A DNA stretch of 64,000 nucleotides from Ensifer adhaerens (GTDB lineage: Bacteria > Pseudomonadota > Alphaproteobacteria > Rhizobiales > Rhizobiaceae), in the NCBI RefSeq assembly GCF_002007205.1, contig NZ_LAZS01000006.1, positions 62,001 to 126,000 of the forward strand, given 5' to 3'. Both the position numbers and the translations under genes were made by a program. Position 1 is the first letter of the stretch; each line of letters opens with the position of its first letter. Below, piece after piece: positions 1 to 64,000 of this stretch. The notes below the pieces were generated by a model. The model saw only the letters and a list, made by a program, of their open reading frames with translations. It searched no databases and had not been told where the DNA came from.

Positions 1-274
1 GCACGGCCCGGCGCTGGGCGGAAGCCGACCAACGGGCGATACGCTGGAGATCGACCCCGTTCATGCAGCGGCCGGTCATCTGCAGCTTCGTGCCATTGGG
101 GTAGCCGGCGCGAACGGCCGAGGATGATGATGGCCAGGCGCGCGCATTGAGCACGTCGTTCCAGTCGACGCCGGAGACTTCCCAGGCGACAAACGTACTT
201 GCACCGGCGGGAAGTGCCGCGGAGATCGACCCGGCCAGGATGGCCGCCGGCACCAGCTTGTTCAACATGCCCAT
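1..274 (-). CDS. SH3-like domain exported protein (C-terminus cut by window edge)
   Basis: The reading frame starts at an ATG at 274 (a second in-frame ATG lies at 268) and runs off the left edge after about 91 codons. Residues 1-26 form a signal peptide: a Lys, a hydrophobic Ala/Leu/Ile stretch, then a likely cleavage after the ALPAGA segment. The mature part contains DVLNARAWPSSSS followed by YPNGTKL, which matches the bacterial SH3-like (SH3b) pattern found in small exported rhizobial proteins. Such domains usually bind cell-wall or surface ligands, but the target is not known for this family. The partner gene, if any, is outside the window. Confidence 0.7.
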   Translation of the reverse strand, partial: MGMLNKLVPAAILAGSISAALPAGASTFVAWEVSGVDWNDVLNARAWPSSSSAVRAGYPNGTKLQMTGRCMNGVDLQRIARWSASAQRRAV

Positions 275-435
275 CTCGAATGCCCCCTCGTTCGGGCCGC
301 CCGTTGCTGCGGCAGAATGCAGAATGCGACCCCTCGGCTGAATTGCAGCTGAATGGATTTCACAAGCGATATGGCGTGCCTCACCATCCGGGGAACATGA
401 AGCCGCCCGTCCCGGTTTTCCGGGACGGTGCTTTG

Positions 436-708
436 TCAGCCCGGCAGGCGGCAGACGGCGCCGGTGAGCCGCGCGACCACGGGGCGGACCATGAGCACGC
501 AGACGAAGGCGACCGGCATGGCGAGCGCGTAGGAGTTGAGCACGCGGGCCGGGTAGCCGGCGTCGATGCCGGTATTGGCGGCGACGATGACGCAGCACAT
601 CAGGAACGCCATGATCGCCGACATGAAGAAGGCGAAGGCGACGGGGGCGGCGCGCGGCGGCAGCTTGCGGCTGCGCGCGAGCCGCGGCGGCGATAGGGTA
701 TCTTCCAT
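436..708 (-). CDS. DUF2798 small membrane protein
   Basis: A 90-residue protein. I chose the ATG at 708 because an AGGAGA ribosome-binding site sits just upstream; a longer frame reaches 741 but has no such site. The protein has a basic N-terminus (residues 1-22) and two hydrophobic segments (about 25-47 and 57-80), the usual layout of DUF2798 inner-membrane proteins. Their biochemical role is unknown. It is divergent from a LysR regulator that begins about 150 bases away, an arrangement that suggests the regulator controls this gene. Confidence 0.7.
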   Translation of the reverse strand: MEDTLSPPRLARSRKLPPRAAPVAFAFFMSAIMAFLMCCVIVAANTGIDAGYPARVLNSYALAMPVAFVCVLMVRPVVARLTGAVCRLPG

Positions 709-822
709 CAGAAGTCTCCTGGGATTGAGCGCGGGGACCATCCCTTTGCTTCGGGCCGCACTATACGGATCGCATCACGGCCAGGTAGGCCATTGCAGCC
801 ACCTTCAGAAATAGGCAAAACT

Positions 823-846
823 ATCGAATGATAGAATTTATTCGAT
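823..846. promoter_or_regulatory. Probable LysR-box palindrome in the DUF2798/LysR divergent region
   Basis: ATCGAAT is followed after 10 bases by ATTCGAT, a perfect 7-base inverted repeat with the spacing of a LysR T-N11-A site. It overlaps an ATG at 845, which argues that the LysR gene starts at the next in-frame ATG (857). The likely binder is the adjacent LysR protein; this is inferred from position and symmetry. Confidence 0.55.
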
Positions 847-856
847 GGATGTCATT

Positions 857-1777
857 ATGGACACGTTGCGCGGAGTGGAGAGTTTTGTCCGGAGCGTCGA
901 GGAAGGCAGCATCGCTGCGGCCGCGCGAAGGTTGGGGATCACCCCGGCTGCCGCAAGCCAGAACATCGCGCGGCTGGAACGCACGCTCGGAAGCCGGCTG
1001 CTCAGCCGCACCACGCGCCAGCTTGGCCTGACCGAGAGCGGCCGGATTTACTACGAACGCGTACGCGGCGTGGTGCATGAGCTGGAGCTTGCGGCCGCGG
1101 CCGTTTCGGCGCTGAGCAGCGAGCCGCGCGGCCCGCTCAAGATCGCCTCGTCCGTCGCCTTCGGCCGCCATGTGGTGGCGTCGCTCGTGCCGTCCTTCGC
1201 CGCCCGGTACCCTGATGTCTCAATCGAGCTCGTCGTTACCGACCGGGAGATCGATCACATCGGCGAAGGCATCGACATCAGCGTGCGCTTCGGCCTGCAA
1301 CTGGAACAGGGGCTGATCGCGCGCAAGCTTGCCTCCGTGCCGATGATCATCTGCGCGGCACCTGGCTATCTCGAGCGACACGGCCGTCCGCAACGGCCGG
1401 AAGACCTCGCGCACCATGACTGCCTCGTCTACCGCTATGCCGGCCACGGTCGCATCTTTCGCTGGGCATTCAACCGCGACGGCCTGCGTTTCGAGCCGGA
1501 ACTGAAGGCGACGATCGTCAGCAATGACATCGACACGCTCGCCGAAATGGCGATCGCCGGCGCCGGCATCACCCGGCTCGGCGCCTTCATCGCGGCACCG
1601 CTGATCGAACGGGGACTTGTGGTGCCGCTTTTCGGCGGATTGCCGGAGGCTGGCGTGGCCAACACCGACCACGAACCCTTCGATTTCTACGCCTGCTTTG
1701 CCGACCGCCAGGCGCAGACCCCGAAAGTGCGGGCGTTCATCGAGCATGCCGCAGAATCGTTGAAAGGGCGCTGGTAG
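857..1777 (+). CDS. LysR-family transcriptional regulator
   Basis: About 306 residues, normal for the family. The N-terminus is a winged helix-turn-helix (residues 1-60) with the typical FVRSVEEGSIAAAARRLG segment. The remainder is a LysR substrate-binding domain that includes the FGRHVVASLVPSFAARYPDV region. The start at 857 gives the standard LysR N-terminus MDTLRGVESF; an upstream in-frame ATG at 845 overlaps the palindrome and is less likely. It is divergent from the DUF2798 gene, its probable target. The effector cannot be read from the sequence. Confidence 0.9.
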   Translation: MDTLRGVESFVRSVEEGSIAAAARRLGITPAAASQNIARLERTLGSRLLSRTTRQLGLTESGRIYYERVRGVVHELELAAAAVSALSSEPRGPLKIASSVAFGRHVVASLVPSFAARYPDVSIELVVTDREIDHIGEGIDISVRFGLQLEQGLIARKLASVPMIICAAPGYLERHGRPQRPEDLAHHDCLVYRYAGHGRIFRWAFNRDGLRFEPELKATIVSNDIDTLAEMAIAGAGITRLGAFIAAPLIERGLVVPLFGGLPEAGVANTDHEPFDFYACFADRQAQTPKVRAFIEHAAESLKGRW

Positions 1778-1899
1778 GCGTCACGCAGCGCTGTGCGCGA
1801 CCGGATCGCGAACCTGATCGTCGGCTCGTTTGCGCTTGATCCCCATCGGCAGGGTCTCTATCTCATTGTCTCCCGCCGCATTGATCCCGGAGACGCATC

Positions 1900-4008
1900 T
1901 TGTCCGTATTCAGCAACCTCCCCGAAGCTCCCGTCGCCGCCAAGAAGCCGGTCAACGACACCCGGCACGGCATCACCCGCACCGACGACTATGCCTGGCT
2001 GCGCGCGGACAATTGGCAGGCGATGTTCAAGGATCCCTCGATCCTCGATCCTGATATCCGCAAGCATCTGGAGGCCGAAAACGCCTACATGAACGCGGCG
2101 ATGGATGACACCAAGGCACTTCAGAAGACGCTGTTTGCCGAGATGCGCGGCCGGATCAAGGAGGACGACAGCTCGATCCCGGTCAAGGACGGTCCCTTCG
2201 CCTACGGCCATGCCTATGTCACCGGCGGCGAGCAGCCGCGTTACTTCCGCATTCCCCGTGACGGCGACCACAAGGACGAGGCGATCCGGCAATTGCTGCT
2301 CGACGGCGACAAGGAAGCCGAAGGCAAGGCCTATTTCCGCCTTGGCGGGCTCGACCATTCGACCGACCATAGCCTCGGCATCTGGGGTTATGACGACAAG
2401 GGTTCGGAATATTTCACGCTTCGGGTGCGCGACCTCGCAACGGGCGAAGACCTGGCAGACGTGATCGAGAACACCGGCGGCGGCGGCGCCTGGGCGCCCG
2501 ATGGCAAGAGCTTCTTCTACACAGTACTCGACGACAACCACCGCCCGTCGAAGATCTTCCACCATATCCTCGGCACCGCCCAGGCGGACGATCGGTTGGT
2601 CTTCGAGGAGACGGATCCGGGCTTCTTCATGTCGGTCGGCGGTTCGCTGCTCGACGACTTCATCTACATCGACATTCACGATCACGAGACCAGCGAGTAC
2701 CGGCTGCTTTCGACCAAGGATCTCCTGGCTGAGCCGAAGCTCGTCGCCGAGCGCGTCACCGGCCTCGAATACGCGATGACCGAAGGCGGCGACGTCTTCT
2801 ACATCCTCACCAATGCCGACGGCGCCAAGGACTTCAAGATCGTCGAAGCGCCGGTCGAAGCACCGGGCAAGGAGAACTGGCGCGAGGTCGTGCCACACAA
2901 GCCGGGCACGCTGATCCTCAGCCACATGGCCTATGCCCGCCACCTCGTCTGGCTGCAGCGACGCGAAGGCCTGCCGGAGATCGTCATCCGCGACCGCAAG
3001 ACCGGCGAAGAGCATGCGATCGCCTTTGCGGAAGAAGCCTATTCGCTCGGGCTTTCGGGTGCCGCCGAATACGACACCGACGTCATCCGCTTCTCCTACT
3101 CGTCGATGACGACGCCGTCGCAGCTCTTCGACTACGACATGGCGACGCGCGCGCGCACGCTTCTGAAGACCCAGGAAGTGCCCTCCGGCCACAACCCGGA
3201 CGACTATGTCACCCGCCGCGTCTTTGCGCCTTCCTTCGACGGCACCGGAGTGCCGGTGACGCTGCTTTACCGCAAGGACACACCGCTCGACGGTTCGGCG
3301 CCCTGCCTGCTCTATGGCTATGGCGCCTATGGCATCACCATTCCGGCGGGCTTCAACACCAATTGCCTGTCGCTCGCCGACCGCGGCTTCGTCTACGCCA
3401 TCGCCCATATCCGCGGCGGCAAGGATCGCGGCTTTGCCTGGTACGAAGACGGCAAGATGGCCAAGAAGACCAATACCTTCAAGGATTTCATCGCCGCCGC
3501 TGACTATCTGAATCAACAGAAGTTCACGTCCTACGCAAAGATCGTCGCCGAAGGCGGCTCGGCGGGCGGCATGCTGATGGGCGCGATCGCCAACATTGCA
3601 CCGGAAAAGTTCGCCGGCATCATCGCCGCGGTGCCCTTCGTCGACGTGCTCAACACCATGCTCGACGACACGCTGCCGCTGACCCCGCCGGAATGGCCGG
3701 AGTGGGGCAACCCGATCGAGAGCCGCGCGTTCTACGACATCATCGCCGGCTACTCGCCCTACGACAATGTCGGCGCCAAACCCTATCCGGCGATCCTGGC
3801 GCTCGGCGGTCTCACCGATCCGCGCGTCACCTATTGGGAACCGGCGAAATGGGTCGCACGGCTGCGCGAGAAGACAACGGGCGGCGAGCCGATCCTGATG
3901 AAGACCAACATGGACGCCGGCCATGGCGGCGCCTCGGGACGCTTCCAGCGGCTCGAAGAGATCGCCTTCGAATATGCCTTCGCCATCAAGGTCGCCGGCA
4001 AGATGTAA
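1900..4008 (+). CDS. ptrB: Oligopeptidase B (S9A serine peptidase)
   Basis: A 702-residue prolyl-oligopeptidase-family enzyme that cleaves short peptides after Lys or Arg. It has an N-terminal seven-bladed beta-propeller (about residues 70-410) and a C-terminal alpha/beta hydrolase domain. The catalytic triad is visible as Ser554 in EGGSAGG, Asp640 in GLTDPRV and His675 in GHGGASGRF. The PPEWPEWGNP stretch is typical of oligopeptidase B rather than prolyl oligopeptidase. There is no signal peptide, so it is expected in the cytoplasm. The start is a TTG with GGAG upstream. It stands alone on the plus strand, 69 bases before a DUF1697 gene. Confidence 0.93.
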   Translation: MSVFSNLPEAPVAAKKPVNDTRHGITRTDDYAWLRADNWQAMFKDPSILDPDIRKHLEAENAYMNAAMDDTKALQKTLFAEMRGRIKEDDSSIPVKDGPFAYGHAYVTGGEQPRYFRIPRDGDHKDEAIRQLLLDGDKEAEGKAYFRLGGLDHSTDHSLGIWGYDDKGSEYFTLRVRDLATGEDLADVIENTGGGGAWAPDGKSFFYTVLDDNHRPSKIFHHILGTAQADDRLVFEETDPGFFMSVGGSLLDDFIYIDIHDHETSEYRLLSTKDLLAEPKLVAERVTGLEYAMTEGGDVFYILTNADGAKDFKIVEAPVEAPGKENWREVVPHKPGTLILSHMAYARHLVWLQRREGLPEIVIRDRKTGEEHAIAFAEEAYSLGLSGAAEYDTDVIRFSYSSMTTPSQLFDYDMATRARTLLKTQEVPSGHNPDDYVTRRVFAPSFDGTGVPVTLLYRKDTPLDGSAPCLLYGYGAYGITIPAGFNTNCLSLADRGFVYAIAHIRGGKDRGFAWYEDGKMAKKTNTFKDFIAAADYLNQQKFTSYAKIVAEGGSAGGMLMGAIANIAPEKFAGIIAAVPFVDVLNTMLDDTLPLTPPEWPEWGNPIESRAFYDIIAGYSPYDNVGAKPYPAILALGGLTDPRVTYWEPAKWVARLREKTTGGEPILMKTNMDAGHGGASGRFQRLEEIAFEYAFAIKVAGKM

Positions 4009-4077
4009 TCGGGTCGGGATGAGGAAGGCTGTTCGGTTTTCCCCATCCTGCTCTCATTTGATCTGTGAAAGCCCGCC

Positions 4078-4596
4078 ATGCCCGTTCACGTCGCCCTGCT
4101 GCGTGCCGTCAATGTCGGCGGCACTTCCTCGCTTTCGATGGCCGATCTCAAGGCCATCTGCGAGGGGCTCGGCTTTGCCGGCGTGAAGACCTACATTCAG
4201 AGCGGCAACGTCCTGTTCCGCTCGGACCTGGCATCGGCGGAAGCAGCCGCGATGCTGGACGACGCGCTTCAGGACAAACTCGGGAAAGCGCCGGGCGTGA
4301 TGATCCGGACGGGTGCGCAACTGCGGGCGATCGCCGATCGGGCGCCCTTCCCGGACGCAAAGCCCAACCTTCTGCATGTCGTGTTCCTGCGAGATCCGGC
4401 GCCGGCCGACGCGCTCGACAGGCTCATCGCCCCCGATGGGGAAGAAGTGCAGATCGCCGGAAGCGAGATCTACATCCACTTCCCGAACGGCTCCGGACGT
4501 TCGAAACTCAAACTGCCGGCCGACAAGCCCGGCACCGCCCGCAATCTCAACACGGTGCGCAAGCTCGCCGACCTGGCGCTTGAGATGGAGAGCTGA
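4078..4596 (+). CDS. DUF1697 family protein
   Basis: A 172-residue protein starting at an ATG; I see no strong ribosome-binding site, and the codon context sets the start. It carries the DUF1697 hallmarks: the N-terminal VALLRAVNVGG, YIQSGNVLF about 45 residues in, and a C-terminal ARNLNTVRKLADLA that resembles the end of the family. The function is not established. It follows ptrB closely on the same strand and may be read through from it. It is convergent with the TetR gene, with two 40-base repeats between them. Confidence 0.88.
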   Translation: MPVHVALLRAVNVGGTSSLSMADLKAICEGLGFAGVKTYIQSGNVLFRSDLASAEAAAMLDDALQDKLGKAPGVMIRTGAQLRAIADRAPFPDAKPNLLHVVFLRDPAPADALDRLIAPDGEEVQIAGSEIYIHFPNGSGRSKLKLPADKPGTARNLNTVRKLADLALEMES

Positions 4597-4610
4597 CGCA
4601 CGGCAATAGC

Positions 4611-4706
4611 GCAATCCCGGACGGAAAACCGCTCCGCACTTTTCCTGGGACGAGCTTTTGTACGACGCAATCCCGGACGGAAAACCGCTCCGCACTTTTC
4701 CTGGGA
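4611..4706. repeat. Two direct 40-bp copies of a palindromic intergenic repeat
   Basis: Copies at 4611-4650 and 4667-4706 are identical over 40 bases, with a 56-base period. Each holds an imperfect stem with GGAAAA on the left and TTTTCC on the right, flanked by TCCCGG and CCTGGGA arms. The pair lies between the convergent DUF1697 and TetR genes and could end transcription in both directions. The same GGAAAA...TTTTCC core recurs at 29879-29979. The copy near 4017-4048, after ptrB, may be a degenerate relative. Confidence 0.8.
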
Positions 4707-4710
4707 TTGC

Positions 4711-5328
4711 TCAAGCGGAGGCCGGCTGGAACAGCAGCCGGACGAAGGACCGGAGCACGAGCAGTTGCTGCGGCAGGCTTTCGGGCTGCTTCAGCGCCTT
4801 CGACAGGATGATACCGCCTTCGAGCACGGTCGAAACCATGTCGGCAAGCTGGTCGACATCGAGCGCCTCGCGCGGCCGGTAGATGCGCATGATCTCCTCG
4901 AACATCGAGCCGAAGCGCCGGCGCCACATCAGCGCGGCCTGCCGGTTGATTTCCTGGATCTCGCGATCGAAGGCGCGCTCCTGGGTGCACATGACGGCGA
5001 CGAGGCAGCCGGGATGGCCGTTTGGCAGGTCGGCCAGAATCTCCGACAGCATCTTCAGTCCCAGGAGGAAAGCCTGCAACGGATCGTCGGCCAGTTGATG
5101 GGCGCGGCCGAAGATCTCGTCGTAAATGCGCTCGTCGTTCTCGATGTAACGTTCGAGCAAGGCGCGCGCGAGTTCGTTCTTGTCCCGGAAATGGTAGAAA
5201 AAACCGCTCTTGGTGATGCCGGTCTCGGCGATCAGTTCGTCGATCGAGGTCGCGCCGAAGCCCTTGGCCAGGACCGCAGCCTCGGCAACATCGAGGATTC
5301 TCGCCCGCGTTTCCTCACCCTTTCGCAT
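4711..5328 (-). CDS. TetR/AcrR-family regulator
   Basis: A 205-residue repressor-type protein. The N-terminal TetR helix-turn-helix covers about residues 8-55, with ILDVAEAAVLAKGF, the recognition segment TGITKSGFFYHF and the following helix. The C-terminal ligand domain resembles those of fatty-acid or redox-linked regulators of the AcuR/NemR type, but I cannot name the ligand. It is divergent from a homocysteine S-methyltransferase gene and has a palindrome just upstream of its start, which suggests autoregulation and control of the methyltransferase. Confidence 0.88.
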   Translation of the reverse strand: MRKGEETRARILDVAEAAVLAKGFGATSIDELIAETGITKSGFFYHFRDKNELARALLERYIENDERIYDEIFGRAHQLADDPLQAFLLGLKMLSEILADLPNGHPGCLVAVMCTQERAFDREIQEINRQAALMWRRRFGSMFEEIMRIYRPREALDVDQLADMVSTVLEGGIILSKALKQPESLPQQLLVLRSFVRLLFQPASA

Positions 5329-5339
5329 TAGCCGCTCCC

Positions 5340-5350
5340 TACCATTGGTA
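5340..5350. promoter_or_regulatory. Possible TetR operator
   Basis: TACC-ATT-GGTA is a short inverted repeat 12 bases upstream of the TetR start codon. Short TACC/GGTA dyads are common cores of operators for TetR proteins of this size. The assignment rests on symmetry and position only. Confidence 0.35.
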
Positions 5351-5564
5351 CGGTTTCCAGCAACAACACGGCGACCAGCCCATAGCGCAGTGACGAGAAC
5401 TCGACGGTAAGCTACTGATTTTACGACAGTAATTTAGTATATTAGCAATAGTATACCGCAAGTCGCCTAGTTTAGAAGATGATGATAAGGCAGAAATTTA
5501 CTTGGCTCTGGGGAAAGGAGGCGTCCCCCAGCCCATCAGCAAGACTGAACCGGTGGAGACCGAT

Positions 5565-6521
5565 ATGGCCAAGTACAGACGCAGCCTGCCGCTCTTGAAG
5601 GGTGGACTGTTCCTGAGTGACGGCGGCATAGAAACGACGCTGATCTTCCATGAGGGCATCGCCCTTCCGCATTTCGCCGCCTTCGTGCTCATTTCGACGG
5701 CGGACGGACGCCGACGCCTGCTCGACTACTACAGGCGATACCTCGCGATCGCGCAGCAACACGGCACAGGCTTCGTGCTCGACACACCCACCTGGCGCGC
5801 CAGCGCCGACTGGGGCAAGAAGCTCGGCTATGACGCCGCCGCCCTCGCCGAAGTCAACCAGAACGCCATCTACATGCTGGCGGAACTGCGCGCCGAGTAC
5901 GAACGCCCGCAAGCGCCGATCGTGCTGAGCGGCGCCATCGGGCCACGCGGCGACGGCTATCGCCTGGGCCGCATGGGTGCCGACGAGGCCGAGGATTATC
6001 ACGCGCCACAGATTTCCGCCTTTGCCGCCAGCGACGCCGATATCGTCGGCGCCTATACGCTGACCAGCATCGACGAGGCGACCGGCATTGCCCGGGCGGC
6101 CCAGAGCCACGGCATGCCCTGCTCGATTGCCTTCACGGTGGAAACCGACGGCCGGCTGCCGGACGGCCGCACACTTCAGACCGCGATCGAAACCGTGGAT
6201 GCGGCGACCGGCGGCTATCCGCACTATTACATGGTCAACTGCGCTCATCCCGACCATTTCGAGGCGAGCCTCGATGCCGAAAGCGCCTGGGTTCAGCGCA
6301 TCGCCGGCATCCGCGCCAATGCCTCGACCAAGAGCCATGCCGAACTTGACGACAGTGAAACGCTCGATGCCGGGGACCCCATCGACCTCGGCCGGCGCTA
6401 TCGAACGCTGACGACGCATTTGCCACGATTGCGCATCCTTGGCGGCTGCTGCGGCACCGACCATCGCCACATCGCGGCAATCTGCGAGGCCTGCCTTCCA
6501 CCGACGGCGCTCAGCGCCTGA
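5565..6521 (+). CDS. Homocysteine S-methyltransferase family protein
   Basis: A 318-residue protein when started at the ATG at 5565, which has GGTGGAG upstream; an in-frame ATG at 5502 would add 21 poorly structured residues. It opens with FLSDGGIETTL, the usual start of the MHT barrel. The three zinc-ligand cysteines are visible: one in MVNCAHP and two in GGCCGTDHRHI near the C-terminus. Family members move a methyl group from S-methylmethionine or another donor to homocysteine. It is a cytoplasmic single-domain enzyme without the B12 domains of MetH. It is divergent from, and probably controlled by, the TetR gene. Confidence 0.88.
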   Translation: MAKYRRSLPLLKGGLFLSDGGIETTLIFHEGIALPHFAAFVLISTADGRRRLLDYYRRYLAIAQQHGTGFVLDTPTWRASADWGKKLGYDAAALAEVNQNAIYMLAELRAEYERPQAPIVLSGAIGPRGDGYRLGRMGADEAEDYHAPQISAFAASDADIVGAYTLTSIDEATGIARAAQSHGMPCSIAFTVETDGRLPDGRTLQTAIETVDAATGGYPHYYMVNCAHPDHFEASLDAESAWVQRIAGIRANASTKSHAELDDSETLDAGDPIDLGRRYRTLTTHLPRLRILGGCCGTDHRHIAAICEACLPPTALSA

Positions 6522-6674
6522 GGCGCGTGGCCCCGCCCTCCCAGCCCTCTCGCAAGCAATTGCGGGAGGGCACCCTGCGGTCCCCGCCCTCGCGAAAGCC
6601 ACACTGCTCGTGTAGACTTACGTCGAAAGGACGGCAGCCGGACCATCCCGGCAGAAGCCGTTGACCGCCCTGTC

Positions 6675-8180
6675 ATGAATTATGTTCCCCCGTCGCCGAC
6701 CGGAAATGCCGAGGCCTTTGCCTTCGACAACAGCTATGCGCGCCTGCCGCAACAGTTCTTCGCGCGGGTCGAACCGACCCTTGTCGCGGAGCCCTGGCTG
6801 ATCAAGCTCAACAGGCCGCTCGCCGAGGAACTGGGGCTCGACGTCGCCACGCTCGAGCGCGAGGGTGCAGCGATCTTCTCGGGAAACCGCCTGCCTGCGG
6901 GCGCCGACCCGATTGCCATGGCCTATGCCGGCCACCAGTTCGGCACCTTCGTGCCGCAGCTTGGCGACGGCCGGGCGATCCTTATCGGCGAGGTCATCGA
7001 TCGCAACGGACTGCGGCGCGACATCCAGCTGAAAGGACCGGGCCAGACCCCCTTCTCTCGGCGTGGCGACGGGCGCGCGGCGCTCGGGCCGGTGCTGCGC
7101 GAATACATCGTCAGTGAGGCGATGTTTGCGCTCGGCATTCCGACCACGCGGGCGCTTGCCGCCGTCGTTACCGGACAGCCGGTCTATCGCGAACAGATCC
7201 TGCCCGGCGCCATCGTGACGCGGGTCGCGGCAAGCCATATGCGCGTCGGCACCTTCCAGTTCTTTGCCGCGCGCGGCGACATGGCGTCGGTAAAGGTCCT
7301 TGCCGACTACGCGATCGAGCGCCACTACCCCGACATCAAGAACGATGAACGGCCTTATCTCGCCTTCTTCAAGGCGGTGACTGCGCGCCAGGCGGAGCTG
7401 ATCGCCCGCTGGCTGCATGTCGGCTTCATCCATGGCGTGATGAACACCGACAACATGACGATTTCGGGCGAAACGATCGACTTCGGCCCTTGCGCCTTCC
7501 TCGACGCTTACGACCCGAAGAAGGTCTTCTCCTCGATCGACCAGATCGGCCGTTACGCCTATGCGAGCCAGCCTGCGATCGGGCAGTGGAACCTGGCGCG
7601 TCTGGCAGAAACGCTGGTGCCGCTCTTCGACGACAACCAGGACACGGCAGTCGAACTGGCAAACGATGCGCTCGGCGAGTATGGCGCGATCTTCCAGCGC
7701 CATTGGCTGGACGGCATGCGGCGCAAGATCGGGGTGGTCACGAACGAGGAAGGCGATCTCGATCTGGTGCAGGCGCTGCTGACGGCCATGCACCAGGGAG
7801 AGGCCGATTTCACGCTCACCTTCCGGCGGCTCTGCGACAGCGCCCGCGACCCGGCGACCGACACCGTGCTTGCCTCGACCTTTGCTTCGGCCGAGGCAAT
7901 CGCGACGTGGCTTCAGGATTGGCGTGAGCGGCTTGGCCGCGAGACGGCGACGCCTGACGAGCGCTCGACAGTCATGAAGAGCGTCAACCCAGCCTATATC
8001 CCGCGCAACCACCGGATCGAAGAAGCGATCGTGGCGGCGACCGAGGATGCGGACTTCTCGCTCTTCGAGGCCCTGGTCGAAGTCACCGCCAATCCCTTCG
8101 CCGACCAGCCGCAATTTGCCCGCTACCAGGCTCCACCAAGCCCCGAAGAAGAAGTCCAGCGGACCTTCTGCGGTACGTAG
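6675..8180 (+). CDS. selO: Protein adenylyltransferase SelO (YdiU family)
   Basis: A 501-residue pseudokinase-fold enzyme that transfers AMP from ATP to Ser, Thr or Tyr of proteins in redox control. The family core is intact: MAYAGHQFG, KGPGQTPFSRRGDGRAALG, VMNTDNM with the metal-binding Asn and Asp, and IDFGPCAFLD. It ends in TFCGT; the penultimate-region Cys is conserved and corresponds to selenocysteine in some eukaryotic homologs. It has no export signal. No strong ribosome-binding site precedes the ATG at 6675. It stands alone, with a hairpin after it. Confidence 0.94.
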   Translation: MNYVPPSPTGNAEAFAFDNSYARLPQQFFARVEPTLVAEPWLIKLNRPLAEELGLDVATLEREGAAIFSGNRLPAGADPIAMAYAGHQFGTFVPQLGDGRAILIGEVIDRNGLRRDIQLKGPGQTPFSRRGDGRAALGPVLREYIVSEAMFALGIPTTRALAAVVTGQPVYREQILPGAIVTRVAASHMRVGTFQFFAARGDMASVKVLADYAIERHYPDIKNDERPYLAFFKAVTARQAELIARWLHVGFIHGVMNTDNMTISGETIDFGPCAFLDAYDPKKVFSSIDQIGRYAYASQPAIGQWNLARLAETLVPLFDDNQDTAVELANDALGEYGAIFQRHWLDGMRRKIGVVTNEEGDLDLVQALLTAMHQGEADFTLTFRRLCDSARDPATDTVLASTFASAEAIATWLQDWRERLGRETATPDERSTVMKSVNPAYIPRNHRIEEAIVAATEDADFSLFEALVEVTANPFADQPQFARYQAPPSPEEEVQRTFCGT

Positions 8181-8187
8181 GCGCCAT

Positions 8188-8227
8188 CCAGGAACGCGCC
8201 GGCACGCCTGCTGCCGGCGGCTCCTGG
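8188..8227. terminator. Hairpin after selO
   Basis: CCAGGA and GCCGGCA pair with TGCCGGC and TCCTGG across a 7-base loop, forming a strong stem immediately after the selO stop. The following bases are only partly T-rich (CCTTTCC), so termination may be weak or Rho-assisted. Confidence 0.5.
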
Positions 8228-8614
8228 CCTTTCCACTGAGACAGATTCACCAAACCGCTCTATCCGCCTGTTTTTACAGATGCGCGAGCCGGAGCCCACC
8301 CCGGCACGCCCGCGTCACCGGCCGCACGAGCCTCAGCGGAGCCATCCGCCATCGGCTGGCGCATCGCCTTGAGCGCAACCCTATTGCGGGCCTGCGAAAA
8401 TTGCCGCGGTGCGGAATGTGGCTATTGAAAGGCAGGTGCGGCGCGTTAGGTGCTAACGGGACAGGCGCTCTGCGCCTCCCCGACCGGGCTGCCGCGACAT
8501 GGCTCGCGACCGCCACTTCCGAAGCCCACCCTGTCTCACGCGGCCCCGGCGAAGGACCGCCGCAATGGAAAAAACCGTGCCACGGCACCGTTCTTCAATG
8601 CGGGAGTTCCCACC
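8228..8614. other. Gene-free stretch upstream of the glucose dehydrogenase
   Basis: About 390 bases lie between the hairpin after selO and the next start codon. I see no convincing ORF, tRNA or riboswitch core. A small hairpin, AGGCGC-TCT-GCGCCT, sits near 8463-8477. An in-frame extension of the downstream gene back to 8450 exists, but it has no membrane-helix character and no ribosome-binding site. The stretch probably holds the gcd promoter and a long leader. Confidence 0.5.
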
Positions 8615-10948
8615 ATGCTCATTCTGACGGTCATCGTCTTTGCTCTCATCGGCCTTGCGCTTGGCGGCGGCGGCGCCAAGCTGCTGATCCTTGGCGGCAG
8701 CCCCTATTACCTCGTGATCGGTATCGGCTTCCTGCTGACGGCCGTGCTTCTGTTCATGCGAAAATCGGCGGCGATCTGGCTTTATGCGGTCATGATCCTG
8801 GGCTCGCTCGGCTGGGCGATCTCTGAGGTCGGGTTCGACTGGTGGCAGCTTGGCCCGCGCGGCGGCGTCATCGTGCTTTTGGGGCTCTGGCTGCTGTTGC
8901 CGGCCGTGCGCCGGCCGCTCGGCTTCGAAAGCCCGACCGGCGCGCGTTATGCCGTGAGTGGCTGGCCGCTCGCCATTTCCGTGCTCGTCGCGATCGGTGT
9001 TGCCGGATATGCGATCATGCAGGATCCGCACGATATCCGCGGCGATCTGCCGAGCGATGTGATCGCCGCCAATCCTCCGCTGGGCGGCTCGGTGCCGCCG
9101 GGCGAATGGCACCAGTACGGGCGCACCGCCTTCGGCCAGCGCTATTCGCCGCTCGAACAGATCACGCCTGAAAATGTCGCGGGCTTGAGGATTGCCTGGC
9201 AATACCAGACCGGCGACGTCAAGCGCCCCGACGACGTGGGCGAGACGACCTATCAGGTGACGCCGCTCAAGATCAAAGATACGCTCTATGCCTGCACGCC
9301 GCACAATTGGGCGATCGCACTCGATGCGGCGACCGGCGAAGAGAAATGGAAGTACGATTCCAACTCGGGCATGAACCCGGACCGCCAGCACCAGACCTGC
9401 CGCGGCGTCACCTATTGGGCCGACCCGGCCGCCGCCCCCGGCAGCCCCTGCGCCGAGCGGGTCTATCTGCCGACGTCGGATGCGCGCCTGATCGCGCTCG
9501 ATGCGGCGACCGGTGCGGTCTGCACCAGCTTTGCCGACAACGGCGTGCTGCACCTCGAAACGGGCATGAAGTACAACCCGGCCGGTTATTATTATTCGAC
9601 GTCGCCGCCGGTTGCGGTTGCCGGCAAGATCATCATCGGCGGTGCCGTCAACGACAACTACTCCACCCAGGAACAGTCCGGCGTTATCCGCGCCTTCGAC
9701 ATCAACACCGGCGCGCTGATCTGGAACTGGGACAGCGGCAACCCTGACGTGACGACGCCGCTCCCCGAAGGCCAGACCTACACCACCAACTCGCCGAACA
9801 GCTGGTCGGTCTTCAGCTACGACGAAGGCCTTGGCCTCGTCTACATCCCCATGGGCAATCAGGTACCCGACCAGCTCGGCATGGGCCGCAGCGAGCACGT
9901 CGAGAAGTATTCGTCCTCGATCGTCGCGCTCGACATCAACTCGGGCGCGGTGCGCTGGGTGCGCCAGACCGTGCACCACGACCTCTGGGACATGGACGTG
10001 CCGGCGCAGCCGGCGCTGCTCGACATCACCAAGGAGGACGGCACTGTCGTGCCGGCGCTGGTCGGACCGACGAAACAGGGCGACATCTACGTGCTCGACC
10101 GCAGGAGCGGCGAACCGATCATTCCCGTCGAGGAAGTCCAGGCACCGGGCGGCGCGATCGCGGAGGATTTCACCGCCCCGACACAACCGGTCTCCGGCCT
10201 CACCTTCATGCCGGCGCCGCTGCAGGAAAAGGACATGTGGGGCGTCACGCTGTTCGACCAGCTTGCCTGCCGCATCGCGTTCCGGTCGCTGAAGTACGAG
10301 GGTCGCTACACGCCGCCGTCGATCGAAGGGACGCTCGTCTATCCCGGCAACTTCGGCACCTTCAACTGGGGATCGGTCGCGGTGGATCCGGAACGGCAAG
10401 TGATGTTCGGCATGCCGACCTATCTCGCCTTCACCTCGCGGCTCGTCCCTCGCGACCAGATCCCTCCGAGGGAACAGGACGAGAAGGGTTCGGAGCAAGG
10501 CCTCAACCGCAACGACGGCGCACCCTACGGCGTGTTCATGGGCCCTTTCCTCGGGCCGTTCGGTGTTCCCTGCCAGGCGCCGCCCTGGGGTTATGTCGCC
10601 GGCGCCGATCTCAGGACCGGCAAGATCGCCTACAAGCACAAGAACGGCACGGTCGAGGACATGACGCCGCTGCCGCTGCCGTTCAAGGTGGGCGTGCCCG
10701 GCATCGGCGGGCCGATGATCACCAAGGGCGGCGTCGCCTTCCTCGGTGCGGCGGTCGACGACTATCTGCGCGCCTACGACCTGACGACCGGCCGTCAGCT
10801 CTGGGAAGCGCGCCTTCCGGCCGGCGGGCAATCGACGCCGATGAGCTATGCGGTCGGCGACAAGCAATATGTGCTGATCGTTGCCGGCGGCCATGGCTCG
10901 GTCGGGACCAGGCCGGGCGACTACATCATCGCCTACACCCTGCCCTGA
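8615..10948 (+). CDS. gcd: Membrane-bound PQQ-dependent glucose dehydrogenase
   Basis: A 777-residue quinoprotein that oxidises glucose and other aldoses to lactones in the periplasm and passes electrons to ubiquinone. Residues 1-135 hold about five membrane helices, as in E. coli Gcd. The rest is an eight-bladed PQQ propeller with segments such as WHQYGRTAFGQRYSPL, TCRGVTYW and VHHDLWDMDVPAQPALLDI, and a C-terminal GGHGSVGTRPGDYIIAYTLP. The ATG at 8615 is preceded by GGGAG and begins the first helix. No pqq cofactor genes are nearby, so PQQ must come from elsewhere in the genome or outside the cell. Confidence 0.94.
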   Translation: MLILTVIVFALIGLALGGGGAKLLILGGSPYYLVIGIGFLLTAVLLFMRKSAAIWLYAVMILGSLGWAISEVGFDWWQLGPRGGVIVLLGLWLLLPAVRRPLGFESPTGARYAVSGWPLAISVLVAIGVAGYAIMQDPHDIRGDLPSDVIAANPPLGGSVPPGEWHQYGRTAFGQRYSPLEQITPENVAGLRIAWQYQTGDVKRPDDVGETTYQVTPLKIKDTLYACTPHNWAIALDAATGEEKWKYDSNSGMNPDRQHQTCRGVTYWADPAAAPGSPCAERVYLPTSDARLIALDAATGAVCTSFADNGVLHLETGMKYNPAGYYYSTSPPVAVAGKIIIGGAVNDNYSTQEQSGVIRAFDINTGALIWNWDSGNPDVTTPLPEGQTYTTNSPNSWSVFSYDEGLGLVYIPMGNQVPDQLGMGRSEHVEKYSSSIVALDINSGAVRWVRQTVHHDLWDMDVPAQPALLDITKEDGTVVPALVGPTKQGDIYVLDRRSGEPIIPVEEVQAPGGAIAEDFTAPTQPVSGLTFMPAPLQEKDMWGVTLFDQLACRIAFRSLKYEGRYTPPSIEGTLVYPGNFGTFNWGSVAVDPERQVMFGMPTYLAFTSRLVPRDQIPPREQDEKGSEQGLNRNDGAPYGVFMGPFLGPFGVPCQAPPWGYVAGADLRTGKIAYKHKNGTVEDMTPLPLPFKVGVPGIGGPMITKGGVAFLGAAVDDYLRAYDLTTGRQLWEARLPAGGQSTPMSYAVGDKQYVLIVAGGHGSVGTRPGDYIIAYTLP

Positions 10949-11022
10949 GGCGCGCGAGGCATCCCTAATTCTCGCTAGGGAGTTGCAACGGCAAGCTCCG
11001 CGCAAGCCCGCGACAGCAGCTT

Positions 11023-11046
11023 CCCCCGGACGACAGATTCCGGGGG
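11023..11046 (+). promoter_or_regulatory. Hairpin burying the ribosome-binding site of the 11053 gene
   Basis: CCCCCGG at 11023-11029 pairs perfectly with CCGGGGG at 11040-11046. The right arm contains the only purine-rich ribosome-binding site (GGGGGA) for the ATG at 11053. The stem would block initiation unless opened. It could also be a leftover terminator stem of gcd, but no T-run follows. Confidence 0.5.
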
Positions 11047-11052
11047 ATTCCC

Positions 11053-11520
11053 ATGAAGATCGACAACAGCATTTCGAGCTACTATTTCTCCCAACGCCGC
11101 CAGCAGGCGGGCACCATCGCGCCGATCGAAGAAAGCGGCGGTGACGCGCGCCCGCGTCAGGCCCCGACGATCGCTCCGCCCTCGACCTCGAACGCGCTTT
11201 CCGGCGCGCTTTGGATGACCGCGACCCGCGAAAGCGAAAGCACTGCTTCCATTTCCGAAAAGCAGGGCCCCGCGGCCTCGGATGGCTCGGTCAGCGACGA
11301 GTTTCTGCAGGAAGCCAAGAAGAGCCTCGTCGAGAAGATCCGCGAACAGGTCTTGAAGGCGATGGGCCTGACCGAAGGCGAACTCAAGGAGATGGATCCC
11401 GAGCAGCGGCAGGCTGTCGAAGAAGAGATCCGCATGGCTGTCGAACGCGCGATGGGTGTCGAGCAGCAGCGCGACGCGGCGACCGCAGATCTCGCCAACG
11501 GCGGCGACGACATCCTCTGA
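11053..11520 (+). CDS. Hypothetical protein, rhizobial
   Basis: A 155-residue soluble protein that I cannot assign to a named family. Residues 1-85 are low-complexity, rich in Ser, Pro, Ala and Gln. Residues 85-145 are strongly helical and charged, with EFLQEAKKSLVEKIREQVLKAMG followed by TEGELKEMDPEQRQAVEEEIR. The latter pattern recurs at the end of many alphaproteobacterial hypothetical proteins. There is no signal peptide and no membrane segment. Its ribosome-binding site lies inside the hairpin at 11023-11046. It is monocistronic, with tandem repeats and a terminator after it. Confidence 0.75.
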   Translation: MKIDNSISSYYFSQRRQQAGTIAPIEESGGDARPRQAPTIAPPSTSNALSGALWMTATRESESTASISEKQGPAASDGSVSDEFLQEAKKSLVEKIREQVLKAMGLTEGELKEMDPEQRQAVEEEIRMAVERAMGVEQQRDAATADLANGGDDIL

Positions 11521-11536
11521 CAGGGCGGCATGTCCC

Positions 11537-11578
11537 GGCCGGTTTGTATTGGCCGGCTTGTCTTGGCCGGCTTGTCCC
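11537..11578. repeat. Three 14-bp tandem repeats
   Basis: Three head-to-tail units of GGCCGGYTTGTNTT at 11537-11550, 11551-11564 and 11565-11578, the last ending CCC. They begin about 17 bases after the stop of the 11053 gene. They are too few and too short to be a CRISPR array; slippage expansion is likely. Confidence 0.85.
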
Positions 11579-11679
11579 GGTCGAACAATCGATGATATCC
11601 AGCAATCCTCAAAGAGGACCAAGATCCGTGCGCCTGATCCGTTAGCGACGTTCATCGCCAGAAAATTCACCGAGCCCGG

Positions 11680-11699
11680 GCCGCCCTTCGGCGGCTTTT
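11680..11699 (+). terminator. Rho-independent terminator
   Basis: GCCGCC-CTTC-GGCGGC followed by TTTT. It ends the transcript of the hypothetical gene before the hydrolase gene starting at 11776. Confidence 0.75.
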
Positions 11700-11775
11700 G
11701 GCATGGCTTTTTTCCGGCCGCCTGAACGCCTGACATCGGTATGATCGTTCATCGGCCATCGCTGGGATCATCTTC

Positions 11776-12651
11776 ATGACCACCAAAGACGGAATTGTTT
11801 CCAAAGCCGGCAGCCTTCGCGCCGGCCCCTTCGACCTTGGTTTTTCGATCGAGGGCAGCGGCATGCCGCTCATCGTCATCGGCAGCGCCATCTACTATCC
11901 ACGCACATTCTCGAAAGCGCTTCGCGAAAAACTGCGACTGGTCTTCATCGATCACCGTGGCTTCGCGCCGGCCCGAACCGAATATGCCGCCGGCGACATC
12001 GGCTTCGACACGGTGCTCGACGATATCGAGCGATTGCGGGCGCATCTCGACCTCGAACATTTTGCGATCCTCGGCCATTCCGGCCATGGCTACATGGCGC
12101 TCGAATATGCCAAGCGGCACCCGGAGCGCGTCAGCCACGTGATCATGGTCGGCACCGGCCCGAGCCATTCGGCCCGCCACATGGCGCTCGCCGACCGGAT
12201 CTGGGAAGAAACCGTTTCGCCCGCGCGCAAGGCGATCTTCGCGCGGGAGATGGCGAGGCTTGGCGACGACATTGCCGCGCGGCCGGAGGAGCGTTTCAAA
12301 TCGCTGCTGATCCGGCTTGGCGCGAAGAGCTGGCATCAGCCGGACTTCGACGCCGCACCGCTTTGGCAATATGTTACCGTCAACAACCCGGTCTTCGATC
12401 ATCTCTGGGGAGAGGTCTTTCGCGATATCGATGTCCGCAAGGGTTTGGACAGGCTGGCAGCGCCTGTGCTGCTTGCGCTTGGACGGTCGGACTATCTCGT
12501 CGCTCCGGCCTTCGCCTGGGACGACTATCGAGACGATTTCGCGGACCTGACGGTGCGGATCTTCGAGAACAGCGGGCATACGCCGCAGCTGGAAGAAAGC
12601 GATCTCTTCGACGAGGTCCTGCTCTCATTCCTCGGCACGGAGCACGGCTAG
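11776..12651 (+). CDS. Alpha/beta hydrolase
   Basis: A 291-residue single-domain hydrolase. The likely triad is Ser in LGHSGHGYMALEYA (about residue 98), Asp in LGRSDYLV and His in NSGHTPQ near the C-terminus. The nucleophile elbow reads G-H-S-G-H rather than the classical G-x-S-x-G, a variant present in a subset of proline-iminopeptidase-like hydrolases. The oxyanion loop segment IVIGSAIYYPR precedes it. There is no signal peptide, so it should be cytoplasmic. The substrate is not predictable. It stands alone downstream of a terminator. Confidence 0.82.
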   Translation: MTTKDGIVSKAGSLRAGPFDLGFSIEGSGMPLIVIGSAIYYPRTFSKALREKLRLVFIDHRGFAPARTEYAAGDIGFDTVLDDIERLRAHLDLEHFAILGHSGHGYMALEYAKRHPERVSHVIMVGTGPSHSARHMALADRIWEETVSPARKAIFAREMARLGDDIAARPEERFKSLLIRLGAKSWHQPDFDAAPLWQYVTVNNPVFDHLWGEVFRDIDVRKGLDRLAAPVLLALGRSDYLVAPAFAWDDYRDDFADLTVRIFENSGHTPQLEESDLFDEVLLSFLGTEHG

Positions 12652-12744
12652 GCCCGACCGCAATTTGCTTGCGGTTGCATTCGGGAGGGGCCGATACGGC
12701 CCCTCCCTCACGCCGGCCATTGACACAGGACAGCACGCAACTAT

Positions 12745-12765
12745 CTATTGCTCCAGAAGCTATAG
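12745..12765. promoter_or_regulatory. Probable operator of the MerR gene
   Basis: CTATTGCT-CCAGA-AGCTATAG is an inverted repeat with 7 of 8 positions matching, ending 14 bases before the merR-type start at 12779. A TTGACA hexamer lies at 12720-12725. Dyads of this size in the promoter are what MerR proteins bind, so autoregulation is likely. Confidence 0.5.
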
Positions 12766-12778
12766 GTTTGAGGCGAAC

Positions 12779-13192
12779 ATGTATTCCATCGGCGATCTCT
12801 CCCGGCGCACCGGCGTCAAAATCCCGACGATCCGTTATTACGAGCAGATGGGACTAATCGCAGCGCCTGAGCGTTCGGAAGGCAACCAACGCCGCTACGA
12901 AAGAAGCGAACTGGAACGGCTGGCCTTCATCCGCCATGCGCGCGACCTCGGCCTGTCGATCGATTCGATCAAGGACCTGCTCGCCCTCAGCCAGCATCCG
13001 GAGCGACCTTGCGGCGAAGCCGACCGCATCGCCAGCGAGCACCTGGCAACGGTGCGCGAGAAGATCGCGCGCCTGAGGAAGCTGGAGCAGGAACTGGAAC
13101 GCATCGTCGCCTGCGACGGCAACCACACCGTCGGCGACTGCTATGTGATCCGGGCGCTCGCCGACCATTCGATGTGCGAGAGCGAGCACTGA
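12779..13192 (+). CDS. MerR-family regulator, heavy-metal (ZntR/CadR/PbrR-like) type
   Basis: A 137-residue regulator. The N-terminal winged helix holds YSIGDLSRRTGVKIPTIRYYEQMGL and GNQRRYERSE; a dimerisation coiled coil spans about residues 78-110. Cysteines at 78, 112 and 121 match the Cys79/Cys114/Cys123 triad of PbrR- and CadR-type sensors, with His116 between the last two as in ZntR, so Zn, Cd or Pb sensing is more likely than Cu. A further Cys lies at 133. No metal exporter gene is adjacent, so its target is either itself or elsewhere. The ATG at 12779 begins the canonical MerR N-terminus. Confidence 0.85.
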   Translation: MYSIGDLSRRTGVKIPTIRYYEQMGLIAAPERSEGNQRRYERSELERLAFIRHARDLGLSIDSIKDLLALSQHPERPCGEADRIASEHLATVREKIARLRKLEQELERIVACDGNHTVGDCYVIRALADHSMCESEH

Positions 13193-13241
13193 GACTTCGG
13201 GCCAAGGAAGGCGTGCTGCGATCGACGGTTAAAAATCCCCG

Positions 13242-13270
13242 TTGACAAAGTCGCGAAAACGAACAATCTA
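13242..13270 (+). promoter_or_regulatory. Promoter of the attenuator leader
   Basis: TTGACA at 13242-13247, a 17-base spacer and AATCTA at 13265-13270. Seven bases beyond the -10 box is 13277, which is the A of the leader ATG, so the transcript is predicted to begin at or within a base of the start codon. Confidence 0.65.
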
Positions 13271-13276
13271 GCGCCC

Positions 13277-13327
13277 ATGATCAAGAACGCACCCATTTGC
13301 CGCGCGTATTTTTGGCTGTTCCGATAG
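13277..13327 (+). CDS. Leader peptide, 16 residues, probably leaderless
   Basis: ATG to TAG encodes MIKNAPICRAYFWLFR. Five of the last seven residues before the stop form the run Tyr-Phe-Trp-Leu-Phe, so four of them are aromatic. There is no ribosome-binding site, and the predicted transcription start coincides with the ATG, as described for the Sinorhizobium meliloti trp leader. It is followed directly by alternative hairpins and a terminator. The peptide itself probably has no product role: ribosome stalling at the aromatic codons would choose between hairpins. It is too short for routine gene callers. Confidence 0.65.
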   Translation: MIKNAPICRAYFWLFR

Positions 13328-13329
13328 GA

Positions 13330-13381
13330 GCGGCCTGCTGATCATATTCAACAAGGCCGCCATCAGGCGGCTTTTGTTTTT
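13330..13381 (+). terminator. Attenuator: antiterminator and terminator hairpins
   Basis: GCGGCCT (13330-13336) pairs perfectly with AGGCCGC (13354-13360) to form an antiterminator. GCCGCC (13356-13361) pairs with GGCGGC (13366-13371) across an ATCA loop and is followed by TTTTGTTTTT, a Rho-independent terminator. The two share bases 13356-13360, so only one can form. A third option pairs GCCGC at 13299-13303, inside the leader ORF, with 13330-13334. A ribosome stalled on the Tyr-Phe-Trp codons (13307-13315) would cover that segment and free the antiterminator. Confidence 0.7.
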
Positions 13382-13382
13382 C

Positions 13383-13415
13383 CGGCTCCTGATGGCGAGA
13401 AAACCCGAGGAGCCG
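13383..13415 (+). promoter_or_regulatory. Hairpin sequestering the GNAT ribosome-binding site
   Basis: CGGCTCCT (13383-13390) pairs with AGGAGCCG (13408-13415), eight perfect base pairs. The right arm contains GGAG, the ribosome-binding site for the ATG at 13420. This adds a possible translational gate after the attenuator. Confidence 0.55.
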
Positions 13416-13419
13416 AGAC

Positions 13420-13923
13420 ATGCTACAGACCGCCATCCCTTCCCTTCATCCCGTCCCGTCGACGCGGCCGCCGATGGTCACCATCCGATGCGCCAAGCAG
13501 CGCGACCTGCCGGAGCTGCGCGACATGATCGCCGAACTCTCGGCCCATCACGGCGACGCAGCACCAATCACGCCGGAACAGCTCGAGCGCGACCTCTTCG
13601 GCCGCACGCCCTGGATCACGGCGCTCGTCGCCGAGGCAGGCAACCGGCTGATCGGCTACGCGATCCTGGTGCCGATCTACCGGGCTGCCGAAGGCGCGCG
13701 CGGCATGGAACTGCACCACCTCTTCGTTCGCCCTGAAAGCCGGGGCACCGGTATTGGCCGCCACCTCGTTGCCAAGGCGCGCGAGCAGGCGAAGATGGCC
13801 GGCTGCGACTTCCTTTCGGTCAGCGCCGCCACGGGCAACTTCCAGGCACACCATTTCTACGAATCCGAACGCTTCGTCCCTCGCCCGGTGACCGGCATGC
13901 GCTATATGCAGAAGCTTGGCTGA
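13420..13923 (+). CDS. GNAT-family N-acetyltransferase
   Basis: A 167-residue acetyl-CoA-dependent transferase. The GNAT fold begins near MVTIRCAKQRDLPELRDMI (from about residue 19). The acetyl-CoA loop is RPESRGTGIGRHLVAKA (about residues 107-123), followed by the conserved ATGNFQAHHFYESERF strand-helix. The acceptor is unknown. Its ribosome-binding site is inside the preceding hairpin and its transcript starts with the aromatic leader peptide, so expression is probably tied to charging of an aromatic tRNA. The next gene, of the DJ-1 family, starts 10 bases after its stop and is likely co-transcribed. Confidence 0.87.
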   Translation: MLQTAIPSLHPVPSTRPPMVTIRCAKQRDLPELRDMIAELSAHHGDAAPITPEQLERDLFGRTPWITALVAEAGNRLIGYAILVPIYRAAEGARGMELHHLFVRPESRGTGIGRHLVAKAREQAKMAGCDFLSVSAATGNFQAHHFYESERFVPRPVTGMRYMQKLG

Positions 13924-13933
13924 GGAGTCGCCG

Positions 13934-14521
13934 ATGCGTCTTGCAATCGTACTGTGCGAGGGCTTTGCCGATTGGGAATGTGCGCTGTTGATGGCGGCGG
14001 CGCGCACCCATCTCGGCGTCGATATCGAGGTTGCCACCGCCGACGGCGCGCGCGTCACCTCGATGGGCGGCCTTGACGTCTCGGCGCATCTCTCCGTCGA
14101 TGCCCTCGATCCGGCCGGCTTCGACGGGCTGGTGATCTGCGGCGGCGCGGTCTGGGAGACCAATGAGGCTCCTGATCTCTCCTCGACGATCCGCGCCTTC
14201 GACCGCAACAAGCGCGTGGTCGCGGCCATTTGCGGCGGCGTCCATGCTCTTGCAGCATGCGGTATTCTGGATGGTGTCGACCACACCGGCAACAGCGCCG
14301 AAAGCCTTGCAGCGCTGCGCGGCTATCGTGGCGGTTCGCACTATCGCAATCAGCCGCAGGCGCTGCGCAGCGGCCATGTCGTTACCGCCGCCGGCACCGC
14401 ACCGATCAGTTTTACCGGCGAGATCCTGCATGGCCTCGGCCTCGGCTCACCGGAGCTCGACGGTTTTCTCGCGCTCTACGGACGAGAGCATCAGGTGAAC
14501 GAAAGCGCGAGCATCGGGTAG
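13934..14521 (+). CDS. DJ-1/PfpI family protein
   Basis: A 195-residue class I glutamine-amidotransferase-like protein. The ATG at 13934 has GAGGAG upstream. The nucleophile Cys is in VVAAICGGVHALAACG (about residue 104), and the acidic partner is the Glu in VLCEGFADWE near the N-terminus, as in DJ-1/PfpI proteins. These act as glyoxalases/deglycases, chaperones or amidases; the exact activity cannot be told here. It is the second gene of the attenuator-controlled operon, which suggests a shared role with the GNAT enzyme, perhaps in handling a reactive or aromatic amine metabolite (inference). Confidence 0.83.
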   Translation: MRLAIVLCEGFADWECALLMAAARTHLGVDIEVATADGARVTSMGGLDVSAHLSVDALDPAGFDGLVICGGAVWETNEAPDLSSTIRAFDRNKRVVAAICGGVHALAACGILDGVDHTGNSAESLAALRGYRGGSHYRNQPQALRSGHVVTAAGTAPISFTGEILHGLGLGSPELDGFLALYGREHQVNESASIG

Positions 14522-14578
14522 GCCACCGACCACGAGGGGGCCACTCCGGACAGAAAAAAGCTCCCGGGTTTTCGGCCC

Positions 14579-15253
<675 letters not shown>

Positions 15254-15312
15254 TCAAACTCTCTCCTCGCTGTGAAGCCGAGTTGAGCGCGCCTTGCCGA
15301 GAAGATCAAGCG

Positions 15313-16227
15313 TCAGAGTGCCGGCACCGCCTTGAGATAGGCGGCGATCGCCTCGCGGTCGGCAGGCGTCAGCTTCGCCATGTTCTTCTGCACCTCGACC
15401 ATCGAACCACCGACGGAATCGAATTCCGGCGTAAAGCCGGTCTCCAGATAGGAGGCAATGTCCGAAGCGCTCCAGCCGCCGATGCTCTTGGAGCCCGGCG
15501 TGATGTCGGGAATGCGTCCCTCGCCTTCCGGATTCGCAGCGCCCGCCAGCCATTGATCCGGCTCGAAGCCGCCGAGCGCGTTCCTCGGCGTATGGCATTC
15601 GCCGCAATGGCCCGGCCCCTCGACGAGATACTGGCCACGGGCGAGTTTCGGGTCGCCGGCGTCCACTGAGGCGCGCGGCTTGTCGGTCAGGAACAGGAGC
15701 TTCCAGCCGCCCAGGGCCACGCGCATGTTGTAGGGGAACGGCAGTTCGTGCGGCGGCGCCACCTCGGCGCTCTTCGGCAGGGTTTTCATGAAGCCCCAGA
15801 GGTCGTTGATGTCCTTCGCCGTCATGCGCGCATAGGAGCCGTAGGGGAACGACGGGTAGAGATGCTCGCCATTGCGCCCGACGCCGCGGGTCATGGCATT
15901 GCCGAATTCGGCGAGCGTCCATGTCCCGATGCCGGCGGTTTCGTCGGAGGAGATGTTCGGCGCGTGGAAGGTACCGAAGGGGCTCTTCAGCGGTGCGCCG
16001 CCGGACAACACGAGACGCGCGTCGCCTTCGGCGCCCTTTTTTGCATGACAGCTCACACAGCCGCCCGCCCAGAAGACCTGTTCGCCGTTGGCGAGATCGG
16101 GCTCTCCGAGCCCCTCCCAGTGGGACGGGCTCCAGGGTGCCGGCTTCGTCAGCCACCAGAAGGCCGCGCCGCCGACCACGCCCAGCATCACAAGACCCGA
16201 AATCAGCTTCCTCGTCCGACGACCCAT
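15313..16227 (-). CDS. Di-heme cytochrome c
   Basis: About 304 residues, anchored or secreted through the hydrophobic N-terminal segment LISGLVMLGVVGGAAFWWL. Two CxxCH heme motifs are present, CVSCH near residue 57 and CGECH near residue 207, each followed by a likely axial Met region (the second near GGSMVEVQKNM). This is the di-heme c-type fold found in alcohol, aldehyde and sulfur-compound dehydrogenase electron chains. I set the start at the ATG at 16227, which has GAGGG upstream; an ATG at 16239 is also possible. It is on the same strand as the following cytochrome gene, which lies upstream of it, so the two may act together. Confidence 0.85.
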   Translation of the reverse strand: MGRRTRKLISGLVMLGVVGGAAFWWLTKPAPWSPSHWEGLGEPDLANGEQVFWAGGCVSCHAKKGAEGDARLVLSGGAPLKSPFGTFHAPNISSDETAGIGTWTLAEFGNAMTRGVGRNGEHLYPSFPYGSYARMTAKDINDLWGFMKTLPKSAEVAPPHELPFPYNMRVALGGWKLLFLTDKPRASVDAGDPKLARGQYLVEGPGHCGECHTPRNALGGFEPDQWLAGAANPEGEGRIPDITPGSKSIGGWSASDIASYLETGFTPEFDSVGGSMVEVQKNMAKLTPADREAIAAYLKAVPAL

Positions 16228-16335
16228 TGTCACCCTCATGCCCTGCTACAGGCAGGCTGTCCCCAAATACAGATGGAGGCACGCGGCTCGAAGTCGCGTG
16301 CCTCCCGTCTCAACGTGACGCGACGTCGCCGCCGC

Positions 16336-16782
16336 TCAATCCTTCTTCAGGCGGTAGCTCTCATGACAGCTGCCGCAATCCTTGCCGATGCCGCCGAGGG
16401 CAGCGCCGACGGCAGCCTGGTCGGCTGGAAGCTGAGCCAGGACCGTCGCGGTATCAGTGCCGAGCTTGGCGGCCTTGGCCTTGAAGTCATCCATGTTTTC
16501 CCAGATCTTCGGGCTCGCCTCGGTCTCATGCCCCGCTTCTGATCCGGCCGGGAAATGGTCAGGGAAGGTCTTTATCGTTTCGCTGATCGTCGTCAGCGAC
16601 GCTTTGACGACCTCGGCGTCATAGGGTTTCTCACCCTTGGCGATGCCGGCAAGCGCGCCGGTCGCCGCACCCACCTTTTTCATCAGTTGCTGACGAACCA
16701 CCTGCGGCTCGTCGGCTGCGGTCACGGCGGTAACACCCAGACCCGCAAGAGCGGCGGCCAATAGGAGTGCGCGTATTTTCAT
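16336..16782 (-). CDS. Cytochrome c' / c-556 family protein
   Basis: A 148-residue periplasmic mono-heme cytochrome. The signal peptide is residues 1-21 (MKIRALLLAAALAGLGVTA with cleavage near TAA). The heme motif CGSCH sits close to the C-terminus in KDCGSCHESYRLKKD, the defining position for the four-helix cytochrome c' class. The start at 16782 has GGGAGATC upstream. Members bind NO or carry electrons. It lies about 110 bases upstream of the di-heme cytochrome gene on the same strand, consistent with co-expression. Confidence 0.88.
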   Translation of the reverse strand: MKIRALLLAAALAGLGVTAVTAADEPQVVRQQLMKKVGAATGALAGIAKGEKPYDAEVVKASLTTISETIKTFPDHFPAGSEAGHETEASPKIWENMDDFKAKAAKLGTDTATVLAQLPADQAAVGAALGGIGKDCGSCHESYRLKKD

Positions 16783-16869
16783 CAGGATCTCCCGGTCAAT
16801 GAAATCTATTCGGCGAATCTGCTGCCTGGCCTTCATGCCCAATGCGCCGGCATGATGTCACCTTGAGTA

Positions 16870-16927
16870 TTCGACGGAAGTAACATTTATTTGATGTGCT
16901 TGTTAGCACAGAGAAATTTCCGTCGAA
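16870..16927. other. Nested inverted repeat, possible structured RNA
   Basis: TTCGACGGAA (16870-16879) is the exact reverse complement of TTCCGTCGAA (16918-16927). Inside the 38-base loop is a second stem, GTGCT-TGTT-AGCAC. The segment lies in an otherwise AT-rich 230-base gap between the cytochrome c' start and the end of the LysE gene. It lacks a T-run, so it is not a standard terminator. It could be a small RNA or a recombination/cruciform element. Confidence 0.5.
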
Positions 16928-17012
16928 CACCGCAATTCCGGGATTTCGACAGGCATCGCCTATAACATGACTTTAGTATTCATGTTTATACTTCCCGAAA
17001 ACCAGGACGGCT

Positions 17013-17648
17013 TCACTGCATTGTCCAGCCCTGCCACACCGTGAAGGCCGCGACCAGGACGAGCACGGCGCCGGCGGCCCGGCCGATCCATACGGTCGCC
17101 CCGGGGCTCCCGACCAGGAAATCGCGGCCGCGGCCGGCGGCAAGGGCAAGGCCACCGTAGACCGCAAGCTGCGTCGTCGCGATCATCGCGGCCATAACCA
17201 GGGCCTGCGACCAGATCGGTCCGAACTGCGGCTTGAGGAATTGCGGGTAGACGGCCAGCATGAAAAGATAGGCCTTCGGGTTCATCAGGCTCGTCAGCGC
17301 CCCCTGGCGAAAGCTTGCCCAGCGCGACAGCCGCCCTGAGCCTTCGATGCCGCCGATGGTGATCGAGCTTTTGACCAGCGAAAAGCCGATCCAGGCGATA
17401 TAGGCCGCCCCGGCAATGAGCAGCACATTGAAGAGACCGGGCACCAGATGCAGGATGACGCTGACGCCGAGCGCCGCATAAAGCGTGTGCAGCACGCCGC
17501 CCGCCATGATGCCGGCCGTCGCCGACAGCCCGGACGCCCGCCCTCCCGTCAGCGAATTCGCCAGAACGAAGACCATATCCATGCCCGGCACGATGATGAT
17601 GCCGAATAGAAGGGTGAAGAAGAGCCAGAGATTTTCCGTGTAGGTCAT
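17013..17648 (-). CDS. LysE/RhtB-family amino-acid exporter
   Basis: A 211-residue inner-membrane protein with six predicted hydrophobic segments. The family signature PGMDMVFVLANSLTGGRASGLSATAGIMAGG lies near residues 22-52 and MNPKAYLFMLAVYPQF is conserved in the middle. Members export amino acids or homoserine lactones by proton exchange. I chose the ATG at 17648; a longer frame reaches 17795 but overlaps the divergent regulator and lacks membrane character. It is divergent from a WYL regulator, its probable controller. Confidence 0.88.
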   Translation of the reverse strand: MTYTENLWLFFTLLFGIIIVPGMDMVFVLANSLTGGRASGLSATAGIMAGGVLHTLYAALGVSVILHLVPGLFNVLLIAGAAYIAWIGFSLVKSSITIGGIEGSGRLSRWASFRQGALTSLMNPKAYLFMLAVYPQFLKPQFGPIWSQALVMAAMIATTQLAVYGGLALAAGRGRDFLVGSPGATVWIGRAAGAVLVLVAAFTVWQGWTMQ

Positions 17649-17779
17649 GTCAGTTGTCCGTCGTCCCGGTTTTGATTTCTCAAGACGAATTGCTGTTTTT
17701 TCAATCCGTTGGCTGATGGTATAAATCTGGGCAACTGACAAGGTAGTGTCAGGAGCGTTGACGAGGGGAGCGGTTTTCG

Positions 17780-18475
17780 ATGCGCAAGGCGGCACGGCTT
17801 TTCGAGATCATCCAGATCCTCAGGCTTGCGCGAAAGCCCGTGACGGGCGCGCAAATGGCCGAGACGCTTGAGGTGACGGTCCGCTCGATCTATCGCGATA
17901 TCGCAGCGCTGCAGGCGATGCGCGTGCCGATCGAAGGCGGCCGCGGCATCGGCTATATCCTCAGGCCCGGCTTCGACCTGCCGCCGCTGATGTTCTCGAT
18001 CGAGGAAACGGAGGCGATCGCCGTCGCTTTGGCATTGCTCGCGCGAACCGGCGATGAAGAGCTGAAGGCGGCGGCCGGCCGCGTCAACCAGAAGATCACC
18101 GCCGCCGTGCCCGGACCGCTGAGATTGGCCTTTCGTTCGCAGGCCCTGCACGCCTGGGGCACCGTCGCCCCCTCGCCCGCCGGCATCGATCTCGCTTTGG
18201 TGCGCCGGGCGATCCGCGACGAGCAGAAGCTCGAACTCGACTATCGTGACGAACTCGGCCGCGCGACGGAACGCATGATCCGCCCGGTGGCGCTGATCTA
18301 CTATTCGGAAACCGCCAACATCGTTGCCTGGTGCGAACTCAGGCAGGCAATCCGCAACTTCCGGGCCGACCGCGTCGAGCATTGCGAAGCGGCGGACGCC
18401 TATTTTCCCGGCGAGGGAAATCACCTCAGGGAACTCTGGGTCAGCGGTTGGCAGACGCCACCGACGGGTGCCTGA
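17780..18475 (+). CDS. HTH-WYL transcriptional regulator (YafY/DeoR-like)
   Basis: A 231-residue regulator. Residues 1-55 are an HTH_11-type winged helix (RLFEIIQILRLARKPVTGAQMAETLEVTVRSIYRDIAALQ). Residues 140-200 form a WYL domain, here with the core as LDYRDELGRATERMIRPVALIYYSETANIVAWCELRQAIRNFRADRV. WYL domains sense nucleotides or small ligands. It is divergent from the LysE exporter with about 130 bases between starts, so it probably regulates export. Confidence 0.88.
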   Translation: MRKAARLFEIIQILRLARKPVTGAQMAETLEVTVRSIYRDIAALQAMRVPIEGGRGIGYILRPGFDLPPLMFSIEETEAIAVALALLARTGDEELKAAAGRVNQKITAAVPGPLRLAFRSQALHAWGTVAPSPAGIDLALVRRAIRDEQKLELDYRDELGRATERMIRPVALIYYSETANIVAWCELRQAIRNFRADRVEHCEAADAYFPGEGNHLRELWVSGWQTPPTGA

Positions 18476-18509
18476 GGCCGCGCGTCTCCGTCCGCGCCCC
18501 AGACGAAAA

Positions 18510-18531
18510 GACCCGGCGCAAGCGCCGGGTC
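18510..18531. terminator. Bidirectional terminator between WYL regulator and sodB
   Basis: GACCCGGCGC-AA-GCGCCGGGTC is a near-perfect palindrome. Read on the minus strand it is followed by TTTTCGTCT and would end sodB; on the plus strand the flank is weaker. The convergent genes stop on either side. Confidence 0.7.
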
Positions 18532-18559
18532 CAAAGGTCATGCATCGAATGCAGGCCGC

Positions 18560-19162
18560 TTACTTGGCAGCCGCTTCGTACATTTCGAGCACGTAGTCCC
18601 AGTTGATCAGGCTGTCGACGAAGGCTTCGAGGTACTTCGGACGGGCGTTGCGGTAGTCGATATAGTAGGAGTGTTCCCAGACATCGACACCGAGGATCGG
18701 CGAGGCGCCGTGCACCAGCGGGTTTTCGCCGTTCGGGGTCTTGGAGATTTCGAGCTTGCCGTTCTTGACCGAGAGCCAGGCCCAGCCCGAGCCGAACTGG
18801 CCGGTGCCGGCGGCGATGAAATCGGCGCGGAACTTGTCGTAGCCGCCGAGGTCGGACTTGATGGCCGCGTCGAGCTTGGCCGGCAGGCTGGTGCCGCCGC
18901 CGCCCTTCTTCATCCACTTCCAGAAGTGGATGTGGTTGTAGTGCTGGCCGGCATTGTTGAACAGCGGCTGATTGGTGCCGTAGGACTTCTTGACGACTTC
19001 CTCCAGCGACAGGTCGGAGAGGCCGGCCTCTTCAGCAAGCTTGTTGCCGTTGGTCACGTAAGCCAGGTGGTGCTTGTCGTGGTGGTACTCGAGCGTCTCG
19101 CGCGACATGTAGGGCGCCAGCGCATCGTAGTCGTAGGGAAGGTTCGGCAATTCGAAAGCCAT
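18560..19162 (-). CDS. sodB: Superoxide dismutase, Fe/Mn family
   Basis: A 200-residue cytoplasmic enzyme that dismutates superoxide. The metal ligands are in ETLEYHHDKHH (His), GQHYNHIHFWKWM (His) and DVWEHSYYIDY (Asp and His). The sequence is FeSOD-like, but the close Sinorhizobium enzyme has been reported to work with Mn as well as Fe, so the metal is not settled. I chose the ATG at 19162, preceded by AGGAGATGCCC; the open frame continues upstream without protein character. It is monocistronic with a terminator after it. Confidence 0.93.
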   Translation of the reverse strand: MAFELPNLPYDYDALAPYMSRETLEYHHDKHHLAYVTNGNKLAEEAGLSDLSLEEVVKKSYGTNQPLFNNAGQHYNHIHFWKWMKKGGGGTSLPAKLDAAIKSDLGGYDKFRADFIAAGTGQFGSGWAWLSVKNGKLEISKTPNGENPLVHGASPILGVDVWEHSYYIDYRNARPKYLEAFVDSLINWDYVLEMYEAAAK

Positions 19163-19380
19163 GTGGGCATCTCCTCTTGGCATGGAATTTCGTCGGGAAA
19201 TCCGTGAGCGGGAACATAGGCACCGACCCCCATGGAGGCAACCGATGCAATGCCAATTTTTCCTCAACCCACGGAATATACTTTCAACATCATTTTGAAA
19301 GCATGACACTTTCGAGCACATTCATGCCACGGTTTGCTTGCAGCTTGGCAATCAATACAACCATGCATAAGGTATCGACC

Positions 19381-19719
19381 ATGACACACCACTTCGCCTC
19401 CGCCCTCACCTTCACTGCGGCCACGGTGCTTGTCGCGTCCAGCGCGGCCGCCTCCTCGGGCGATGCATGGGAGACGTTCCGGGCCGAGGTTTCGCAGACG
19501 TGCCTGGCAGCCGCCAGCTCACTCGAAAAGGCAAGCGCCGTTGTCGATCCCTTCGGCTCGGAAAGCTTCGGCCTGGCGCTGGTGATCGGCACGCCCAAGG
19601 GATCCGACACCGCCGTGACCCAGATCTGCGTCTTCGACAAGCAGAAGAAGACCGTCGAGCTCGGCGGCGAACTGACGCCCGACACGATCAACATCACCGT
19701 TCCAACCAAGGCACCGTAG
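19381..19719 (+). CDS. Hypothetical exported protein
   Basis: A 112-residue protein I do not recognise. Residues 1-24 look like a signal peptide (MTHHFASALTFTAATVLVASSAAA). The mature part has WETFRAEVSQTCLAAA and VTQICVFDKQKKTVELGGEL, with two Cys that could form a disulfide. AAGG precedes the ATG at 19381; an upstream in-frame ATG at 19363 is possible. The next gene starts 3 bases after its stop, so they share a transcript, although the functions look unrelated. Confidence 0.65.
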   Translation: MTHHFASALTFTAATVLVASSAAASSGDAWETFRAEVSQTCLAAASSLEKASAVVDPFGSESFGLALVIGTPKGSDTAVTQICVFDKQKKTVELGGELTPDTINITVPTKAP

Positions 19720-19722
19720 ACC

Positions 19723-19971
19723 ATGAACGAAGCGACGAGCCTGACACGTCCGCTGCAACCGATGCCCGAAGAAATCGCGCGGCTCTTGGCCGAGCGCGGC
19801 CTCGAAAACGCCTATGCGGCGCGGCCGGCCTATCAGCGCAACGATTATCTTGGCTGGATCAGCAGGGCGAAGAAGCCCGAGACGCGCCAGAAACGCATCC
19901 GGCAGATGCTCGACGAACTGGCCGCGGGCGACAGCTATACGCGCATGGCCTATCGCGGCGCGACCGGCTGA
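19723..19971 (+). CDS. YdeI/OmpD-associated (OmdA) C-terminal-type protein
   Basis: An 82-residue protein consisting of little more than the C-terminal helical part of OmdA/YdeI proteins. The diagnostic segment is QRNDYLGWISRAKKPETRQKRIRQMLDELAAG. Related full-length proteins carry an extra N-terminal domain that is absent here. The role is unclear; some relatives protect against antimicrobial peptides. It is tightly packed between the preceding exported protein and the kinase-like gene at 20000. Confidence 0.72.
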   Translation: MNEATSLTRPLQPMPEEIARLLAERGLENAYAARPAYQRNDYLGWISRAKKPETRQKRIRQMLDELAAGDSYTRMAYRGATG

Positions 19972-19999
19972 CCTGCCTGGAGGGAGCATACAAGCGCCG

Positions 20000-20881
20000 A
20001 TGGAAAGCCCGCCGCTCGACAGCCTGCGCCAGACGATCATCCGTGTCTATCCAGACCTTGAGGGCGCATCCTTCACGCTCGCAACCGCCGGCTGGCATTC
20101 TGTCGCCGTGGATGTCGATGATCGCCTGATCTTCAAGTTTCCACGCCACGACGTTGCCCGTGCGGCGCTGGTCAAGGAGGCGGCCCTGCTTGCACGCATC
20201 CGCCCGGCCGTCGCGATGCCGGTGCCGGACCTCACGCTGCACGTCGGGCCGCCGCTGTTTTCCGTGCACGGAAAGCTGAAGGGCGAGCACCTTCCCCCCG
20301 ATGCCTACGCGGTTCTTCCGGAGGCGGCGCGCGAGCGGCTCGCGCGAAAGCTCGCTCAGTTCTATGCCGAGATCCACGCGCTTGACGATGGGGCGATGAC
20401 GGCCGCCGGCGCCGGTGCGCTCGAAGCCTGGCTGTCACCTCCGGAGATCACGGCGAAGGCTCTGCCGGTTGTGCCCGCCGAACACCGGCTGCTGGCGGAG
20501 ACGACGATCGCGGCGTTCGAAGCGTTGCCGCCGGACCCATACGGCTTGACCTACGGCTTCTTCGACGGCCACGGCTGGAACATGGCCTTCGACCATGCCC
20601 GGCAAGAGTTGAACGGCATTTACGACTTTGCCGACAGCGGCATCGGCCCGCTGCACCGCGAATTCATCTATTCGAACCTGATCTCAAGCGACCTAACCGA
20701 ACGGATCGTCACGCATTACGAACGGCTGACCGGGCGGGCGCTCGATCGGAAGCGTATTCTCGTGCTCTGCGGAATCCACCGGCTGACGGAGCTTGCCGAG
20801 CTTGCTGATGATCCCGAGCATGCGCCCGAGATGGTCCGTTTCTTCAATCGCTGGGCGGAGACTGCCGGCGCCTTGCTCTAG
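20000..20881 (+). CDS. Aminoglycoside-phosphotransferase-like kinase
   Basis: A 293-residue APH/choline-kinase-fold protein. The usual HGDxxxxN catalytic loop appears as GFFDGHGWNMAF, so the catalytic Asp and metal-binding Asn are kept while the preceding His-Gly is replaced. The second metal site is DFADSG. An N-lobe Lys is present in LIFKFPRH. These proteins phosphorylate hydroxyls of small molecules; resistance function should not be assumed. GGAGGGAG lies upstream of the ATG at 20000. It closes a three-gene run starting at 19381. Confidence 0.78.
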   Translation: MESPPLDSLRQTIIRVYPDLEGASFTLATAGWHSVAVDVDDRLIFKFPRHDVARAALVKEAALLARIRPAVAMPVPDLTLHVGPPLFSVHGKLKGEHLPPDAYAVLPEAARERLARKLAQFYAEIHALDDGAMTAAGAGALEAWLSPPEITAKALPVVPAEHRLLAETTIAAFEALPPDPYGLTYGFFDGHGWNMAFDHARQELNGIYDFADSGIGPLHREFIYSNLISSDLTERIVTHYERLTGRALDRKRILVLCGIHRLTELAELADDPEHAPEMVRFFNRWAETAGALL

Positions 20882-20984
20882 AGCATCCTGCCTTCAAGTG
20901 GAATCACCTACCGCCGGAAAGACGCTCTAGAATCAAAGTGCTAGAGCGTCCTTTGTGCGTTCGTATGAACGCACGGCGCTCTAG
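20877..20984. repeat. Two adjacent palindromic intergenic elements
   Basis: The first is bounded by TCTAGAGC (20877-20884) and GCTCTAGA (20924-20931), and its left arm includes the stop codon of the kinase gene. The second is a long hairpin: CTAGAGCG (20941) pairs with CGCTCTAG (to 20984), and inside it GTGCGTTC-GTAT-GAACGCAC pairs perfectly. Both carry the CTAGAGC end sequence common to mosaic intergenic repeats of rhizobia. They sit between convergent genes and may end transcription. Confidence 0.8.
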
Positions 20985-20999
20985 CGCCGGCGTTGACGC

Positions 21000-21881
21000 T
21001 CAGATGTCGCGCGCCGCGTGCGCCCACTCCATGTAGAGATCGCGGGCCTTGGCAGCGACCGGACCGGCCTGCAGGTCTCGGCTTTCGAGACGCGTCACGG
21101 GCAGCACCTTGGAATAGTTGCCGGACGTGAAGATCTCGTCGGCCGCTTCGAAGTCCGCCATCGTCAGCGTCGCTTCAACGACTTCGAAACCGGCTTCGCG
21201 CAGCAGCGTCATCACGCGGAAGCGGGTGATGCCGGCCAGGAAGGTGCGGTTGGCGGCCGGCGTGAAGACGACTCCGTCCTTGACCAGGAAGACGTTGGAG
21301 GAGCCGGTTTCGGCGATGTTGCCGAGCATGTCGCGCACAAGCGCATTGTCGAAACCACGGGAACGCGCTTCGGTCAGGATGCGCGCGTTGTTCGGATAGA
21401 GGCAGCCGGCCTTGGCGTCGGTCGGCATCGATTCCAGCGTCGGCCGGCGGAAGGGCGACAGCGTCAGCGACGAGCCGCCGTGGCCGTTGCCCATCGGCGC
21501 CTCGAACAGGCAGAGCGCGAAGCGTGTCGATTCCGGATCGATGGCGACGACACCGGCCGAGCCGTGCTCTGCCCAGTACATCGGCTTCACATAAAGCGCG
21601 GTCTTGCCGTCGAACTTCCTGGCGCCTTCCCAGGTCAGCGCCTCGATCTCTTCCGCCGCCATCGTCGGCTTCAGGCCAAGTGCGGTCGCCGAGCGGTTGA
21701 CGCGCTGGCAATGCAGGTCGAGGTCGGGAGCGACACCGTCGAACACACGGGCGCCGTCGAACACCGTCGAGCCCAGCCACATCGCGTGCGAGGTCGGGCC
21801 GATCAGCGGCGGGTTGCCGGAGAGCCATTCACCATCGACATAGGTCCAGGTCACTGAGCGGGGGGATGTATCGACGGCCAT
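21000..21881 (-). CDS. ilvE: Branched-chain amino acid aminotransferase (class IV)
   Basis: A 293-residue PLP enzyme of fold type IV that interconverts Leu, Ile and Val with their 2-oxo acids using glutamate/2-oxoglutarate. It has the STVFDGARVFDG start region, KPMYWAEHG, and the cofactor Lys region in DAKAGCLYPNN, with the phosphate-loop GNIAETGSSNVFLV further on. AAGGAG precedes the ATG at 21881. D-amino-acid transaminases share the fold, so the exact substrate is a family-level call. It stands alone and is divergent from a GNAT gene. Confidence 0.85.
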   Translation of the reverse strand: MAVDTSPRSVTWTYVDGEWLSGNPPLIGPTSHAMWLGSTVFDGARVFDGVAPDLDLHCQRVNRSATALGLKPTMAAEEIEALTWEGARKFDGKTALYVKPMYWAEHGSAGVVAIDPESTRFALCLFEAPMGNGHGGSSLTLSPFRRPTLESMPTDAKAGCLYPNNARILTEARSRGFDNALVRDMLGNIAETGSSNVFLVKDGVVFTPAANRTFLAGITRFRVMTLLREAGFEVVEATLTMADFEAADEIFTSGNYSKVLPVTRLESRDLQAGPVAAKARDLYMEWAHAARDI

Positions 21882-22034
21882 CTGCGTCTCCTTGAAGTTT
21901 TTTGTTCTCGTTCTTCGGCATAGCCCGAAAAAACAGCATCGTGGTGAATGGGTATATCAAAAAATGTCATGGGGGCCATTCTGGCACCGGGCCGGCCTCT
22001 CGCTTAGTCTCATCCAGACAGAAAGCGAGGAACC

Positions 22035-22562
22035 GTGCGCATCAAACATCTCGATCCCGATGACGTCGACATCTTCCGCAGCATCAGGCTGGAAGCGCTC
22101 ACCCGCGAGCCGCAGGCCTTCGCCTCGACCGCGGCCGACTGGGAGCGGCTTTCGACGGAGGAATGGCGGGCGCGGTTGACCGCCAATACCGTCTTTGTCG
22201 CGCTCGAAGGCGACCAGCCGCTCGGGATCATGGGGCTGATGCGCGAGCGCGCGAGCCGGTTGGCGCACCGCGGAACGATCATCATGGTCTATGTGCGCGA
22301 TGAAGCACGTGGGTCGGGTGTTGCGCGGCAGCTTCTCGCACAGCTGACGGATCATGCCCGATCGACCGGCATCCGATTGCTCGAACTCGTCGTTCGCGCC
22401 GATAACGAGCCGGCCATCCGCTTCTACGAGCGCGAAGGGTTCCACAGGATCGGCCACGTACCGGGCGGTATGCTCGACGGGGACGAAGAGGTCGACGAAT
22501 ATCTCATGGCGCGGCACATCGACGGCCGCGCCCCACCCGCATTGCAAGGAGCGGCCCGATGA
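22035..22562 (+). CDS. GNAT-family N-acetyltransferase
   Basis: A 175-residue acetyltransferase starting at a GTG with GAGGAA upstream. The acetyl-CoA loop is [18 protein letters not shown] (about residues 94-111), followed by [26 protein letters not shown], a strong GNAT motif set. The acceptor is unknown. Its stop overlaps the start of the alcohol dehydrogenase gene by four bases (ATGA), so the two are translationally coupled. Confidence 0.87.
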
Positions 22563-23599
22563 AAGCGATGTATTACGACGCCTTCGAGAAGACGCCGGAA
22601 ATTCGCACACTTCCAGATCCGACGCCGACGGAAAACGGCGTGGTGATCAAGGTCGAGGCAACGGGGCTCTGCCGGTCAGACTGGCACGGCTGGATGGGCC
22701 ACGACGCCGATATCCGCCTGCCGCATGTGCCGGGCCACGAACTGGCGGGCGTCGTCACCGCAACCGGCCGCGGCGTCATGCGCTACAAGGTCGGCGAGAG
22801 GGTCACCGTGCCCTTCGTTTCCGGCTGCGGTCGCTGCGGCGAGTGCCGCTCGGGCAACCAGCAGGTCTGCGAGGCACAGTTCCAGCCGGGCTTTACCCAT
22901 TGGGGCTCGTTCGCCGAATATGTGGCGCTCGACTTTGCCGACCAGAACCTCGTGCATCTACCTGAAAGCATGGACTTCACCACGGCTGCGAGCCTCGGTT
23001 GTCGCTTCGCAACGTCGTTCCGCGCCATCGCCGACCAGGCCAAGGTCAAGGGCGGCGAGTGGGTGGCGGTGCATGGCTGCGGCGGCGTAGGCCTCTCGGC
23101 CATCATGATCGCCGCCGCCCTCGGTGCCCAGCCGATCGCGATCGATATTGCCGAAGACAAGCTCGCCTTCGCGCGGAAAATCGGCGCGGTCGCTGTCATC
23201 AATGGCCGCGACGTCGAGGACGTGGCAGCGGCAGTAAAGGACCTCACCGGCGGCGGCGCACATGTGTCGATCGACGCGCTCGGCAATCCCGTCACCTGCT
23301 TCAACTCGATCAAGAACTTGCGCCGGCGCGGGCGCCACGTCCAGGTCGGGCTGATGCTCGGCGACCAGGCGACGCCGCAGATCCCGATGGCACAGGTGAT
23401 CGGCCACGAGCTCGAGATCTATGGCAGTCACGGCATGCAGGCCTGGCGCTACGACGCCATGCTGGCGATGATCGCCGACGGCAAGCTGAAGCCGCAGCAA
23501 CTGATCGGCCGGGAGATCTCACTCGCAGAGGCCATCCCTGCCCTCACCGCCATGGACCGCGCGACCGACCTCGGCATCAGCGTCATCACGCGGTTCTGA
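22559..23599 (+). CDS. Zinc-dependent alcohol dehydrogenase
   Basis: A 346-residue medium-chain dehydrogenase. The catalytic zinc ligands are Cys in GLCRSDWHG and His-Glu in [10 protein letters not shown]. The structural zinc lobe is [15 protein letters not shown] with four cysteines. The NAD(P)-binding Rossmann turn is [14 protein letters not shown]. Chain length and motifs match the alcohol/sorbitol dehydrogenase branch; the substrate is open. It overlaps the upstream GNAT gene. Confidence 0.9.
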
Positions 23600-23708
23600 G
23601 CGACCGCGGCACGCCGGGAAGACCACGTCCGGCAGGCAATATGACGAGCCCCCATTCCGACTCACCATCCGCATGCGCTAGCCTTGTCCCCAATCGGGGG
23701 CAAGGCAG

Positions 23709-24392
23709 ATGACCATTGCGAGACGGCGAAGACTGATCAAGCGGCAGCGCACCGGCACGGCGCTGGCCGTCGCCGCCACGATCTCGTTTCTCGCCGGCAT
23801 GACCGACGCGATCGGGCTCTTGAGCATCGGCGACTTCGTCTCCTTCATGAGCGGCAACACGACCCGGGCGGCGATCGCGCTCGGCGATGGCGATTTGACC
23901 GGCGCCCTGCTGCTCGTCGGCGCGCTCGGCGCGTTCATCATCGGCAACGCGCTCGGCGTGATCGCGGCCGCACGCCTCGGCGTCGTCGGCGTCCTCTCGA
24001 TGGTCAGTCTCGTCCTGATGCTCTGCGCCGGCTTCGGAACCTCGATGCCGCGGCCCTTCTATTTCTACGGCATCGTGCTTGCCATGGGCCTGGTCAATGC
24101 CGCCGTCGAGCACATCGAGGGCCTGCCGATCGGACTCACCTATGTCACCGGCGCCCTTTCTCGTTTCGGGCGCGGCCTCGGCCGCTGGCTGCTCGGCAAC
24201 ACCAACCGTCAATGGCTCATGCAGATCGTGCCCTGGCTCGGCATGTTTTCGGGCGCGGTCGCCGGCGCGGTGCTGCAGCGCCATTTCGGCCCGGCATCGC
24301 TCTGGGCGTCCTTCGCACTCAGCACCGGGCTCACGCTGGCCACCATTCTCGTGCCGTCACGCTGGTCGAAGCGCTATATCAACCCGGGCTGA
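23709..24392 (+). CDS. YoaK/DUF1275 family membrane protein
   Basis: A 227-residue inner-membrane protein with about six hydrophobic segments. The family signature GMTDAIGLLSIGDFVSFMSGNTTRAAIAL lies near residues 30-58. The function of YoaK proteins is not known. A short arginine-rich N-terminus (RRRRLIKRQR) precedes the first helix. AAGGCAG lies before the ATG at 23709. A strong hairpin follows its stop. Confidence 0.87.
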   Translation: MTIARRRRLIKRQRTGTALAVAATISFLAGMTDAIGLLSIGDFVSFMSGNTTRAAIALGDGDLTGALLLVGALGAFIIGNALGVIAAARLGVVGVLSMVSLVLMLCAGFGTSMPRPFYFYGIVLAMGLVNAAVEHIEGLPIGLTYVTGALSRFGRGLGRWLLGNTNRQWLMQIVPWLGMFSGAVAGAVLQRHFGPASLWASFALSTGLTLATILVPSRWSKRYINPG

Positions 24393-24427
24393 TCCCGTTC
24401 CAGCCACAGCTTTTCGCCTCTCCGCAA

Positions 24428-24467
24428 GATTTTGCCCTTAAGCCCGGACAGGTTTCAGGGCAAAATC
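24428..24467. terminator. Strong hairpin between the YoaK and phosphatase genes
   Basis: GATTTTGCCCT (24428-24438) is the reverse complement of AGGGCAAAATC (24457-24467), giving an 11-base stem with an 18-base loop. A-T pairs at the base of the stem could act like a terminator, but no free T-run follows. It could also be an operator. Confidence 0.5.
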
Positions 24468-24498
24468 CGCGCTGAAGAATCACGAGCGAGGTCCCGCC

Positions 24499-25059
24499 AT
24501 GGCGCTTGCGGCAGCCGTTACTGCGGATGAACTTTACCATCCCATCCTCAACACCAATCCGGCGCATCCGGCCGGCTGGCCCATCCGGGTCATCGTCAGC
24601 TCGCAGACCGAAGCGCGGCACAATCGCGCGCTCTGGGCGCCGACGCATCTGATCTCCATGCGCGCACCCGGCAGCCGGCTTCTGTCGATGATCGAACTGC
24701 CGCCGGAGCGTCACCTGGAGCTCTATTTCGGCGACACCACCGATCCGGACGAACCGGATGCGGCCCGCCCGGAGGCGATCGACGCGGCCTTCGCTTTCGT
24801 CGACCGCTTGCCGGAAGACGCACATCTGCTCGTCCATTGCTTGCGCGGCATCGGACGGGCGACCGCACTCACCCTCGGCATTCTGGCGCGCTACATGCAG
24901 CCGGAAGAGGCGGCCGCGGCTCTGCATGCGCTTCGCCCGGAGGCCAAGCCGAACCGGCACGTCGTCAACCTTTGCGACACGGCGATCGGGCTCAAGGGCA
25001 AGCTCGCCAAGCAGGCGCTGCGTTTCCCGGCGAAAGTCTGGAAACCGGCCAAGAGCTGA
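24499..25059 (+). CDS. Dual-specificity/tyrosine phosphatase superfamily protein
   Basis: A 186-residue protein with the Cys-based phosphatase loop VHCLRGIGRAT, matching HCX5R with Cys about residue 114 and Arg about 120. A general-acid Asp lies upstream in YFGDTTDPDEPD. This is the compact rhizobial protein-tyrosine-phosphatase type. It may act on phosphoproteins or small phosphates. GAGG lies ahead of the ATG at 24499. It stands alone after the hairpin. Confidence 0.82.
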   Translation: MALAAAVTADELYHPILNTNPAHPAGWPIRVIVSSQTEARHNRALWAPTHLISMRAPGSRLLSMIELPPERHLELYFGDTTDPDEPDAARPEAIDAAFAFVDRLPEDAHLLVHCLRGIGRATALTLGILARYMQPEEAAAALHALRPEAKPNRHVVNLCDTAIGLKGKLAKQALRFPAKVWKPAKS

Positions 25060-25250
25060 AGCAAGAAACTTCGGATCGCACGGCCCGCCGTTGTGCGATG
25101 CACAAATATTTGACATGATCCGCGTCAAGAACGGTGACAGTGGGCTGCCCGATCGGGCATGATGCTGTAAGCCTTTGTTTTCGGATGGGCTTTGACGAGG
25201 CCATGGTGCCGTGTCATGCCAGTACCGAAGACAACAGACGGGAGGAAACG

Positions 25251-25913
25251 ATGTCCCACGCGGCCTATGTGTTTGACGCCTACGGCACGCTCTTCGACGT
25301 GCATGCGGCCGTCAGGCGCCACGCCGAGGAGATCGGCCCCGATGGTCAGGCTTTCTCCGAACTCTGGCGGGCCAAGCAACTTGAATATTCCTGGGTGCGC
25401 TCGTTGATGGGCAGCTATCAGGATTTCTGGAAACTGACCGAACAGGCACTCGATTACGCTTTCGCGCGTTTTCCATCCGCCGACCCCAAGCTTCGCAAGC
25501 GGTTGCTCGACGCCTATTGGACGCTCGACTGCTATCCGGAGGTGCCGGCGGTTCTGAAAGGACTCAAGGAGCGCGGCGCACGGATCGCCATCCTCTCCAA
25601 CGGCTCGCCGGCGATGCTCGCGTCCGCCGTGCGCAACGCGGCGCTCGATATCGTCATTGACGACGTTTTTTCGGTCGACGCGGTGAAGGCGTTCAAGACG
25701 GCGCCCGCCGTCTACGATCTCGTTACCACCAGCTATCGGCTCTACCCGCACGCGGTGTCCTTCCAGTCGTCGAACCGCTGGGACATTGCGGGGGCGACAA
25801 AATTCGGCTTCCGCACCGTGTGGATCAATCGGGCAGACATGCCCGACGAATATCGCGATCACGGGCCGGCGTTGATCCTGCGCTCTCTCGAAAGTCTGCA
25901 ATTCGGTATCTGA
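25251..25913 (+). CDS. (S)-2-haloacid dehalogenase, type II
   Basis: A 220-residue HAD-superfamily enzyme that hydrolyses 2-haloacids through an aspartyl ester. The nucleophile Asp is in [11 protein letters not shown] (about residue 9), the Ser/Asn of motif II in [11 protein letters not shown], and the [10 protein letters not shown] stretch with the acidic residue of motif IV is typical of L-2-haloacid dehalogenases. I chose the ATG at 25251 because GGAGGAAACG precedes it; the open frame extends to 25134 with no protein character. The methyltransferase gene follows after 11 bases, so they form an operon. Confidence 0.88.
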
Positions 25914-25924
25914 AGGAGTTCTCC

Positions 25925-26695
25925 ATGGTCTGGTCGCCCGCGCAGTATCTGAAGTTCGAAGACGAACGCACCCGACCAGCCAGAGACCTCCTCGCCCAAG
26001 TGCCCGACCTGCCTGAAGGCGTTGCCTTCGACCTCGGCTGCGGCCCGGGCAACTCCACCGAGCTCATCCGCGACCGGTTTCCCTGGGCCACGCTTTCCGG
26101 CCTCGACAGCGACGAGAACATGCTCGTTGCGGCGGCGAAGCGACTGCCCGGCATCACCTTCGAGAAGGCGGATCTCGCGAACTGGGTCCCCCCGGCCGGC
26201 GCTTCGCTGTTCTACGGCAACGCCGTCTTCCAATGGCTTCCGAACCACCTCACCATCTTCGAAAGACTGATGGCAGCCCTCGCGTCGGGTGGCACGCTCG
26301 CGGTGCAGATGCCCGACAACCTTGGCGAGCCGAGCCATCTGCTGATGGAGGAGACCGCGCGCAGCCCGGCTTTTGCGGACGCCTTCGCGGACAAGACGAT
26401 CCGCCGCAATGCCATGCCCGGCCCGGCAACCTATGTCGAATGCCTGGCGCCGCGGACGGCCAATATCGAGGTCTGGCATACGATCTACCATCATCGCCTC
26501 GCCAATGCAGAAGCAATCGTCGAATGGGTGAAAGGCACGGGCCTGCGTCCCTATCTCGACGCCTTGCCGGACGACAGGCGTGACGCGTTTACAGCCGCCT
26601 ATACGGAACGGATCCGGGCTGCCTATCCGGCCATGGGCGACGGCAAGGTTCTTCTGCGTTTCCCAAGATTCTTCATCGTCGCCGTAAAGGCGTAG
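25925..26695 (+). CDS. tam: Trans-aconitate 2-methyltransferase
   Basis: A 256-residue SAM-dependent class I methyltransferase that methylates trans-aconitate, relieving inhibition of aconitase. It opens with [21 protein letters not shown], the Tam signature, followed by the SAM loop [14 protein letters not shown] and the acidic [17 protein letters not shown] precedes the ATG at 25925. It is the second gene after the dehalogenase; the pairing is common in rhizobia and may reflect carbon-acid detoxification. Confidence 0.9.
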
Positions 26696-26707
26696 CGCCA
26701 GCCGGCG

Positions 26708-27601
26708 TTACATGCGTTCGGCCAGGAAATCGATGAAAGCGCGGATCCGGGCCGCCAGATGCTCATGGCCGGCATAGACGGCGTAGACCGTCTCGATTTC
26801 ACCCGACCGATAGTCTTCGAGCAGCGGCACAAGGGTGCCGGCCTCGAAATCCGGCTCGACATGGAACCGCCCGATGCGGCCGATACCGACGCCGGCAAGG
26901 CACAGTTGGCGGACGATCGAGCCGCTCGAAACCTGCATGTTGCCGAAGACCGTGCGGTGCTCCACCTGAGACTGACCCGGCCCACGAAACGCCCATTCGT
27001 CGACGCTGCGGCGAAAATTGAAGCGAATGCAATTGTGGCCGTCGAGGTCGTCGGGGCTCTGCGGAACCCCATGCTTTTCCAGATAGGCGGGCGAGGCGAT
27101 CACAACCGGGCGGGTGTCCATCAGCTTGCGCGCCTTCAGCGATGAATCACGCAGCGGTCCTGTGCGGATCGCCACGTCCGTTCGCTCGCCGACGACATCG
27201 ATCATGCTGTCGGTCAGCGTCAGGTCGAGCTGGACTTCCGGGTAGCGCGCGAGGAACTCCGGCGCGAGCGGCATGATGTAGCGCTCGCCGAAGCCGACGG
27301 CGGCGTTCACCCGCAAAAGCCCGCGCGGCGCCATGCGTCCGCCGGCGGCAACGACATGCTCGGTCTCGGCGATGTCTCCGAGGATCCGCTGCGCCCGCTG
27401 GAAATAGACCTCACCTTCGGGTGTCAATTGCAGCGTCCGGGTCGAGCGCACGAGCAGGCGCGTGCCCAATCGATCTTCGATACGGGTCACCAGCTTGCTG
27501 ACGGCAGAAGGCGACAGTTTCAATCGCCGCGCGGCAGCGGAAAAGCTGCTCGTCTCCGAAACGGCCACGAAGACCTCCATCTCTCCCGCCCTGTTGTCCA
27601 T
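26708..27601 (-). CDS. LysR-family transcriptional regulator
   Basis: About 297 residues. The N-terminal helix-turn-helix is in AVSETSSFSAAARRLKLSPSAVSKLVTRIEDRLG, followed by an effector domain with GFGERYIMPLAPEFLARYPEV. AAAGG lies ahead of the ATG at 27601; an upstream ATG at 27625 is less supported. It is divergent from the MFS gene at 27741 with about 140 bases between them, so it probably controls the MFS-aldo/keto reductase genes. Confidence 0.9.
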   Translation of the reverse strand: MDNRAGEMEVFVAVSETSSFSAAARRLKLSPSAVSKLVTRIEDRLGTRLLVRSTRTLQLTPEGEVYFQRAQRILGDIAETEHVVAAGGRMAPRGLLRVNAAVGFGERYIMPLAPEFLARYPEVQLDLTLTDSMIDVVGERTDVAIRTGPLRDSSLKARKLMDTRPVVIASPAYLEKHGVPQSPDDLDGHNCIRFNFRRSVDEWAFRGPGQSQVEHRTVFGNMQVSSGSIVRQLCLAGVGIGRIGRFHVEPDFEAGTLVPLLEDYRSGEIETVYAVYAGHEHLAARIRAFIDFLAERM

Positions 27602-27740
27602 GCAGCACCTTTGAACTGAATTCACAACCTCTTGTCCGATTATGCGTATTATCTTGCGGAGTGCAAAGGCTCATATTCCGCCCGACTTCAACAACAACCC
27701 ACACGCCCGGTTCTCCCAGCCGGGTGGGAAAGGTCTTGTC

Positions 27741-28922
27741 GTGCCCATTGCCATTCTTGCGCTGACGATCGCGGCCTATGCGATCGGAACCACGGAATTC
27801 GTGATCGTCGGCCTCTTGCCGACGGTCGCCACCGACCTCAACGTCACCCTGCCGCTCGCCGGCCTGATCGTCAGCGTCTATGCACTCGGCGTCACCTTCG
27901 GCGCGCCGGTCTTGACCGCGCTCACCGGCCGGATCGAGCGCAAGCCGCTGCTGATTGGCCTGATGGCGCTGTTCATCGTCGGCAATGCCGCCGCAGCCAT
28001 GTCACCGAGCTATGAACCGCTGCTCGTCGCCCGCGTCATTTCCGCCTTTGCCCACGGCGTGTTCTTCTCGGTCGGCTCGACCATTGCCGCCGATCTCGTT
28101 CCCGAAGACCGCCGGGCCTCGGCCATTGCCATGATGTTCATGGGCCTGACCGTCGCGATCGTCACCGGCGTGCCGCTCGGCACCTGGATCGGGCAGACCT
28201 TCGGCTGGCGTGCCACCTTCTGGGCCGTGACCGGTCTCGGCGTCATCGCTCTTGTCGCGATCGCCACCCTTTTGCCGAACACGCTCTCCAAGGCCCCGCC
28301 GGCCAGGCTCATCGACCAGGTCCGCGTGCTCGGTTCCGGCCGCCTGCTGATCGTCTTCGCCATGACCGCGCTCGGCTATGGCGGCACCTTCGTCGCCTTT
28401 ACCTTCCTGGCGCCGATCCTGCAGGACATCACCGGCTTTTCGGAAAGCGCCGTCAGCCTGATCCTGGTGCTCTACGGCGTCGCCATCGCCATCGGCAACA
28501 TTGCCGGCGGCAAGATCGCCAACCGCGACCCGGTGAAGGCGCTTGTCGGCCTGTTCCTGGCACAGGCGGCCGTGCTCGTGCTCTTCACCTTCACGGCGCC
28601 GTCGCCGGTGATGACGCTGGTGACGCTTGCCGCCCTCGGCTTCCTGTCCTTCGCCAATGTGCCGGGCCTGCAGCTCTATGTGGTGCAGCTTGCCAAGCAG
28701 CATCGTCCGGGCGCCGTCGATGTCGCCTCGGCGCTCAACATCGCGGCCTTCAACCTCGGCATCGCCGTCGGTGCCTGGCTCGGTGGCGTGATCGTTGCTT
28801 CACCGCTCGGCCTTGGCATGACGCCCGTCGTTGGCGCCCTGCTCGTCGCCGCAGCCCTGCTGCTCACGCTCCTGAGCGGTGCCCTTGATCGTCGCGCGGG
28901 TGCGTCCTACCAACCGGCTTGA
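27741..28922 (+). CDS. MFS transporter, AraJ/YdhP-like
   Basis: About 393 residues with twelve predicted membrane helices. The N-terminal segment IGTTEFVIVGLLPTVATDLNV is the hallmark of the DHA1 arabinose/sugar-efflux branch, and the loop GRIERKPLL is the MFS 2-3 motif. Substrates in this group are sugars or drugs. I chose the GTG at 27741, preceded by GGGAAAGG, which starts the first helix; an open frame reaches 27642. It is divergent from LysR and followed by an aldo/keto reductase gene. Confidence 0.85.
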   Translation: MPIAILALTIAAYAIGTTEFVIVGLLPTVATDLNVTLPLAGLIVSVYALGVTFGAPVLTALTGRIERKPLLIGLMALFIVGNAAAAMSPSYEPLLVARVISAFAHGVFFSVGSTIAADLVPEDRRASAIAMMFMGLTVAIVTGVPLGTWIGQTFGWRATFWAVTGLGVIALVAIATLLPNTLSKAPPARLIDQVRVLGSGRLLIVFAMTALGYGGTFVAFTFLAPILQDITGFSESAVSLILVLYGVAIAIGNIAGGKIANRDPVKALVGLFLAQAAVLVLFTFTAPSPVMTLVTLAALGFLSFANVPGLQLYVVQLAKQHRPGAVDVASALNIAAFNLGIAVGAWLGGVIVASPLGLGMTPVVGALLVAAALLLTLLSGALDRRAGASYQPA

Positions 28923-28963
28923 ACAGCGGCACTTCAGAGCCACCTATAGGATCATTCCTTTTC

Positions 28964-28983
28964 GCCCGGCCATGCGGCCGGGC
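28964..28983. other. GC hairpin between MFS and aldo/keto reductase genes
   Basis: GCCCGGCC-ATGC-GGCCGGGC is a perfect 8-base stem 40 bases before the start at 29024. It has no T-run on the plus strand. It could reduce read-through from the MFS gene. Confidence 0.4.
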
Positions 28984-29023
28984 GCGCCACTTACGACATA
29001 CCCAGTACAAGGAGCTACTCACG

Positions 29024-29860
29024 ATGCATTCCGTCAATTCCAACGGTGCCAACATCCCGGCGCTCGGCTTCGGCACCTTCCGCATGCCCGGCGCCGACGT
29101 GCTGCGCGTGCTGCCGGAAGCGCTGAAGCTCGGCTTCCACCACGTCGACACGGCGCAGATCTACGGCAACGAGGCCGAGGTCGGCGAAGCCATCCACGCT
29201 TCCGGCGTCGCACGCGCCGACATCTTCCTCACCACCAAGGTCTGGGTCGACAAATATGCGCATCGCGACTTCCTTGCCTCGGTCGACGAAAGCCTGAAAA
29301 AGCTGAGGACCGACCATGTCGACCTGCTTCTCCTGCATTGGCCGGGCGGCAGCGACGTACCGATGGCCGAGCGCATCGGCGCCCTCAACGAGGTGCACAA
29401 GGCCGGCAAGGTTCGCCACATCGGCGTCAGCAACTTCAACACGGCGCAGATGGAAGAGGCGGTTAAGCTCAGCGACGCGCCTGTTGCCACCAACCAGATC
29501 GAGTACCACCCCTATCTCGACCAGACCAAGGTGCTTCAGACCGCGCGCAAGCACGGCATGTCGATCACCGCCTACTATGCGATGGCAAACGGCAAGGTGC
29601 CGAACGATCCGCTCTTGAAGGATATCGGCGCCCGCCACGGCAAGACTGCCGCGCAAGTCGCGCTGCGCTGGCTGGTGCAACAGAAGGACGTGATCACGCT
29701 ATCGAAGACGGCGACGATCGATCGCCTGAAGGAAAACTTCGCGATCTTCGACTTTGCGCTCGGCGACGGCGAGATGGCCGAGATCCACGCGCTTGCCCGC
29801 GCCGATGGCCGCATCGTTAACCCGGAAGGCCTTGCACCGGTCTGGGACAAGGCTGCTTAA
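29024..29860 (+). CDS. Aldo/keto reductase, 2,5-diketogluconate reductase type
   Basis: A 278-residue NADPH-dependent (alpha/beta)8-barrel reductase. The tetrad is visible as Asp in HVDTAQIYGNE with Tyr, Lys in TTKVWVDKY and His in LLLLHWPG. The cofactor region is ITLSKTATIDRLKENF. AAGGAG lies ahead of the ATG at 29024. It probably shares control with the preceding MFS carrier and the LysR regulator, suggesting uptake or efflux of a sugar-like aldehyde coupled to reduction (inference). Confidence 0.9.
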   Translation: MHSVNSNGANIPALGFGTFRMPGADVLRVLPEALKLGFHHVDTAQIYGNEAEVGEAIHASGVARADIFLTTKVWVDKYAHRDFLASVDESLKKLRTDHVDLLLLHWPGGSDVPMAERIGALNEVHKAGKVRHIGVSNFNTAQMEEAVKLSDAPVATNQIEYHPYLDQTKVLQTARKHGMSITAYYAMANGKVPNDPLLKDIGARHGKTAAQVALRWLVQQKDVITLSKTATIDRLKENFAIFDFALGDGEMAEIHALARADGRIVNPEGLAPVWDKAA

Positions 29861-29878
29861 CGAACTCTCTAGGCTGGA

Positions 29879-29979
29879 GCGGGATGCGGGCGGAAAACCG
29901 CGCACACTTTTCCTCATCCCGCCTTCTTGGATTGGAGCGGGATGGGACGGAAAACCGCTTACACTTTTCCTCATCCCGC
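29879..29979. repeat. Two copies of the palindromic intergenic repeat
   Basis: Copy A (29879-29922) and copy B (29937-29979) each start GCGGGATG and end CATCCCGC, with an inner GGAAAA / TTTTCC pair. They are the same family as the 4611-4706 repeats but with different outer arms. They follow the stop of the aldo/keto reductase gene. Confidence 0.85.
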
Positions 29980-30068
29980 TCTGTCATTTCGCCGCCGGTC
30001 CATTTCCAGCCGGCGGCGGATAGGCTATGGACCTCGCCTTGAGGACACCGATCAGAGGGAGGGGGGCG

Positions 30069-31229
30069 ATGTCATTGCACGAGGCACAGACGAGCGATTT
30101 TGCACCCGACTGGCCGGCGATCATCGCCGTCGTCCTCGGTGTCACCGCCTTCTCGGTGGCGCAGGGGCTCACCTATCCGCTGATCTCGCTTTCGCTCGAA
30201 AGCCGCGGCGTTTCCGCTGGTATGATCGGCCTCAATGCCATGGGCTTTGCCGCCGGTCTCGGCGTCGCGACCTTGCTCCTCGGCCGGCTGACGCGGCTTG
30301 CCTCGGCCGACAAGTTGATCATCGCCAGCCTCGTCGGCTGCTCGGTCTGTCTCGCGACGCTTGCCTCGACCTCGGAGCTTGTCATCTGGTTCGTCGCCCG
30401 CTTCGCCCTCGGTTTCTTCGTCAGCATGGTCTTCATGCTGGGAGAAGCCTGGCTGAACACCGCCTGCCCGGACCGGTTGCGCGGGCGCGTCTCCGGCCTC
30501 TACGGCGCCGGCATGTGCGGCGGCTTTGCCGCCGGTCCGCTGGCGATCCCGTTGCTCGGCACAAGCGGCGGTCTCGGCTTCGCGCTGCTTGCGATCTATA
30601 TCGCGCTCGTCGCCTTTCTCACCGGGCTTTTGACGATGGGCGCGCGCACGCGGCCAGAACCATCCTCGACGCGCGACCTCTTCGCCTTCTTCAGCAAGGC
30701 ACCGATGCTGATTCTCATGGTGCTGATGTTCGGCTTTGCCGATATCGCGGCGATCTCCGCCATGCCCGTCTATTTCGTCAAGACCGGGCATAGCCAGGCC
30801 TTTGCTGCGCTGAGCGTCACGGCGCTGGCGATACCGACGGCGCTTGCCCAGCCTTTCATTGGCGTGCTTCTCGACCGGCTGCCGCGCCGCCGGGTGGCGA
30901 TTTCGGCCGCCGCCGTCGCCGCCACAGGCTATCTGCTCGTGCCGTTCCTGTCGTCCGATATCGCCCTGCTGCTGACCTTCGCCTTTATCGGTGCGGCGAG
31001 CTTCGCACTCTACACGGCGGCGCTCACCATGCTCGGAGAAGAGTACCGCGGCGGCATGCTGGTTGCCGGCAGTGCTGCCTTTTCGCTCGCCTACGCCGCC
31101 GGCAGCGCCGCTGGCTCCGGCGCAACCGGCGCGCTGATGAACTTCATCAATCCCGTCGCCGGCCCGATGGGCGTGGGCATCGTGCTCGTGATCTTCACGC
31201 TTGCCTTCGCACTCAACGGCCGACGCTAG
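30069..31229 (+). CDS. MFS transporter, YcaD-like
   Basis: A 386-residue carrier with twelve predicted helices. GAGGGAGGGGGGCG lies ahead of the ATG at 30069. Motifs include GVSAGMIGLNAMGFAAG, the loop LGRLTRLAS and FGFADIAAISAMPVYFVK. It resembles the YcaD/UMF branch whose substrates are unknown. Its stop overlaps the end of the convergent LysR gene by four bases. Confidence 0.87.
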   Translation: MSLHEAQTSDFAPDWPAIIAVVLGVTAFSVAQGLTYPLISLSLESRGVSAGMIGLNAMGFAAGLGVATLLLGRLTRLASADKLIIASLVGCSVCLATLASTSELVIWFVARFALGFFVSMVFMLGEAWLNTACPDRLRGRVSGLYGAGMCGGFAAGPLAIPLLGTSGGLGFALLAIYIALVAFLTGLLTMGARTRPEPSSTRDLFAFFSKAPMLILMVLMFGFADIAAISAMPVYFVKTGHSQAFAALSVTALAIPTALAQPFIGVLLDRLPRRRVAISAAAVAATGYLLVPFLSSDIALLLTFAFIGAASFALYTAALTMLGEEYRGGMLVAGSAAFSLAYAAGSAAGSGATGALMNFINPVAGPMGVGIVLVIFTLAFALNGRR

Positions 31230-32137
31230 GCCTCGGCGCAGATCCGGGCGAGAGCCTCGCTGAAGACGCGGGCGGCCGGCCCGAGCGGCTCGTCGATCCG
31301 GTGAATGAGATAGGCTTCGGCCCCCACCTGGCTGTTGCGGCCAAGGGCCGCCGTCGGCATGCGCACCAGCCGGCCTTCCGCAAGGTCCCGCTCCACCTGC
31401 CAGGACGGCAACCGACCCCAGCCGAGGCCCGAGCGGATCATCGCATGTTTCGTATCCTGGCTGCTGACGCGGCAGGTTTGCGGCGAGAGCACGCCGAAGT
31501 CGCGACCGACCGTGCGCTGCGACTGATCCGACTGGACGATCTGCAGATGGTCCGCGAGCTCGGCGTTGTCGAGCACGTCACCCCCCGCCAGCAGGCCCAA
31601 GGGATGATGGGCGGCAACGACCGCAACGAGCTCGACCGTCGACAGCGCCCGGCGGGCGATCGCCGGATCGCGGAAATCCTCGCCCACGGTGATGCCGAGC
31701 GTGAAGCGGCGATCGACCAGGCCGTCGAGCGGACCACCCAGCGGCAGGACCGCGAGCCGGATGGACACATCAGGATAGGCACCCCGCATCTCTTTCAGCG
31801 CCAGGCCGACGGTCTCGATCGGAAAGAGCGTATCGACGACCAGCGAAAGCTCAAGCTCGATGCCTTCGCCGAGCCCGCGTGCCCGGGCGCGCATCGCGTC
31901 CACCCGCAACAGGATATCGCGGGCGTTGGCAAGCAGCGCCTGCCCCTCCGCAGTCAAGGCCGGCCGATGACCCGAGCGGTCGAACAGGGCGACGCCCAGC
32001 TCGGCCTCCATGTTGGCGATGGCGTGGCTGACGGCCGATTGCACCCGTGAAAGCCTGGCGGCGGCGGCGCGGAAGCTCCCGCTTTCGGCGACGGTCACGA
32101 AGGTCCGCATCTGGTCAAGGGTGAGCGCATCCAGCAT
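31226..32137 (-). CDS. LysR-family transcriptional regulator
   Basis: About 303 residues. The DNA-binding region contains TLDQMRTFVTVAESGSFRAAAARLSRVQSAVSHAIANMEAELG. The effector domain begins near residue 92. I chose the ATG at 32137, with GGAA upstream, over an ATG at 32149. It is divergent from wrbA, with a short palindrome in the gap, and probably controls the wrbA-MFS pair. Its 3' end overlaps the YcaD-like gene's end. Confidence 0.9.
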   Translation of the reverse strand: MLDALTLDQMRTFVTVAESGSFRAAAARLSRVQSAVSHAIANMEAELGVALFDRSGHRPALTAEGQALLANARDILLRVDAMRARARGLGEGIELELSLVVDTLFPIETVGLALKEMRGAYPDVSIRLAVLPLGGPLDGLVDRRFTLGITVGEDFRDPAIARRALSTVELVAVVAAHHPLGLLAGGDVLDNAELADHLQIVQSDQSQRTVGRDFGVLSPQTCRVSSQDTKHAMIRSGLGWGRLPSWQVERDLAEGRLVRMPTAALGRNSQVGAEAYLIHRIDEPLGPAARVFSEALARICAEA

Positions 32138-32151
32138 GATCGATTCCATAG

Positions 32152-32162
32152 ATCAACTTGAT
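32152..32162. promoter_or_regulatory. Short palindrome upstream of LysR and wrbA
   Basis: ATCAA-C-TTGAT is a perfect dyad 15 bases from the LysR start. It lies in an AT-rich divergent region and is a candidate LysR binding site. Confidence 0.4.
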
Positions 32163-32238
32163 GAAAATTATATCACTCCAAGAGATCAAGAAAAGCACCC
32201 ATCTTTTCCCTGAACAGCGATCCAGAAAGGACAGCGGA

Positions 32239-32871
32239 ATGACCAAGGTGCTCGTACTCTACTATTCCTCCTACGGCCATATCGAGACCATGGCGAAGGC
32301 CGTGGCCGAGGGCGCTCGCGCCGCCGGCGCCGACGTCGCGTTGAAGCGCGTGCCCGAGATCGTGCCCGAGGCGGTTGCCGTCAAGGCGGGCTACAAGCGC
32401 GATCAGGAGGCTCCGGTCGCCACGGTCGCCGAACTGCCCGACTACGATGCGATCATCATCGGCACACCGACGCGGTTCGGCAGCATGGCGGCCCAGATGA
32501 AGAACTTTCTCGACCAGGCGGGTGGTATCTGGGCGCAAAATGCTCTGGTCGGACGCGTCGGCGGCGTCTTCACCTCGAGCGGAAGCCAGCATGGCGGCCA
32601 GGAAGCGACGATTCTCGCCACCCATACGGTACTGCTGCATCTCGGCATGGTGATCGCCGGCCTGCCCTACACCTTCAAGGACCAGATGCGCATGGACGAA
32701 ATCACCGGCGGATCTCCCTATGGCGCCACGACGCTTGCCGACAACGGCCATGGCGGCGACCGCCAGCCGAGCGCCAACGAACTGAACGGCGCGCGCTTCC
32801 AGGGCCGCCACCTCGCGGAACTGGCAGCGGCGCTTGTCGCCGGTCGCGCGCGCGTACCGGAGCCCGCGTGA
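32239..32871 (+). CDS. wrbA: NAD(P)H:quinone oxidoreductase WrbA-like
   Basis: A 210-residue FMN flavodoxin-like enzyme that reduces quinones by two electrons. FMN-phosphate loop [12 protein letters not shown] near the N-terminus and the second loop [19 protein letters not shown] are intact; the [14 protein letters not shown] segment is a WrbA hallmark. GAAAGGA precedes the ATG at 32239; a longer frame reaches 32158. Its stop overlaps the MFS gene start. The pair suggests quinone or redox-drug defence under LysR control. Confidence 0.92.
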
Positions 32872-34073
32872 TGACCATCGCAGCGAGCCTCCTTCGGGAA
32901 AGAACCGACTGGGCCGGGGTGATGACCGTCGTTGCTGCCGGCATCGTCGCCGCCATGCAGGTCGGCAAGGGACTGATTGCCGGCCCCATGCTTCAATCCG
33001 ATCTTGGCCTCGACCTCTCCGCCCTCGGCTGGATCACCTCGGTTTTCGCCGTCGTCGGCGTGGTCGGGGGCATGGCGGCTGGCGCATTCGTCACGGCGGC
33101 CGGCGACCGGCGCCTGCTCGGCGCCGGCATGGCGCTGCTGGCGTTCGGCTCCTTTGCCGGTGCGGCCAGCCCCGCGTTTTCGCTGCTTCTTCTGTCACGC
33201 ATTATCGAGGGCTTCGGCTTCCTGCTCGTCGTCGTCGCCGGTCCCGCCATCCTCATGCGCCTGGTGACGTCGGAGCGCCGGAACCTCGTCTTTGCGCTCT
33301 GGAGCTGCTTCATGCCCGCGGGCATGGCGATCGCCATGTTGACAGGGCCCGCTTTTGCCGATTGGCAGGCGATCTGGTGGAGCAACGGGCTGCTCACGCT
33401 TGCGAGCCTCGCCTCCATCTTCCTGGCCGTGTCGCCATCCGGGCAAACATCCCGCGTCGCCACCCGCTTCCGGGACGATGCCTCCGAAACGCTGACGAGC
33501 CGCGGTCCGGTTCTGCTTTTCGTGCTGTTTTCGCTCTACAGCCTGATGAGCTTCACGCTTTCGAGCTTTCTGCCGATCCTGTTGATCGAGCGGCTGCAGA
33601 TCTCGCTTGGAACCGTCGGGCTGTTGAGCGCCATCATCACGCTGGTCAACGTCTTCGGCAATCTTGCCGCCGGCCATCTGCTGTCGCGCGGCTTTGCCCG
33701 TGGTCGCCTGGTCGCGAGCGCTGCGTTTTTGACGGGCGTGTCGGGGCTGTGGATCTTCCTGATCCCGTCGGGCGGACATCTGGTCCTGGCGCTCTGCATT
33801 TTGTTTTCCGCGATCGGCGGGCTCATTCCGGCAACGCTGATTTCGTCGGTTCCGCTCCTGTCGCCACGTCCGGCGCTTGCGCCGATGGCGATGGGCCTGC
33901 TGATGCAGGGCAGCAATCTCGGGCAACTCGTCGGCCCCGTTGCGGTCGGAACCGCGATCGAACGCTACGGATGGACATCGGGTGCGGCTTTTATCGGCGC
34001 CAGCGCCGTTCTTTGCATCGCGCTGGCGCCCACACTCGGACGGACACTACGGGAAAGCAGGCCGGAACTCTGA
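32871..34073 (+). CDS. MFS transporter
   Basis: About 400 residues with twelve predicted membrane helices. It starts at an ATG at 32871 that overlaps the wrbA stop (TGATG); a GTG three bases earlier is also possible. The first helix is GVMTVVAAGIVAAMQVGKGLIAGPML; the loop AGDRRLLG and SRIIEGFGFLLVVVAGPAIL are MFS-typical. No substrate motif is diagnostic. Translational coupling to wrbA makes quinone-like drugs or their reduced products the best guess. Confidence 0.85.
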   Translation: MTIAASLLRERTDWAGVMTVVAAGIVAAMQVGKGLIAGPMLQSDLGLDLSALGWITSVFAVVGVVGGMAAGAFVTAAGDRRLLGAGMALLAFGSFAGAASPAFSLLLLSRIIEGFGFLLVVVAGPAILMRLVTSERRNLVFALWSCFMPAGMAIAMLTGPAFADWQAIWWSNGLLTLASLASIFLAVSPSGQTSRVATRFRDDASETLTSRGPVLLFVLFSLYSLMSFTLSSFLPILLIERLQISLGTVGLLSAIITLVNVFGNLAAGHLLSRGFARGRLVASAAFLTGVSGLWIFLIPSGGHLVLALCILFSAIGGLIPATLISSVPLLSPRPALAPMAMGLLMQGSNLGQLVGPVAVGTAIERYGWTSGAAFIGASAVLCIALAPTLGRTLRESRPEL

Positions 34074-34096
34074 TGGCGGCTGCAGGCAACAAAAAA

Positions 34097-34130
34097 CCCA
34101 CCGGCGGACGCCGGTGGGCTTCGTTTTTAG
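34097..34130. terminator. Bidirectional terminator
   Basis: CCCACCGGC at 34097-34105 pairs with GCCGGTGGG at 34110-34118. On the plus strand it is followed by CTTCGTTTTT, and on the minus strand by TTTTTT. It ends both the MFS gene and the convergent DUF2267 gene. Confidence 0.85.
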
Positions 34131-34146
34131 ATTCGAGTCGCCGGTA

Positions 34147-34539
34147 TCAGACGAACTGGCTGAGGCCCGGAACCGAGGCGACGACTTCGTCGACCACGTC
34201 GGCGCCAGCCTTTTCCTTGGCGAACGCGATGGTTTCCTTGGCAAGCCCGGTGATTTCGCCCATGCCGAGGCCCTGGCTCATCAGCTGCTGGCCGAGCGCC
34301 ATGACGCCGCCGCCACCGATCGCCGACATCAGGCCGCCGAGAAGGCCACCGCCGCCGGTGCCTTCGCCGTTGTACTGGGCGATCAGCTCAGACGCGCCCG
34401 GGATCGCTTCGATCATCTGAGCAACCGGACCGTCAGCGGCTTCGCGCTGCAGAAAGCCGAGGATCATGCCGACTGCCTTTTCGGCCGTTGCCGGCTCGAT
34501 GCCGACATTCTCAGCAACGCGCGTGACCAGTTCATTCAT
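34147..34539 (-). CDS. DUF2267-type small protein
   Basis: A 130-residue soluble protein common in rhizobia. Residues 1-60 are helical (MNELVTRVAENVGIEPATAEKAVGMILGFLQREA). The middle is a Gly-rich hinge (GEGTGGGGLLGGLMSAIGGGG), and the end is a second helical part (KETIAFAKEKAGADVVDEVV). The function is unknown. GAGGGAG precedes the ATG at 34539. A TTG six bases further upstream is a less likely start. A palindrome lies about 25 bases upstream. Confidence 0.75.
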   Translation of the reverse strand: MNELVTRVAENVGIEPATAEKAVGMILGFLQREAADGPVAQMIEAIPGASELIAQYNGEGTGGGGLLGGLMSAIGGGGVMALGQQLMSQGLGMGEITGLAKETIAFAKEKAGADVVDEVVASVPGLSQFV

Positions 34540-34562
34540 GGACAAACTCCCTCATTAAATTT

Positions 34563-34578
34563 TTGACGTTGACGTCAA
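34563..34578. promoter_or_regulatory. Palindrome upstream of the DUF2267 gene
   Basis: TTGACG-TTGA-CGTCAA is a perfect 6-base dyad, about 24 bases upstream of the start at 34539. It is a candidate operator; the binding protein is unknown. Confidence 0.4.
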
Positions 34579-34787
34579 GGTAAATGATCGCTCAACAAAT
34601 AACAAGCCGTGAGCAGTGACTATCGGCCCGTCGACGTCGCCGCTTTCCGGCTGCGGACGGACACAGCCTTGTTGCCGGGCGCAACCGCACCACCTATAAC
34701 AGAAATCCAGGCACATTTCGATGACGGCGCGCCTCCGCGACACTGCGAACCGCCCGCTTTCATTGATGAAACGGAGATGAAGCCCAC

Positions 34788-36362
34788 ATGTTGGAAGAAG
34801 GCAAGCTCTTTATCGGCACCAGCCGCAAGCCTGATGATTCGATCAACAAGGGCGAGTATCTGGAGCTCAAATTCGGCAACCGCCACGGCCTGATCACCGG
34901 CGCCACCGGCACCGGCAAGACGATCACCCTGCAGGTACTTGCCGAAGGATTTTCCAACGCCGGCGTCCCGGTTTTCTGCGCCGACGTCAAGGGCGACCTC
35001 TCCGGCATCGGCGCAATCGGCGAGGCCAAGGATTTCATCCTGAAGCGGGCCGAACAGATCGGCCTGCCGACGAACCCCTACGAGTTTCAGGAATTCCCGG
35101 TCATCTTCTGGGATCTCTACGGCGAAAAGGGCCATCGCGTTCGCACCACCATGTCGGAAATGGGCCCCCTGCTCCTCTCGCGCCTGATGAACGCGACCGA
35201 CGCGCAGGAAGGCGTGCTCAATATCGCCTTCAAGATCGCCGACGAGGGTGGACTGCCCCTGCTCGATCTCAAGGACCTGCAGGCGCTGCTCAACTACATG
35301 GGCGACAATGCCAGCGCGCTCTCCAACCAGTTCGGCTTCATTTCCAAGTCCTCGGTCGGCTCGATCCAGCGCGAGCTGCTGATCCTCGAACAGCAGGGTG
35401 CCGAGCATTTCTTCGGCGAGCCGGCGCTGAAGATCTCCGACATCATGCGCACCACCAATGACGGCCGCGGCGCAATCTCGGTGCTCGCTGCCGACAAGCT
35501 GATGATGAACCCGCGGCTCTACGCCACCTTCCTGCTCTGGCTGCTGTCGGAGCTGTTCGAGGAACTGCCTGAAGTCGGCGACCCGGACAAGCCGAAGCTG
35601 GTCTTCTTCTTCGACGAGGCGCATCTGCTCTTCAACGATGCGCCGAAGGCGCTGGTCGAACGCGTCGAACAGGTCGTGCGGCTGATCCGCTCCAAGGGCG
35701 TCGGCGTCTATTTCGTCACCCAGAACCCGCTCGACGTTCCGGACACGGTTCTCGGCCAGCTCGGCAACCGCGTCCAGCATGCGCTGCGCGCCTATACGCC
35801 GCGCGACCAGAAGGCGGTGAAGACCGCCGCCGACACGTTCCGCCCGAACCCGGATTTCGACTGCGCCACCGTCATCACCAATCTCGGCACCGGCGAAGCT
35901 CTGGTCTCCACGCTCGAAGCCAAGGGCGCCCCCTCGATGGTCGAGCGTACGCTGGTGCGCCCGCCGCAGTCGCGCGTCGGTCCTCTGACCGAGGCCGAGC
36001 GGCAGAAGGTGATGGACGTCAGCCCGGTCCGCGGGCTCTATGACGAAGATTTTGATCGTGAGTCGGCCTACGAACTCCTGTCGGCGCGCGCCAAGAAGGC
36101 AGCCGACGCGCAGGCCGAGGCGCAAGCGCAGGCCGAGCAACAGACGACGGAGGCCAATAGCGGCGGCAGCCGCTGGACGCTGCCGGGATTCGGTGACGAC
36201 GATCAGGCAACGCCGGCCGGCAAGCAGGCACGGCCGCGCAGCTCGGGCTACCAGCGCGAAACGGTCGTGGAAGCCGCGATGAAATCGGTCGCCCGCACGG
36301 TCGCGACCCAGGTCGGCCGCGCGCTGGTGCGCGGCATCCTCGGCAGCCTCAGCCGGCGCTAA
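34788..36362 (+). CDS. HerA-like ATPase (DUF853)
   Basis: A 524-residue P-loop ATPase of the HerA/FtsK superfamily, related to the E. coli YjgR class. Walker A is GATGTGKT at residues 38-45 and Walker B is LVFFFDEAHLLF, with an Arg-rich region later. The C-terminus is low-complexity (AEAQAQAEQQTTEA) then basic. The molecular role is not settled; DNA or nucleic-acid handling is assumed from the fold. It stands alone, with no NurA-like partner gene next to it. Confidence 0.88.
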   Translation: MLEEGKLFIGTSRKPDDSINKGEYLELKFGNRHGLITGATGTGKTITLQVLAEGFSNAGVPVFCADVKGDLSGIGAIGEAKDFILKRAEQIGLPTNPYEFQEFPVIFWDLYGEKGHRVRTTMSEMGPLLLSRLMNATDAQEGVLNIAFKIADEGGLPLLDLKDLQALLNYMGDNASALSNQFGFISKSSVGSIQRELLILEQQGAEHFFGEPALKISDIMRTTNDGRGAISVLAADKLMMNPRLYATFLLWLLSELFEELPEVGDPDKPKLVFFFDEAHLLFNDAPKALVERVEQVVRLIRSKGVGVYFVTQNPLDVPDTVLGQLGNRVQHALRAYTPRDQKAVKTAADTFRPNPDFDCATVITNLGTGEALVSTLEAKGAPSMVERTLVRPPQSRVGPLTEAERQKVMDVSPVRGLYDEDFDRESAYELLSARAKKAADAQAEAQAQAEQQTTEANSGGSRWTLPGFGDDDQATPAGKQARPRSSGYQRETVVEAAMKSVARTVATQVGRALVRGILGSLSRR

Positions 36363-36448
36363 CCAAGGCCGGCCGACGAAGCGGCCAACAATTCTCACGC
36401 GCCCTGAGCCCATCGGGGCGCGTCGTCATTTCTGAAAGGAGCATTCCT

Positions 36449-36661
36449 ATGGACGTGAAGGATTCAAACGGCGCCATCCTCCAGGACGGCGACAACGTCA
36501 CGCTGATCAAGGACTTGAAAGTAAAGGGAACCTCGACGACGCTGAAGCGCGGCACGATGGTCAAGGGCATCCGTCTCACCGACAACCCCGACGAGGTCGA
36601 GTGCCGCGTCGAAAAGATCAAGGGTCTGGTGCTGCGTACCGAATTTCTGAAGAAGGCTTAA
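36449..36661 (+). CDS. PhnA/YjdM-domain protein
   Basis: A 70-residue protein consisting of the C-terminal PhnA/YjdM domain: VKDSNGAILQDGDNVTLIKDLKVKGTSTTLKRGTMVKGIRL and the end EKIKGLVLRTEFLKK. The N-terminal zinc ribbon of full-length YjdM is absent. The family name refers to phosphonate use, but direct activity is unproven. GAAAGGAG precedes the ATG at 36449. It is downstream of the HerA-like gene on the same strand. Confidence 0.85.
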   Translation: MDVKDSNGAILQDGDNVTLIKDLKVKGTSTTLKRGTMVKGIRLTDNPDEVECRVEKIKGLVLRTEFLKKA

Positions 36662-36720
36662 GGTCGGCGCGGGATGCCGGAACGGCACGGCAAATGGCCT
36701 GACGGCCAGTCGTGCCGCCA

Positions 36721-36963
36721 TCAATGCCGTGTCCTGGAGACGGTGACTGCGCTCAAGCGGCGTCTGTCCACCGCAACTCCGGTCCGCTGGGTGGCGGCGT
36801 ATTCGTCCGTCAGTTCCAGCAGAGCCAAGGCGATCTCGTCCCAATGCCATCCCACCCGCTCGGCGAGATCCGCCAGCAGTTCGAACTCCTCACGCAAAGC
36901 GGTTGCGCATTCGATTTCGCGCTGCGCGAGCGTGCAGGTTCTGGTCTTCGGCTTGGCGATCAT
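36721..36963 (-). CDS. Hypothetical small helical protein
   Basis: An 80-residue soluble protein; I recognise no family. It has an exceptional ribosome-binding site, AGGAGG, 8 bases before the ATG at 36963. The helical core LAQREIECATALREEFELLADLAERVGWHWDEIALALLELTDEY has regular heptad-like spacing. Codon use matches its neighbours. It is opposite in direction to the flanking genes and has no obvious partner. Confidence 0.65.
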   Translation of the reverse strand: MIAKPKTRTCTLAQREIECATALREEFELLADLAERVGWHWDEIALALLELTDEYAATQRTGVAVDRRRLSAVTVSRTRH

Positions 36964-37072
36964 CCTATCGCACCTCCTGCTCATCAACTCTCAGCCCGCG
37001 CTTAGGTTCCAGCGCCGCGCGACTGGAACCAATCGCCTTGCGGGTCGTTGGCTAGGGACAGGAGGTACTGTC

Positions 37073-37360
37073 ATGAAGAAAATCATCCTAGCCAGCTTTG
37101 CCGCGAGCCTTGTCTTTTCCGGCGCCGCCCTGGCTCAGACCACGACGGTCGTCGTTCCCGGCGAGGTCAGGACCTATGTCCTTGAGCAAACCAGCCCTTC
37201 GGTCACCTATGACGGCAGCATCGTCGTAGGCGAACCCCTCCCCGACACGGTCGAGGTCTACCCAATCCCGCAGCAACAGTCCTACGGCTATGTCGTCGTC
37301 AACAAGCAAAGGGTGCTGGTCGATCCGCAGACCAGGCGGGTGATCGAAGTCCTGCAGTAG
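37073..37360 (+). CDS. DUF1236-type exported protein
   Basis: A 95-residue protein with a clear signal peptide (MKKIILASFAASLVFSGAALAQ, cleavage near residue 22). The remainder has EVRTYVLEQTSPSVTYDGSIVVGEPLPDTVEVYPIPQ and a C-terminal VVVNKQRVLVDPQTRRVIEVL, the DUF1236 pattern of periplasmic proteins in rhizobia. The function is not known. GGAGGTACTG precedes the ATG at 37073. A bidirectional terminator follows. Confidence 0.8.
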   Translation: MKKIILASFAASLVFSGAALAQTTTVVVPGEVRTYVLEQTSPSVTYDGSIVVGEPLPDTVEVYPIPQQQSYGYVVVNKQRVLVDPQTRRVIEVLQ

Positions 37361-37389
37361 ACCGGCACACAGCGTGCCCGGAAAAAGAA

Positions 37390-37416
37390 GAAGCCCGGGG
37401 GAGACCGCCGGGCTTC
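37390..37416. terminator. Bidirectional terminator
   Basis: GAAGCCCGG and CCGGGCTTC form a 9-base stem. On the plus strand TTTC follows; on the minus strand TTCTTTTTC follows. It ends the DUF1236 gene and the convergent ohr gene. Confidence 0.8.
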
Positions 37417-37439
37417 TTTCGACAGGGAACTGAGCGAAC

Positions 37440-37862
37440 TCAGGCGACAGTCAGCTTGACGTCGATGTTGCCCTTGGTTGCGTGGCTGTAGGGGCAAACG
37501 ATATGCGCCTTCTGGACAAGATCTTCGAGCACGGCCTTGTCGACGCCCGGCGACGAGATTTCGAGGGCAGCGTCGATGCCGAAGCCGGTGCCGTCGTCGC
37601 GCGGACCGATGCCGACCGTTCCCGTCACCGTGGTGTCTTCCGGAAGCTTTACCTTCTCCTTGCCGGCAACGAACTTCAGCGCACCGAGGAAGCAGGCCGA
37701 GTAGCCGGCTGCGAAGAGCTGTTCGGGATTGGTGCCGCGGGCGCCGTCGCCGCCGAGTTCCTTCGGAACGGTGAGCGTGACGTCGAGCACGCCGTCGGCG
37801 CTCTTGGCCTGGCCGGCGCGGCCACCGGTTGCGGATGCAGTGGTGCGGTAAAGAATGGGCAT
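37440..37862 (-). CDS. ohr: Organic hydroperoxide resistance protein
   Basis: A 140-residue OsmC/Ohr peroxidase that reduces organic peroxides with lipoylated partners. The two redox cysteines are in [12 protein letters not shown] (about residue 60) and [15 protein letters not shown] (about residue 124). I chose the ATG at 37862, which begins the canonical [17 protein letters not shown]; an extended frame reaches 37997 through the operator. It is divergent from ohrR. Confidence 0.94.
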
Positions 37863-37908
37863 TGGCGGGGTCTCCTTTGCGTTTCCGAGTGAATGCGATT
37901 TAGATAGC

Positions 37909-37947
37909 GCAAAATTCAATTGCACGCAAATTAATTTTGCAAATTGC
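37909..37947. promoter_or_regulatory. OhrR operator region
   Basis: Three related AT-rich dyads occur between ohr and ohrR: GCAAAATTCAATTGC (37909-37923), GCAAATTAATTTTGC (37926-37940) and the partial GCAAATTGC (37939-37947). They match the type of site that MarR/OhrR dimers bind, so both genes are probably repressed until OhrR is oxidised. Confidence 0.65.
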
Positions 37948-37978
37948 ATTTTCGGCGTCTTTTTGCGACAATGACGCC

Positions 37979-38455
37979 ATGGCGAACAAGGCAACACATA
38001 GCGACATCATTCCCGAGGAAGCACTCACGCTCGGCAAGCAGCTGTGTTTTGCCGTCTACTCGGCGGCGCATGCGTTCAACCGTGCCTACAAGCCGCTGCT
38101 CGATCGTTTCGGCCTCACCTATCCGCAATATCTCGTGCTCCTGGCGCTCTGGCAACAGGACGAGATGACCGTCAAGCGAATCGGCGAGGAGATCGGCCTG
38201 GATTCAGGCACGTTGTCGCCGCTGCTCAAACGCCTGGAGGCAGCCGGCTATGTCGGCCGCCAGCGGGATCCGAGCGACGAACGGCAGGTGATCGTGCGCC
38301 TGACGGACAAGGGCCAGGAGCTGAAGAGCGAGGCTTTCGGCATCCTGATGGGCATCGGCAAGGCCTCGGGATGCAGCTTGAAGGAAGCGGAAGAAATCCG
38401 TGAGACGCTGCACCAACTGACACGGCAGCTCAATTCCGGCCCCGGCGAGGATTGA
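37979..38455 (+). CDS. ohrR: Organic-peroxide-sensing MarR regulator OhrR
   Basis: A 158-residue MarR-family repressor. The sensing Cys is Cys22 in [14 protein letters not shown], oxidised by organic peroxides in this family. The winged helix is in [41 protein letters not shown] second Cys in KASGCSLKE could form the disulfide with Cys22, as in 2-Cys OhrR. It is divergent from ohr with the operators between them. Confidence 0.93.
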
Positions 38456-38528
38456 CGGGACCTGCCGCCCGCTCGACGGGCCGGCGCTGCGCAATGTCAT
38501 CAAGGGCGACGGAAAGCCCCTGCCCCCG

Positions 38529-39317
38529 TCAGATGACGAGGATCGGCGCCTTGCCGCGGACGCGATCGTAGAGATCCATGACATCCTGGTTGAGCATGCG
38601 CACGCAGCCCGACGAGACCGCCTTGCCGATCGACTTCCATTCCGGCGTGCCGTGAACGCGGTAAAGTGTGTCCTGGCCGTTCTGGAAGATGTAGAGCGCG
38701 CGCGATCCGAGCGGGTTGTTGAGGCCCGGCGCCATGCCGCCGTTCCTGGCGGAATAGGGTTTTAGCTGCGGCTGGCGGGCGACCATGCTGTCGGGCGGCG
38801 TCCAGCGCGGCCACTTCTGCTTCCACTGGATGACGCCACGACCCGACCAGGCGAAACCTTCGCGACCGAGACCGACCCCGTAGCGCAGCGCCCGGCCACC
38901 CGGCTGGATCAAATAGAGATAGCGGTCGCCGGTATCGACGACGATCGTGCCCGGCTGCTCGCCGAAGGGATCGCTGACCTCCTGGCGGTAGAAGCGCGCG
39001 TCGATCTGGCGATAGGGAATTTCCGGCACCTGGTAGCCGCCATCGGAAACGCTGGCATAGATGTCCGAGACATAGAGGCCCTGCGGCGGAAGCCCGGTCG
39101 GCACCGGCCCCGGGCCGTCCTGCCGCTCATAGATGCCTTCGGCGCGCGGATCGGTAAACCGTCCCTCGAGCGCGGGATTGCGGAACACCGGCGCCGTCTC
39201 ATAGCGAAAGACATCCGTGTTCATCGACGAAGTGCAGCTTGCCAGACCAGCGGAGGCGAGCGCCACACCGGACGAGCGAAGAAACTGGCGGCGGGAGAAA
39301 AGGACTGAAGAGGACAT
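38529..39317 (-). CDS. L,D-transpeptidase lipoprotein with Tat-type signal
   Basis: About 262 residues. The N-terminus MSSSVLFSRRQFLRSSGVALASAGLASC carries a twin-arginine motif (SRRQFL) and a lipobox (LASC), so it should be exported folded and lipidated. The YkuD domain holds the active-site HGTPEWKSIGKAVSSGCVRM near the C-terminus. Such enzymes make 3-3 crosslinks in peptidoglycan or attach lipoproteins. A longer start at 39344 is possible; neither has a strong ribosome-binding site. Confidence 0.85.
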   Translation of the reverse strand: MSSSVLFSRRQFLRSSGVALASAGLASCTSSMNTDVFRYETAPVFRNPALEGRFTDPRAEGIYERQDGPGPVPTGLPPQGLYVSDIYASVSDGGYQVPEIPYRQIDARFYRQEVSDPFGEQPGTIVVDTGDRYLYLIQPGGRALRYGVGLGREGFAWSGRGVIQWKQKWPRWTPPDSMVARQPQLKPYSARNGGMAPGLNNPLGSRALYIFQNGQDTLYRVHGTPEWKSIGKAVSSGCVRMLNQDVMDLYDRVRGKAPILVI

Positions 39318-39457
39318 CGAACTCTGGGGGCTTGAGTGCGGCATGAGGAGTGCTGCATGAATTTGCTTAACGAAATACTACGCACAGCCCCCACGGTTTG
39401 GGGCGATGCTTGCATTTACGGCTGGAACGAAGCTTGCGTCGCGGCGGGCGGCGACGG

Positions 39458-41791
39458 TCAAACGCTGTGGACGTGGAACCGCGGCTGGCGCATCAGCGTC
39501 TCGAAATCCGCTGCGGAGAGCGGCCGACTGAAGAAGTAGCCCTGGATCTCGTCGCAACCGCTCTGGCGGAGGAATTCGACCTGCGCCTGGGTTTCCACCC
39601 CTTCGGCAATGACGCGCAGGCCGAGATTCCGGGCGAGCGAAATGATCGCGGCGGTGATCGCGTTGTCGTCGAGATCCGTGGGAATGTCGGCGACGAAGGA
39701 CCGGTCGATCTTCAAGCGGCGCACCGGGAAACGCTTGAGCGCGCTGAGGCTCGAATAGCCGGTGCCGAAGTCATCGATCGCCAGGTGCACCCCGATCGTC
39801 TGCAACTCGTGCATGGTCGCGATCGCGCCCGGAACGTCCTGCATGATCAGGCTCTCGGTCAGTTCGAGTTCGAGGCAGCGTGGATCAAGCCCGGTCTCGG
39901 CGAGGATCGCCGCCACGTGACCGGCCCAGTTGCGTTCGCGGAACTGGCGCGCCGAAACGTTGACGCTGATGATCAGTGGCGGGAGGCCGGCATCCTGCCA
40001 GGCCCTGGCCTGGCGGCAGGCGGCGTGCAGCACCCAGTCGCCGATCGGCACGATCAGCCCGGTTTCCTCGGCAAGCGGAATGAACTCCGCCGGCGAGACC
40101 GTGCCGCGTTCGGGGTGATGCCAGCGCAACAAGGCTTCAGCCGCGAAAACACGGCCATTCGCGAGATTCATCTGCGGCTGGAACTGCAGGAAGAACTCCT
40201 CCCGCGCGATCGCCCGGCGCAGCGCTTCCTGCTGCCTGAGCTTCTCATGGGCCTTGGCGGCCATCTCTTCGGTGAAGACCTGCAGGTTGTTGCGGCCGAG
40301 CTCCTTGGCCCGGTACATCGACATGTCGGCATTGGCGAGCAATTCGCCGACCGTCTTGCCCTGATTGGGAAAACAGGCGACCCCCATGCTGCAGGTGATC
40401 TGCAGGCTACGGCCCTCGATCTGCATCGGCGCGGCAATTGCCCGTCGGATGTCCTCAAGCCTCGCCAGCACGATATCGCGTTCGCAGGGAAGCCCGTTCA
40501 AAAGCAGGATGAATTCGTCGCCGCCGACCCGCACGACCATGTCGGACTTGCGCACCGAAGCGCGCATGCGCGAGGCGGTGACCTTCAGCAACTCGTCGCC
40601 GGCGGCATGGCCGAGGGTATCGTTGACCAGCTTGAAATTGTCGAGATCGAGAAAGGCGAGCACCGCCCATTGGCCACTGCCGCGCAGAGCTTCCAACGCC
40701 TCGGCGACCTGTTCCTCGAACAGCGCGCGGTTCGGCAGGCCGGTCAGCGCGTCGTGGTGCGCCATGAAGCTGATGCGGTCTTCCGCCTGCTTGCGCTCGA
40801 TCGCGATGCCGGCAAGATGCGCCGCCATTGCGATCAGTTCCCTCTGGGCGTCATCGGGCACGCCGACCGATTCGGAATAGAGCGCAAAGGTGCCGAGCAC
40901 CTTGCGTTCGCGCGAATGGATCGGGGTCGACCAGCAGGAGCGAAAGCCGTAGGGGCGGACGAACTCGCGATAGTCGTCCCAGAGCGGATCGGTCATAATA
41001 TCCGACACGATCACCTGCTCGCCGCGCCAGGCGGCCGTGCCGCAGGAGCCCATCCGCGGGCCGATCTCGACGCCGTGGATCGTCGCGCAATAGGCTTCGT
41101 CGAGGCTCGGCGCCGCGCCATGGAAGAGATAGCGGCCATCGGCCGACAGCAACAGCACGGACCCCTTGATGCCAGGCATCAATGCTTCGATCAAAAGGAT
41201 CATGTCGCGGAAGAACGCGTCCAGCGGCCGGCCGTTGGCGATCATTTCAAGCAGGCGTGCCTGCCCTTCGAGCAGCCGTTCGGCCGCCTTGCGGTCGGAT
41301 ATGTCGCGCGATACGCCAACGATGCCGACGATCTTGCCATGCTTGTTGCGCAGCGGCACCTTGGAGGTCATCAGCCAGCGGTCGCGGCCCTTGCTGACGA
41401 TGGCCCGCTCCTCGATGCCGAAAATCGGCTCGCCGGTTTCAATCACCCGGCGCTCGATGTCTGCAATCGCCTTGGCCATCTGCGGCGGATGGAGATCGAA
41501 ATCGGTCTTGCCGACGATATCCTTCAGGGTTTCGAGCCCGTTGTCGGCGACGGTCACCTGGTTGGCGATCAAAAATCGGCCATCGACATCCTTGGCATAG
41601 ATGTAGTCAGGCACGTGGTTGATCATCGTCTCCAACCAGTAGTGGCGGTCGGCGATGTCGGGTTCGCTCGGAAAGATGCGCGCGACCTCCTCGGCCAGCC
41701 GCGTGCTGGCATCGATCAGGCGACGCGTTTCCTCGTTGCCGCCGGCATTGAGGGCGGCATATCGCGGATTGCGGGACGTGTTCTTCGCCAA
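39458..41791 (-). CDS. PAS-GAF-GGDEF-EAL cyclic-di-GMP protein
   Basis: About 777 residues if started at the TTG at 41791, which has GGGAGG 6 bases upstream; a GTG at 41818 would add nine residues. It contains a PAS domain (about 50-165), a GAF domain (about 185-335), a GGDEF domain (about 345-505) and an EAL domain (about 520-770). The diguanylate cyclase motif VGGDEF is intact, with an RKSD inhibitory site five residues ahead. The phosphodiesterase EALLRW, IDDFGTG and AEGVE are intact. It may make or degrade c-di-GMP, with control by PAS/GAF ligands. Confidence 0.92.
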   Translation of the reverse strand: MAKNTSRNPRYAALNAGGNEETRRLIDASTRLAEEVARIFPSEPDIADRHYWLETMINHVPDYIYAKDVDGRFLIANQVTVADNGLETLKDIVGKTDFDLHPPQMAKAIADIERRVIETGEPIFGIEERAIVSKGRDRWLMTSKVPLRNKHGKIVGIVGVSRDISDRKAAERLLEGQARLLEMIANGRPLDAFFRDMILLIEALMPGIKGSVLLLSADGRYLFHGAAPSLDEAYCATIHGVEIGPRMGSCGTAAWRGEQVIVSDIMTDPLWDDYREFVRPYGFRSCWSTPIHSRERKVLGTFALYSESVGVPDDAQRELIAMAAHLAGIAIERKQAEDRISFMAHHDALTGLPNRALFEEQVAEALEALRGSGQWAVLAFLDLDNFKLVNDTLGHAAGDELLKVTASRMRASVRKSDMVVRVGGDEFILLLNGLPCERDIVLARLEDIRRAIAAPMQIEGRSLQITCSMGVACFPNQGKTVGELLANADMSMYRAKELGRNNLQVFTEEMAAKAHEKLRQQEALRRAIAREEFFLQFQPQMNLANGRVFAAEALLRWHHPERGTVSPAEFIPLAEETGLIVPIGDWVLHAACRQARAWQDAGLPPLIISVNVSARQFRERNWAGHVAAILAETGLDPRCLELELTESLIMQDVPGAIATMHELQTIGVHLAIDDFGTGYSSLSALKRFPVRRLKIDRSFVADIPTDLDDNAITAAIISLARNLGLRVIAEGVETQAQVEFLRQSGCDEIQGYFFSRPLSAADFETLMRQPRFHVHSV

Positions 41792-41966
41792 GCAAGGCCT
41801 CCCGACGCTTTTCGCCACGTCGCTGGTCGATCTTTCCCCACTTCACGTTAGACGAGCAAGAGTTAGCTCTTCCTAAATAACTTGTAGAAAAATCGTGTAG
41901 AGGTTGCAATGACCAAGTTGCTAAAGGCGATAGAAGGGGTGGACGACGCCACCCCCTGATGTCCCT

Positions 41967-43337
41967 TCAAGACAGCCGCCGGCGCACCGCCGCGATGCGC
42001 ATCAGCAATTGATCGACGATCACCATGACGACGATCGCAATGCCCGTCAACGGAAACGCCAGTCCGAAGACAATGGCCATGAGCCACAATCCTACATAGA
42101 CGCTGCGCCGCGGCGGCATCGGCGGTACACCGATCCGCCCGGCCGGGCGCCGCTTCCACCACATGACGACTGCAGAAAGGGAAACAAGCACGATGGCGAT
42201 GCAAGCACCAAGCATCAGGAGCTGGTTGAAGCGCCCCCACTCCTGCCCCTTGTGCACGTTGATGCTCCATTCGATGGCCTTGCCGAGCGCCGGGTAGTCG
42301 CCGAAGGCAATATCGACCAACGGCTTGCCGGAGTATTGATCGATATGGATCGTGCGCTCGCGCGCGAGATCGGAAGGGAAGATCGCGGCGGTATAAACGC
42401 CGGACTCCTCCAGCGGGATCGCCAGTTCGTAGCCAGGCAGCATGCCGGCGGCGTCGGCGATCGCGACGGCGCGGTCGACCCCGACCGCCTCGCCCACACC
42501 ACCGCGCGAGGCTGGAACGGGTGCGTTCTCCATCAGCCAATTCGCCCTGGGCAGCACGTCGGTCGAGACCTTGCTCGAGGTCGGAACCTCGTCCCAAAGC
42601 GCTGCCGGATAACCAAGGCCCATCGCCGTCAGCTTGCCGTTGACGGTTGCGCCCCAGTAGCCGGACCACAGAAGACCCGAGAAGGCGAGGAAAACGATCA
42701 GCAGGCCCGCACCGATACCGGTCACGGCATGAAGGTCGCGCCAGAAGACGCGGCGCGCCGGCGTTCCGCGCACCGTCAGGACGCCGCCGGTCTGCTGGCG
42801 CGGCCACCAGAGATAGATACCGGTGAAGACCAGCAGAATGGCAAAGCCCGCGACGATCTCGATGATCTTTTCGACCGACTTGCCGAAATAGTCGAGGCTG
42901 TGCAGGTCCTCGACCACCTGGTTGAACTCCTCCGACGGTGCGACCCGGTCGAGGATGGCGCCGGTGTAGGGATCGACGAAGACCAGCAGGCGGGCCTTGT
43001 CGATGCCGACCGTGACCCGCGCGGAGCGGTCCGTGCCAGCGGGCGTGCGGTAGGAGACCGCGGCGCTGCCGGGCACGGACTCGACGGCGGTGGCGACGAT
43101 GGCCGAGGGCGACATCCGTTCGGCGCCCACAGGCACGACGTTGCGGTAGGCAAAGACGGTATCGTCGATCTCGTCGTTGAAGAGATAAAGCCCGCCGGTC
43201 AGCGCCAGGCTGATCATGAACGGGATGACGAGCAGGCCGGCAAAGAAGTGCCAGCGCCAGATGGCGCGGTAGAGGGAAATGCCGCGCTCGGTAGCCACCG
43301 GCGGCGCAGCGGCATTGGTGAAGGATGCGGTTGTCAT
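41967..43337 (-). CDS. PepSY-domain membrane protein (PepSY-associated TM helix family)
   Basis: A 456-residue inner-membrane protein with about four helices. Residues 20-50 hold the first helix (WHFFAGLLVIPFMISLALTGGLYL), and the periplasmic PepSY lobes follow. Such proteins are linked to iron-siderophore reduction or metal uptake at the inner membrane. The ATG at 43337 is preceded by CCGGAGAAAACC. The DUF2946 gene lies just upstream on the same strand, so the two form a pair. Confidence 0.87.
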   Translation of the reverse strand: MTTASFTNAAAPPVATERGISLYRAIWRWHFFAGLLVIPFMISLALTGGLYLFNDEIDDTVFAYRNVVPVGAERMSPSAIVATAVESVPGSAAVSYRTPAGTDRSARVTVGIDKARLLVFVDPYTGAILDRVAPSEEFNQVVEDLHSLDYFGKSVEKIIEIVAGFAILLVFTGIYLWWPRQQTGGVLTVRGTPARRVFWRDLHAVTGIGAGLLIVFLAFSGLLWSGYWGATVNGKLTAMGLGYPAALWDEVPTSSKVSTDVLPRANWLMENAPVPASRGGVGEAVGVDRAVAIADAAGMLPGYELAIPLEESGVYTAAIFPSDLARERTIHIDQYSGKPLVDIAFGDYPALGKAIEWSINVHKGQEWGRFNQLLMLGACIAIVLVSLSAVVMWWKRRPAGRIGVPPMPPRRSVYVGLWLMAIVFGLAFPLTGIAIVVMVIVDQLLMRIAAVRRRLS

Positions 43338-43464
43338 GGTTTTCTCCGGGGAAGGCCGTGTGTGCGGCTTCGCCTCTTGAAGGTCGGAAACGATTGCCGA
43401 TGGCGGCCGGCGACATCGAAAGATTCGACGCCAACAGGACGAACAGGTGTCGTTCAGGCGAGTT

Positions 43465-43860
43465 TCAGGCGGAGAAATCCGAAGGTGGCGCTCTTGGTCC
43501 AGCGCCGGTGAGAAGTACGGGGCGAGCAAGCACGAGCTCGTTCGCCGGAACGGCCGGCGGGCGCGTCCGGGATGGCGACGGCAGCGAGACCGGGTATGGC
43601 GCAGGCAGGTCTACGGGCGCAACCAGGCAGCAGGACTGGCATCCATGTCCCTTCGCACCGCCTTTTCCGTCGGTGTCGTTGTGGCCCGTGAGGCAAAGAT
43701 CCGCAAGGCTGCCATCCGGAAGGACGTAGCCGGCCACGTCCGGCGTGAGCGGCATGGCAAAGGCGGGCTGCTGGATCAGCGCCGACACGACGAGAACGAG
43801 CGCGCAGAGCAAGCGCGCCGCCAGATCCGTCAACCGGTCACCGAGAAACCGTCGTGCCAA
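43465..43860 (-). CDS. DUF2946 family protein
   Basis: A 131-residue exported protein with a signal segment (residues 10-35, [23 protein letters not shown]) and the cysteine-histidine cluster GHGCQSCCL, typical of DUF2946 and of metal-associated periplasmic proteins. It starts at a TTG with GGGGG upstream. It lies 127 bases ahead of the PepSY gene on the same strand and probably shares its role in metal or siderophore handling. No TonB receptor gene is adjacent. Confidence 0.72.
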
Positions 43861-44033
43861 AAGTGCCCCCGAAGTTGACTGCGACAGCTAAAGATCAACG
43901 GCCGGAAACGCAAGCCGTCAAAGGGCCGCATGGCCCATCAAAAGATTTCATGTGTACTATCAGCGCTGCCCGCTTCCGTCGCTCCCGGCGCGTGCCTAAG
44001 ACAGACGGCAACGCAGGACGGGAGGAACGTGAC

Positions 44034-44696
44034 ATGCTGACGATCTACGGGGTCTATCGCTCGCGCGCATCGCGCAATTACTGGATGGCGCGGGAGCTCG
44101 GCATCCCCTTTCAATCGGTGCCGGTCGTCCAGGCGCGCCGGGTTGCCGATCCGCTGGCCGCCGATGCGCCGATCAACACGAAGTCGCCCGCCTTCCTCGC
44201 CGTCAATCCGATGGGGCTGATCCCGGCGATCGAAGACGACGGCGTCGTGCTGACGGAATCGCTTGCCAACAATCTCTATCTTGCGCGCAAATATGGCGGT
44301 TCGCTCGCGCCTGCCGATATTGCCGAGGAGGGCTTGATCGGCAACTGGACGATGTGGGCGGCGACCGAGGTCGAGCCGCATGCGGTAGAGATCATCCTCA
44401 CCTACGACTACGGCGCCGAGAATACCGAGGACGGCAAGGCAACGATCGCCAGCTGTGCGAAGTCGCTCGACAAGGTTTTTGCGCTCCTGGAAAGCCACCT
44501 GGACGGACGCGACTATCTCGTCGGCGACCGCTTCACCGTGGCCGACCTCAATCTCGCGGAAGTCTTCCGCTACGCGATGAGCCAGAAGCAGCTGTTCGAG
44601 AAGAACCCGCGCGTTTCGGCCTGGCTTGGCCGCTGCCATGCCCGCCCGGCGTTCAAGGCAATGATGGAGGAACGGCTGAAGGAGCCGGCGGATTAG
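44034..44696 (+). CDS. Glutathione S-transferase family protein
   Basis: A 220-residue two-domain GST. The thioredoxin-like N-domain starts [26 protein letters not shown] with the active-site Ser/Arg region at YRSRAS; the cis-Pro lies in [13 protein letters not shown], followed by [16 protein letters not shown]. The all-helical C-domain follows. GGGAGGAACG precedes the ATG at 44034; the open frame extends to 43854 with no protein character. The substrate is unknown. It is convergent with the next LysR gene. Confidence 0.88.
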
Positions 44697-44721
44697 GCGA
44701 TCAACGGGCCGCTTCCGACGA

Positions 44722-45660
44722 TCAGCTCATGGTCGCCGCGTCGAAGCGAGCGCGCGGCGCCTTGATGTCGAGCAGCCTCATGCCTTCCTCCACTTCGTCA
44801 CGAACCCAGCGCTTGAATACCCTGGCGGCCTTGCTCTCGCGCCGTGACGGCGAACTGACGAAGTAGTGGCCGAAACCCGTCTCCACCCGGATGCCGAACG
44901 GCACCACAAGGCTGCCCTGCGCGATCGCGAAACCGGCAAGCGTCTGCCAGGCGAGCATAACCCCCTGCCCGGAGATCGCGGCATCGAGCACCAGCGACGC
45001 CTCGTTGAAGGTGTGGCGCACGTTCATTTCCGCGCCCGAGAGCCCGACTTCGCGAAGCCACACCTCCCAGCTGAACATCGAGTGACCGTCGATGACGGCA
45101 GGCAGTTTTAGAATATCTGCAGGCTTGCGCAGCCCTTCGGCCATAGCGGGCGAACAGACCGGAAAAACCTCCTGCTGCAACAGCGGCTCGGCCTTCACCC
45201 CCGGCCACTCCCCCATGCCGACGCGAATGCCGACATCCACATCGGACGTATCGAGATTGACGAGCTTCGTCGTCGCGTCGATGCGCAGGCGAATGTCGGG
45301 ATGGCGCTCGGCAAAACGGTTCAGCCGATAGACCAGCCAGCGGGCGGCAAAGACCGGCGCGACCGAAATCGTCAGCACCGACTCGTCGCGTCGCCGTGCC
45401 GACGCCACGGCCTCTGCCAGTTCGTGAAATGCGTTGCTGATGCGCGCGAGAAACCGCTGGCCGAAATCGGTCGGCACGAGACCGCGGGGCGTGCGCTCGA
45501 ACAGGATGCGCCCAAGCTGGGCCTCCGCCTTGGCAATCTGCTGGCTGACGGCGCCCGGGGTCACGCCGAGTTCTTCGGCGGCGGCGGCCAGTGATTCCAG
45601 CCGACCGGCAGCTTCGACGGCGCGCAGCCCGTTCAAATGCACGGAATTCAGATCTCTCAT
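44722..45660 (-). CDS. LysR-family regulator, GcvA-like
   Basis: A 312-residue protein. The N-terminus LNGLRAVEAAGRLESLAAAAEELGVTPGAVSQQIAKAEAQLG is the helix-turn-helix, with the GcvA-type spacing in HLNGLRAVEAAGR and LFERTPRGLVPTDFGQRF. GcvA-like members control amino-acid or beta-lactamase genes. It is divergent from a small gene at 45750, which is its only adjacent candidate target. Confidence 0.88.
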   Translation of the reverse strand: MRDLNSVHLNGLRAVEAAGRLESLAAAAEELGVTPGAVSQQIAKAEAQLGRILFERTPRGLVPTDFGQRFLARISNAFHELAEAVASARRRDESVLTISVAPVFAARWLVYRLNRFAERHPDIRLRIDATTKLVNLDTSDVDVGIRVGMGEWPGVKAEPLLQQEVFPVCSPAMAEGLRKPADILKLPAVIDGHSMFSWEVWLREVGLSGAEMNVRHTFNEASLVLDAAISGQGVMLAWQTLAGFAIAQGSLVVPFGIRVETGFGHYFVSSPSRRESKAARVFKRWVRDEVEEGMRLLDIKAPRARFDAATMS

Positions 45661-45749
45661 ATAGTTTTTCTAAACACGTTCTCTGCCATTCTCAATTGAA
45701 AAGAAAACCGGACAGGCGGATCATCCAAGCGTGGAAAGGATGAACCGCC

Positions 45750-45944
45750 ATGTTGAAGTTTCTCTCGAAGCTGGCCCTGCTCAAAACATCGGAAGGTCAG
45801 AAGGACGATGCGCCGCTCGCCTGGGCACGCGATCCGCTCATGCATCCGGATCTGGAGCGCATGGGCGAGCGCGAACTCGGCGACCTGCCGTTCCCCGGCT
45901 GGCCGTGGCCCCGCACAGCCGAGTGCACCGGACGATGCCTCTAG
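45750..45944 (+). CDS. Hypothetical small protein
   Basis: A 64-residue protein with no known domain. It starts MLKFLSKLALLKTSEGQKDD and then DPLMHPDLERMGERELGDLPFPGWPW, a pattern resembling other short rhizobial proteins of unknown function. AAAGGA lies upstream of the ATG. It is divergent from the GcvA-like LysR gene, which may control it. Confidence 0.55.
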   Translation: MLKFLSKLALLKTSEGQKDDAPLAWARDPLMHPDLERMGERELGDLPFPGWPWPRTAECTGRCL

Positions 45945-45982
45945 GCCGATGACGGGAAGCTGCGCTGTGGTATGCTGGTGGG

Positions 45983-46363
45983 ATGAGCGAGGATCTTGAC
46001 AGCAATTTCGCCCGTGTCGTCAGGCTGGCCGAGGCCGCGGGCCTGCCCGAGGTGACGGTTGGCACCTCCTACGGCACACCTGCGCTGCTGGTAAAGGACA
46101 AGAGTTTTGTGCGCATGAAGGATGGCGACACGCTCGTCGTCATGTGTGCGCTCGAAGAAAAGGAAATGCTGCTGGAGCTCGACCCGAGGCTCTATTTTCA
46201 AACGGATCACTACAAGGGCTGGCCTGCCATGCTCGTGCGGCTTTCGGAGATCGACGACCAAAGCCTCACCGGGCGGCTGGTTGCCGCCTGGCGCGAGAAG
46301 GCGCCAAGGCGGCTCGCCGCGAGTTTCCTCGAACCTGGTCAGGCTGCGCCGCCGGCCTTGTAA
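45983..46363 (+). CDS. MmcQ/YjbR-family protein
   Basis: A 126-residue single-domain protein. Diagnostic segments are LPEVTVGTSYGTPALLVKDKSFVRMKDGD, RLYFQTDHYKGWPAMLVRL and SLTGRLVAAWREKAPRRL. YjbR proteins have a DNA-binding-like double-wing fold, but their role is unknown. Its last 25 bases overlap the convergent reductase gene. Confidence 0.88.
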   Translation: MSEDLDSNFARVVRLAEAAGLPEVTVGTSYGTPALLVKDKSFVRMKDGDTLVVMCALEEKEMLLELDPRLYFQTDHYKGWPAMLVRLSEIDDQSLTGRLVAAWREKAPRRLAASFLEPGQAAPPAL

Positions 46364-46923
46364 ACCAGGCAGACCTTGCCACCGTCCAGCCGCTTCACGT
46401 CATCAAGCTGCACGTAATGGCGCCCGGCGACGGTGTCGAACAGCGCCTTGCCCTTGCCGACCACGAGAGGATGGATGGTGAGACGCAGCTCGTCTATCAG
46501 GCCGTGATCCATCAGGCTCGACACCGTGCGCGCGCCGCCGACGACGTAAATGGTTCGGCCCGGCTCACGCTTCAGCCTCTCGATCTCGGAGACATCGCGC
46601 ACGATCTTGGCATTCGGCCATTCGACGCCGGAGCGGCTCTTCGAGAGCACGTAATGCGGCGTGCCGAGCGCGAAGTCCGCATATTCGATTTCCTCCGGCG
46701 TCGGCAGCTGGCCGGTGAACTCCAGCGGCGCTTGTGGATCGCGCTTGATCGCGCTCCAATACTGCTCGTAGCCCGAAAACATGCCGCTCCCGAGGACGCA
46801 GGCGTCGATCTCGGGCAAGAGGTCGAACGTATCCGACCAGGAATCGACCCAGTCCGTGTAACCATCCGGCCCATCAATCAGTCCGTCGATGGACATCTGC
46901 ATGCCTGCAACCACCTTGCGCAT
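46339..46923 (-). CDS. Dihydrofolate-reductase-like protein (RibD C-terminal domain)
   Basis: A 194-residue NADPH-binding protein of the DHFR/RibD-C superfamily (YwjB/YyaP-like). Key segments are MRKVVAGMQMSIDGLIDGPDG at the start, PHYVLSKSRSG and IYVVGGARTVSSLMDHGLIDELRLTIHPLVVGKG. It may reduce pyrimidine- or pterin-like substrates, but this is not shown. GGGAGACAACG precedes the ATG at 46923; an open frame continues to 47313 without protein character. It converges on the YjbR gene. Confidence 0.85.
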   Translation of the reverse strand: MRKVVAGMQMSIDGLIDGPDGYTDWVDSWSDTFDLLPEIDACVLGSGMFSGYEQYWSAIKRDPQAPLEFTGQLPTPEEIEYADFALGTPHYVLSKSRSGVEWPNAKIVRDVSEIERLKREPGRTIYVVGGARTVSSLMDHGLIDELRLTIHPLVVGKGKALFDTVAGRHYVQLDDVKRLDGGKVCLVYKAGGAA

Positions 46924-47095
46924 CGTCGTTGTCTCCCTGTTGGCGTTACACGCCAAGGACGGGCGACAGACGGGAAGCCCGACATTAGCGGTAAAAAATC
47001 GTGGCGCTGCGGGCGGCCTCATCGAACAGACGGCCCTTCCATTTCCAGGCCAGCGCCTATACCGGTGGAGACAACTGCCGGACAGGTGCTCTCCC

Positions 47096-48022
47096 ATGAT
47101 CGTTCGTGACCGCCCTACCCTCTTGAAACTGTTCTTCATCCTCAGGGGTTCGGTCATCCAGCGAATCTTTCCGCAGGTGCTGTTCGTCTTTGCCCTTTCC
47201 GCCTTCGTCGTCTGGGCGCACCGCGTCGATCCCGGCCTGGTGCCGAGCGTCAACAGCGGCCCGTTCGCACTGCTCGGCATCGCGCTTTCCGTCTTCCTCG
47301 GCTTCCGCAACAACGCCTGCTACGACCGATGGTGGGAGGCGCGGAAAGACTGGGGACAGTTGATCTTCACCGCCCGCGATCTCGCACGTCAGACGCTGGT
47401 CCTGACCGAGACAGGCACCGCTTCGGCTGTGGAGGCGCGGCAGCGGCTACTGAATATCGCGATCGCCTTTGCGCACGCGCTCGTCTGCTACTTGCGCCCA
47501 GGCAGCGATGGCTCGAGGCCGCTCGCGCGCCTGCCCGCCGATCTCGTCCCAGATTACCAGACAAGCCGCAACGGGCCGGATTTTCTCTTGCGCGAGATGG
47601 GCCGCGCGCTCGCCAGCCTGCGCGCATCAGGGGCGATCAGCGACGTTCAATGGGTGCTCTTCGACGGTACGGTCGGCAAGATGTCGGCGGTGCTTGCCGC
47701 CTGCGAGCGCATCCGCAACACGCCGGTGCCGTTCGGCTACACGCTGCTCCTGCACCGCACCGCCTATCTCTTCTGCTTCTTGCTTCCCTTCGGCTTTGCC
47801 GATGCGCTTGGCTGGGCGACGCCCTTCGTGACGGCGCTGGTCGCCTATACGTTCTTCGGCCTCGACGCGCTCGGCGACGAGCTGGAGGAGCCGTTCGGCG
47901 TGTTGCCGAACGACCTGCCGATTGTCGCGCTTGCCGAGACGATCGAAATCAACCTGCGCGAAGCGCTCGGCGAGACCAACCTTCCGCCCTTGCCGCAGCC
48001 CAAGAACTACATCCTGATGTAG
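47096..48022 (+). CDS. Bestrophin-family anion channel protein
   Basis: A 308-residue membrane protein of the bacterial bestrophin (UPF0187) family. Signature pieces are ALLGIALSVFLGFRNNACYDRWWEARKDWGQLIFTARDLARQ near residue 60 and a conserved PFGVLPNDLPIVALAETIEINLREALGE at the end. Family members form pentameric Cl- or cation channels. The ATG at 47096 begins the family's canonical start; an open frame upstream to 46889 is rejected. It is divergent from the DHFR-like gene. Confidence 0.9.
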   Translation: MIVRDRPTLLKLFFILRGSVIQRIFPQVLFVFALSAFVVWAHRVDPGLVPSVNSGPFALLGIALSVFLGFRNNACYDRWWEARKDWGQLIFTARDLARQTLVLTETGTASAVEARQRLLNIAIAFAHALVCYLRPGSDGSRPLARLPADLVPDYQTSRNGPDFLLREMGRALASLRASGAISDVQWVLFDGTVGKMSAVLAACERIRNTPVPFGYTLLLHRTAYLFCFLLPFGFADALGWATPFVTALVAYTFFGLDALGDELEEPFGVLPNDLPIVALAETIEINLREALGETNLPPLPQPKNYILM

Positions 48023-48038
48023 CAGCAGGCGCGATGGC

Positions 48039-48659
48039 TCAGATCTTCAGCGTCGCCAGCACCCGGGCGACGGCCGGACGCGCGGTCATGCGGTTGCGGT
48101 GATCGATAATTTTTGGAAAGCGCTTAGGGTCCACGCCGTCCGGCTCAATCCAGCCGGCGACGGTGAAGAGATAAGGATCGGCGACCGAATAGGTGTCGCC
48201 AAAGACGAACGGCCCTTCGAACATCCTGCTTTCGATCAGCTCGTAGCAGGCGGCCATGTTGGAGGCGACCTTGGCCTTCATCGCCTCATGCGCCGCCGGA
48301 TCGTCGGCCCAGCGTGCGCCGCGACGACCATGGGCGTGGGCGACATGCACCGTCGAGCAGAGGTAATTCAGAAAAGACTGCAACTGCGCGAAGGCGAAGG
48401 CATCGTTGACCGGAGCCAGCTTCGCAGCCGGAAAGGCCTCAGCGATATAGGTCAGGATGGCCGGCGTTTCGGTGATGACGCCCCGGTCGGTCAGGAGCGC
48501 CGGGACCCGTCCCTTCGGGTTCACCGCGAGATAGTCTGGCTTGGTCTGTTCGGCTGTCGAGAAATCGACGCGGCGCGCCTCGTACGCGGCGCCCGCTTCT
48601 TCCAGCGCGATATGCGAGGCCAATGAACAGGTTGCGGGGGCGTAGAACAATTTCAACAC
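48039..48659 (-). CDS. Glutathione S-transferase family protein
   Basis: A 206-residue two-domain GST. It begins at a GTG with GAGGAG nearby. LKLFYAPATCSLASHIALEEAGAAYE is the thioredoxin-like start with a catalytic-type Cys/Ser in TCSLAS; NPKGRVPALLTDRG holds the cis-Pro, and the second domain has FVFGDTYSVADPYLFTV. This is the beta-class type found in bacteria. It is convergent with the bestrophin gene. Confidence 0.9.
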   Translation of the reverse strand: MLKLFYAPATCSLASHIALEEAGAAYEARRVDFSTAEQTKPDYLAVNPKGRVPALLTDRGVITETPAILTYIAEAFPAAKLAPVNDAFAFAQLQSFLNYLCSTVHVAHAHGRRGARWADDPAAHEAMKAKVASNMAACYELIESRMFEGPFVFGDTYSVADPYLFTVAGWIEPDGVDPKRFPKIIDHRNRMTARPAVARVLATLKI

Positions 48660-48890
48660 TTTAAGCTCTCCTCTGCGAACATGCGGATCGGTTGACGTGA
48701 CGTCGATGGACCGAACCGCCTCTGCCAATGCCCGTGGGCCGAAGCGGAATGCGAACGAAAAAACCGCGCGCTTCCTGCCGTCTCGCCCCCAAAGCAAAGA
48801 CCGACCGCAGAAGAAAGGATGTCACCTCGATTGACAAGCAGAAGTGGCAAGGGCGCAGCTAATCGCTGCCGCCAGCCATCGCTTGGGGGT

Positions 48891-48915
48891 GCCCGGCAGG
48901 CTACAACTGCCGGGC
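48891..48915. other. Hairpin after the DUF4406 gene
   Basis: GCCCGGCAG-GCTACAA-CTGCCGGGC has a 9-base stem. Read on the minus strand it lies about 10 bases after the DUF4406 stop but has no following T-run. The rest of the 265-base gap (48660-48924) shows nothing I can identify. Confidence 0.45.
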
Positions 48916-48924
48916 CCTGCATGT

Positions 48925-49296
48925 TCACGCGACCAGCGACTCGCCGCAACCGGGCACGTCCTCCAGGCGACAATAGACGGGAATACCGCGCTCGCGGGCA
49001 AGGCGCACGTCGTTGTCGGCACCCTTGCTGTCGCCCGGCAGGCGCAACACTGCATCGCAAAGCGCCAGCAGCCGGCCCGCCACGGGATGAAATATCTCCT
49101 CGTAAAGGTCGTCACCGATCCGCTCGCCGCCGGCGGCGTGCCAGACCGGCAGGGCGACCCATTCGCCGATCATTGGTACGTGGCCCGCCTTGAACAGCGC
49201 ATAGGAGGGTTCCTCCAGCCGCTTCAGATTGGCCGCCATCTTCGCCGGATCATCACCGGTTCCGGAGCGATAGGGGCCCGCGATCAAGATCAGCAT
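48925..49296 (-). CDS. DUF4406 family protein
   Basis: A 123-residue protein of the nucleoside 2-deoxyribosyltransferase-like DUF4406 family. It opens MLILIAGPYRSGTGDDPAKMAANL, with a mid GHVPMIGEWVALPVW and a C-terminal LRLPGDSKGADNDVRLARERGIPVY. The family binds nucleotide-like ligands; the reaction is not established. It is divergent from the DeoR gene, and the palindrome at 49322-49341 lies between the two starts. Confidence 0.82.
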   Translation of the reverse strand: MLILIAGPYRSGTGDDPAKMAANLKRLEEPSYALFKAGHVPMIGEWVALPVWHAAGGERIGDDLYEEIFHPVAGRLLALCDAVLRLPGDSKGADNDVRLARERGIPVYCRLEDVPGCGESLVA

Positions 49297-49321
49297 TTTT
49301 CTCTCCCGAGAGGATACGAAA

Positions 49322-49341
49322 GTTCCAGATTATTCTGGAAC
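49322..49341. promoter_or_regulatory. Palindrome between DUF4406 and DeoR genes
   Basis: GTTCCAG-ATTATT-CTGGAAC is a perfect 7-base dyad in the divergent region, close to both starts. The nearby TCGTG repeats (near 49344-49367) could be additional DeoR-contact bases. Likely the DeoR operator; inferred from position. Confidence 0.5.
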
Positions 49342-49388
49342 AATCGTGATATTTCGTGCAATATCGTGAATAGTCAAGGAGACATTTC

Positions 49389-50141
49389 ATGCTGACCACA
49401 CAGAGGCGGGCTTTGATTTCGGCGCGGCTGGCGCGTGACGGCGAGATCGTCGCCAAGCGCATGGCGGACGAATTGAGCCTGTCGGAGGACACGATCCGGC
49501 GCGACCTTCGCGAGATGGCGGCGGAAGGTTTGCTGAAGCGCGTGCATGGCGGCGCACTGCCCCTGGTACCGCCTTTGCCGAACTTCGCCGCGCGTCAGGA
49601 GATCGCCGGCGACGTCAAACGGCGGCTTGGGCGAAACGCCGCGGCAATGATCGAGGCGGGCCAGACGATCTTCCTCGATGGCGGCACCAGCAATGCGGAG
49701 ATCGCGCGGGCGCTGCCAAGGGAGTTGCAAATCACGGTCATCACCCATAGCCCGACGATTGCCGCCGAACTCGAGCGGCACGAGGCCGAGGTGATCCTGA
49801 TCGGTGGCCGGCTCTACAAGCATTCCATGGTTGCAACCGGCGCGGCAACCATTGCCGCCATCGCCGGCATTCGCGTCGACCTGTTCTTCCTCGGCGTCAC
49901 CGCCATTCATCCGGCCCACGGCGTCTCGACCGGCGACTTTGAAGAAGCGGCCGTCAAGCGCGCCATCCTGAAGCAGGCGGCGGATACCTATGTGCTTGCG
50001 ACAGACGAAAAATTCGGCGCAGTGTCTCCGCACCGGGTGGCCGACATCGTTGACCTCACCGGCTTCATCGTCCCTGAAGAGACTGGAGCCGAAACGCTTG
50101 CGCCCTATGCGGACGCAGACATCGCAATCGTCCGCGCCTGA
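49389..50141 (+). CDS. DeoR/GlpR-family regulator
   Basis: A 250-residue repressor with an N-terminal winged helix in GEIVAKRMADELSLSEDTIRRDLREMAAEGLLKRVHGGA and a C-terminal DeoR sugar-phosphate domain with IFLDGGTSNAEIARALP and LGVTAIHPAHGVST. Such regulators respond to sugar phosphates or nucleoside-type metabolites. It is divergent from DUF4406 and convergent with the asparaginase gene; the DUF4406 protein, a nucleoside-ligand family, is a plausible target. Confidence 0.88.
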   Translation: MLTTQRRALISARLARDGEIVAKRMADELSLSEDTIRRDLREMAAEGLLKRVHGGALPLVPPLPNFAARQEIAGDVKRRLGRNAAAMIEAGQTIFLDGGTSNAEIARALPRELQITVITHSPTIAAELERHEAEVILIGGRLYKHSMVATGAATIAAIAGIRVDLFFLGVTAIHPAHGVSTGDFEEAAVKRAILKQAADTYVLATDEKFGAVSPHRVADIVDLTGFIVPEETGAETLAPYADADIAIVRA

Positions 50142-50194
50142 TATCACGGAATGCACACGCGGGCGGATCGCGCAGAAGCGCGGCCCGCGACGCC

Positions 50195-51202
50195 TCAGGC
50201 GGCGAAGGCTTCCGTCACCCTGACGTCGCCGACATGGATGCCGTTCCAGTTGTGCATGGAATGGTTTGCCTGCGCCATCAGCGCCGCGTGCAGCTCGGGC
50301 TCGTCCCTGAAGAAGTGGGCGAGCGTTGCCGCCACCATCGCTTCGGCGGCCCGGGTCGTCCCGTCCTCGCACTTCAGTGCGATCGCGACGCCTTTTTCCG
50401 GAACGGCGGCGCAGAAGACGCCTTCCGCCCCGGTCTTGGCGAAGATGCGGCCGGGCGCCGTCTTCATCAGCCGCGTGCAGGCGCGCTTGGTGCCGGCCAC
50501 ATAGAAGGGTTCGGCCATGCAGGCCTCGATCAGCCGCCTCGACGCACGGGCGCGCCCGGCTTCAAGGCCGACGCCGGTCGCCATCTTCGCGAAACCGTGA
50601 GCAAGCCCCTTCAGTGGAACGGCATAGGTCGGGATCGAGCAGCCGTCGACGCCGCAATTGTCCTTGGCGAGGATCGCACCCGTCAGGCTTTCCATCGCAC
50701 CCCGGATCTCGCGTTGCAGCGGATGGTCGTAGCCGACATAGCCCTTCACTTCCGTGCCCGAATGGCAGCAGGCACAGATGAAGCCGGAATGCTTGCCGGA
50801 GCAATTGTTGTGCAGTGCCGTTGGCACCTCCAGGGTGCGGGCCTGCCCGATCAGCGTCTTCTGGTCGGACGACCAGTGGGCGCCGCATTCCAGTGCGGAG
50901 ACGTCGCGGCCAGCGGCGGCGAGCATCTTTGCGGCCAGTTCCACATGTTCAGGCTCACCGGAATGCGACGAACAGGCAAGCGCGAGTTCCCTGTTTCCGA
51001 AGCCATAGGCGTCCGCGGCGCCGCTCTCCATCAAGGGCAGCCCTTGCATCGCCTTGCAGGCGGACCGGGGGAAGACGGCGGTATCGGTATCGCCGAGCGA
51101 GAAGACGGTCCGGCCGTCACCGTCGACGGCAATCACGGTGCCGCGGTGGCGACTTTCGACGAGATTGCCCCGGGTGACTTCGACGAGAACGGGATTCGAC
51201 AT
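50195..51202 (-). CDS. L-asparaginase, Rhizobium etli ReAV type
   Basis: A 335-residue enzyme of the rhizobial asparaginase family related to ReAV, not to bacterial type I/II enzymes. The key residues are visible: Ser47 and Lys50 in PRSACKAMQ, Cys134 and Lys137 in NNCSGKHSG, and Cys188 in CGVDGC. They correspond to the ReAV Ser48/Lys51 nucleophile pair and the Cys135, Lys138 and Cys189 zinc site with an offset of one. It hydrolyses asparagine to aspartate and ammonia. It is convergent with the DeoR gene and divergent from the DUF3750 gene. Confidence 0.92.
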   Translation of the reverse strand: MSNPVLVEVTRGNLVESRHRGTVIAVDGDGRTVFSLGDTDTAVFPRSACKAMQGLPLMESGAADAYGFGNRELALACSSHSGEPEHVELAAKMLAAAGRDVSALECGAHWSSDQKTLIGQARTLEVPTALHNNCSGKHSGFICACCHSGTEVKGYVGYDHPLQREIRGAMESLTGAILAKDNCGVDGCSIPTYAVPLKGLAHGFAKMATGVGLEAGRARASRRLIEACMAEPFYVAGTKRACTRLMKTAPGRIFAKTGAEGVFCAAVPEKGVAIALKCEDGTTRAAEAMVAATLAHFFRDEPELHAALMAQANHSMHNWNGIHVGDVRVTEAFAA

Positions 51203-51273
51203 GTCTTGCCCTCAAATTTCCGAAATTGCTCCGTGCATTTAGCAGGAATCTATTCGCAGGAAACGGAGTTTTC

Positions 51274-52011
51274 ATGAAATTCGCCCGCAGGCTCGCTGTC
51301 GCCTTCCTCATCATCTACCTGCTGCCGGCGCTGGCCTCAGCCGGCTGGTGGTACATGCAGGAGCGACCGCAGAGCTGGCGCGACGCCGATTGGTCCTCGG
51401 CCGGCATCCTGCCCAAGCCGGCAGAAAGCCGAGACGCCGCGATCTACATCTTCTCGGCGACGACGGGCGGCATGAAGGGCGCGGTCGCCAGCCACGCCTG
51501 GATCGTGACCAAGGATGAGGGCGCCGCCACCTACGATCGTTACGACAAGGTCGGCTGGGGCAAGCCGATCCGCAAGAACGGCTATCCGGCAGACGCCCGC
51601 TGGTACTCGAACGAGCCGCGGCTGGTCATCTCGGTGACCGGCGCTGAGGCCACCCGGCTGATCCCGAAGATCGAGGCGGCGATCGGCAGCTATCCCTATG
51701 ACTCGCCCGGTGGTTACCGGATCTGGCCTGGCCCGAACTCCAACACCTTCGTTGCCCATGTGCTGCGCTCGGTGCCGGAACTCGGCGTCGTGCTGCCGCC
51801 GGACGCCGTCGGCCGTGACTATCTGCCGGAGGGCAAGCTGTTCCAGATCGATGCCGATGGGCGCGACCTGCACGCCACACTCTACGGCCTGGCCGGTATC
51901 TCGGCGGGGGTCCGCAGCGGTTTGGAGGTGCATTTCTTCGGGCTCGTCGCCGGCTTCGATTTTGCAAGACCCGGCATCAAGATCCCGGCGCTCGGGCGTT
52001 TCGGGGTCTAA
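51274..52011 (+). CDS. DUF3750 family protein
   Basis: A 245-residue protein with an N-terminal membrane segment (RLAVAFLIIYLLPALASAGWW), probably a signal anchor. The DUF3750 core includes WRDADWSSAGILPKP, SHAWIVTK and SNTFVAHVLRSVPEL. The function is unknown; the family has an amidase-like His and Cys-Asn region in some members. CGGAG precedes the ATG at 51274. It is divergent from the asparaginase gene. Confidence 0.85.
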   Translation: MKFARRLAVAFLIIYLLPALASAGWWYMQERPQSWRDADWSSAGILPKPAESRDAAIYIFSATTGGMKGAVASHAWIVTKDEGAATYDRYDKVGWGKPIRKNGYPADARWYSNEPRLVISVTGAEATRLIPKIEAAIGSYPYDSPGGYRIWPGPNSNTFVAHVLRSVPELGVVLPPDAVGRDYLPEGKLFQIDADGRDLHATLYGLAGISAGVRSGLEVHFFGLVAGFDFARPGIKIPALGRFGV

Positions 52012-52098
52012 GTGCGCGACCGAGGCAATCGTCAAAGCGGAGGTTGAAGCGAGGGTCGCCACGTTGCATGGTCCGGCGCCAGACAAAAGGACGCGCCG

Positions 52099-52584
52099 AT
52101 GCATGAGATCCCGATCAGAAGTTTCGCCGTTTCGGTGGTCGTTCTCCGCCCCGTCGCAACCGCCTTCGAGGTGCTCCTCCTCAAACGCACGGGAACGCTC
52201 GCTGGAACCTGGTGTCAGGTCGCCGGCGCGATCGAAGCCGGTGAAACGGCCTGGCAGGCGGGCGTCCGCGAAGTCGAGGAAGAGACCGGTCTGCGCCTCG
52301 ACCGCTTCTATTCCGCCGACATCTGCGAGCAGTTCTACGAAGCCGACCGCAACGCCATCAGCCTGCTGCCCGTCTTCGTCGGCTTTGCGCCTAAGGACGC
52401 CGCGGTTCGGCTCAATGCCGAACACAGTGACTTTCGCTGGGTGAATTTCGACGAAGCGATCCGCATGGTGCCGTTTGCCGGCCAAAGGAAAGTGCTGAAG
52501 CATGTCCGGGACGAATTCGTCGACAACCAACCGAACCCCTGGCTTCTGATCCGGGAAACGGTGCCGGCCGGACCGGCCGGTTAG
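52099..52584 (+). CDS. NUDIX hydrolase
   Basis: A 161-residue pyrophosphohydrolase. The Nudix box is intact across GAIEAGE and REVEEETGL (from about residue 48), with all GX5EX7REUXEEXGU residues present. The remaining domain matches dATP-pyrophosphohydrolase-like or oxidised-nucleotide hydrolases (NudB/MutT type), but the substrate cannot be fixed. It follows DUF3750 by 87 bases on the same strand. A long hairpin ends its transcript. Confidence 0.9.
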   Translation: MHEIPIRSFAVSVVVLRPVATAFEVLLLKRTGTLAGTWCQVAGAIEAGETAWQAGVREVEEETGLRLDRFYSADICEQFYEADRNAISLLPVFVGFAPKDAAVRLNAEHSDFRWVNFDEAIRMVPFAGQRKVLKHVRDEFVDNQPNPWLLIRETVPAGPAG

Positions 52585-52610
52585 GCGAGGCTTGAACCTG
52601 AGCAAGGTGC

Positions 52611-52658
52611 CAAAAATGGAAAAGGGCCGCTCGAGGCGACCCTTCCATGAGTTTTGGC
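52611..52658. terminator. Long imperfect hairpin serving both strands
   Basis: The core stem AAGGGCCGC (52622-52630) pairs with GCGACCCTT (52636-52644), including one G-U pair on the minus strand, and outer bases CCAAAA/TTTTGG extend it to 52611-52658. On the minus strand it is followed by a T-rich stretch, so it would end the small ORF at 52700-52771; on the plus strand it ends the NUDIX gene. Confidence 0.7.
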
Positions 52659-52699
52659 CGTGTAAATGGCCCGGGCTTCAGCCCGAAGGAAGGCGGGGA

Positions 52700-52771
52700 T
52701 CAGGCCGAGGGCTGCCTCGACACCTTCACCTCTTCCATGCCCTTCACCAAGACCGAAATCTCATTAGACAT
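52700..52771 (-). CDS. Candidate small protein, 23 residues
   Basis: ATG at 52771 to TGA encodes MSNEISVLVKGMEEVKVSRQPSA. A strong AAGGAAGGTGGTCC ribosome-binding site precedes it and the hairpin terminator at 52611-52658 follows, so it looks like a complete small transcription unit. It has no signal peptide and matches no family I know. It lies downstream of the quinone oxidoreductase on the same strand, with about 160 bases and a tandem repeat between them. It could be a true small protein or a spurious ORF. Confidence 0.45.
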   Translation of the reverse strand: MSNEISVLVKGMEEVKVSRQPSA

Positions 52772-52877
52772 TGGACCACCTTCCTTTCTGTTCGTTGCTG
52801 ATGGTTTGAAGGTAAGCGATCCGTCAGCGATTACAAGGGCGACGATGGTCGAAGATCGCATTGCCTCATCGCGCCGC

Positions 52878-52938
52878 CGATCACAGGGCCAGATGATCGT
52901 TCCGATCACAGGGGCCTGATGATCGTTCCGATCACAGC
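52878..52938. repeat. Tandem repeat overlapping the end of the quinone oxidoreductase gene
   Basis: On the minus strand a unit of about 27 bases, CTGTGATCGGAACGATCATC plus GGCCC, occurs twice in full and a third time in part. The copy nearest the gene contains its last codon and stop (CTG TGA). The array therefore grew from the 3' end of the gene by duplication. Confidence 0.75.
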
Positions 52939-53930
52939 GACATGATGATCTTGCCGATATGGTCGCCCTCCTCCATCTGGCGATGGCCGTCGGCCACAGC
53001 ACTGAAGGGCAGAACGGAATGGATGACCGGCGCGACCTTGCCTGTCTCCAGCAGCGGCCAAACTTTTTCCGTGAGGCGATCACGGATCGCCTGCTTCTCC
53101 GCCGCCGTGCGCGGGCGAAGGGCCGAGCCCATCACATGCAGCCGCTTCGTCAGGATCGGCGCGATGTTCGCCCCTTCGACCTTGGCGCCCCCGAGGAAGG
53201 CGATGATCGACAGGCGGCCGTCCTTGGCGAGCGAGGCGATGTTGCGGTCGAAGTAGCGACCGCCGACCATATCGAGGATGACATCGACGCCGCGCCCGCC
53301 GGTTTCCCCGAGGATAACGGCCTTGAAGTCCTCATCGCGGTAGTTGATCGCGCGCTTTGCACCAAGCGTCTCGCAGGCTCGGCATTTTTCGGCGCTGCCA
53401 GCGGTGACGAAGACCTCGGCGCCGAACGCCCTGGCGAGTTGGATCGCCGTCGTGCCGATACCGCTGGAGCCGCCGTGGATGAGGATGGTCTCGCCCGCTT
53501 TCAGCCCGGCCATGTCGAAGACATTGGCCCAGACGGTGAAGAAGGTTTCCGGCAGGGCGGCCGCCTTCACGGCGTCATAGCCCTTCGGCCAGGCGAGTGC
53601 CTGAGTGGCGGGCACTGCCGTATATTCCGCATAGCCGCCGCCATTCGCAAGCGCGCAAACCTTGTCGCCGATGCGAAAGCCCTCGGCGTCCTCGCCCAAT
53701 GCCACCACCTCGCCCGCCACTTCGAGGCCGAGGATCGGGCTTGCGCCCGGTGGAGGCGGATAGTCGCCCTTGCGCTGCAAAACGTCGGGACGATTGATGC
53801 CCGATGCTTCGACCCGAATGAGGATGTCGCCGGGCTTCACCTCCGGCAGCGGGCCTTTCGTGAGGGTCATGTTTTCCGGTCCGCCCGGAGACGGAAGGTC
53901 GACGAATTGCATTTCAGATGGAAGGGACAT
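52932..53930 (-). CDS. NAD(P)H quinone oxidoreductase, zinc-free MDR type
   Basis: A 332-residue medium-chain oxidoreductase related to quinone oxidoreductase/PIG3. It has [37 protein letters not shown], with no structural zinc cysteines, and the Rossmann turn [22 protein letters not shown]. It reduces quinones with NADPH by one-electron chemistry in this family. I set the start at the ATG at 53930; an ATG at 53960 is possible. Its stop codon falls in the tandem repeat. Confidence 0.9.
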
Positions 53931-54058
53931 GGCGCTACCTCGCGAAATCTTACGCGCCATTACCTAGGGCAATTCCGGGAGAAGTGTGAAATGCTTTTCC
54001 GGCATCGCATCGTTTGCGCCGATGGCAAAAACTGATTTGGCCTGGCCGAAAGCGAATT

Positions 54059-55855
54059 TCAGCCGCCGAGTGCGTCCAACACAAGACCGGCTTCACTGGC
54101 CTTGGCGCGGGACTTGATTTCGGCGATGCGGGCGCTGACGGCCTGGGTGTCGGAAAAGACGAACCCCTCCGGCAGGCCCAGAACCGCGATCGAGCAGCGC
54201 ATCAGCGGAAAATCCTTTGCCGAGCCGTCTCGGCCGTAGCCGCTGATGCGGCCTTCCGCCTGATGCTCCGGCGAATAGAGCTGGCATACGTCAGAGCGGA
54301 AATCGTCGAGCAGGCGGTGCAGGACCGTCTCCAGTTCCTCGACAGAACAGCCGCTGACGCCGACGAAGAAATCGTCGCCGCCGACATGGCCGAGGAACTT
54401 CTCTTCACCGATGAAGTGACGCCTTAGAAGGGCGGCAAACAGCGTGATCGCCAGATCGCCCTTCTGGAAGCCATAGGTGTCGTTGAACGGCTTGAAGTCG
54501 TCGAAGTCGCAATAGCAGAAGTAGCGGGCATGATCGCCGTCGAGGATCGCGTCCTGGACATAGTCGCGGATGGCACGATTACCGGGCAGGCCTGTCAGCG
54601 GGTTCTGCTCCTGCGCCATCTTCAACTGCTTCTCGTTGATGATCTTCAAGAGCGACGAAGCCGAGAGCGTACCGGCGTAGCGCATATTCTCCGTCAGGAT
54701 CAGGCAATCGCTGCCGTCCATGCCGGCGAAGATCTTCAGCATCTCGTCGGCCGGCGTATCGAGATCGGCGATCGGCGCGGGGCTCACGAAATGCGAGATC
54801 CGCCGCTGGTAGATCCGGTTCTTCAGGAGGTCGCGGCCGAAGGGATGATAGATCAGTTCCTTGACGTGATATTCGTGCAGGATGCCGCGCGGCTCGCCAT
54901 TGGCGTTCAGGACCGGGAAGAAGCCCTGGCGCGGGTTCCGCCTGAAGAGATCGAAGACGGAGTCGAGTTCGTCGCTTTCGCGCACGGTCGGCAGTTGCTC
55001 GATCTGCTTGCGGATCAGGATGCCGTCGAGCGAGGATGACGAGCGCCTGGCACCGGCGCTCTGGTCGAGATGCGGATAGGCGGGCAGAAGCTCGCTCAGA
55101 TGCGTCGTCGGCCGGGCAACGTAGTAGCCCTGCACCAGATCGCAACCGAGATCGCGGCAGGTGAGGAATTCCGCTTCCGTCTCCACGCCTTCGGCGATCA
55201 CGCGCGTGCCGAGCACATGGGCGGTGTTGACCGTGTGACGGACGAGATGACGCTTGCGGGCATCGGCCTCGATGCCGGAGATGAAATGCCTGTCGATCTT
55301 CACGTAATCGACCGGCTGGTCGCAGAGCAGCTTCAACCCGTTGAAGCCGGCGCCGAAATCATCGATCGCGAGCTTGAAGCCGGCAAGCCGGAGATCGCGC
55401 ACCAGCGCGGAGAAATCCGGCATCTTGCCGCCGTCGAAACGCTCGGAAAGCTCGAAGCAGAGCGACGACGGCGCGATGTTGGCGCGTTTCAGATGATTGA
55501 CAAGGCGCTCGACGATATCGCCCTCGCCGCCGACGAGGCGCGAGTCGAAGTTGAGAAACAGCGTGCGCGCGGCATGGTCGGGCAGCGTCGCAAAGCCGGC
55601 GACGGCGCGGCTGTTGATCATATGTTCGAGCGCCAGCAGCTGGCCCGCTTCTTCCGCCTTGTCGAGCAGCTCCAGCGGCGACGCGAAGCCGAGCTTCTGG
55701 AAGCCGCGCATCAGCGACTCGTAACCGAACACGGTTCCGGTCGCGGCTTCCGCGATCGGCTGGAAGGCGGTTTCGATCACCAGCTTGGCGAGCGTGACAA
55801 TCTGGTCATCGCCGAACCGGCGCAACGAGAGAATTTCGGCGGGGGCGGCGGACAT
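54059..55855 (-). CDS. EAL-CBS-GGDEF cyclic-di-GMP protein with GGDDF site
   Basis: About 598 residues if started at the ATG at 55855, which has GGAGTCC upstream; an ATG at 55906 is less likely. The order is EAL (about 30-250), two CBS motifs (about 283-403) and GGDEF (about 413-580). The EAL core keeps ESL, ELSE, IDDFGAG, KIDRHF and AEGVE, so phosphodiesterase activity is likely. The GGDEF site reads GGDDF, which often means weak or no cyclase activity, so this half may bind GTP and regulate. CBS pairs usually bind adenine nucleotides. Confidence 0.88.
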   Translation of the reverse strand: MSAAPAEILSLRRFGDDQIVTLAKLVIETAFQPIAEAATGTVFGYESLMRGFQKLGFASPLELLDKAEEAGQLLALEHMINSRAVAGFATLPDHAARTLFLNFDSRLVGGEGDIVERLVNHLKRANIAPSSLCFELSERFDGGKMPDFSALVRDLRLAGFKLAIDDFGAGFNGLKLLCDQPVDYVKIDRHFISGIEADARKRHLVRHTVNTAHVLGTRVIAEGVETEAEFLTCRDLGCDLVQGYYVARPTTHLSELLPAYPHLDQSAGARRSSSSLDGILIRKQIEQLPTVRESDELDSVFDLFRRNPRQGFFPVLNANGEPRGILHEYHVKELIYHPFGRDLLKNRIYQRRISHFVSPAPIADLDTPADEMLKIFAGMDGSDCLILTENMRYAGTLSASSLLKIINEKQLKMAQEQNPLTGLPGNRAIRDYVQDAILDGDHARYFCYCDFDDFKPFNDTYGFQKGDLAITLFAALLRRHFIGEEKFLGHVGGDDFFVGVSGCSVEELETVLHRLLDDFRSDVCQLYSPEHQAEGRISGYGRDGSAKDFPLMRCSIAVLGLPEGFVFSDTQAVSARIAEIKSRAKASEAGLVLDALGG

Positions 55856-56070
55856 GCCGGACTCCAGAGACAGGGGACGGACGGACGCCGGCAGCATGGC
55901 CGCCAAGCGTCAACGAAGTCTTTCCCCACTATGAAGCTTTGATGAAAGCTATGTGACAGTCGCAACCGTCCCAAACAGATCAAAACATTCTAATGAAATC
56001 AGTGGTTTCATGAGCAAGTCCTGCCAGCGCCCGATGTCCGGCAGAAGGTCGGTCTTCAGCCGAAAGCGGG

Positions 56071-56505
56071 TCAGGCGACAACTAGCAATGCCAGGTATCC
56101 GGCACCGATAATCAGGCAGAGCGGGCCGTAGATGCGGCGGTCGAGCGTCACGAAGGGCTCCGTGCCATGGCGCTGGTGAAAGGCCACGGTGAAGGCCGAC
56201 AATCCGCGTGCCACGAAGGCGGCAGCAAGCACCGCGAGACCGGAATGGACCAAGATTGGCGGCAGTGCGCCTGCCAAGAAGGGCGTGACGAACAATGGCA
56301 GGAGCGCCGCCGCAAGGATGAGCCCCGCGACGACCAGCGTCAGCCAGACCGGCGGCATCGCCGAGCGATGTTTTGTGCCCACGACTGTGCGCACCAGCGA
56401 TGCCTCGTCGTGACAGGGCCAAAGCCCGCCCATTGCCCAATAACCATGCAACCCGGCGATGCCGGCAAGCACGAGAAAGATCAGGATCGCGATCACCGTC
56501 AGCAT
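56071..56505 (-). CDS. DUF3995 membrane protein
   Basis: A 144-residue inner-membrane protein with four hydrophobic segments. The family pattern HGYWAMGGLWPCHDEASLVRTVVG and PLFVTPFLAG is visible. The function is unknown. AAGGAAACACC lies ahead of the ATG at 56505. It lies downstream of the similar-sized membrane gene at 56534 on the same strand, and both are divergent from a TetR gene. Confidence 0.82.
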   Translation of the reverse strand: MLTVIAILIFLVLAGIAGLHGYWAMGGLWPCHDEASLVRTVVGTKHRSAMPPVWLTLVVAGLILAAALLPLFVTPFLAGALPPILVHSGLAVLAAAFVARGLSAFTVAFHQRHGTEPFVTLDRRIYGPLCLIIGAGYLALLVVA

Positions 56506-56533
56506 GAAGGTGTTTCCTTGCCGATCGTCCGTG

Positions 56534-56935
56534 TCAGACGGATACGTTTGATACAGGCCGGGCGCCCGATTGCGCGCCGATCGCCGCGAGCCCGGCCATG
56601 ACGACGAAGGCTGCCCATTGCGGCGTGGCCCAGAGAGTGCCGAGATAGCCGAGGCCGTAACCGACAAAGAGTGCCGCATAGGCGAGATATTGTGCGATCA
56701 CCCCACCTGCCAGGGGTACGCGATAACGTCCATTCACGGCGGCAAACAGCAGGGCGAGACTGTTGATCAGCAGGATGGCGCTGGTCGCGTGCCAGAGAAG
56801 CGAGACATAGGTTTGCAAGAGCGGCGACGGGCTGCTTTCAAGCAAGGGCGCGTGCACGTCCGGCCCGCCGGCGAAGAGGTGAATACCCGTTGTCACCAGG
56901 GACAGAATGCCCGCTGCAGAAAGCCACCTATTCAT
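56534..56935 (-). CDS. Hypothetical four-helix membrane protein
   Basis: A 133-residue inner-membrane protein. It has hydrophobic segments at about residues 6-25, 45-65, 72-95 and 101-122 and a short periplasmic loop with FAGGPDVHAPLLESS. I do not recognise a named domain with certainty. TTGGAGATGG precedes the ATG at 56935. It forms a two-gene unit with the DUF3995 gene and lies next to two palindromes that probably bind the divergent TetR protein. Confidence 0.72.
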   Translation of the reverse strand: MNRWLSAAGILSLVTTGIHLFAGGPDVHAPLLESSPSPLLQTYVSLLWHATSAILLINSLALLFAAVNGRYRVPLAGGVIAQYLAYAALFVGYGLGYLGTLWATPQWAAFVVMAGLAAIGAQSGARPVSNVSV

Positions 56936-56955
56936 GATCCATCTCCAATTTTCAC

Positions 56956-57009
56956 CATACGGCAGCGTATGTACGTCGCGCGATTGCATCCGTCAATACG
57001 GTGGCGTAT
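56956..57009. promoter_or_regulatory. Two TetR operator palindromes
   Basis: CATACG-GCAG-CGTATG at 56956-56971 and ATACG-GTGG-CGTAT at 56996-57009 share the CATACGNNNNCGTATG core and lie 24 bases apart. They sit between the membrane gene start (56935) and the TetR start (57018). The second overlaps the region just ahead of the TetR start codon. They are the clearest operators in the window. Confidence 0.75.
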
Positions 57010-57017
57010 GGATAGCC

Positions 57018-57593
57018 ATGACGACAAAAAGTACCCTGACGAGCGATGATTGGATCAAAGCCGCCTTCCGCGCACTGACGACGGGCGGCGTGCAGGCGAT
57101 CCGCGCCGAGGCGATTGCCCGCGACCTGAAGGTCAGCAAGGGCTCTTTCTATTGGCATTTCAAGGATGTGCCGGATTTGAAGGCAAAGATGCTTGCCCAT
57201 TGGGCGAGCGAAGCGACCGACGCCATCATCGCCGAAGTCGAAGCCTCGCAACTGCCTGCGGAAGACCGTTTGCGGCTTCTGGTGCTCGCCGCGACGGATG
57301 ACCGCACCCTCCCCTATGGCGGGCTGCTTGCCGACAGCGCCGTGCGCGAATGGGCGCGCTTCGACGCCGTGGCCGCAACGACCCTCAAGTCTGTCGACGA
57401 ACGTCGCCTTGGCTACATCGCCGACCTGCTCGGCCATTGCGGATTTTCAGCAAAGGACGGCCGCAGTGGCGCCAGCGCGCTCTACGGCGCCCTGATCGGT
57501 CTTGAGGCGCTCGCCGCAAGCGGCCTGGCCGATCTTCGTGCCGATCTGCTCCGGCTGCTCGAGGCGCTACTCGGCAGCGGCAAATCGCGCTAG
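57018..57593 (+). CDS. TetR-family regulator
   Basis: A 191-residue repressor. The helix-turn-helix is in AAFRALTTGGVQAIRAEAIARDLKVSKGSFYWHFKDVPDLKAKML, and the C-terminal domain is the ligand pocket. The ATG at 57018 was chosen for fit to the family; the frame opens to 56907. It is divergent from two membrane genes and has two clear palindromic sites between, so it probably represses them and itself. Confidence 0.88.
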   Translation: MTTKSTLTSDDWIKAAFRALTTGGVQAIRAEAIARDLKVSKGSFYWHFKDVPDLKAKMLAHWASEATDAIIAEVEASQLPAEDRLRLLVLAATDDRTLPYGGLLADSAVREWARFDAVAATTLKSVDERRLGYIADLLGHCGFSAKDGRSGASALYGALIGLEALAASGLADLRADLLRLLEALLGSGKSR

Positions 57594-57594
57594 C

Positions 57595-58143
57595 TCAGCC
57601 CTTCGCCAGCACGCCGAAGGCGATCAGCGACAGGCCTTGCATGACAAGATCGACGGCGAGAAACAGGCCGAGGATCCAGAGGCTGTTGACCGGCCAGCCG
57701 GCGGCGATGATCAGGCCCGCGGCGAGCGTGACCAGACCGCCAAGCGCCACCCAGCCCCAGCCCTGCAGCGGCCGGAGCTTGAGGCCGACCCAGATGCGGA
57801 AGCAGCCGGCGATGATCAGGGCGATCGCCATGATGAAGGTGAGGAAGGAGGAGGCGAGCAGCGGGTTGATGAAGGCAAAGAGGCCGGCGATCGTATAGCA
57901 GGCGCCGCTCAAGCCCCAGTAGAGCACGCTGTCCCAGCCCTTCACCTGGAAGGCGTGAGCGAGATTGAACAGCCCGCCGACCAGCATGATGATCCCGACA
58001 TAGTAGACGGACGCGACGGTCGCCATCAGCAGATTACCGAAGGCGAGGCCCCCGCACATGATCAACAGCACGCCAAGGGCGACGAACCATCCCCATTTGC
58101 CGGCAACCGCCGCCTTGTCGGCCCGATCGAATGCATGGGTCAT
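57595..58143 (-). CDS. HdeD/DUF308 membrane protein
   Basis: A 182-residue inner-membrane protein with six predicted helices. WGWFVALGVLLIMCGGLAFGNLLMATVASVYYVGIIMLVGGLFNLAHAF and YTIAGLFAFINPLLASSFL match the HdeD (acid-resistance) family. The role in rhizobia is unknown. GGAGGTTGAA lies ahead of the ATG at 58143. It is convergent with the TetR gene (1-base gap) and divergent from betI. Confidence 0.86.
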   Translation of the reverse strand: MTHAFDRADKAAVAGKWGWFVALGVLLIMCGGLAFGNLLMATVASVYYVGIIMLVGGLFNLAHAFQVKGWDSVLYWGLSGACYTIAGLFAFINPLLASSFLTFIMAIALIIAGCFRIWVGLKLRPLQGWGWVALGGLVTLAAGLIIAAGWPVNSLWILGLFLAVDLVMQGLSLIAFGVLAKG

Positions 58144-58238
58144 TTCAACCTCCAGTCCTTCGGTTTGCAGGATCGCTAACGCGGCGATTGAGCCGGATTT
58201 CCGCACAAAAGGAAAGGAAAAACGAGGGCAGATTTTTA

Positions 58239-58258
58239 TTGATTGATGAGTCAATCAA
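58239..58258. promoter_or_regulatory. BetI operator candidate
   Basis: TTGATTGA-TGAG-TCAATCAA is a perfect 8-base dyad ending 32 bases before the betI start. It resembles the TTGATTG-type core of known BetI sites. BetI would repress here until choline is present. Confidence 0.75.
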
Positions 58259-58290
58259 AAATAGACTGATTATCGTCAAGGGAGAGATCA

Positions 58291-58893
58291 ATGCCGAAGG
58301 TCGGGATGGAACCGGTGCGCCGCAAAGCGCTGGTCGACGCAGCGCTGCGTGTGATCGGCGACCAGGGCACGCTTTCCGTTACCATGTCCGAGATTGCCCG
58401 TCAGGCTGGCGTCTCCCCTGCCCTTGCCCATCACTATTTCGGCAGCAAGGAACAATTGCTGATCGAGACGATCCGCAGCCTTCTACGGCAACTGCGCGAC
58501 GACACGGTGACGGCGCTTCGCGCCGTGGCAGGCCCGCGCGAAAGGCTGAGCGCGCTGATCCGCGTTTCCTTCCAGGCAAGCCAGTTCGCACCCGACACGA
58601 TCGCCGCGTGGCTTGCCTTCTACTCCGAAGCGCAGCGTTCGGAGGACGTCCGACGGCTGCTCGTGGTCTATGCGCGGCGCCTGCGCTCCAATCTTCTCGC
58701 AAGCCTGAAAGCGCTTTGCACGACCCATGACGCGGAACGCATCGCCGAAGGCGCTGCTGCGATGATCGACGGACTTTATATCCGCCAGAGTCTGCGCTCC
58801 GCGCCGATCAGCATCGAAGCCTCAATCGCGCTCACCGAAGACTACGTCACCTCGCACATCGATCGCCTCAAGTACCAGGGAACGGCCGCATGA
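58291..58893 (+). CDS. betI: Choline-responsive TetR repressor BetI
   Basis: A 200-residue TetR regulator that represses the bet genes and is released by choline. The HTH is in RRKALVDAALRVIGDQGTLSVTMSEIARQAGVSPALAHHYFGSKEQLL. GGGAGAG precedes the ATG at 58291. It overlaps the betC start by four bases (ATGA) and is the first gene of the betICBA operon. Confidence 0.96.
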   Translation: MPKVGMEPVRRKALVDAALRVIGDQGTLSVTMSEIARQAGVSPALAHHYFGSKEQLLIETIRSLLRQLRDDTVTALRAVAGPRERLSALIRVSFQASQFAPDTIAAWLAFYSEAQRSEDVRRLLVVYARRLRSNLLASLKALCTTHDAERIAEGAAAMIDGLYIRQSLRSAPISIEASIALTEDYVTSHIDRLKYQGTAA

Positions 58894-60425
58894 CCGCAAG
58901 ACCGAACATCCTGATCATCATGGTCGACCAGTTGAACGGAAAGTTCTTTCCGGACGGGCCGGCCGCGTTCCTGCATGCGCCGAACCTCAAGACGCTCGCC
59001 GCCCGTTCGGCCCGCTTCCGCAACAATTACACCTCGTCGCCGCTCTGCGCCCCTGCCCGCGCCTCGTTCATGGCCGGGCAGTTGCCAAGCCGCACCCGCG
59101 TCTACGACAATGCCGCCGAATATCAGTCGTCGATCCCGACCTATGCGCATCACCTGCGCCGCGCCGGCTACTACACGGCGCTGTCGGGCAAGATGCACTT
59201 CGTCGGACCGGACCAGCTACACGGCTTCGAGGAGCGGCTGACGACCGACATCTACCCCGCCGATTTCGGCTGGACGCCCGACTATCGCAAGCCCGGCGAG
59301 CGCATCGACTGGTGGTACCACAATCTCGGCTCGGTCACCGGCGCCGGCGTTGCCGAGATCACCAACCAGATGGAATATGACGACGAGGTCGCCTTCCTCG
59401 CCAACCAGAAACTCTACCAGCTTTCGCGCGACAACGACGATGCCGACCGCCGTCCCTGGTGCCTGACCGTCTCCTTCACCCATCCGCACGACCCCTATGT
59501 GGCGCGCAAGAAATTCTGGGATCTCTACGAGGGTTGCGAACATCTGCTGCCCGAGGTCGGCATGCTGCCGGACGATCAGCAGGATCCGCATTCCAAGCGC
59601 ATCATGCATTCCTGCGACTACGGCAATTTCGACCTGACGGAAGACAATATCCGCCGCTCGCGCCGCGCCTATTTCGCCAACATCTCCTATCTCGACGAGA
59701 AGGTCGGCGAACTCATGGACACGCTGACGCGTACCCGCATGCTCGACGACACGCTGATCCTCTTCTGCTCGGATCATGGTGACATGCTCGGCGAGCGCGG
59801 CCTGTGGTTCAAGATGAACTTCTTCGAGGGCTCTGCCCGCGTACCGCTGATGGTCGCCGGACCCGGTGTGACACCCGGCCTGCATCTGGCACCGACGTCC
59901 AATCTCGACGTGACGCCGACCCTTGCCGATCTCGCCGGCATCTCGATGGATGAGATAAAACCCTGGACCGACGGCATCAGCCTCGTGCCCATGATCAACG
60001 GCGAGGAACGCTCGGAGCCGGTGCTGATGGAATATGCGGCAGAAGCCTCCTACGCGCCGCTCGTCGCCATCCGCGAAGGCAAGTGGAAATATATCCACTG
60101 CGCGCTCGACCCGGACCAACTCTACGATCTCGAGGCAGACCCGCTGGAACTGAAGAACCTTGCCGCCAATCCGGAAACGCCGGCGCAGGCAGCGACGCTC
60201 GAGGCGTTCCGCGACATGTGCGCCGCCCATTGGGACATGGACGCCTTCGATGCAGCCGTGCGCGAAAGCCAGGCGCGGCGCTGGGTGGTCTACGAGGCGC
60301 TGAGGAACGGCGCCTACTACCCATGGGACCACCAGCCGCTGCAGAAGGCATCCGAGCGCTACATGCGCAACCATATGAACCTCGACAATCTCGAGGAATC
60401 CAAACGCTATCCGCGGGGAGAATGA
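58890..60425 (+). CDS. betC: Choline sulfatase
   Basis: A 511-residue type I sulfatase that hydrolyses choline-O-sulfate to choline and sulfate. The Cys53 in [11 protein letters not shown] is the site converted to formylglycine; it matches Cys54 of the S. meliloti enzyme. Metal-binding residues are in [18 protein letters not shown] and NFFEG. The C-terminal [15 protein letters not shown] is typical of BetC. It lies between betI and betB, the rhizobial arrangement, and lets the cell use choline sulfate from plants as osmoprotectant and nutrient. Confidence 0.96.
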
Positions 60426-60426
60426 G

Positions 60427-61890
60427 ATGAAAGCCCAACCGCAAGCCTCGCACTTCATCGATGGCGAATATGTCGAGGACATCGCCGGCACCGTCATCGA
60501 GAGCATCTATCCGGCAACCGGCGAAGTGATCGCACGGCTGCACGCGGCAACGCCGGCAATCGTCGAGAAAGCGATTGCCGCGGCCAAGCGCGCCCAGCCG
60601 GAATGGGCGGCGATGAGCCCGACGGCCCGTGGCCGGATCCTGAAGCGCGCCGCCGAGATCATGCGCGAGCGTAACCGCGAGCTCTCCGAGCTCGAAACGC
60701 TCGACACCGGCAAGCCGATCCAGGAGACGATCGTTGCCGACCCGACCTCGGGCGCCGACAGTTTCGAGTTCTTCGGCGGCGTCATCGCCACGGCGCTTAA
60801 CGGCGACTACATCCCGCTCGGTGGCGACTTCGCCTACACCAAGCGCGTGCCGCTCGGCGTCTGCGTCGGCATCGGCGCCTGGAACTATCCGCAGCAGATT
60901 GCCTGCTGGAAGGGCGCACCGGCGCTTGCCGCCGGCAACGCCATGGTCTTCAAGCCCTCGGAAAATACACCCCTCGGTGCCTTAAAGATCGCCGAGATCC
61001 TGGTCGAAGCCGGCCTGCCGAAGGGCCTCTACAACGTCATCCAGGGCGATCGTTCGACCGGCCCGCTGCTCGTCAATCATCCTGACGTCGCCAAAGTGTC
61101 GCTGACCGGCTCGGTGCTGACGGGCAAGAAGGTGGCGGGTGCGGCGGCTGCCGAACTCAAGCATGTGACCATGGAACTCGGCGGCAAGTCGCCGCTGATC
61201 GTCTTCGAGGACGCCGATCTCGAAAGCGCCATCGGCGGCGCGATGCTCGGCAATTTCTATTCGACCGGCCAGGTGTGCTCCAACGGCACCCGCGTCTTCG
61301 TCCAGAAGGGCATCAAGGAACAGTTCCTGACGCGGCTCAAGGCCCGTACCGAGGCGATCGTAATCGGCGACCCCATGGACGAGGCGACGCAGCTTGGGCC
61401 GATGGTTTCGATGCCGCAGCGCGACAAGGTCTTTTCCTACATCGAAAAGGGCAAGGCCGAAGGCGCGCGGCTCTTGACCGGCGGCGGCATCCCGAATGCG
61501 GTCAACAGCGAAGGCACGTACATCCAGCCGACCGTCTTTGCCGACGTCACCGACGGCATGACGATCGCGCGTGAGGAGATCTTCGGTCCTGTGATGTGCG
61601 TGCTCGACTTCGATGACGAGGCCGAGGTGATCAAGCGCGCCAACGCCACCGAGTTCGGCCTTTCGGCCGGCGTCTTCACCGCCGACATCACCCGCGCCCA
61701 TCGGGTGGTCGACCAGCTCGAAGCCGGCACGCTCTGGATCAACACCTACAATCTCTGCCCGGTGGAGATCCCCTTTGGCGGCTCGAAGCAATCCGGCTTC
61801 GGCCGCGAGAATTCGGTGGCAGCACTCAACCACTACAGCGAGCTGAAGACCGTCTATGTCGGCATGGGGCCGGTACAGGCGCCGTATTGA
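60427..61890 (+). CDS. betB: Betaine aldehyde dehydrogenase
   Basis: A 487-residue NAD-dependent aldehyde dehydrogenase that makes glycine betaine from betaine aldehyde. The catalytic Cys284 is in [11 protein letters not shown] and the general-base Glu250 in [20 protein letters not shown]. It starts one base after the betC stop, so translation is probably coupled. A repeat-filled 274-base gap separates it from betA. Confidence 0.96.
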
Positions 61891-61920
61891 GATTGGGGGT
61901 TGCGGCCGCCCCTCACCCTA

Positions 61921-62053
61921 ACCCTCTCCCCGCAGGCGGGGAGAGGGTACGTGGCAGGACCGCTGCGCCGAGCGAAGGCTGAGCGCAACGGAGACGCCAG
62001 AAGGAAACGGGACGTTGCGGCAAGATCCCTTCTCCCCGCATGCGGGGAGAAGG
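61921..62053. repeat. Palindromic intergenic mosaic repeats between betB and betA
   Basis: A 13-base perfect stem (CCCTCTCCCCGC arms) with a 2-base loop covers 61921-61948, and a 26-base perfect palindrome centred on CCCCGCATGCGGGG covers 62028-62053. Flanking sequence has runs of the form CCTCACCC and GGATGAGGG. Such elements are common in rhizobial intergenic space. They do not encode a protein and may lower betA expression relative to betB. Confidence 0.85.
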
Positions 62054-62164
62054 TGGCGGCAGCCGGATGAGGGGCGGATCCCTCACCGTGCGGATGAGGG
62101 ACGCATCCTCACCCGCGAAGGAGGGGCGTGCCGAGGGCAGCTAGGTAGAAGAAAGACCACGTCT

Positions 62165-63814
62165 ATGCAGGCAGATTACATCATCATCGGCTCCGGCTCC
62201 GCCGGTTCGGCGCTCGCCTACCGGCTCTCGGAAGATGGCAAGAACACCGTCCTGGTGCTGGAATATGGCGGGACGGATGCCGGACCCTTCATCCAGATGC
62301 CGGCGGCGCTTGCCTGGCCGATGAGCATGAAGCGCTACAATTGGGGCTACCTCTCCGAGCCTGAGCCGAACCTCAACAACCGGCGCATCACCGCGCCGCG
62401 CGGCAAGGTGATCGGTGGCTCGTCGTCGATCAACGGTCTTGTCTATGTTCGTGGTCATGCGGAAGACTTCAACCGCTGGGAGGAGCTTGGCGCCCGTGGC
62501 TGGGCCTATGCGGACGTGCTGCCCTATTTCAAGCGCATGGAACATTCTGATGGCGGCGAAGCCGGCTGGCGCGGCACTGACGGGCCGCTGCACGTCAAGC
62601 GCGGCCCGGTTCACAACCCGCTGTTCCATGCCTTCATCGAGGCGGGCAAACAAGCGGGCTTCGAGGTGACCGACGACTATAACGGTTCGAAGCAGGAAGG
62701 CTTCGGGCTGATGGAGCAGACCGTCTGGCAGGGCCGGCGCTGGTCGGCGGCGAATGCCTACCTGAAGCCGGCGATGAAGCGCCAGAACGTTTCGCTGGTG
62801 CGCTGCTTCGCCCGCCGCATCATCATCGAGAACGGTAGGGCGACCGGCGTCGAGATCGAGCGCGGCGGAAAGATCGAGATCGTCAAGGCAAACCGCGAGG
62901 TCGTCGTCTCGGCTTCCTCGTTCAATTCGCCGAAACTTTTGATGCTTTCGGGTATCGGCCCGGGTGAACACCTGAAGGACATGGGCATCGAGGTGAAGGC
63001 CGACCGGCCGGGCGTCGGGGCGAACCTGCAGGACCACATGGAGTTCTATTTCCAGCAGGTCTCGACCAAGCCGGTGTCGCTCTATTCCTGGCTGCCGTGG
63101 TTCTGGCAGGGCGTTGCCGGCGCGCAATGGCTGTTCTTCAAGAAGGGCCTTGGCATTTCCAACCAGTTCGAGGCCTGCGCCTTCCTGCGCTCGGCGCCCG
63201 GCGTCAAGCAGCCTGATATCCAGTATCACTTCCTGCCGGTGGCGATCAGCTACGACGGCAAGGCCGCGGCCAACACCCACGGCTTCCAGGTGCATGTCGG
63301 CTACAATCTCTCGAAGTCGCGCGGTAACGTCACGCTGCGCTCTTCCGACCCGATGGCCGACCCGGTGATCCGTTTCAACTATATGAGCCATCCGGAGGAC
63401 TGGGAGAAGTTCCGTCACTGCGTGCGCCTCACCCGCGAGATCTTCGGCCAGAAAGCCTTCGACCACTATCGCGGCCCGGAGATCCAGCCGGGAGAGAAAG
63501 TACAGTCGGACGACGACATCGATGCCTTCCTGCGTGAACATCTGGAAAGCGCCTATCACCCCTGCGGCACCTGCCGGATGGGCGCCAAGGACGACCCGAT
63601 GGCGGTGGTCGATCCGGAGACCCGCGTCATCGGCGTCGACGGGCTTCGTGTCGCCGACAGCTCGATCTTCCCGCACGTGACCTACGGCAACCTGAACAGC
63701 CCGTCGATCATGACCGGCGAAAAGGCGGCCGACCATATCCTCGGCAAGCAGCCGCTGGCGCGTTCCAACCAGGAGCCCTGGATCAACCCGCGCTGGCAGG
63801 TCAGCGACCGGTAA
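62165..63814 (+). CDS. betA: Choline dehydrogenase
   Basis: A 549-residue FAD-dependent GMC oxidoreductase, membrane-associated, that oxidises choline to betaine aldehyde. The FAD-binding start is [20 protein letters not shown], the second GMC signature is [18 protein letters not shown], and the C-terminal active-site His are in [20 protein letters not shown] and [19 protein letters not shown] chose the ATG at 62165; an open frame reaches 62015 through the repeats. It is the last bet gene. Confidence 0.95.
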
Positions 63815-63824
63815 GCCGGCGTCC

Positions 63825-64000
63825 TTAGCCCACGAAGCCGATCCAGCGACCGGCCAGCACTGCGCCGAGCCATATGGTCAAGGAAGCCAGCGCCTGCACG
63901 CGCAGGCGCTGGTCCACCACGCCACTGGTGGCGGCCGCCAACCAGGCCGTACTCAGGCGCACCGACATCGCGTTCAAGGTGCCCAGCGCCAGCAGCACCA
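63825..64000 (-). CDS. Partial membrane protein (C-terminal 58 residues)
   Basis: The stop is at 63825-63827 and the frame runs off the right edge. The visible part has two hydrophobic stretches (VLLALGTLNAM and LTIWLGAVLAGRWIGFVG) joined by an Arg-containing loop, resembling the end of small integral membrane proteins of the DUF6644/DUF2214 kind. I cannot confirm the family without the N-terminus. It is convergent with betA. Confidence 0.5.
   Translation of the reverse strand, partial: VLLALGTLNAMSVRLSTAWLAAATSGVVDQRLRVQALASLTIWLGAVLAGRWIGFVG

Follow-up and report, generated by a model that had tools for sequence, protein, structure and literature searches.

The window, that is, the whole 64,000-nt stretch of Ensifer adhaerens DNA analyzed here, carries a gene for a GNAT acetyltransferase preceded by a promoter, a short reading frame and a series of RNA helices (table 1). 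The -10-like hexamer of the promoter is, by sequence reading, a weak match to TATAAT, and the leader ATG sits 6-7 nt past it. The control codons TAT TTT TGG occupy 13307-13315, the leader containing Tyr, Phe and Trp once each plus one later Phe. A first-pass annotation of this region had described the same 16-codon reading frame, which we found in place with the peptide MIKNAPICRAYFWLFR followed by TAG. Its proposal that the -10 box sets the transcription start on the ATG agrees with the promoter spacing, both here and in the compared loci, but a start at 13277 is only predicted, from the position of a sigma-70-type promoter with a weak -10 match and without 5'-end data.

Among proteins of solved structure, the GNAT protein comes closest (E ~6e-10) to a probable N-acetyltransferase (2fe7), to diamine acetyltransferase 2 and to a thialysine acetyltransferase; similarity to these enzymes does not reveal its substrate. 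A MerR-family regulator (CadR/PbrR-like, below the cut-off) is encoded upstream of the leader at 12779-13192, and a nitroreductase-family gene (14579-15253, minus strand) is convergent with the GNAT operon. In the 80 named loci, which are the best 80 of 410 relatives, the DJ-1/PfpI gene lies within the locus in 44 and the MerR gene upstream in 53, what led us to reject both as constant partners. Since the DJ-1 gene is inconstant, the conserved target is the GNAT gene; the earlier view had named both genes as controlled, and only the GNAT is constant.

Table 1. Features of the GNAT locus, in window coordinates
Feature	Position	Strand	Description	Basis
Promoter	13242-13270	+	TTGACA 13242-13247, 17-nt spacer, AATCTA 13265-13270	Sequence reading
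Leader ORF	13277-13327	+	Predicted leaderless, 16 codons, MIKNAPICRAYFWLFR, stop TAG	Sequence reading, 111 loci
RNA 5' end	13277-13283	+	Includes start codon; 7-bp helix with 13339-13345	Folding
Region 1	13314-13322	+	Trp-Leu-Phe-Arg codons; pairs with region 2	Folding
Region 2	13327-13336	+	Pairs with region 1 (via 13327-13335) or region 3 (via 13330-13336)	
Region 3	13354-13361	+	Forms antiterminator with region 2 or terminator with region 4	
Region 4 and U-tract	13366-13381	+	Terminator hairpin 13356-13371, tract 13372-13381	
Region 5a	13384-13389	+	GGCUCC, anti-Shine-Dalgarno; pairs with 13409-13414	Covariation
Region 5b	13388-13397	+	CCUGAUGGCG; complements terminator 5' arm and loop, 13358-13367	Covariation, shuffles
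Region 6	13409-13414	+	GGAGCC, holds GNAT Shine-Dalgarno	Sequence reading, folding, covariation
GNAT acetyltransferase gene	13420-13923	+	167 aa; conserved controlled gene	Pfam PF00583, 1.1e-16
DJ-1/PfpI gene	13934-14521	+	Variable second gene	Pfam PF01965, 3.9e-24

Leader structure and conservation in Rhizobiaceae

Both hairpins put forward in the first-pass annotation, an antiterminator (13330-13336 with 13354-13360) and a terminator (13356-13371) with its T-tract, were verified in the sequence. Its list of structures was incomplete: our analysis adds a 1:2 hairpin over the last leader codons, base pairing at the 5' end of the RNA and, past the terminator, two further helices that are conserved. 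The 1:2 hairpin (13314-13322:13327-13335) has 9 bp and a folding energy of -16.9 kcal/mol. When segments were folded singly, without shuffles, 1:2, 2:3 and 3:4 each formed in all 55 nonredundant leaders. In this set 1:2 is retained despite base changes (GUUCC/GGAGC, GUUUC/GAAGC, GCAUU/GAUGC), its register sliding in 15 rows of the alignment. In most leaders the RNA 5' end is seen as a duplex; the helix is weak in L013, L082, L097, L108 and L109, built of other bases in L025 and shifted in register in L012-type leaders. The helix stands without a shuffle control, and it was not formally counted, as alignment A2 does not keep the 17-codon leaders in register.

A blastn search with the leader gave a match in 40 of 199 family genomes, and a protein search with the GNAT (E<=1e-30) found it in 42 of 198. 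The leader lies upstream of all 42 GNAT loci from these 198 Rhizobiaceae genomes, 35 of them read and seven known by coordinates only (G009, G047, G069, G097, G107, G140, G171). It was located by blastn directly upstream in 37 of the 42 (30 read, seven coordinates-only), and each of the five more divergent GNATs (47-53% identity) has a leader on reading. Three blastn matches (G013, G072, G179) proved not to be leaders on reading, and their genomes are without this GNAT. Likewise, the leader was present in 80 of the 80 named loci, again the best 80 of 410 relatives, which span Ensifer, Sinorhizobium, Rhizobium, Agrobacterium, Neorhizobium, Ciceribacter and others, including S. meliloti 4H41 (L055) and A. 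tumefaciens MEJ076 (L099).

The reading frame with TTGAC 34-37 nt before its ATG was found in 111 of 111 loci (31 plus the 80 named, the window's own locus being counted twice, and the distance in L025 being measured from the first of two ATGs); there are 100 distinct sequences among 110 loci. The frame is 16 or 17 codons long. Tyr-Phe is invariant in the 111 loci and Trp adjoins it on either side (YFW or WYFT), while the leader L180 of a divergent GNAT reads WFYY. Outside this aromatic core the peptide is poorly conserved: the residues before the core vary, and the final one is R, L, P, S or Q. In all 55 aligned leaders TTT encodes the core Phe (in the GNAT genes of the same loci, nine of 270 Phe codons are TTT), and TAT encodes the core Tyr in 53 of them. 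The comparison among Rhizobiaceae that had been recommended as a check thus finds both the aromatic core of the peptide (111 loci) and the alternative hairpins (55 folded leaders) conserved.

Sister leaders in the genome, the order and the class

A covariance model built from the 55 GNAT leaders (R1) found a second leader in the Ensifer genome, at G000:C18:747147-747269 (E 4.4e-14), and these two leaders were the only clear ones that R1 found there. The second reading frame, MIKTARIAVTYYATSP, stands at the same distance from its promoter (TTGCCG/TACAAC) as that of the GNAT leader, and precedes a tyrosyl-tRNA synthetase gene (TIGR00234, 374.9 bits). The genome has two tyrS genes; the segment G000:C18:745941-747269 (L137/L146/L187) holds the second one under its YY sister leader, and the other tyrS is without such a leader. 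By blastn the tyrS leader occurs in three of 198 family genomes, all of one genus. One further match (G083) was not a leader on reading, and the remaining 25 matches were GNAT leaders.

With R1 and strict filters, a sample of 397 genomes of the order yielded 27 places. Two were own places, eight were GNAT-type leaders in the family (four read singly, the other four not), nine preceded tyrS and two preceded prephenate dehydrogenase-like (tyrA) genes that score below curated cut-offs; one was a decayed leader (L132/L185) and five were unrelated on reading. Of the genomes examined, all 11 with a leader-tyrS pair carry two tyrS genes that exceed the curated cut-off, and all four without such a pair carry one (G071, G369, G283, G417; G802 not included). 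In a TyrRS tree of 23 rows, from which L191, L192, L201 and L203 were left out for motif mismatch, a branch with support 100/98 separated the 12 leader-linked TyrRS from the others. The genome G071, with its single tyrS, contains an orphan YY leader (L148, G071:C1:2250943-2251057) with no tyrS directly downstream; as read from its sequence, it has lost the leader-linked tyrS but kept the leader.

A second model (R2), made from GNAT, tyrS and tyrA leaders, was used with strict filters on 385 genomes of the class and gave 36 places in 32 genomes, two own and 34 others. Thirty-one of the latter were read, 11 being accepted as leaders and 20 being unrelated terminators; the weak places left unread were G952, G675 and the second place of G596. 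The accepted leaders stand before one tyrS (TIGR00234, 357.9 bits), before GNATs of two further groups (four and one; 27-34% identity to the window's GNAT, E 0.6 to 5e-9), before two small free-standing proteins with an S4 domain, similar to the C-terminus of TyrRS (L231 and L234, the latter protein below the Pfam cut-off), and before one trpS (TIGR00233, 230.5 bits; leader FIWW), one prephenate dehydrogenase gene (L237; 500.9 bits, cut-off 409) and one class-II DAHP synthase gene (L254; leader FYDRWY). A TTGAC box at leaderless distance is found in 10 of the 11. Two cases are weaker. L237 has a GTG start, and its YY-containing reading frame is 25 codons long and extends past region 2. L254 has a model E of 6e-4, no clear -35 box and a p of 0.084 in the test of the 3:5 helix described below, and its gene matches the first 127 of 443 profile positions, after which (at ~135 residues) the frame departs. 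These results suggest, by sequence comparison, that the leaderless attenuator family extends beyond the order.

The aromatic codons are YY, YFYY or YF in tyrS leaders, YY in tyrA leaders, WW in the trpS leader, and F, Y and W in the DAHP synthase leader; no gene-specific codons were seen in other kinds of GNAT leader (WYFT) or in the S4-protein leaders. Across the class there is thus a trend for predicted control codons to match largely the downstream gene, although independent cases are few, and codons suited to the gene argue for codon sensing. The earlier reading had set this locus apart from attenuators of amino-acid biosynthesis. Such a contrast holds for the GNAT copy but not for its sisters, which precede charging and synthesis genes (tyrS, tyrA, trpS, DAHP synthase). 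Its mechanism was retained; its frame was too narrow, since the GNAT leader is one member of a family of leaderless aromatic leaders.

Proposed mechanism and alternatives

Based on our data, the element is very probably a leaderless ribosome-mediated attenuator whose mRNA would begin at the AUG of the leader peptide. This bears out the ribosome-mediated aromatic attenuation of the first-pass annotation, with support from the promoter-ATG spacing, the short reading frame, the Tyr-Phe/Trp core and the alternative hairpins. The scheme of GNAT induction proposed here is inferred as regards stalling, read-through and tRNA sensing, as there are no expression data. When Tyr-, Phe- or Trp-tRNA is scarce, a ribosome would stall at TAT TTT TGG and cover region 1; region 2 would then pair with region 3 before region 4 exists, no terminator would form and the GNAT gene would be transcribed. 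With good charging, a ribosome at the stop codon would cover region 2, so that 3:4 could form and transcription would end. In the absence of a ribosome, 1:2 and then 3:4 would form, also ending transcription. Since the GNAT leader has one codon for each aromatic residue and the DAHP synthase leader has all three, the GNAT leader probably reads a shortage of any of them. The further suggestion of the first-pass annotation, a response to translation-blocking antibiotics, finds no support in these data.

With the A-site on Tyr, Phe or Trp, an assumed footprint of 13 nt masks region 1 entirely or for the greater part, region 2 remaining free. With a ribosome on Trp and the complete terminator sequence available, the terminator nonetheless remains the fold of minimum energy, and the order of synthesis must therefore matter, 2:3 coming first. 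An intrinsic terminator precedes the GNAT gene, the exception being one genus without the U-tract.

What happens past the terminator is less certain. There, region 5a may pair with the Shine-Dalgarno sequence and lower GNAT translation, and the terminator 5' half, re-paired with 5b, may oppose this hiding, in which case the switch would adjust translation as well. The 3:5 helix (13358-13367:13388-13397) is paired in 92.5% of cells, against 51.6% in the best slid register. Its covariation is 0.162 versus 0.100 in shuffles, with none of 500 shuffles as high, and only five and six of 500 were as high for double-sided pair changes and pair types, respectively. The Shine-Dalgarno helix 5a:6 is paired in 76.2% of cells, with covariation of 0.244 versus 0.103 (0/500 as high). 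It was not exceptional for double-sided changes (192/500 shuffles as high) or pair types (206/500), and beats shuffles on three of five measures. These controls leave relatedness in, so that the counts are not probabilities. Against dinucleotide shuffles of single leaders (p<0.05), 3:5 complementarity stood out in 68 of 78 leaders, taking all types together, and in 14 of 20 when those preceding this GNAT are left aside, L237 being omitted as its reading frame continues beyond the expected stop; the Shine-Dalgarno hairpin did so in only 45 of the 78 and in 10 of these 20.

It remains quite possible, if short of an even chance, that the element works by transcription attenuation alone and that the helices past the terminator serve, outside the switch, to set basal translation or the stability of the mRNA. 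Constrained folding speaks for this. When 2:3 was forced in 55 read-through leaders, the probability of 3:5 exceeded 0.5 in only seven, and dual control at equilibrium was rejected on this ground. Mean accessibility of the Shine-Dalgarno sequence was 0.25 with 2:3 forced and 0.18 with the terminator forced, being higher in 43 of 55 leaders, mostly slightly. In the window's own leader, as in most of the 55, the site was hidden in both forced states. Moreover, a full 2:3 and a full 3:5 exclude each other, both of them using region 3. In view of this weak equilibrium support, a translation layer rests on covariation, on kinetics (5b is made before the Shine-Dalgarno sequence) and on a genus lacking the U-tract. 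Against attenuation alone stand the covarying 3:5 complementarity, which recurs in distant leaders with other bases, and that same genus. In the genus of G081 (L213-L225), the leader is present and the U-tract absent in 13 of 13 genomes searched. The terminator hairpin is lengthened there by flanking complementarity (CACC/GGTG and beyond), and in 13 of 13 the Shine-Dalgarno sequence can be placed, on reading, in a (C)GTCCC/GGGAC(G) helix; the 3:5 test on two of its leaders gave p 0.024 (L028) and 0.004 (L031). Loss of the U-tract with the Shine-Dalgarno helix kept suggests translational control too, although termination in this genus is untested and equilibrium support is little. The genus may be a natural case in which attenuation has shifted from transcription to translation.

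We consider it unlikely that the element is mainly a small RNA or a trans-acting leader peptide of the rnTrpL/peTrpL kind, 3:5 then being a trans target in its own mRNA. A precedent is rnTrpL of S. meliloti, a leaderless attenuator RNA that also acts in trans (PMC7298713; PMC10117765), and the terminated RNA would here be ~105 nt long with, by folding, a paired 5' end. The poor conservation of the peptide outside its aromatic core argues against this reading.

We regard as quite improbable an arrest peptide, in which the nascent chain, perhaps with a small molecule or an antibiotic, would stall the ribosome without any need for codon starvation. The aromatic tail lies near the stop codon, as would suit such a peptide, and peTrpL was described as acting jointly with antibiotics in rhizobia (PMC7298713). 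However, the residues before the aromatic run are variable, as is the last one (R, L, P, S or Q), the Trp switches position between before Tyr and after Phe, and across the class the codons largely match the downstream gene, what fits codon sensing better.

For the attenuator as such, a chance origin can be set aside. On both strands of the window we scanned for TTGAC 33-37 nt before the ATG of a reading frame of 8-26 codons. There were two, of which the single one with a terminator was that at 13277, and 60 dinucleotide-preserving shuffles of the window gave 112 such frames, none with a terminator. The feature at 13242-13422 is real and beyond chance. An ordinary intergenic terminator beside an accidental short reading frame, in whose favor such TTGAC-box frames do arise about twice per window, is virtually ruled out by the lack of terminators beside the 112 and by the conservation of the leader in every GNAT locus examined.

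Known systems and a possible regulon

Leaders of the E. coli trp and phe type combine a leader peptide with control codons and the 1:2, 2:3 and 3:4 logic that the GNAT leader has in common with them, but they carry a Shine-Dalgarno sequence before the leader, while the GNAT leader is predicted to be leaderless. The Rfam family Phe_leader (RF01859), whose cut-off is 55, reached 16.5 bits (E 2.3). In Streptomyces, an auxiliary tryptophanyl-tRNA synthetase that confers indolmycin resistance is controlled by an attenuator. As with the sister leaders of the second tyrS, an additional aminoacyl-tRNA synthetase is placed under an attenuator, but phylum and synthetase are different, and resistance is not shown for tyrS2 or the GNAT. 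In translational attenuators of the ermC/cat type, translation of the leader decides whether a Shine-Dalgarno sequence is hidden, in response to a drug and without an intrinsic terminator; the GNAT leader has a terminator and a hidden Shine-Dalgarno sequence together.

At gathering score, Rfam release 15 gave no match in the window or in 13 related loci, with five weak matches below the cut-off. Among the matches listed in the open-access literature, judged by title or opening of the abstract, we did not find a GNAT leader or an alphaproteobacterial tyrS attenuator, which does not show that none is in print. The closest system is the trp leader of S. meliloti (trpL/rnTrpL/peTrpL), from the same bacterial group. 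It has a leaderless reading frame at the 5' AUG and ribosome-mediated attenuation, (PMC7298713; PMC10117765), and the likeness of leaderless starts that had been pointed out earlier agrees with the promoter position here, the start of the GNAT leader being a predicted one. The GNAT leader differs from it in the downstream gene (GNAT, not trpE), in codons for all three aromatic residues and in the extra helices past the terminator; trpL itself was not located here. A study of start sites in S. meliloti counted 171 leaderless mRNAs, and in its main text attenuation, GNAT, tyrS and leader peptides are not mentioned (PMC3616915).

If our inference is correct, the GNAT would be a gene of aromatic-charging stress, its type of leader being common to the auxiliary tyrosyl-tRNA synthetase of the same genome. 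That it acts against aromatic analogues or inhibitors of the synthetases is only guessed from gene company; no aromatic link has been shown for the GNAT protein itself. We tentatively raise the possibility, which we hold with less than even confidence, of an undescribed aromatic-charging regulon in Alphaproteobacteria. A single family of leaderless leaders would run it and would set two things at once, termination and, as the 5' half of the terminator re-pairs with a segment ahead of the Shine-Dalgarno sequence, translation; in the one genus without the U-tract, control would have become translational. Its members would be tyrA, DAHP synthase, an auxiliary tyrS and a trpS, together with GNATs whose role may be to inactivate analogues of aromatic amino acids or inhibitors of the aromatic tRNA synthetases. 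For this leader family, without a match in Rfam, codon content would often tell what each copy senses. An orphan acetyltransferase is in this way linked to aromatic amino-acid status by its switch and not by its sequence, and its substrate thereby becomes a testable question.
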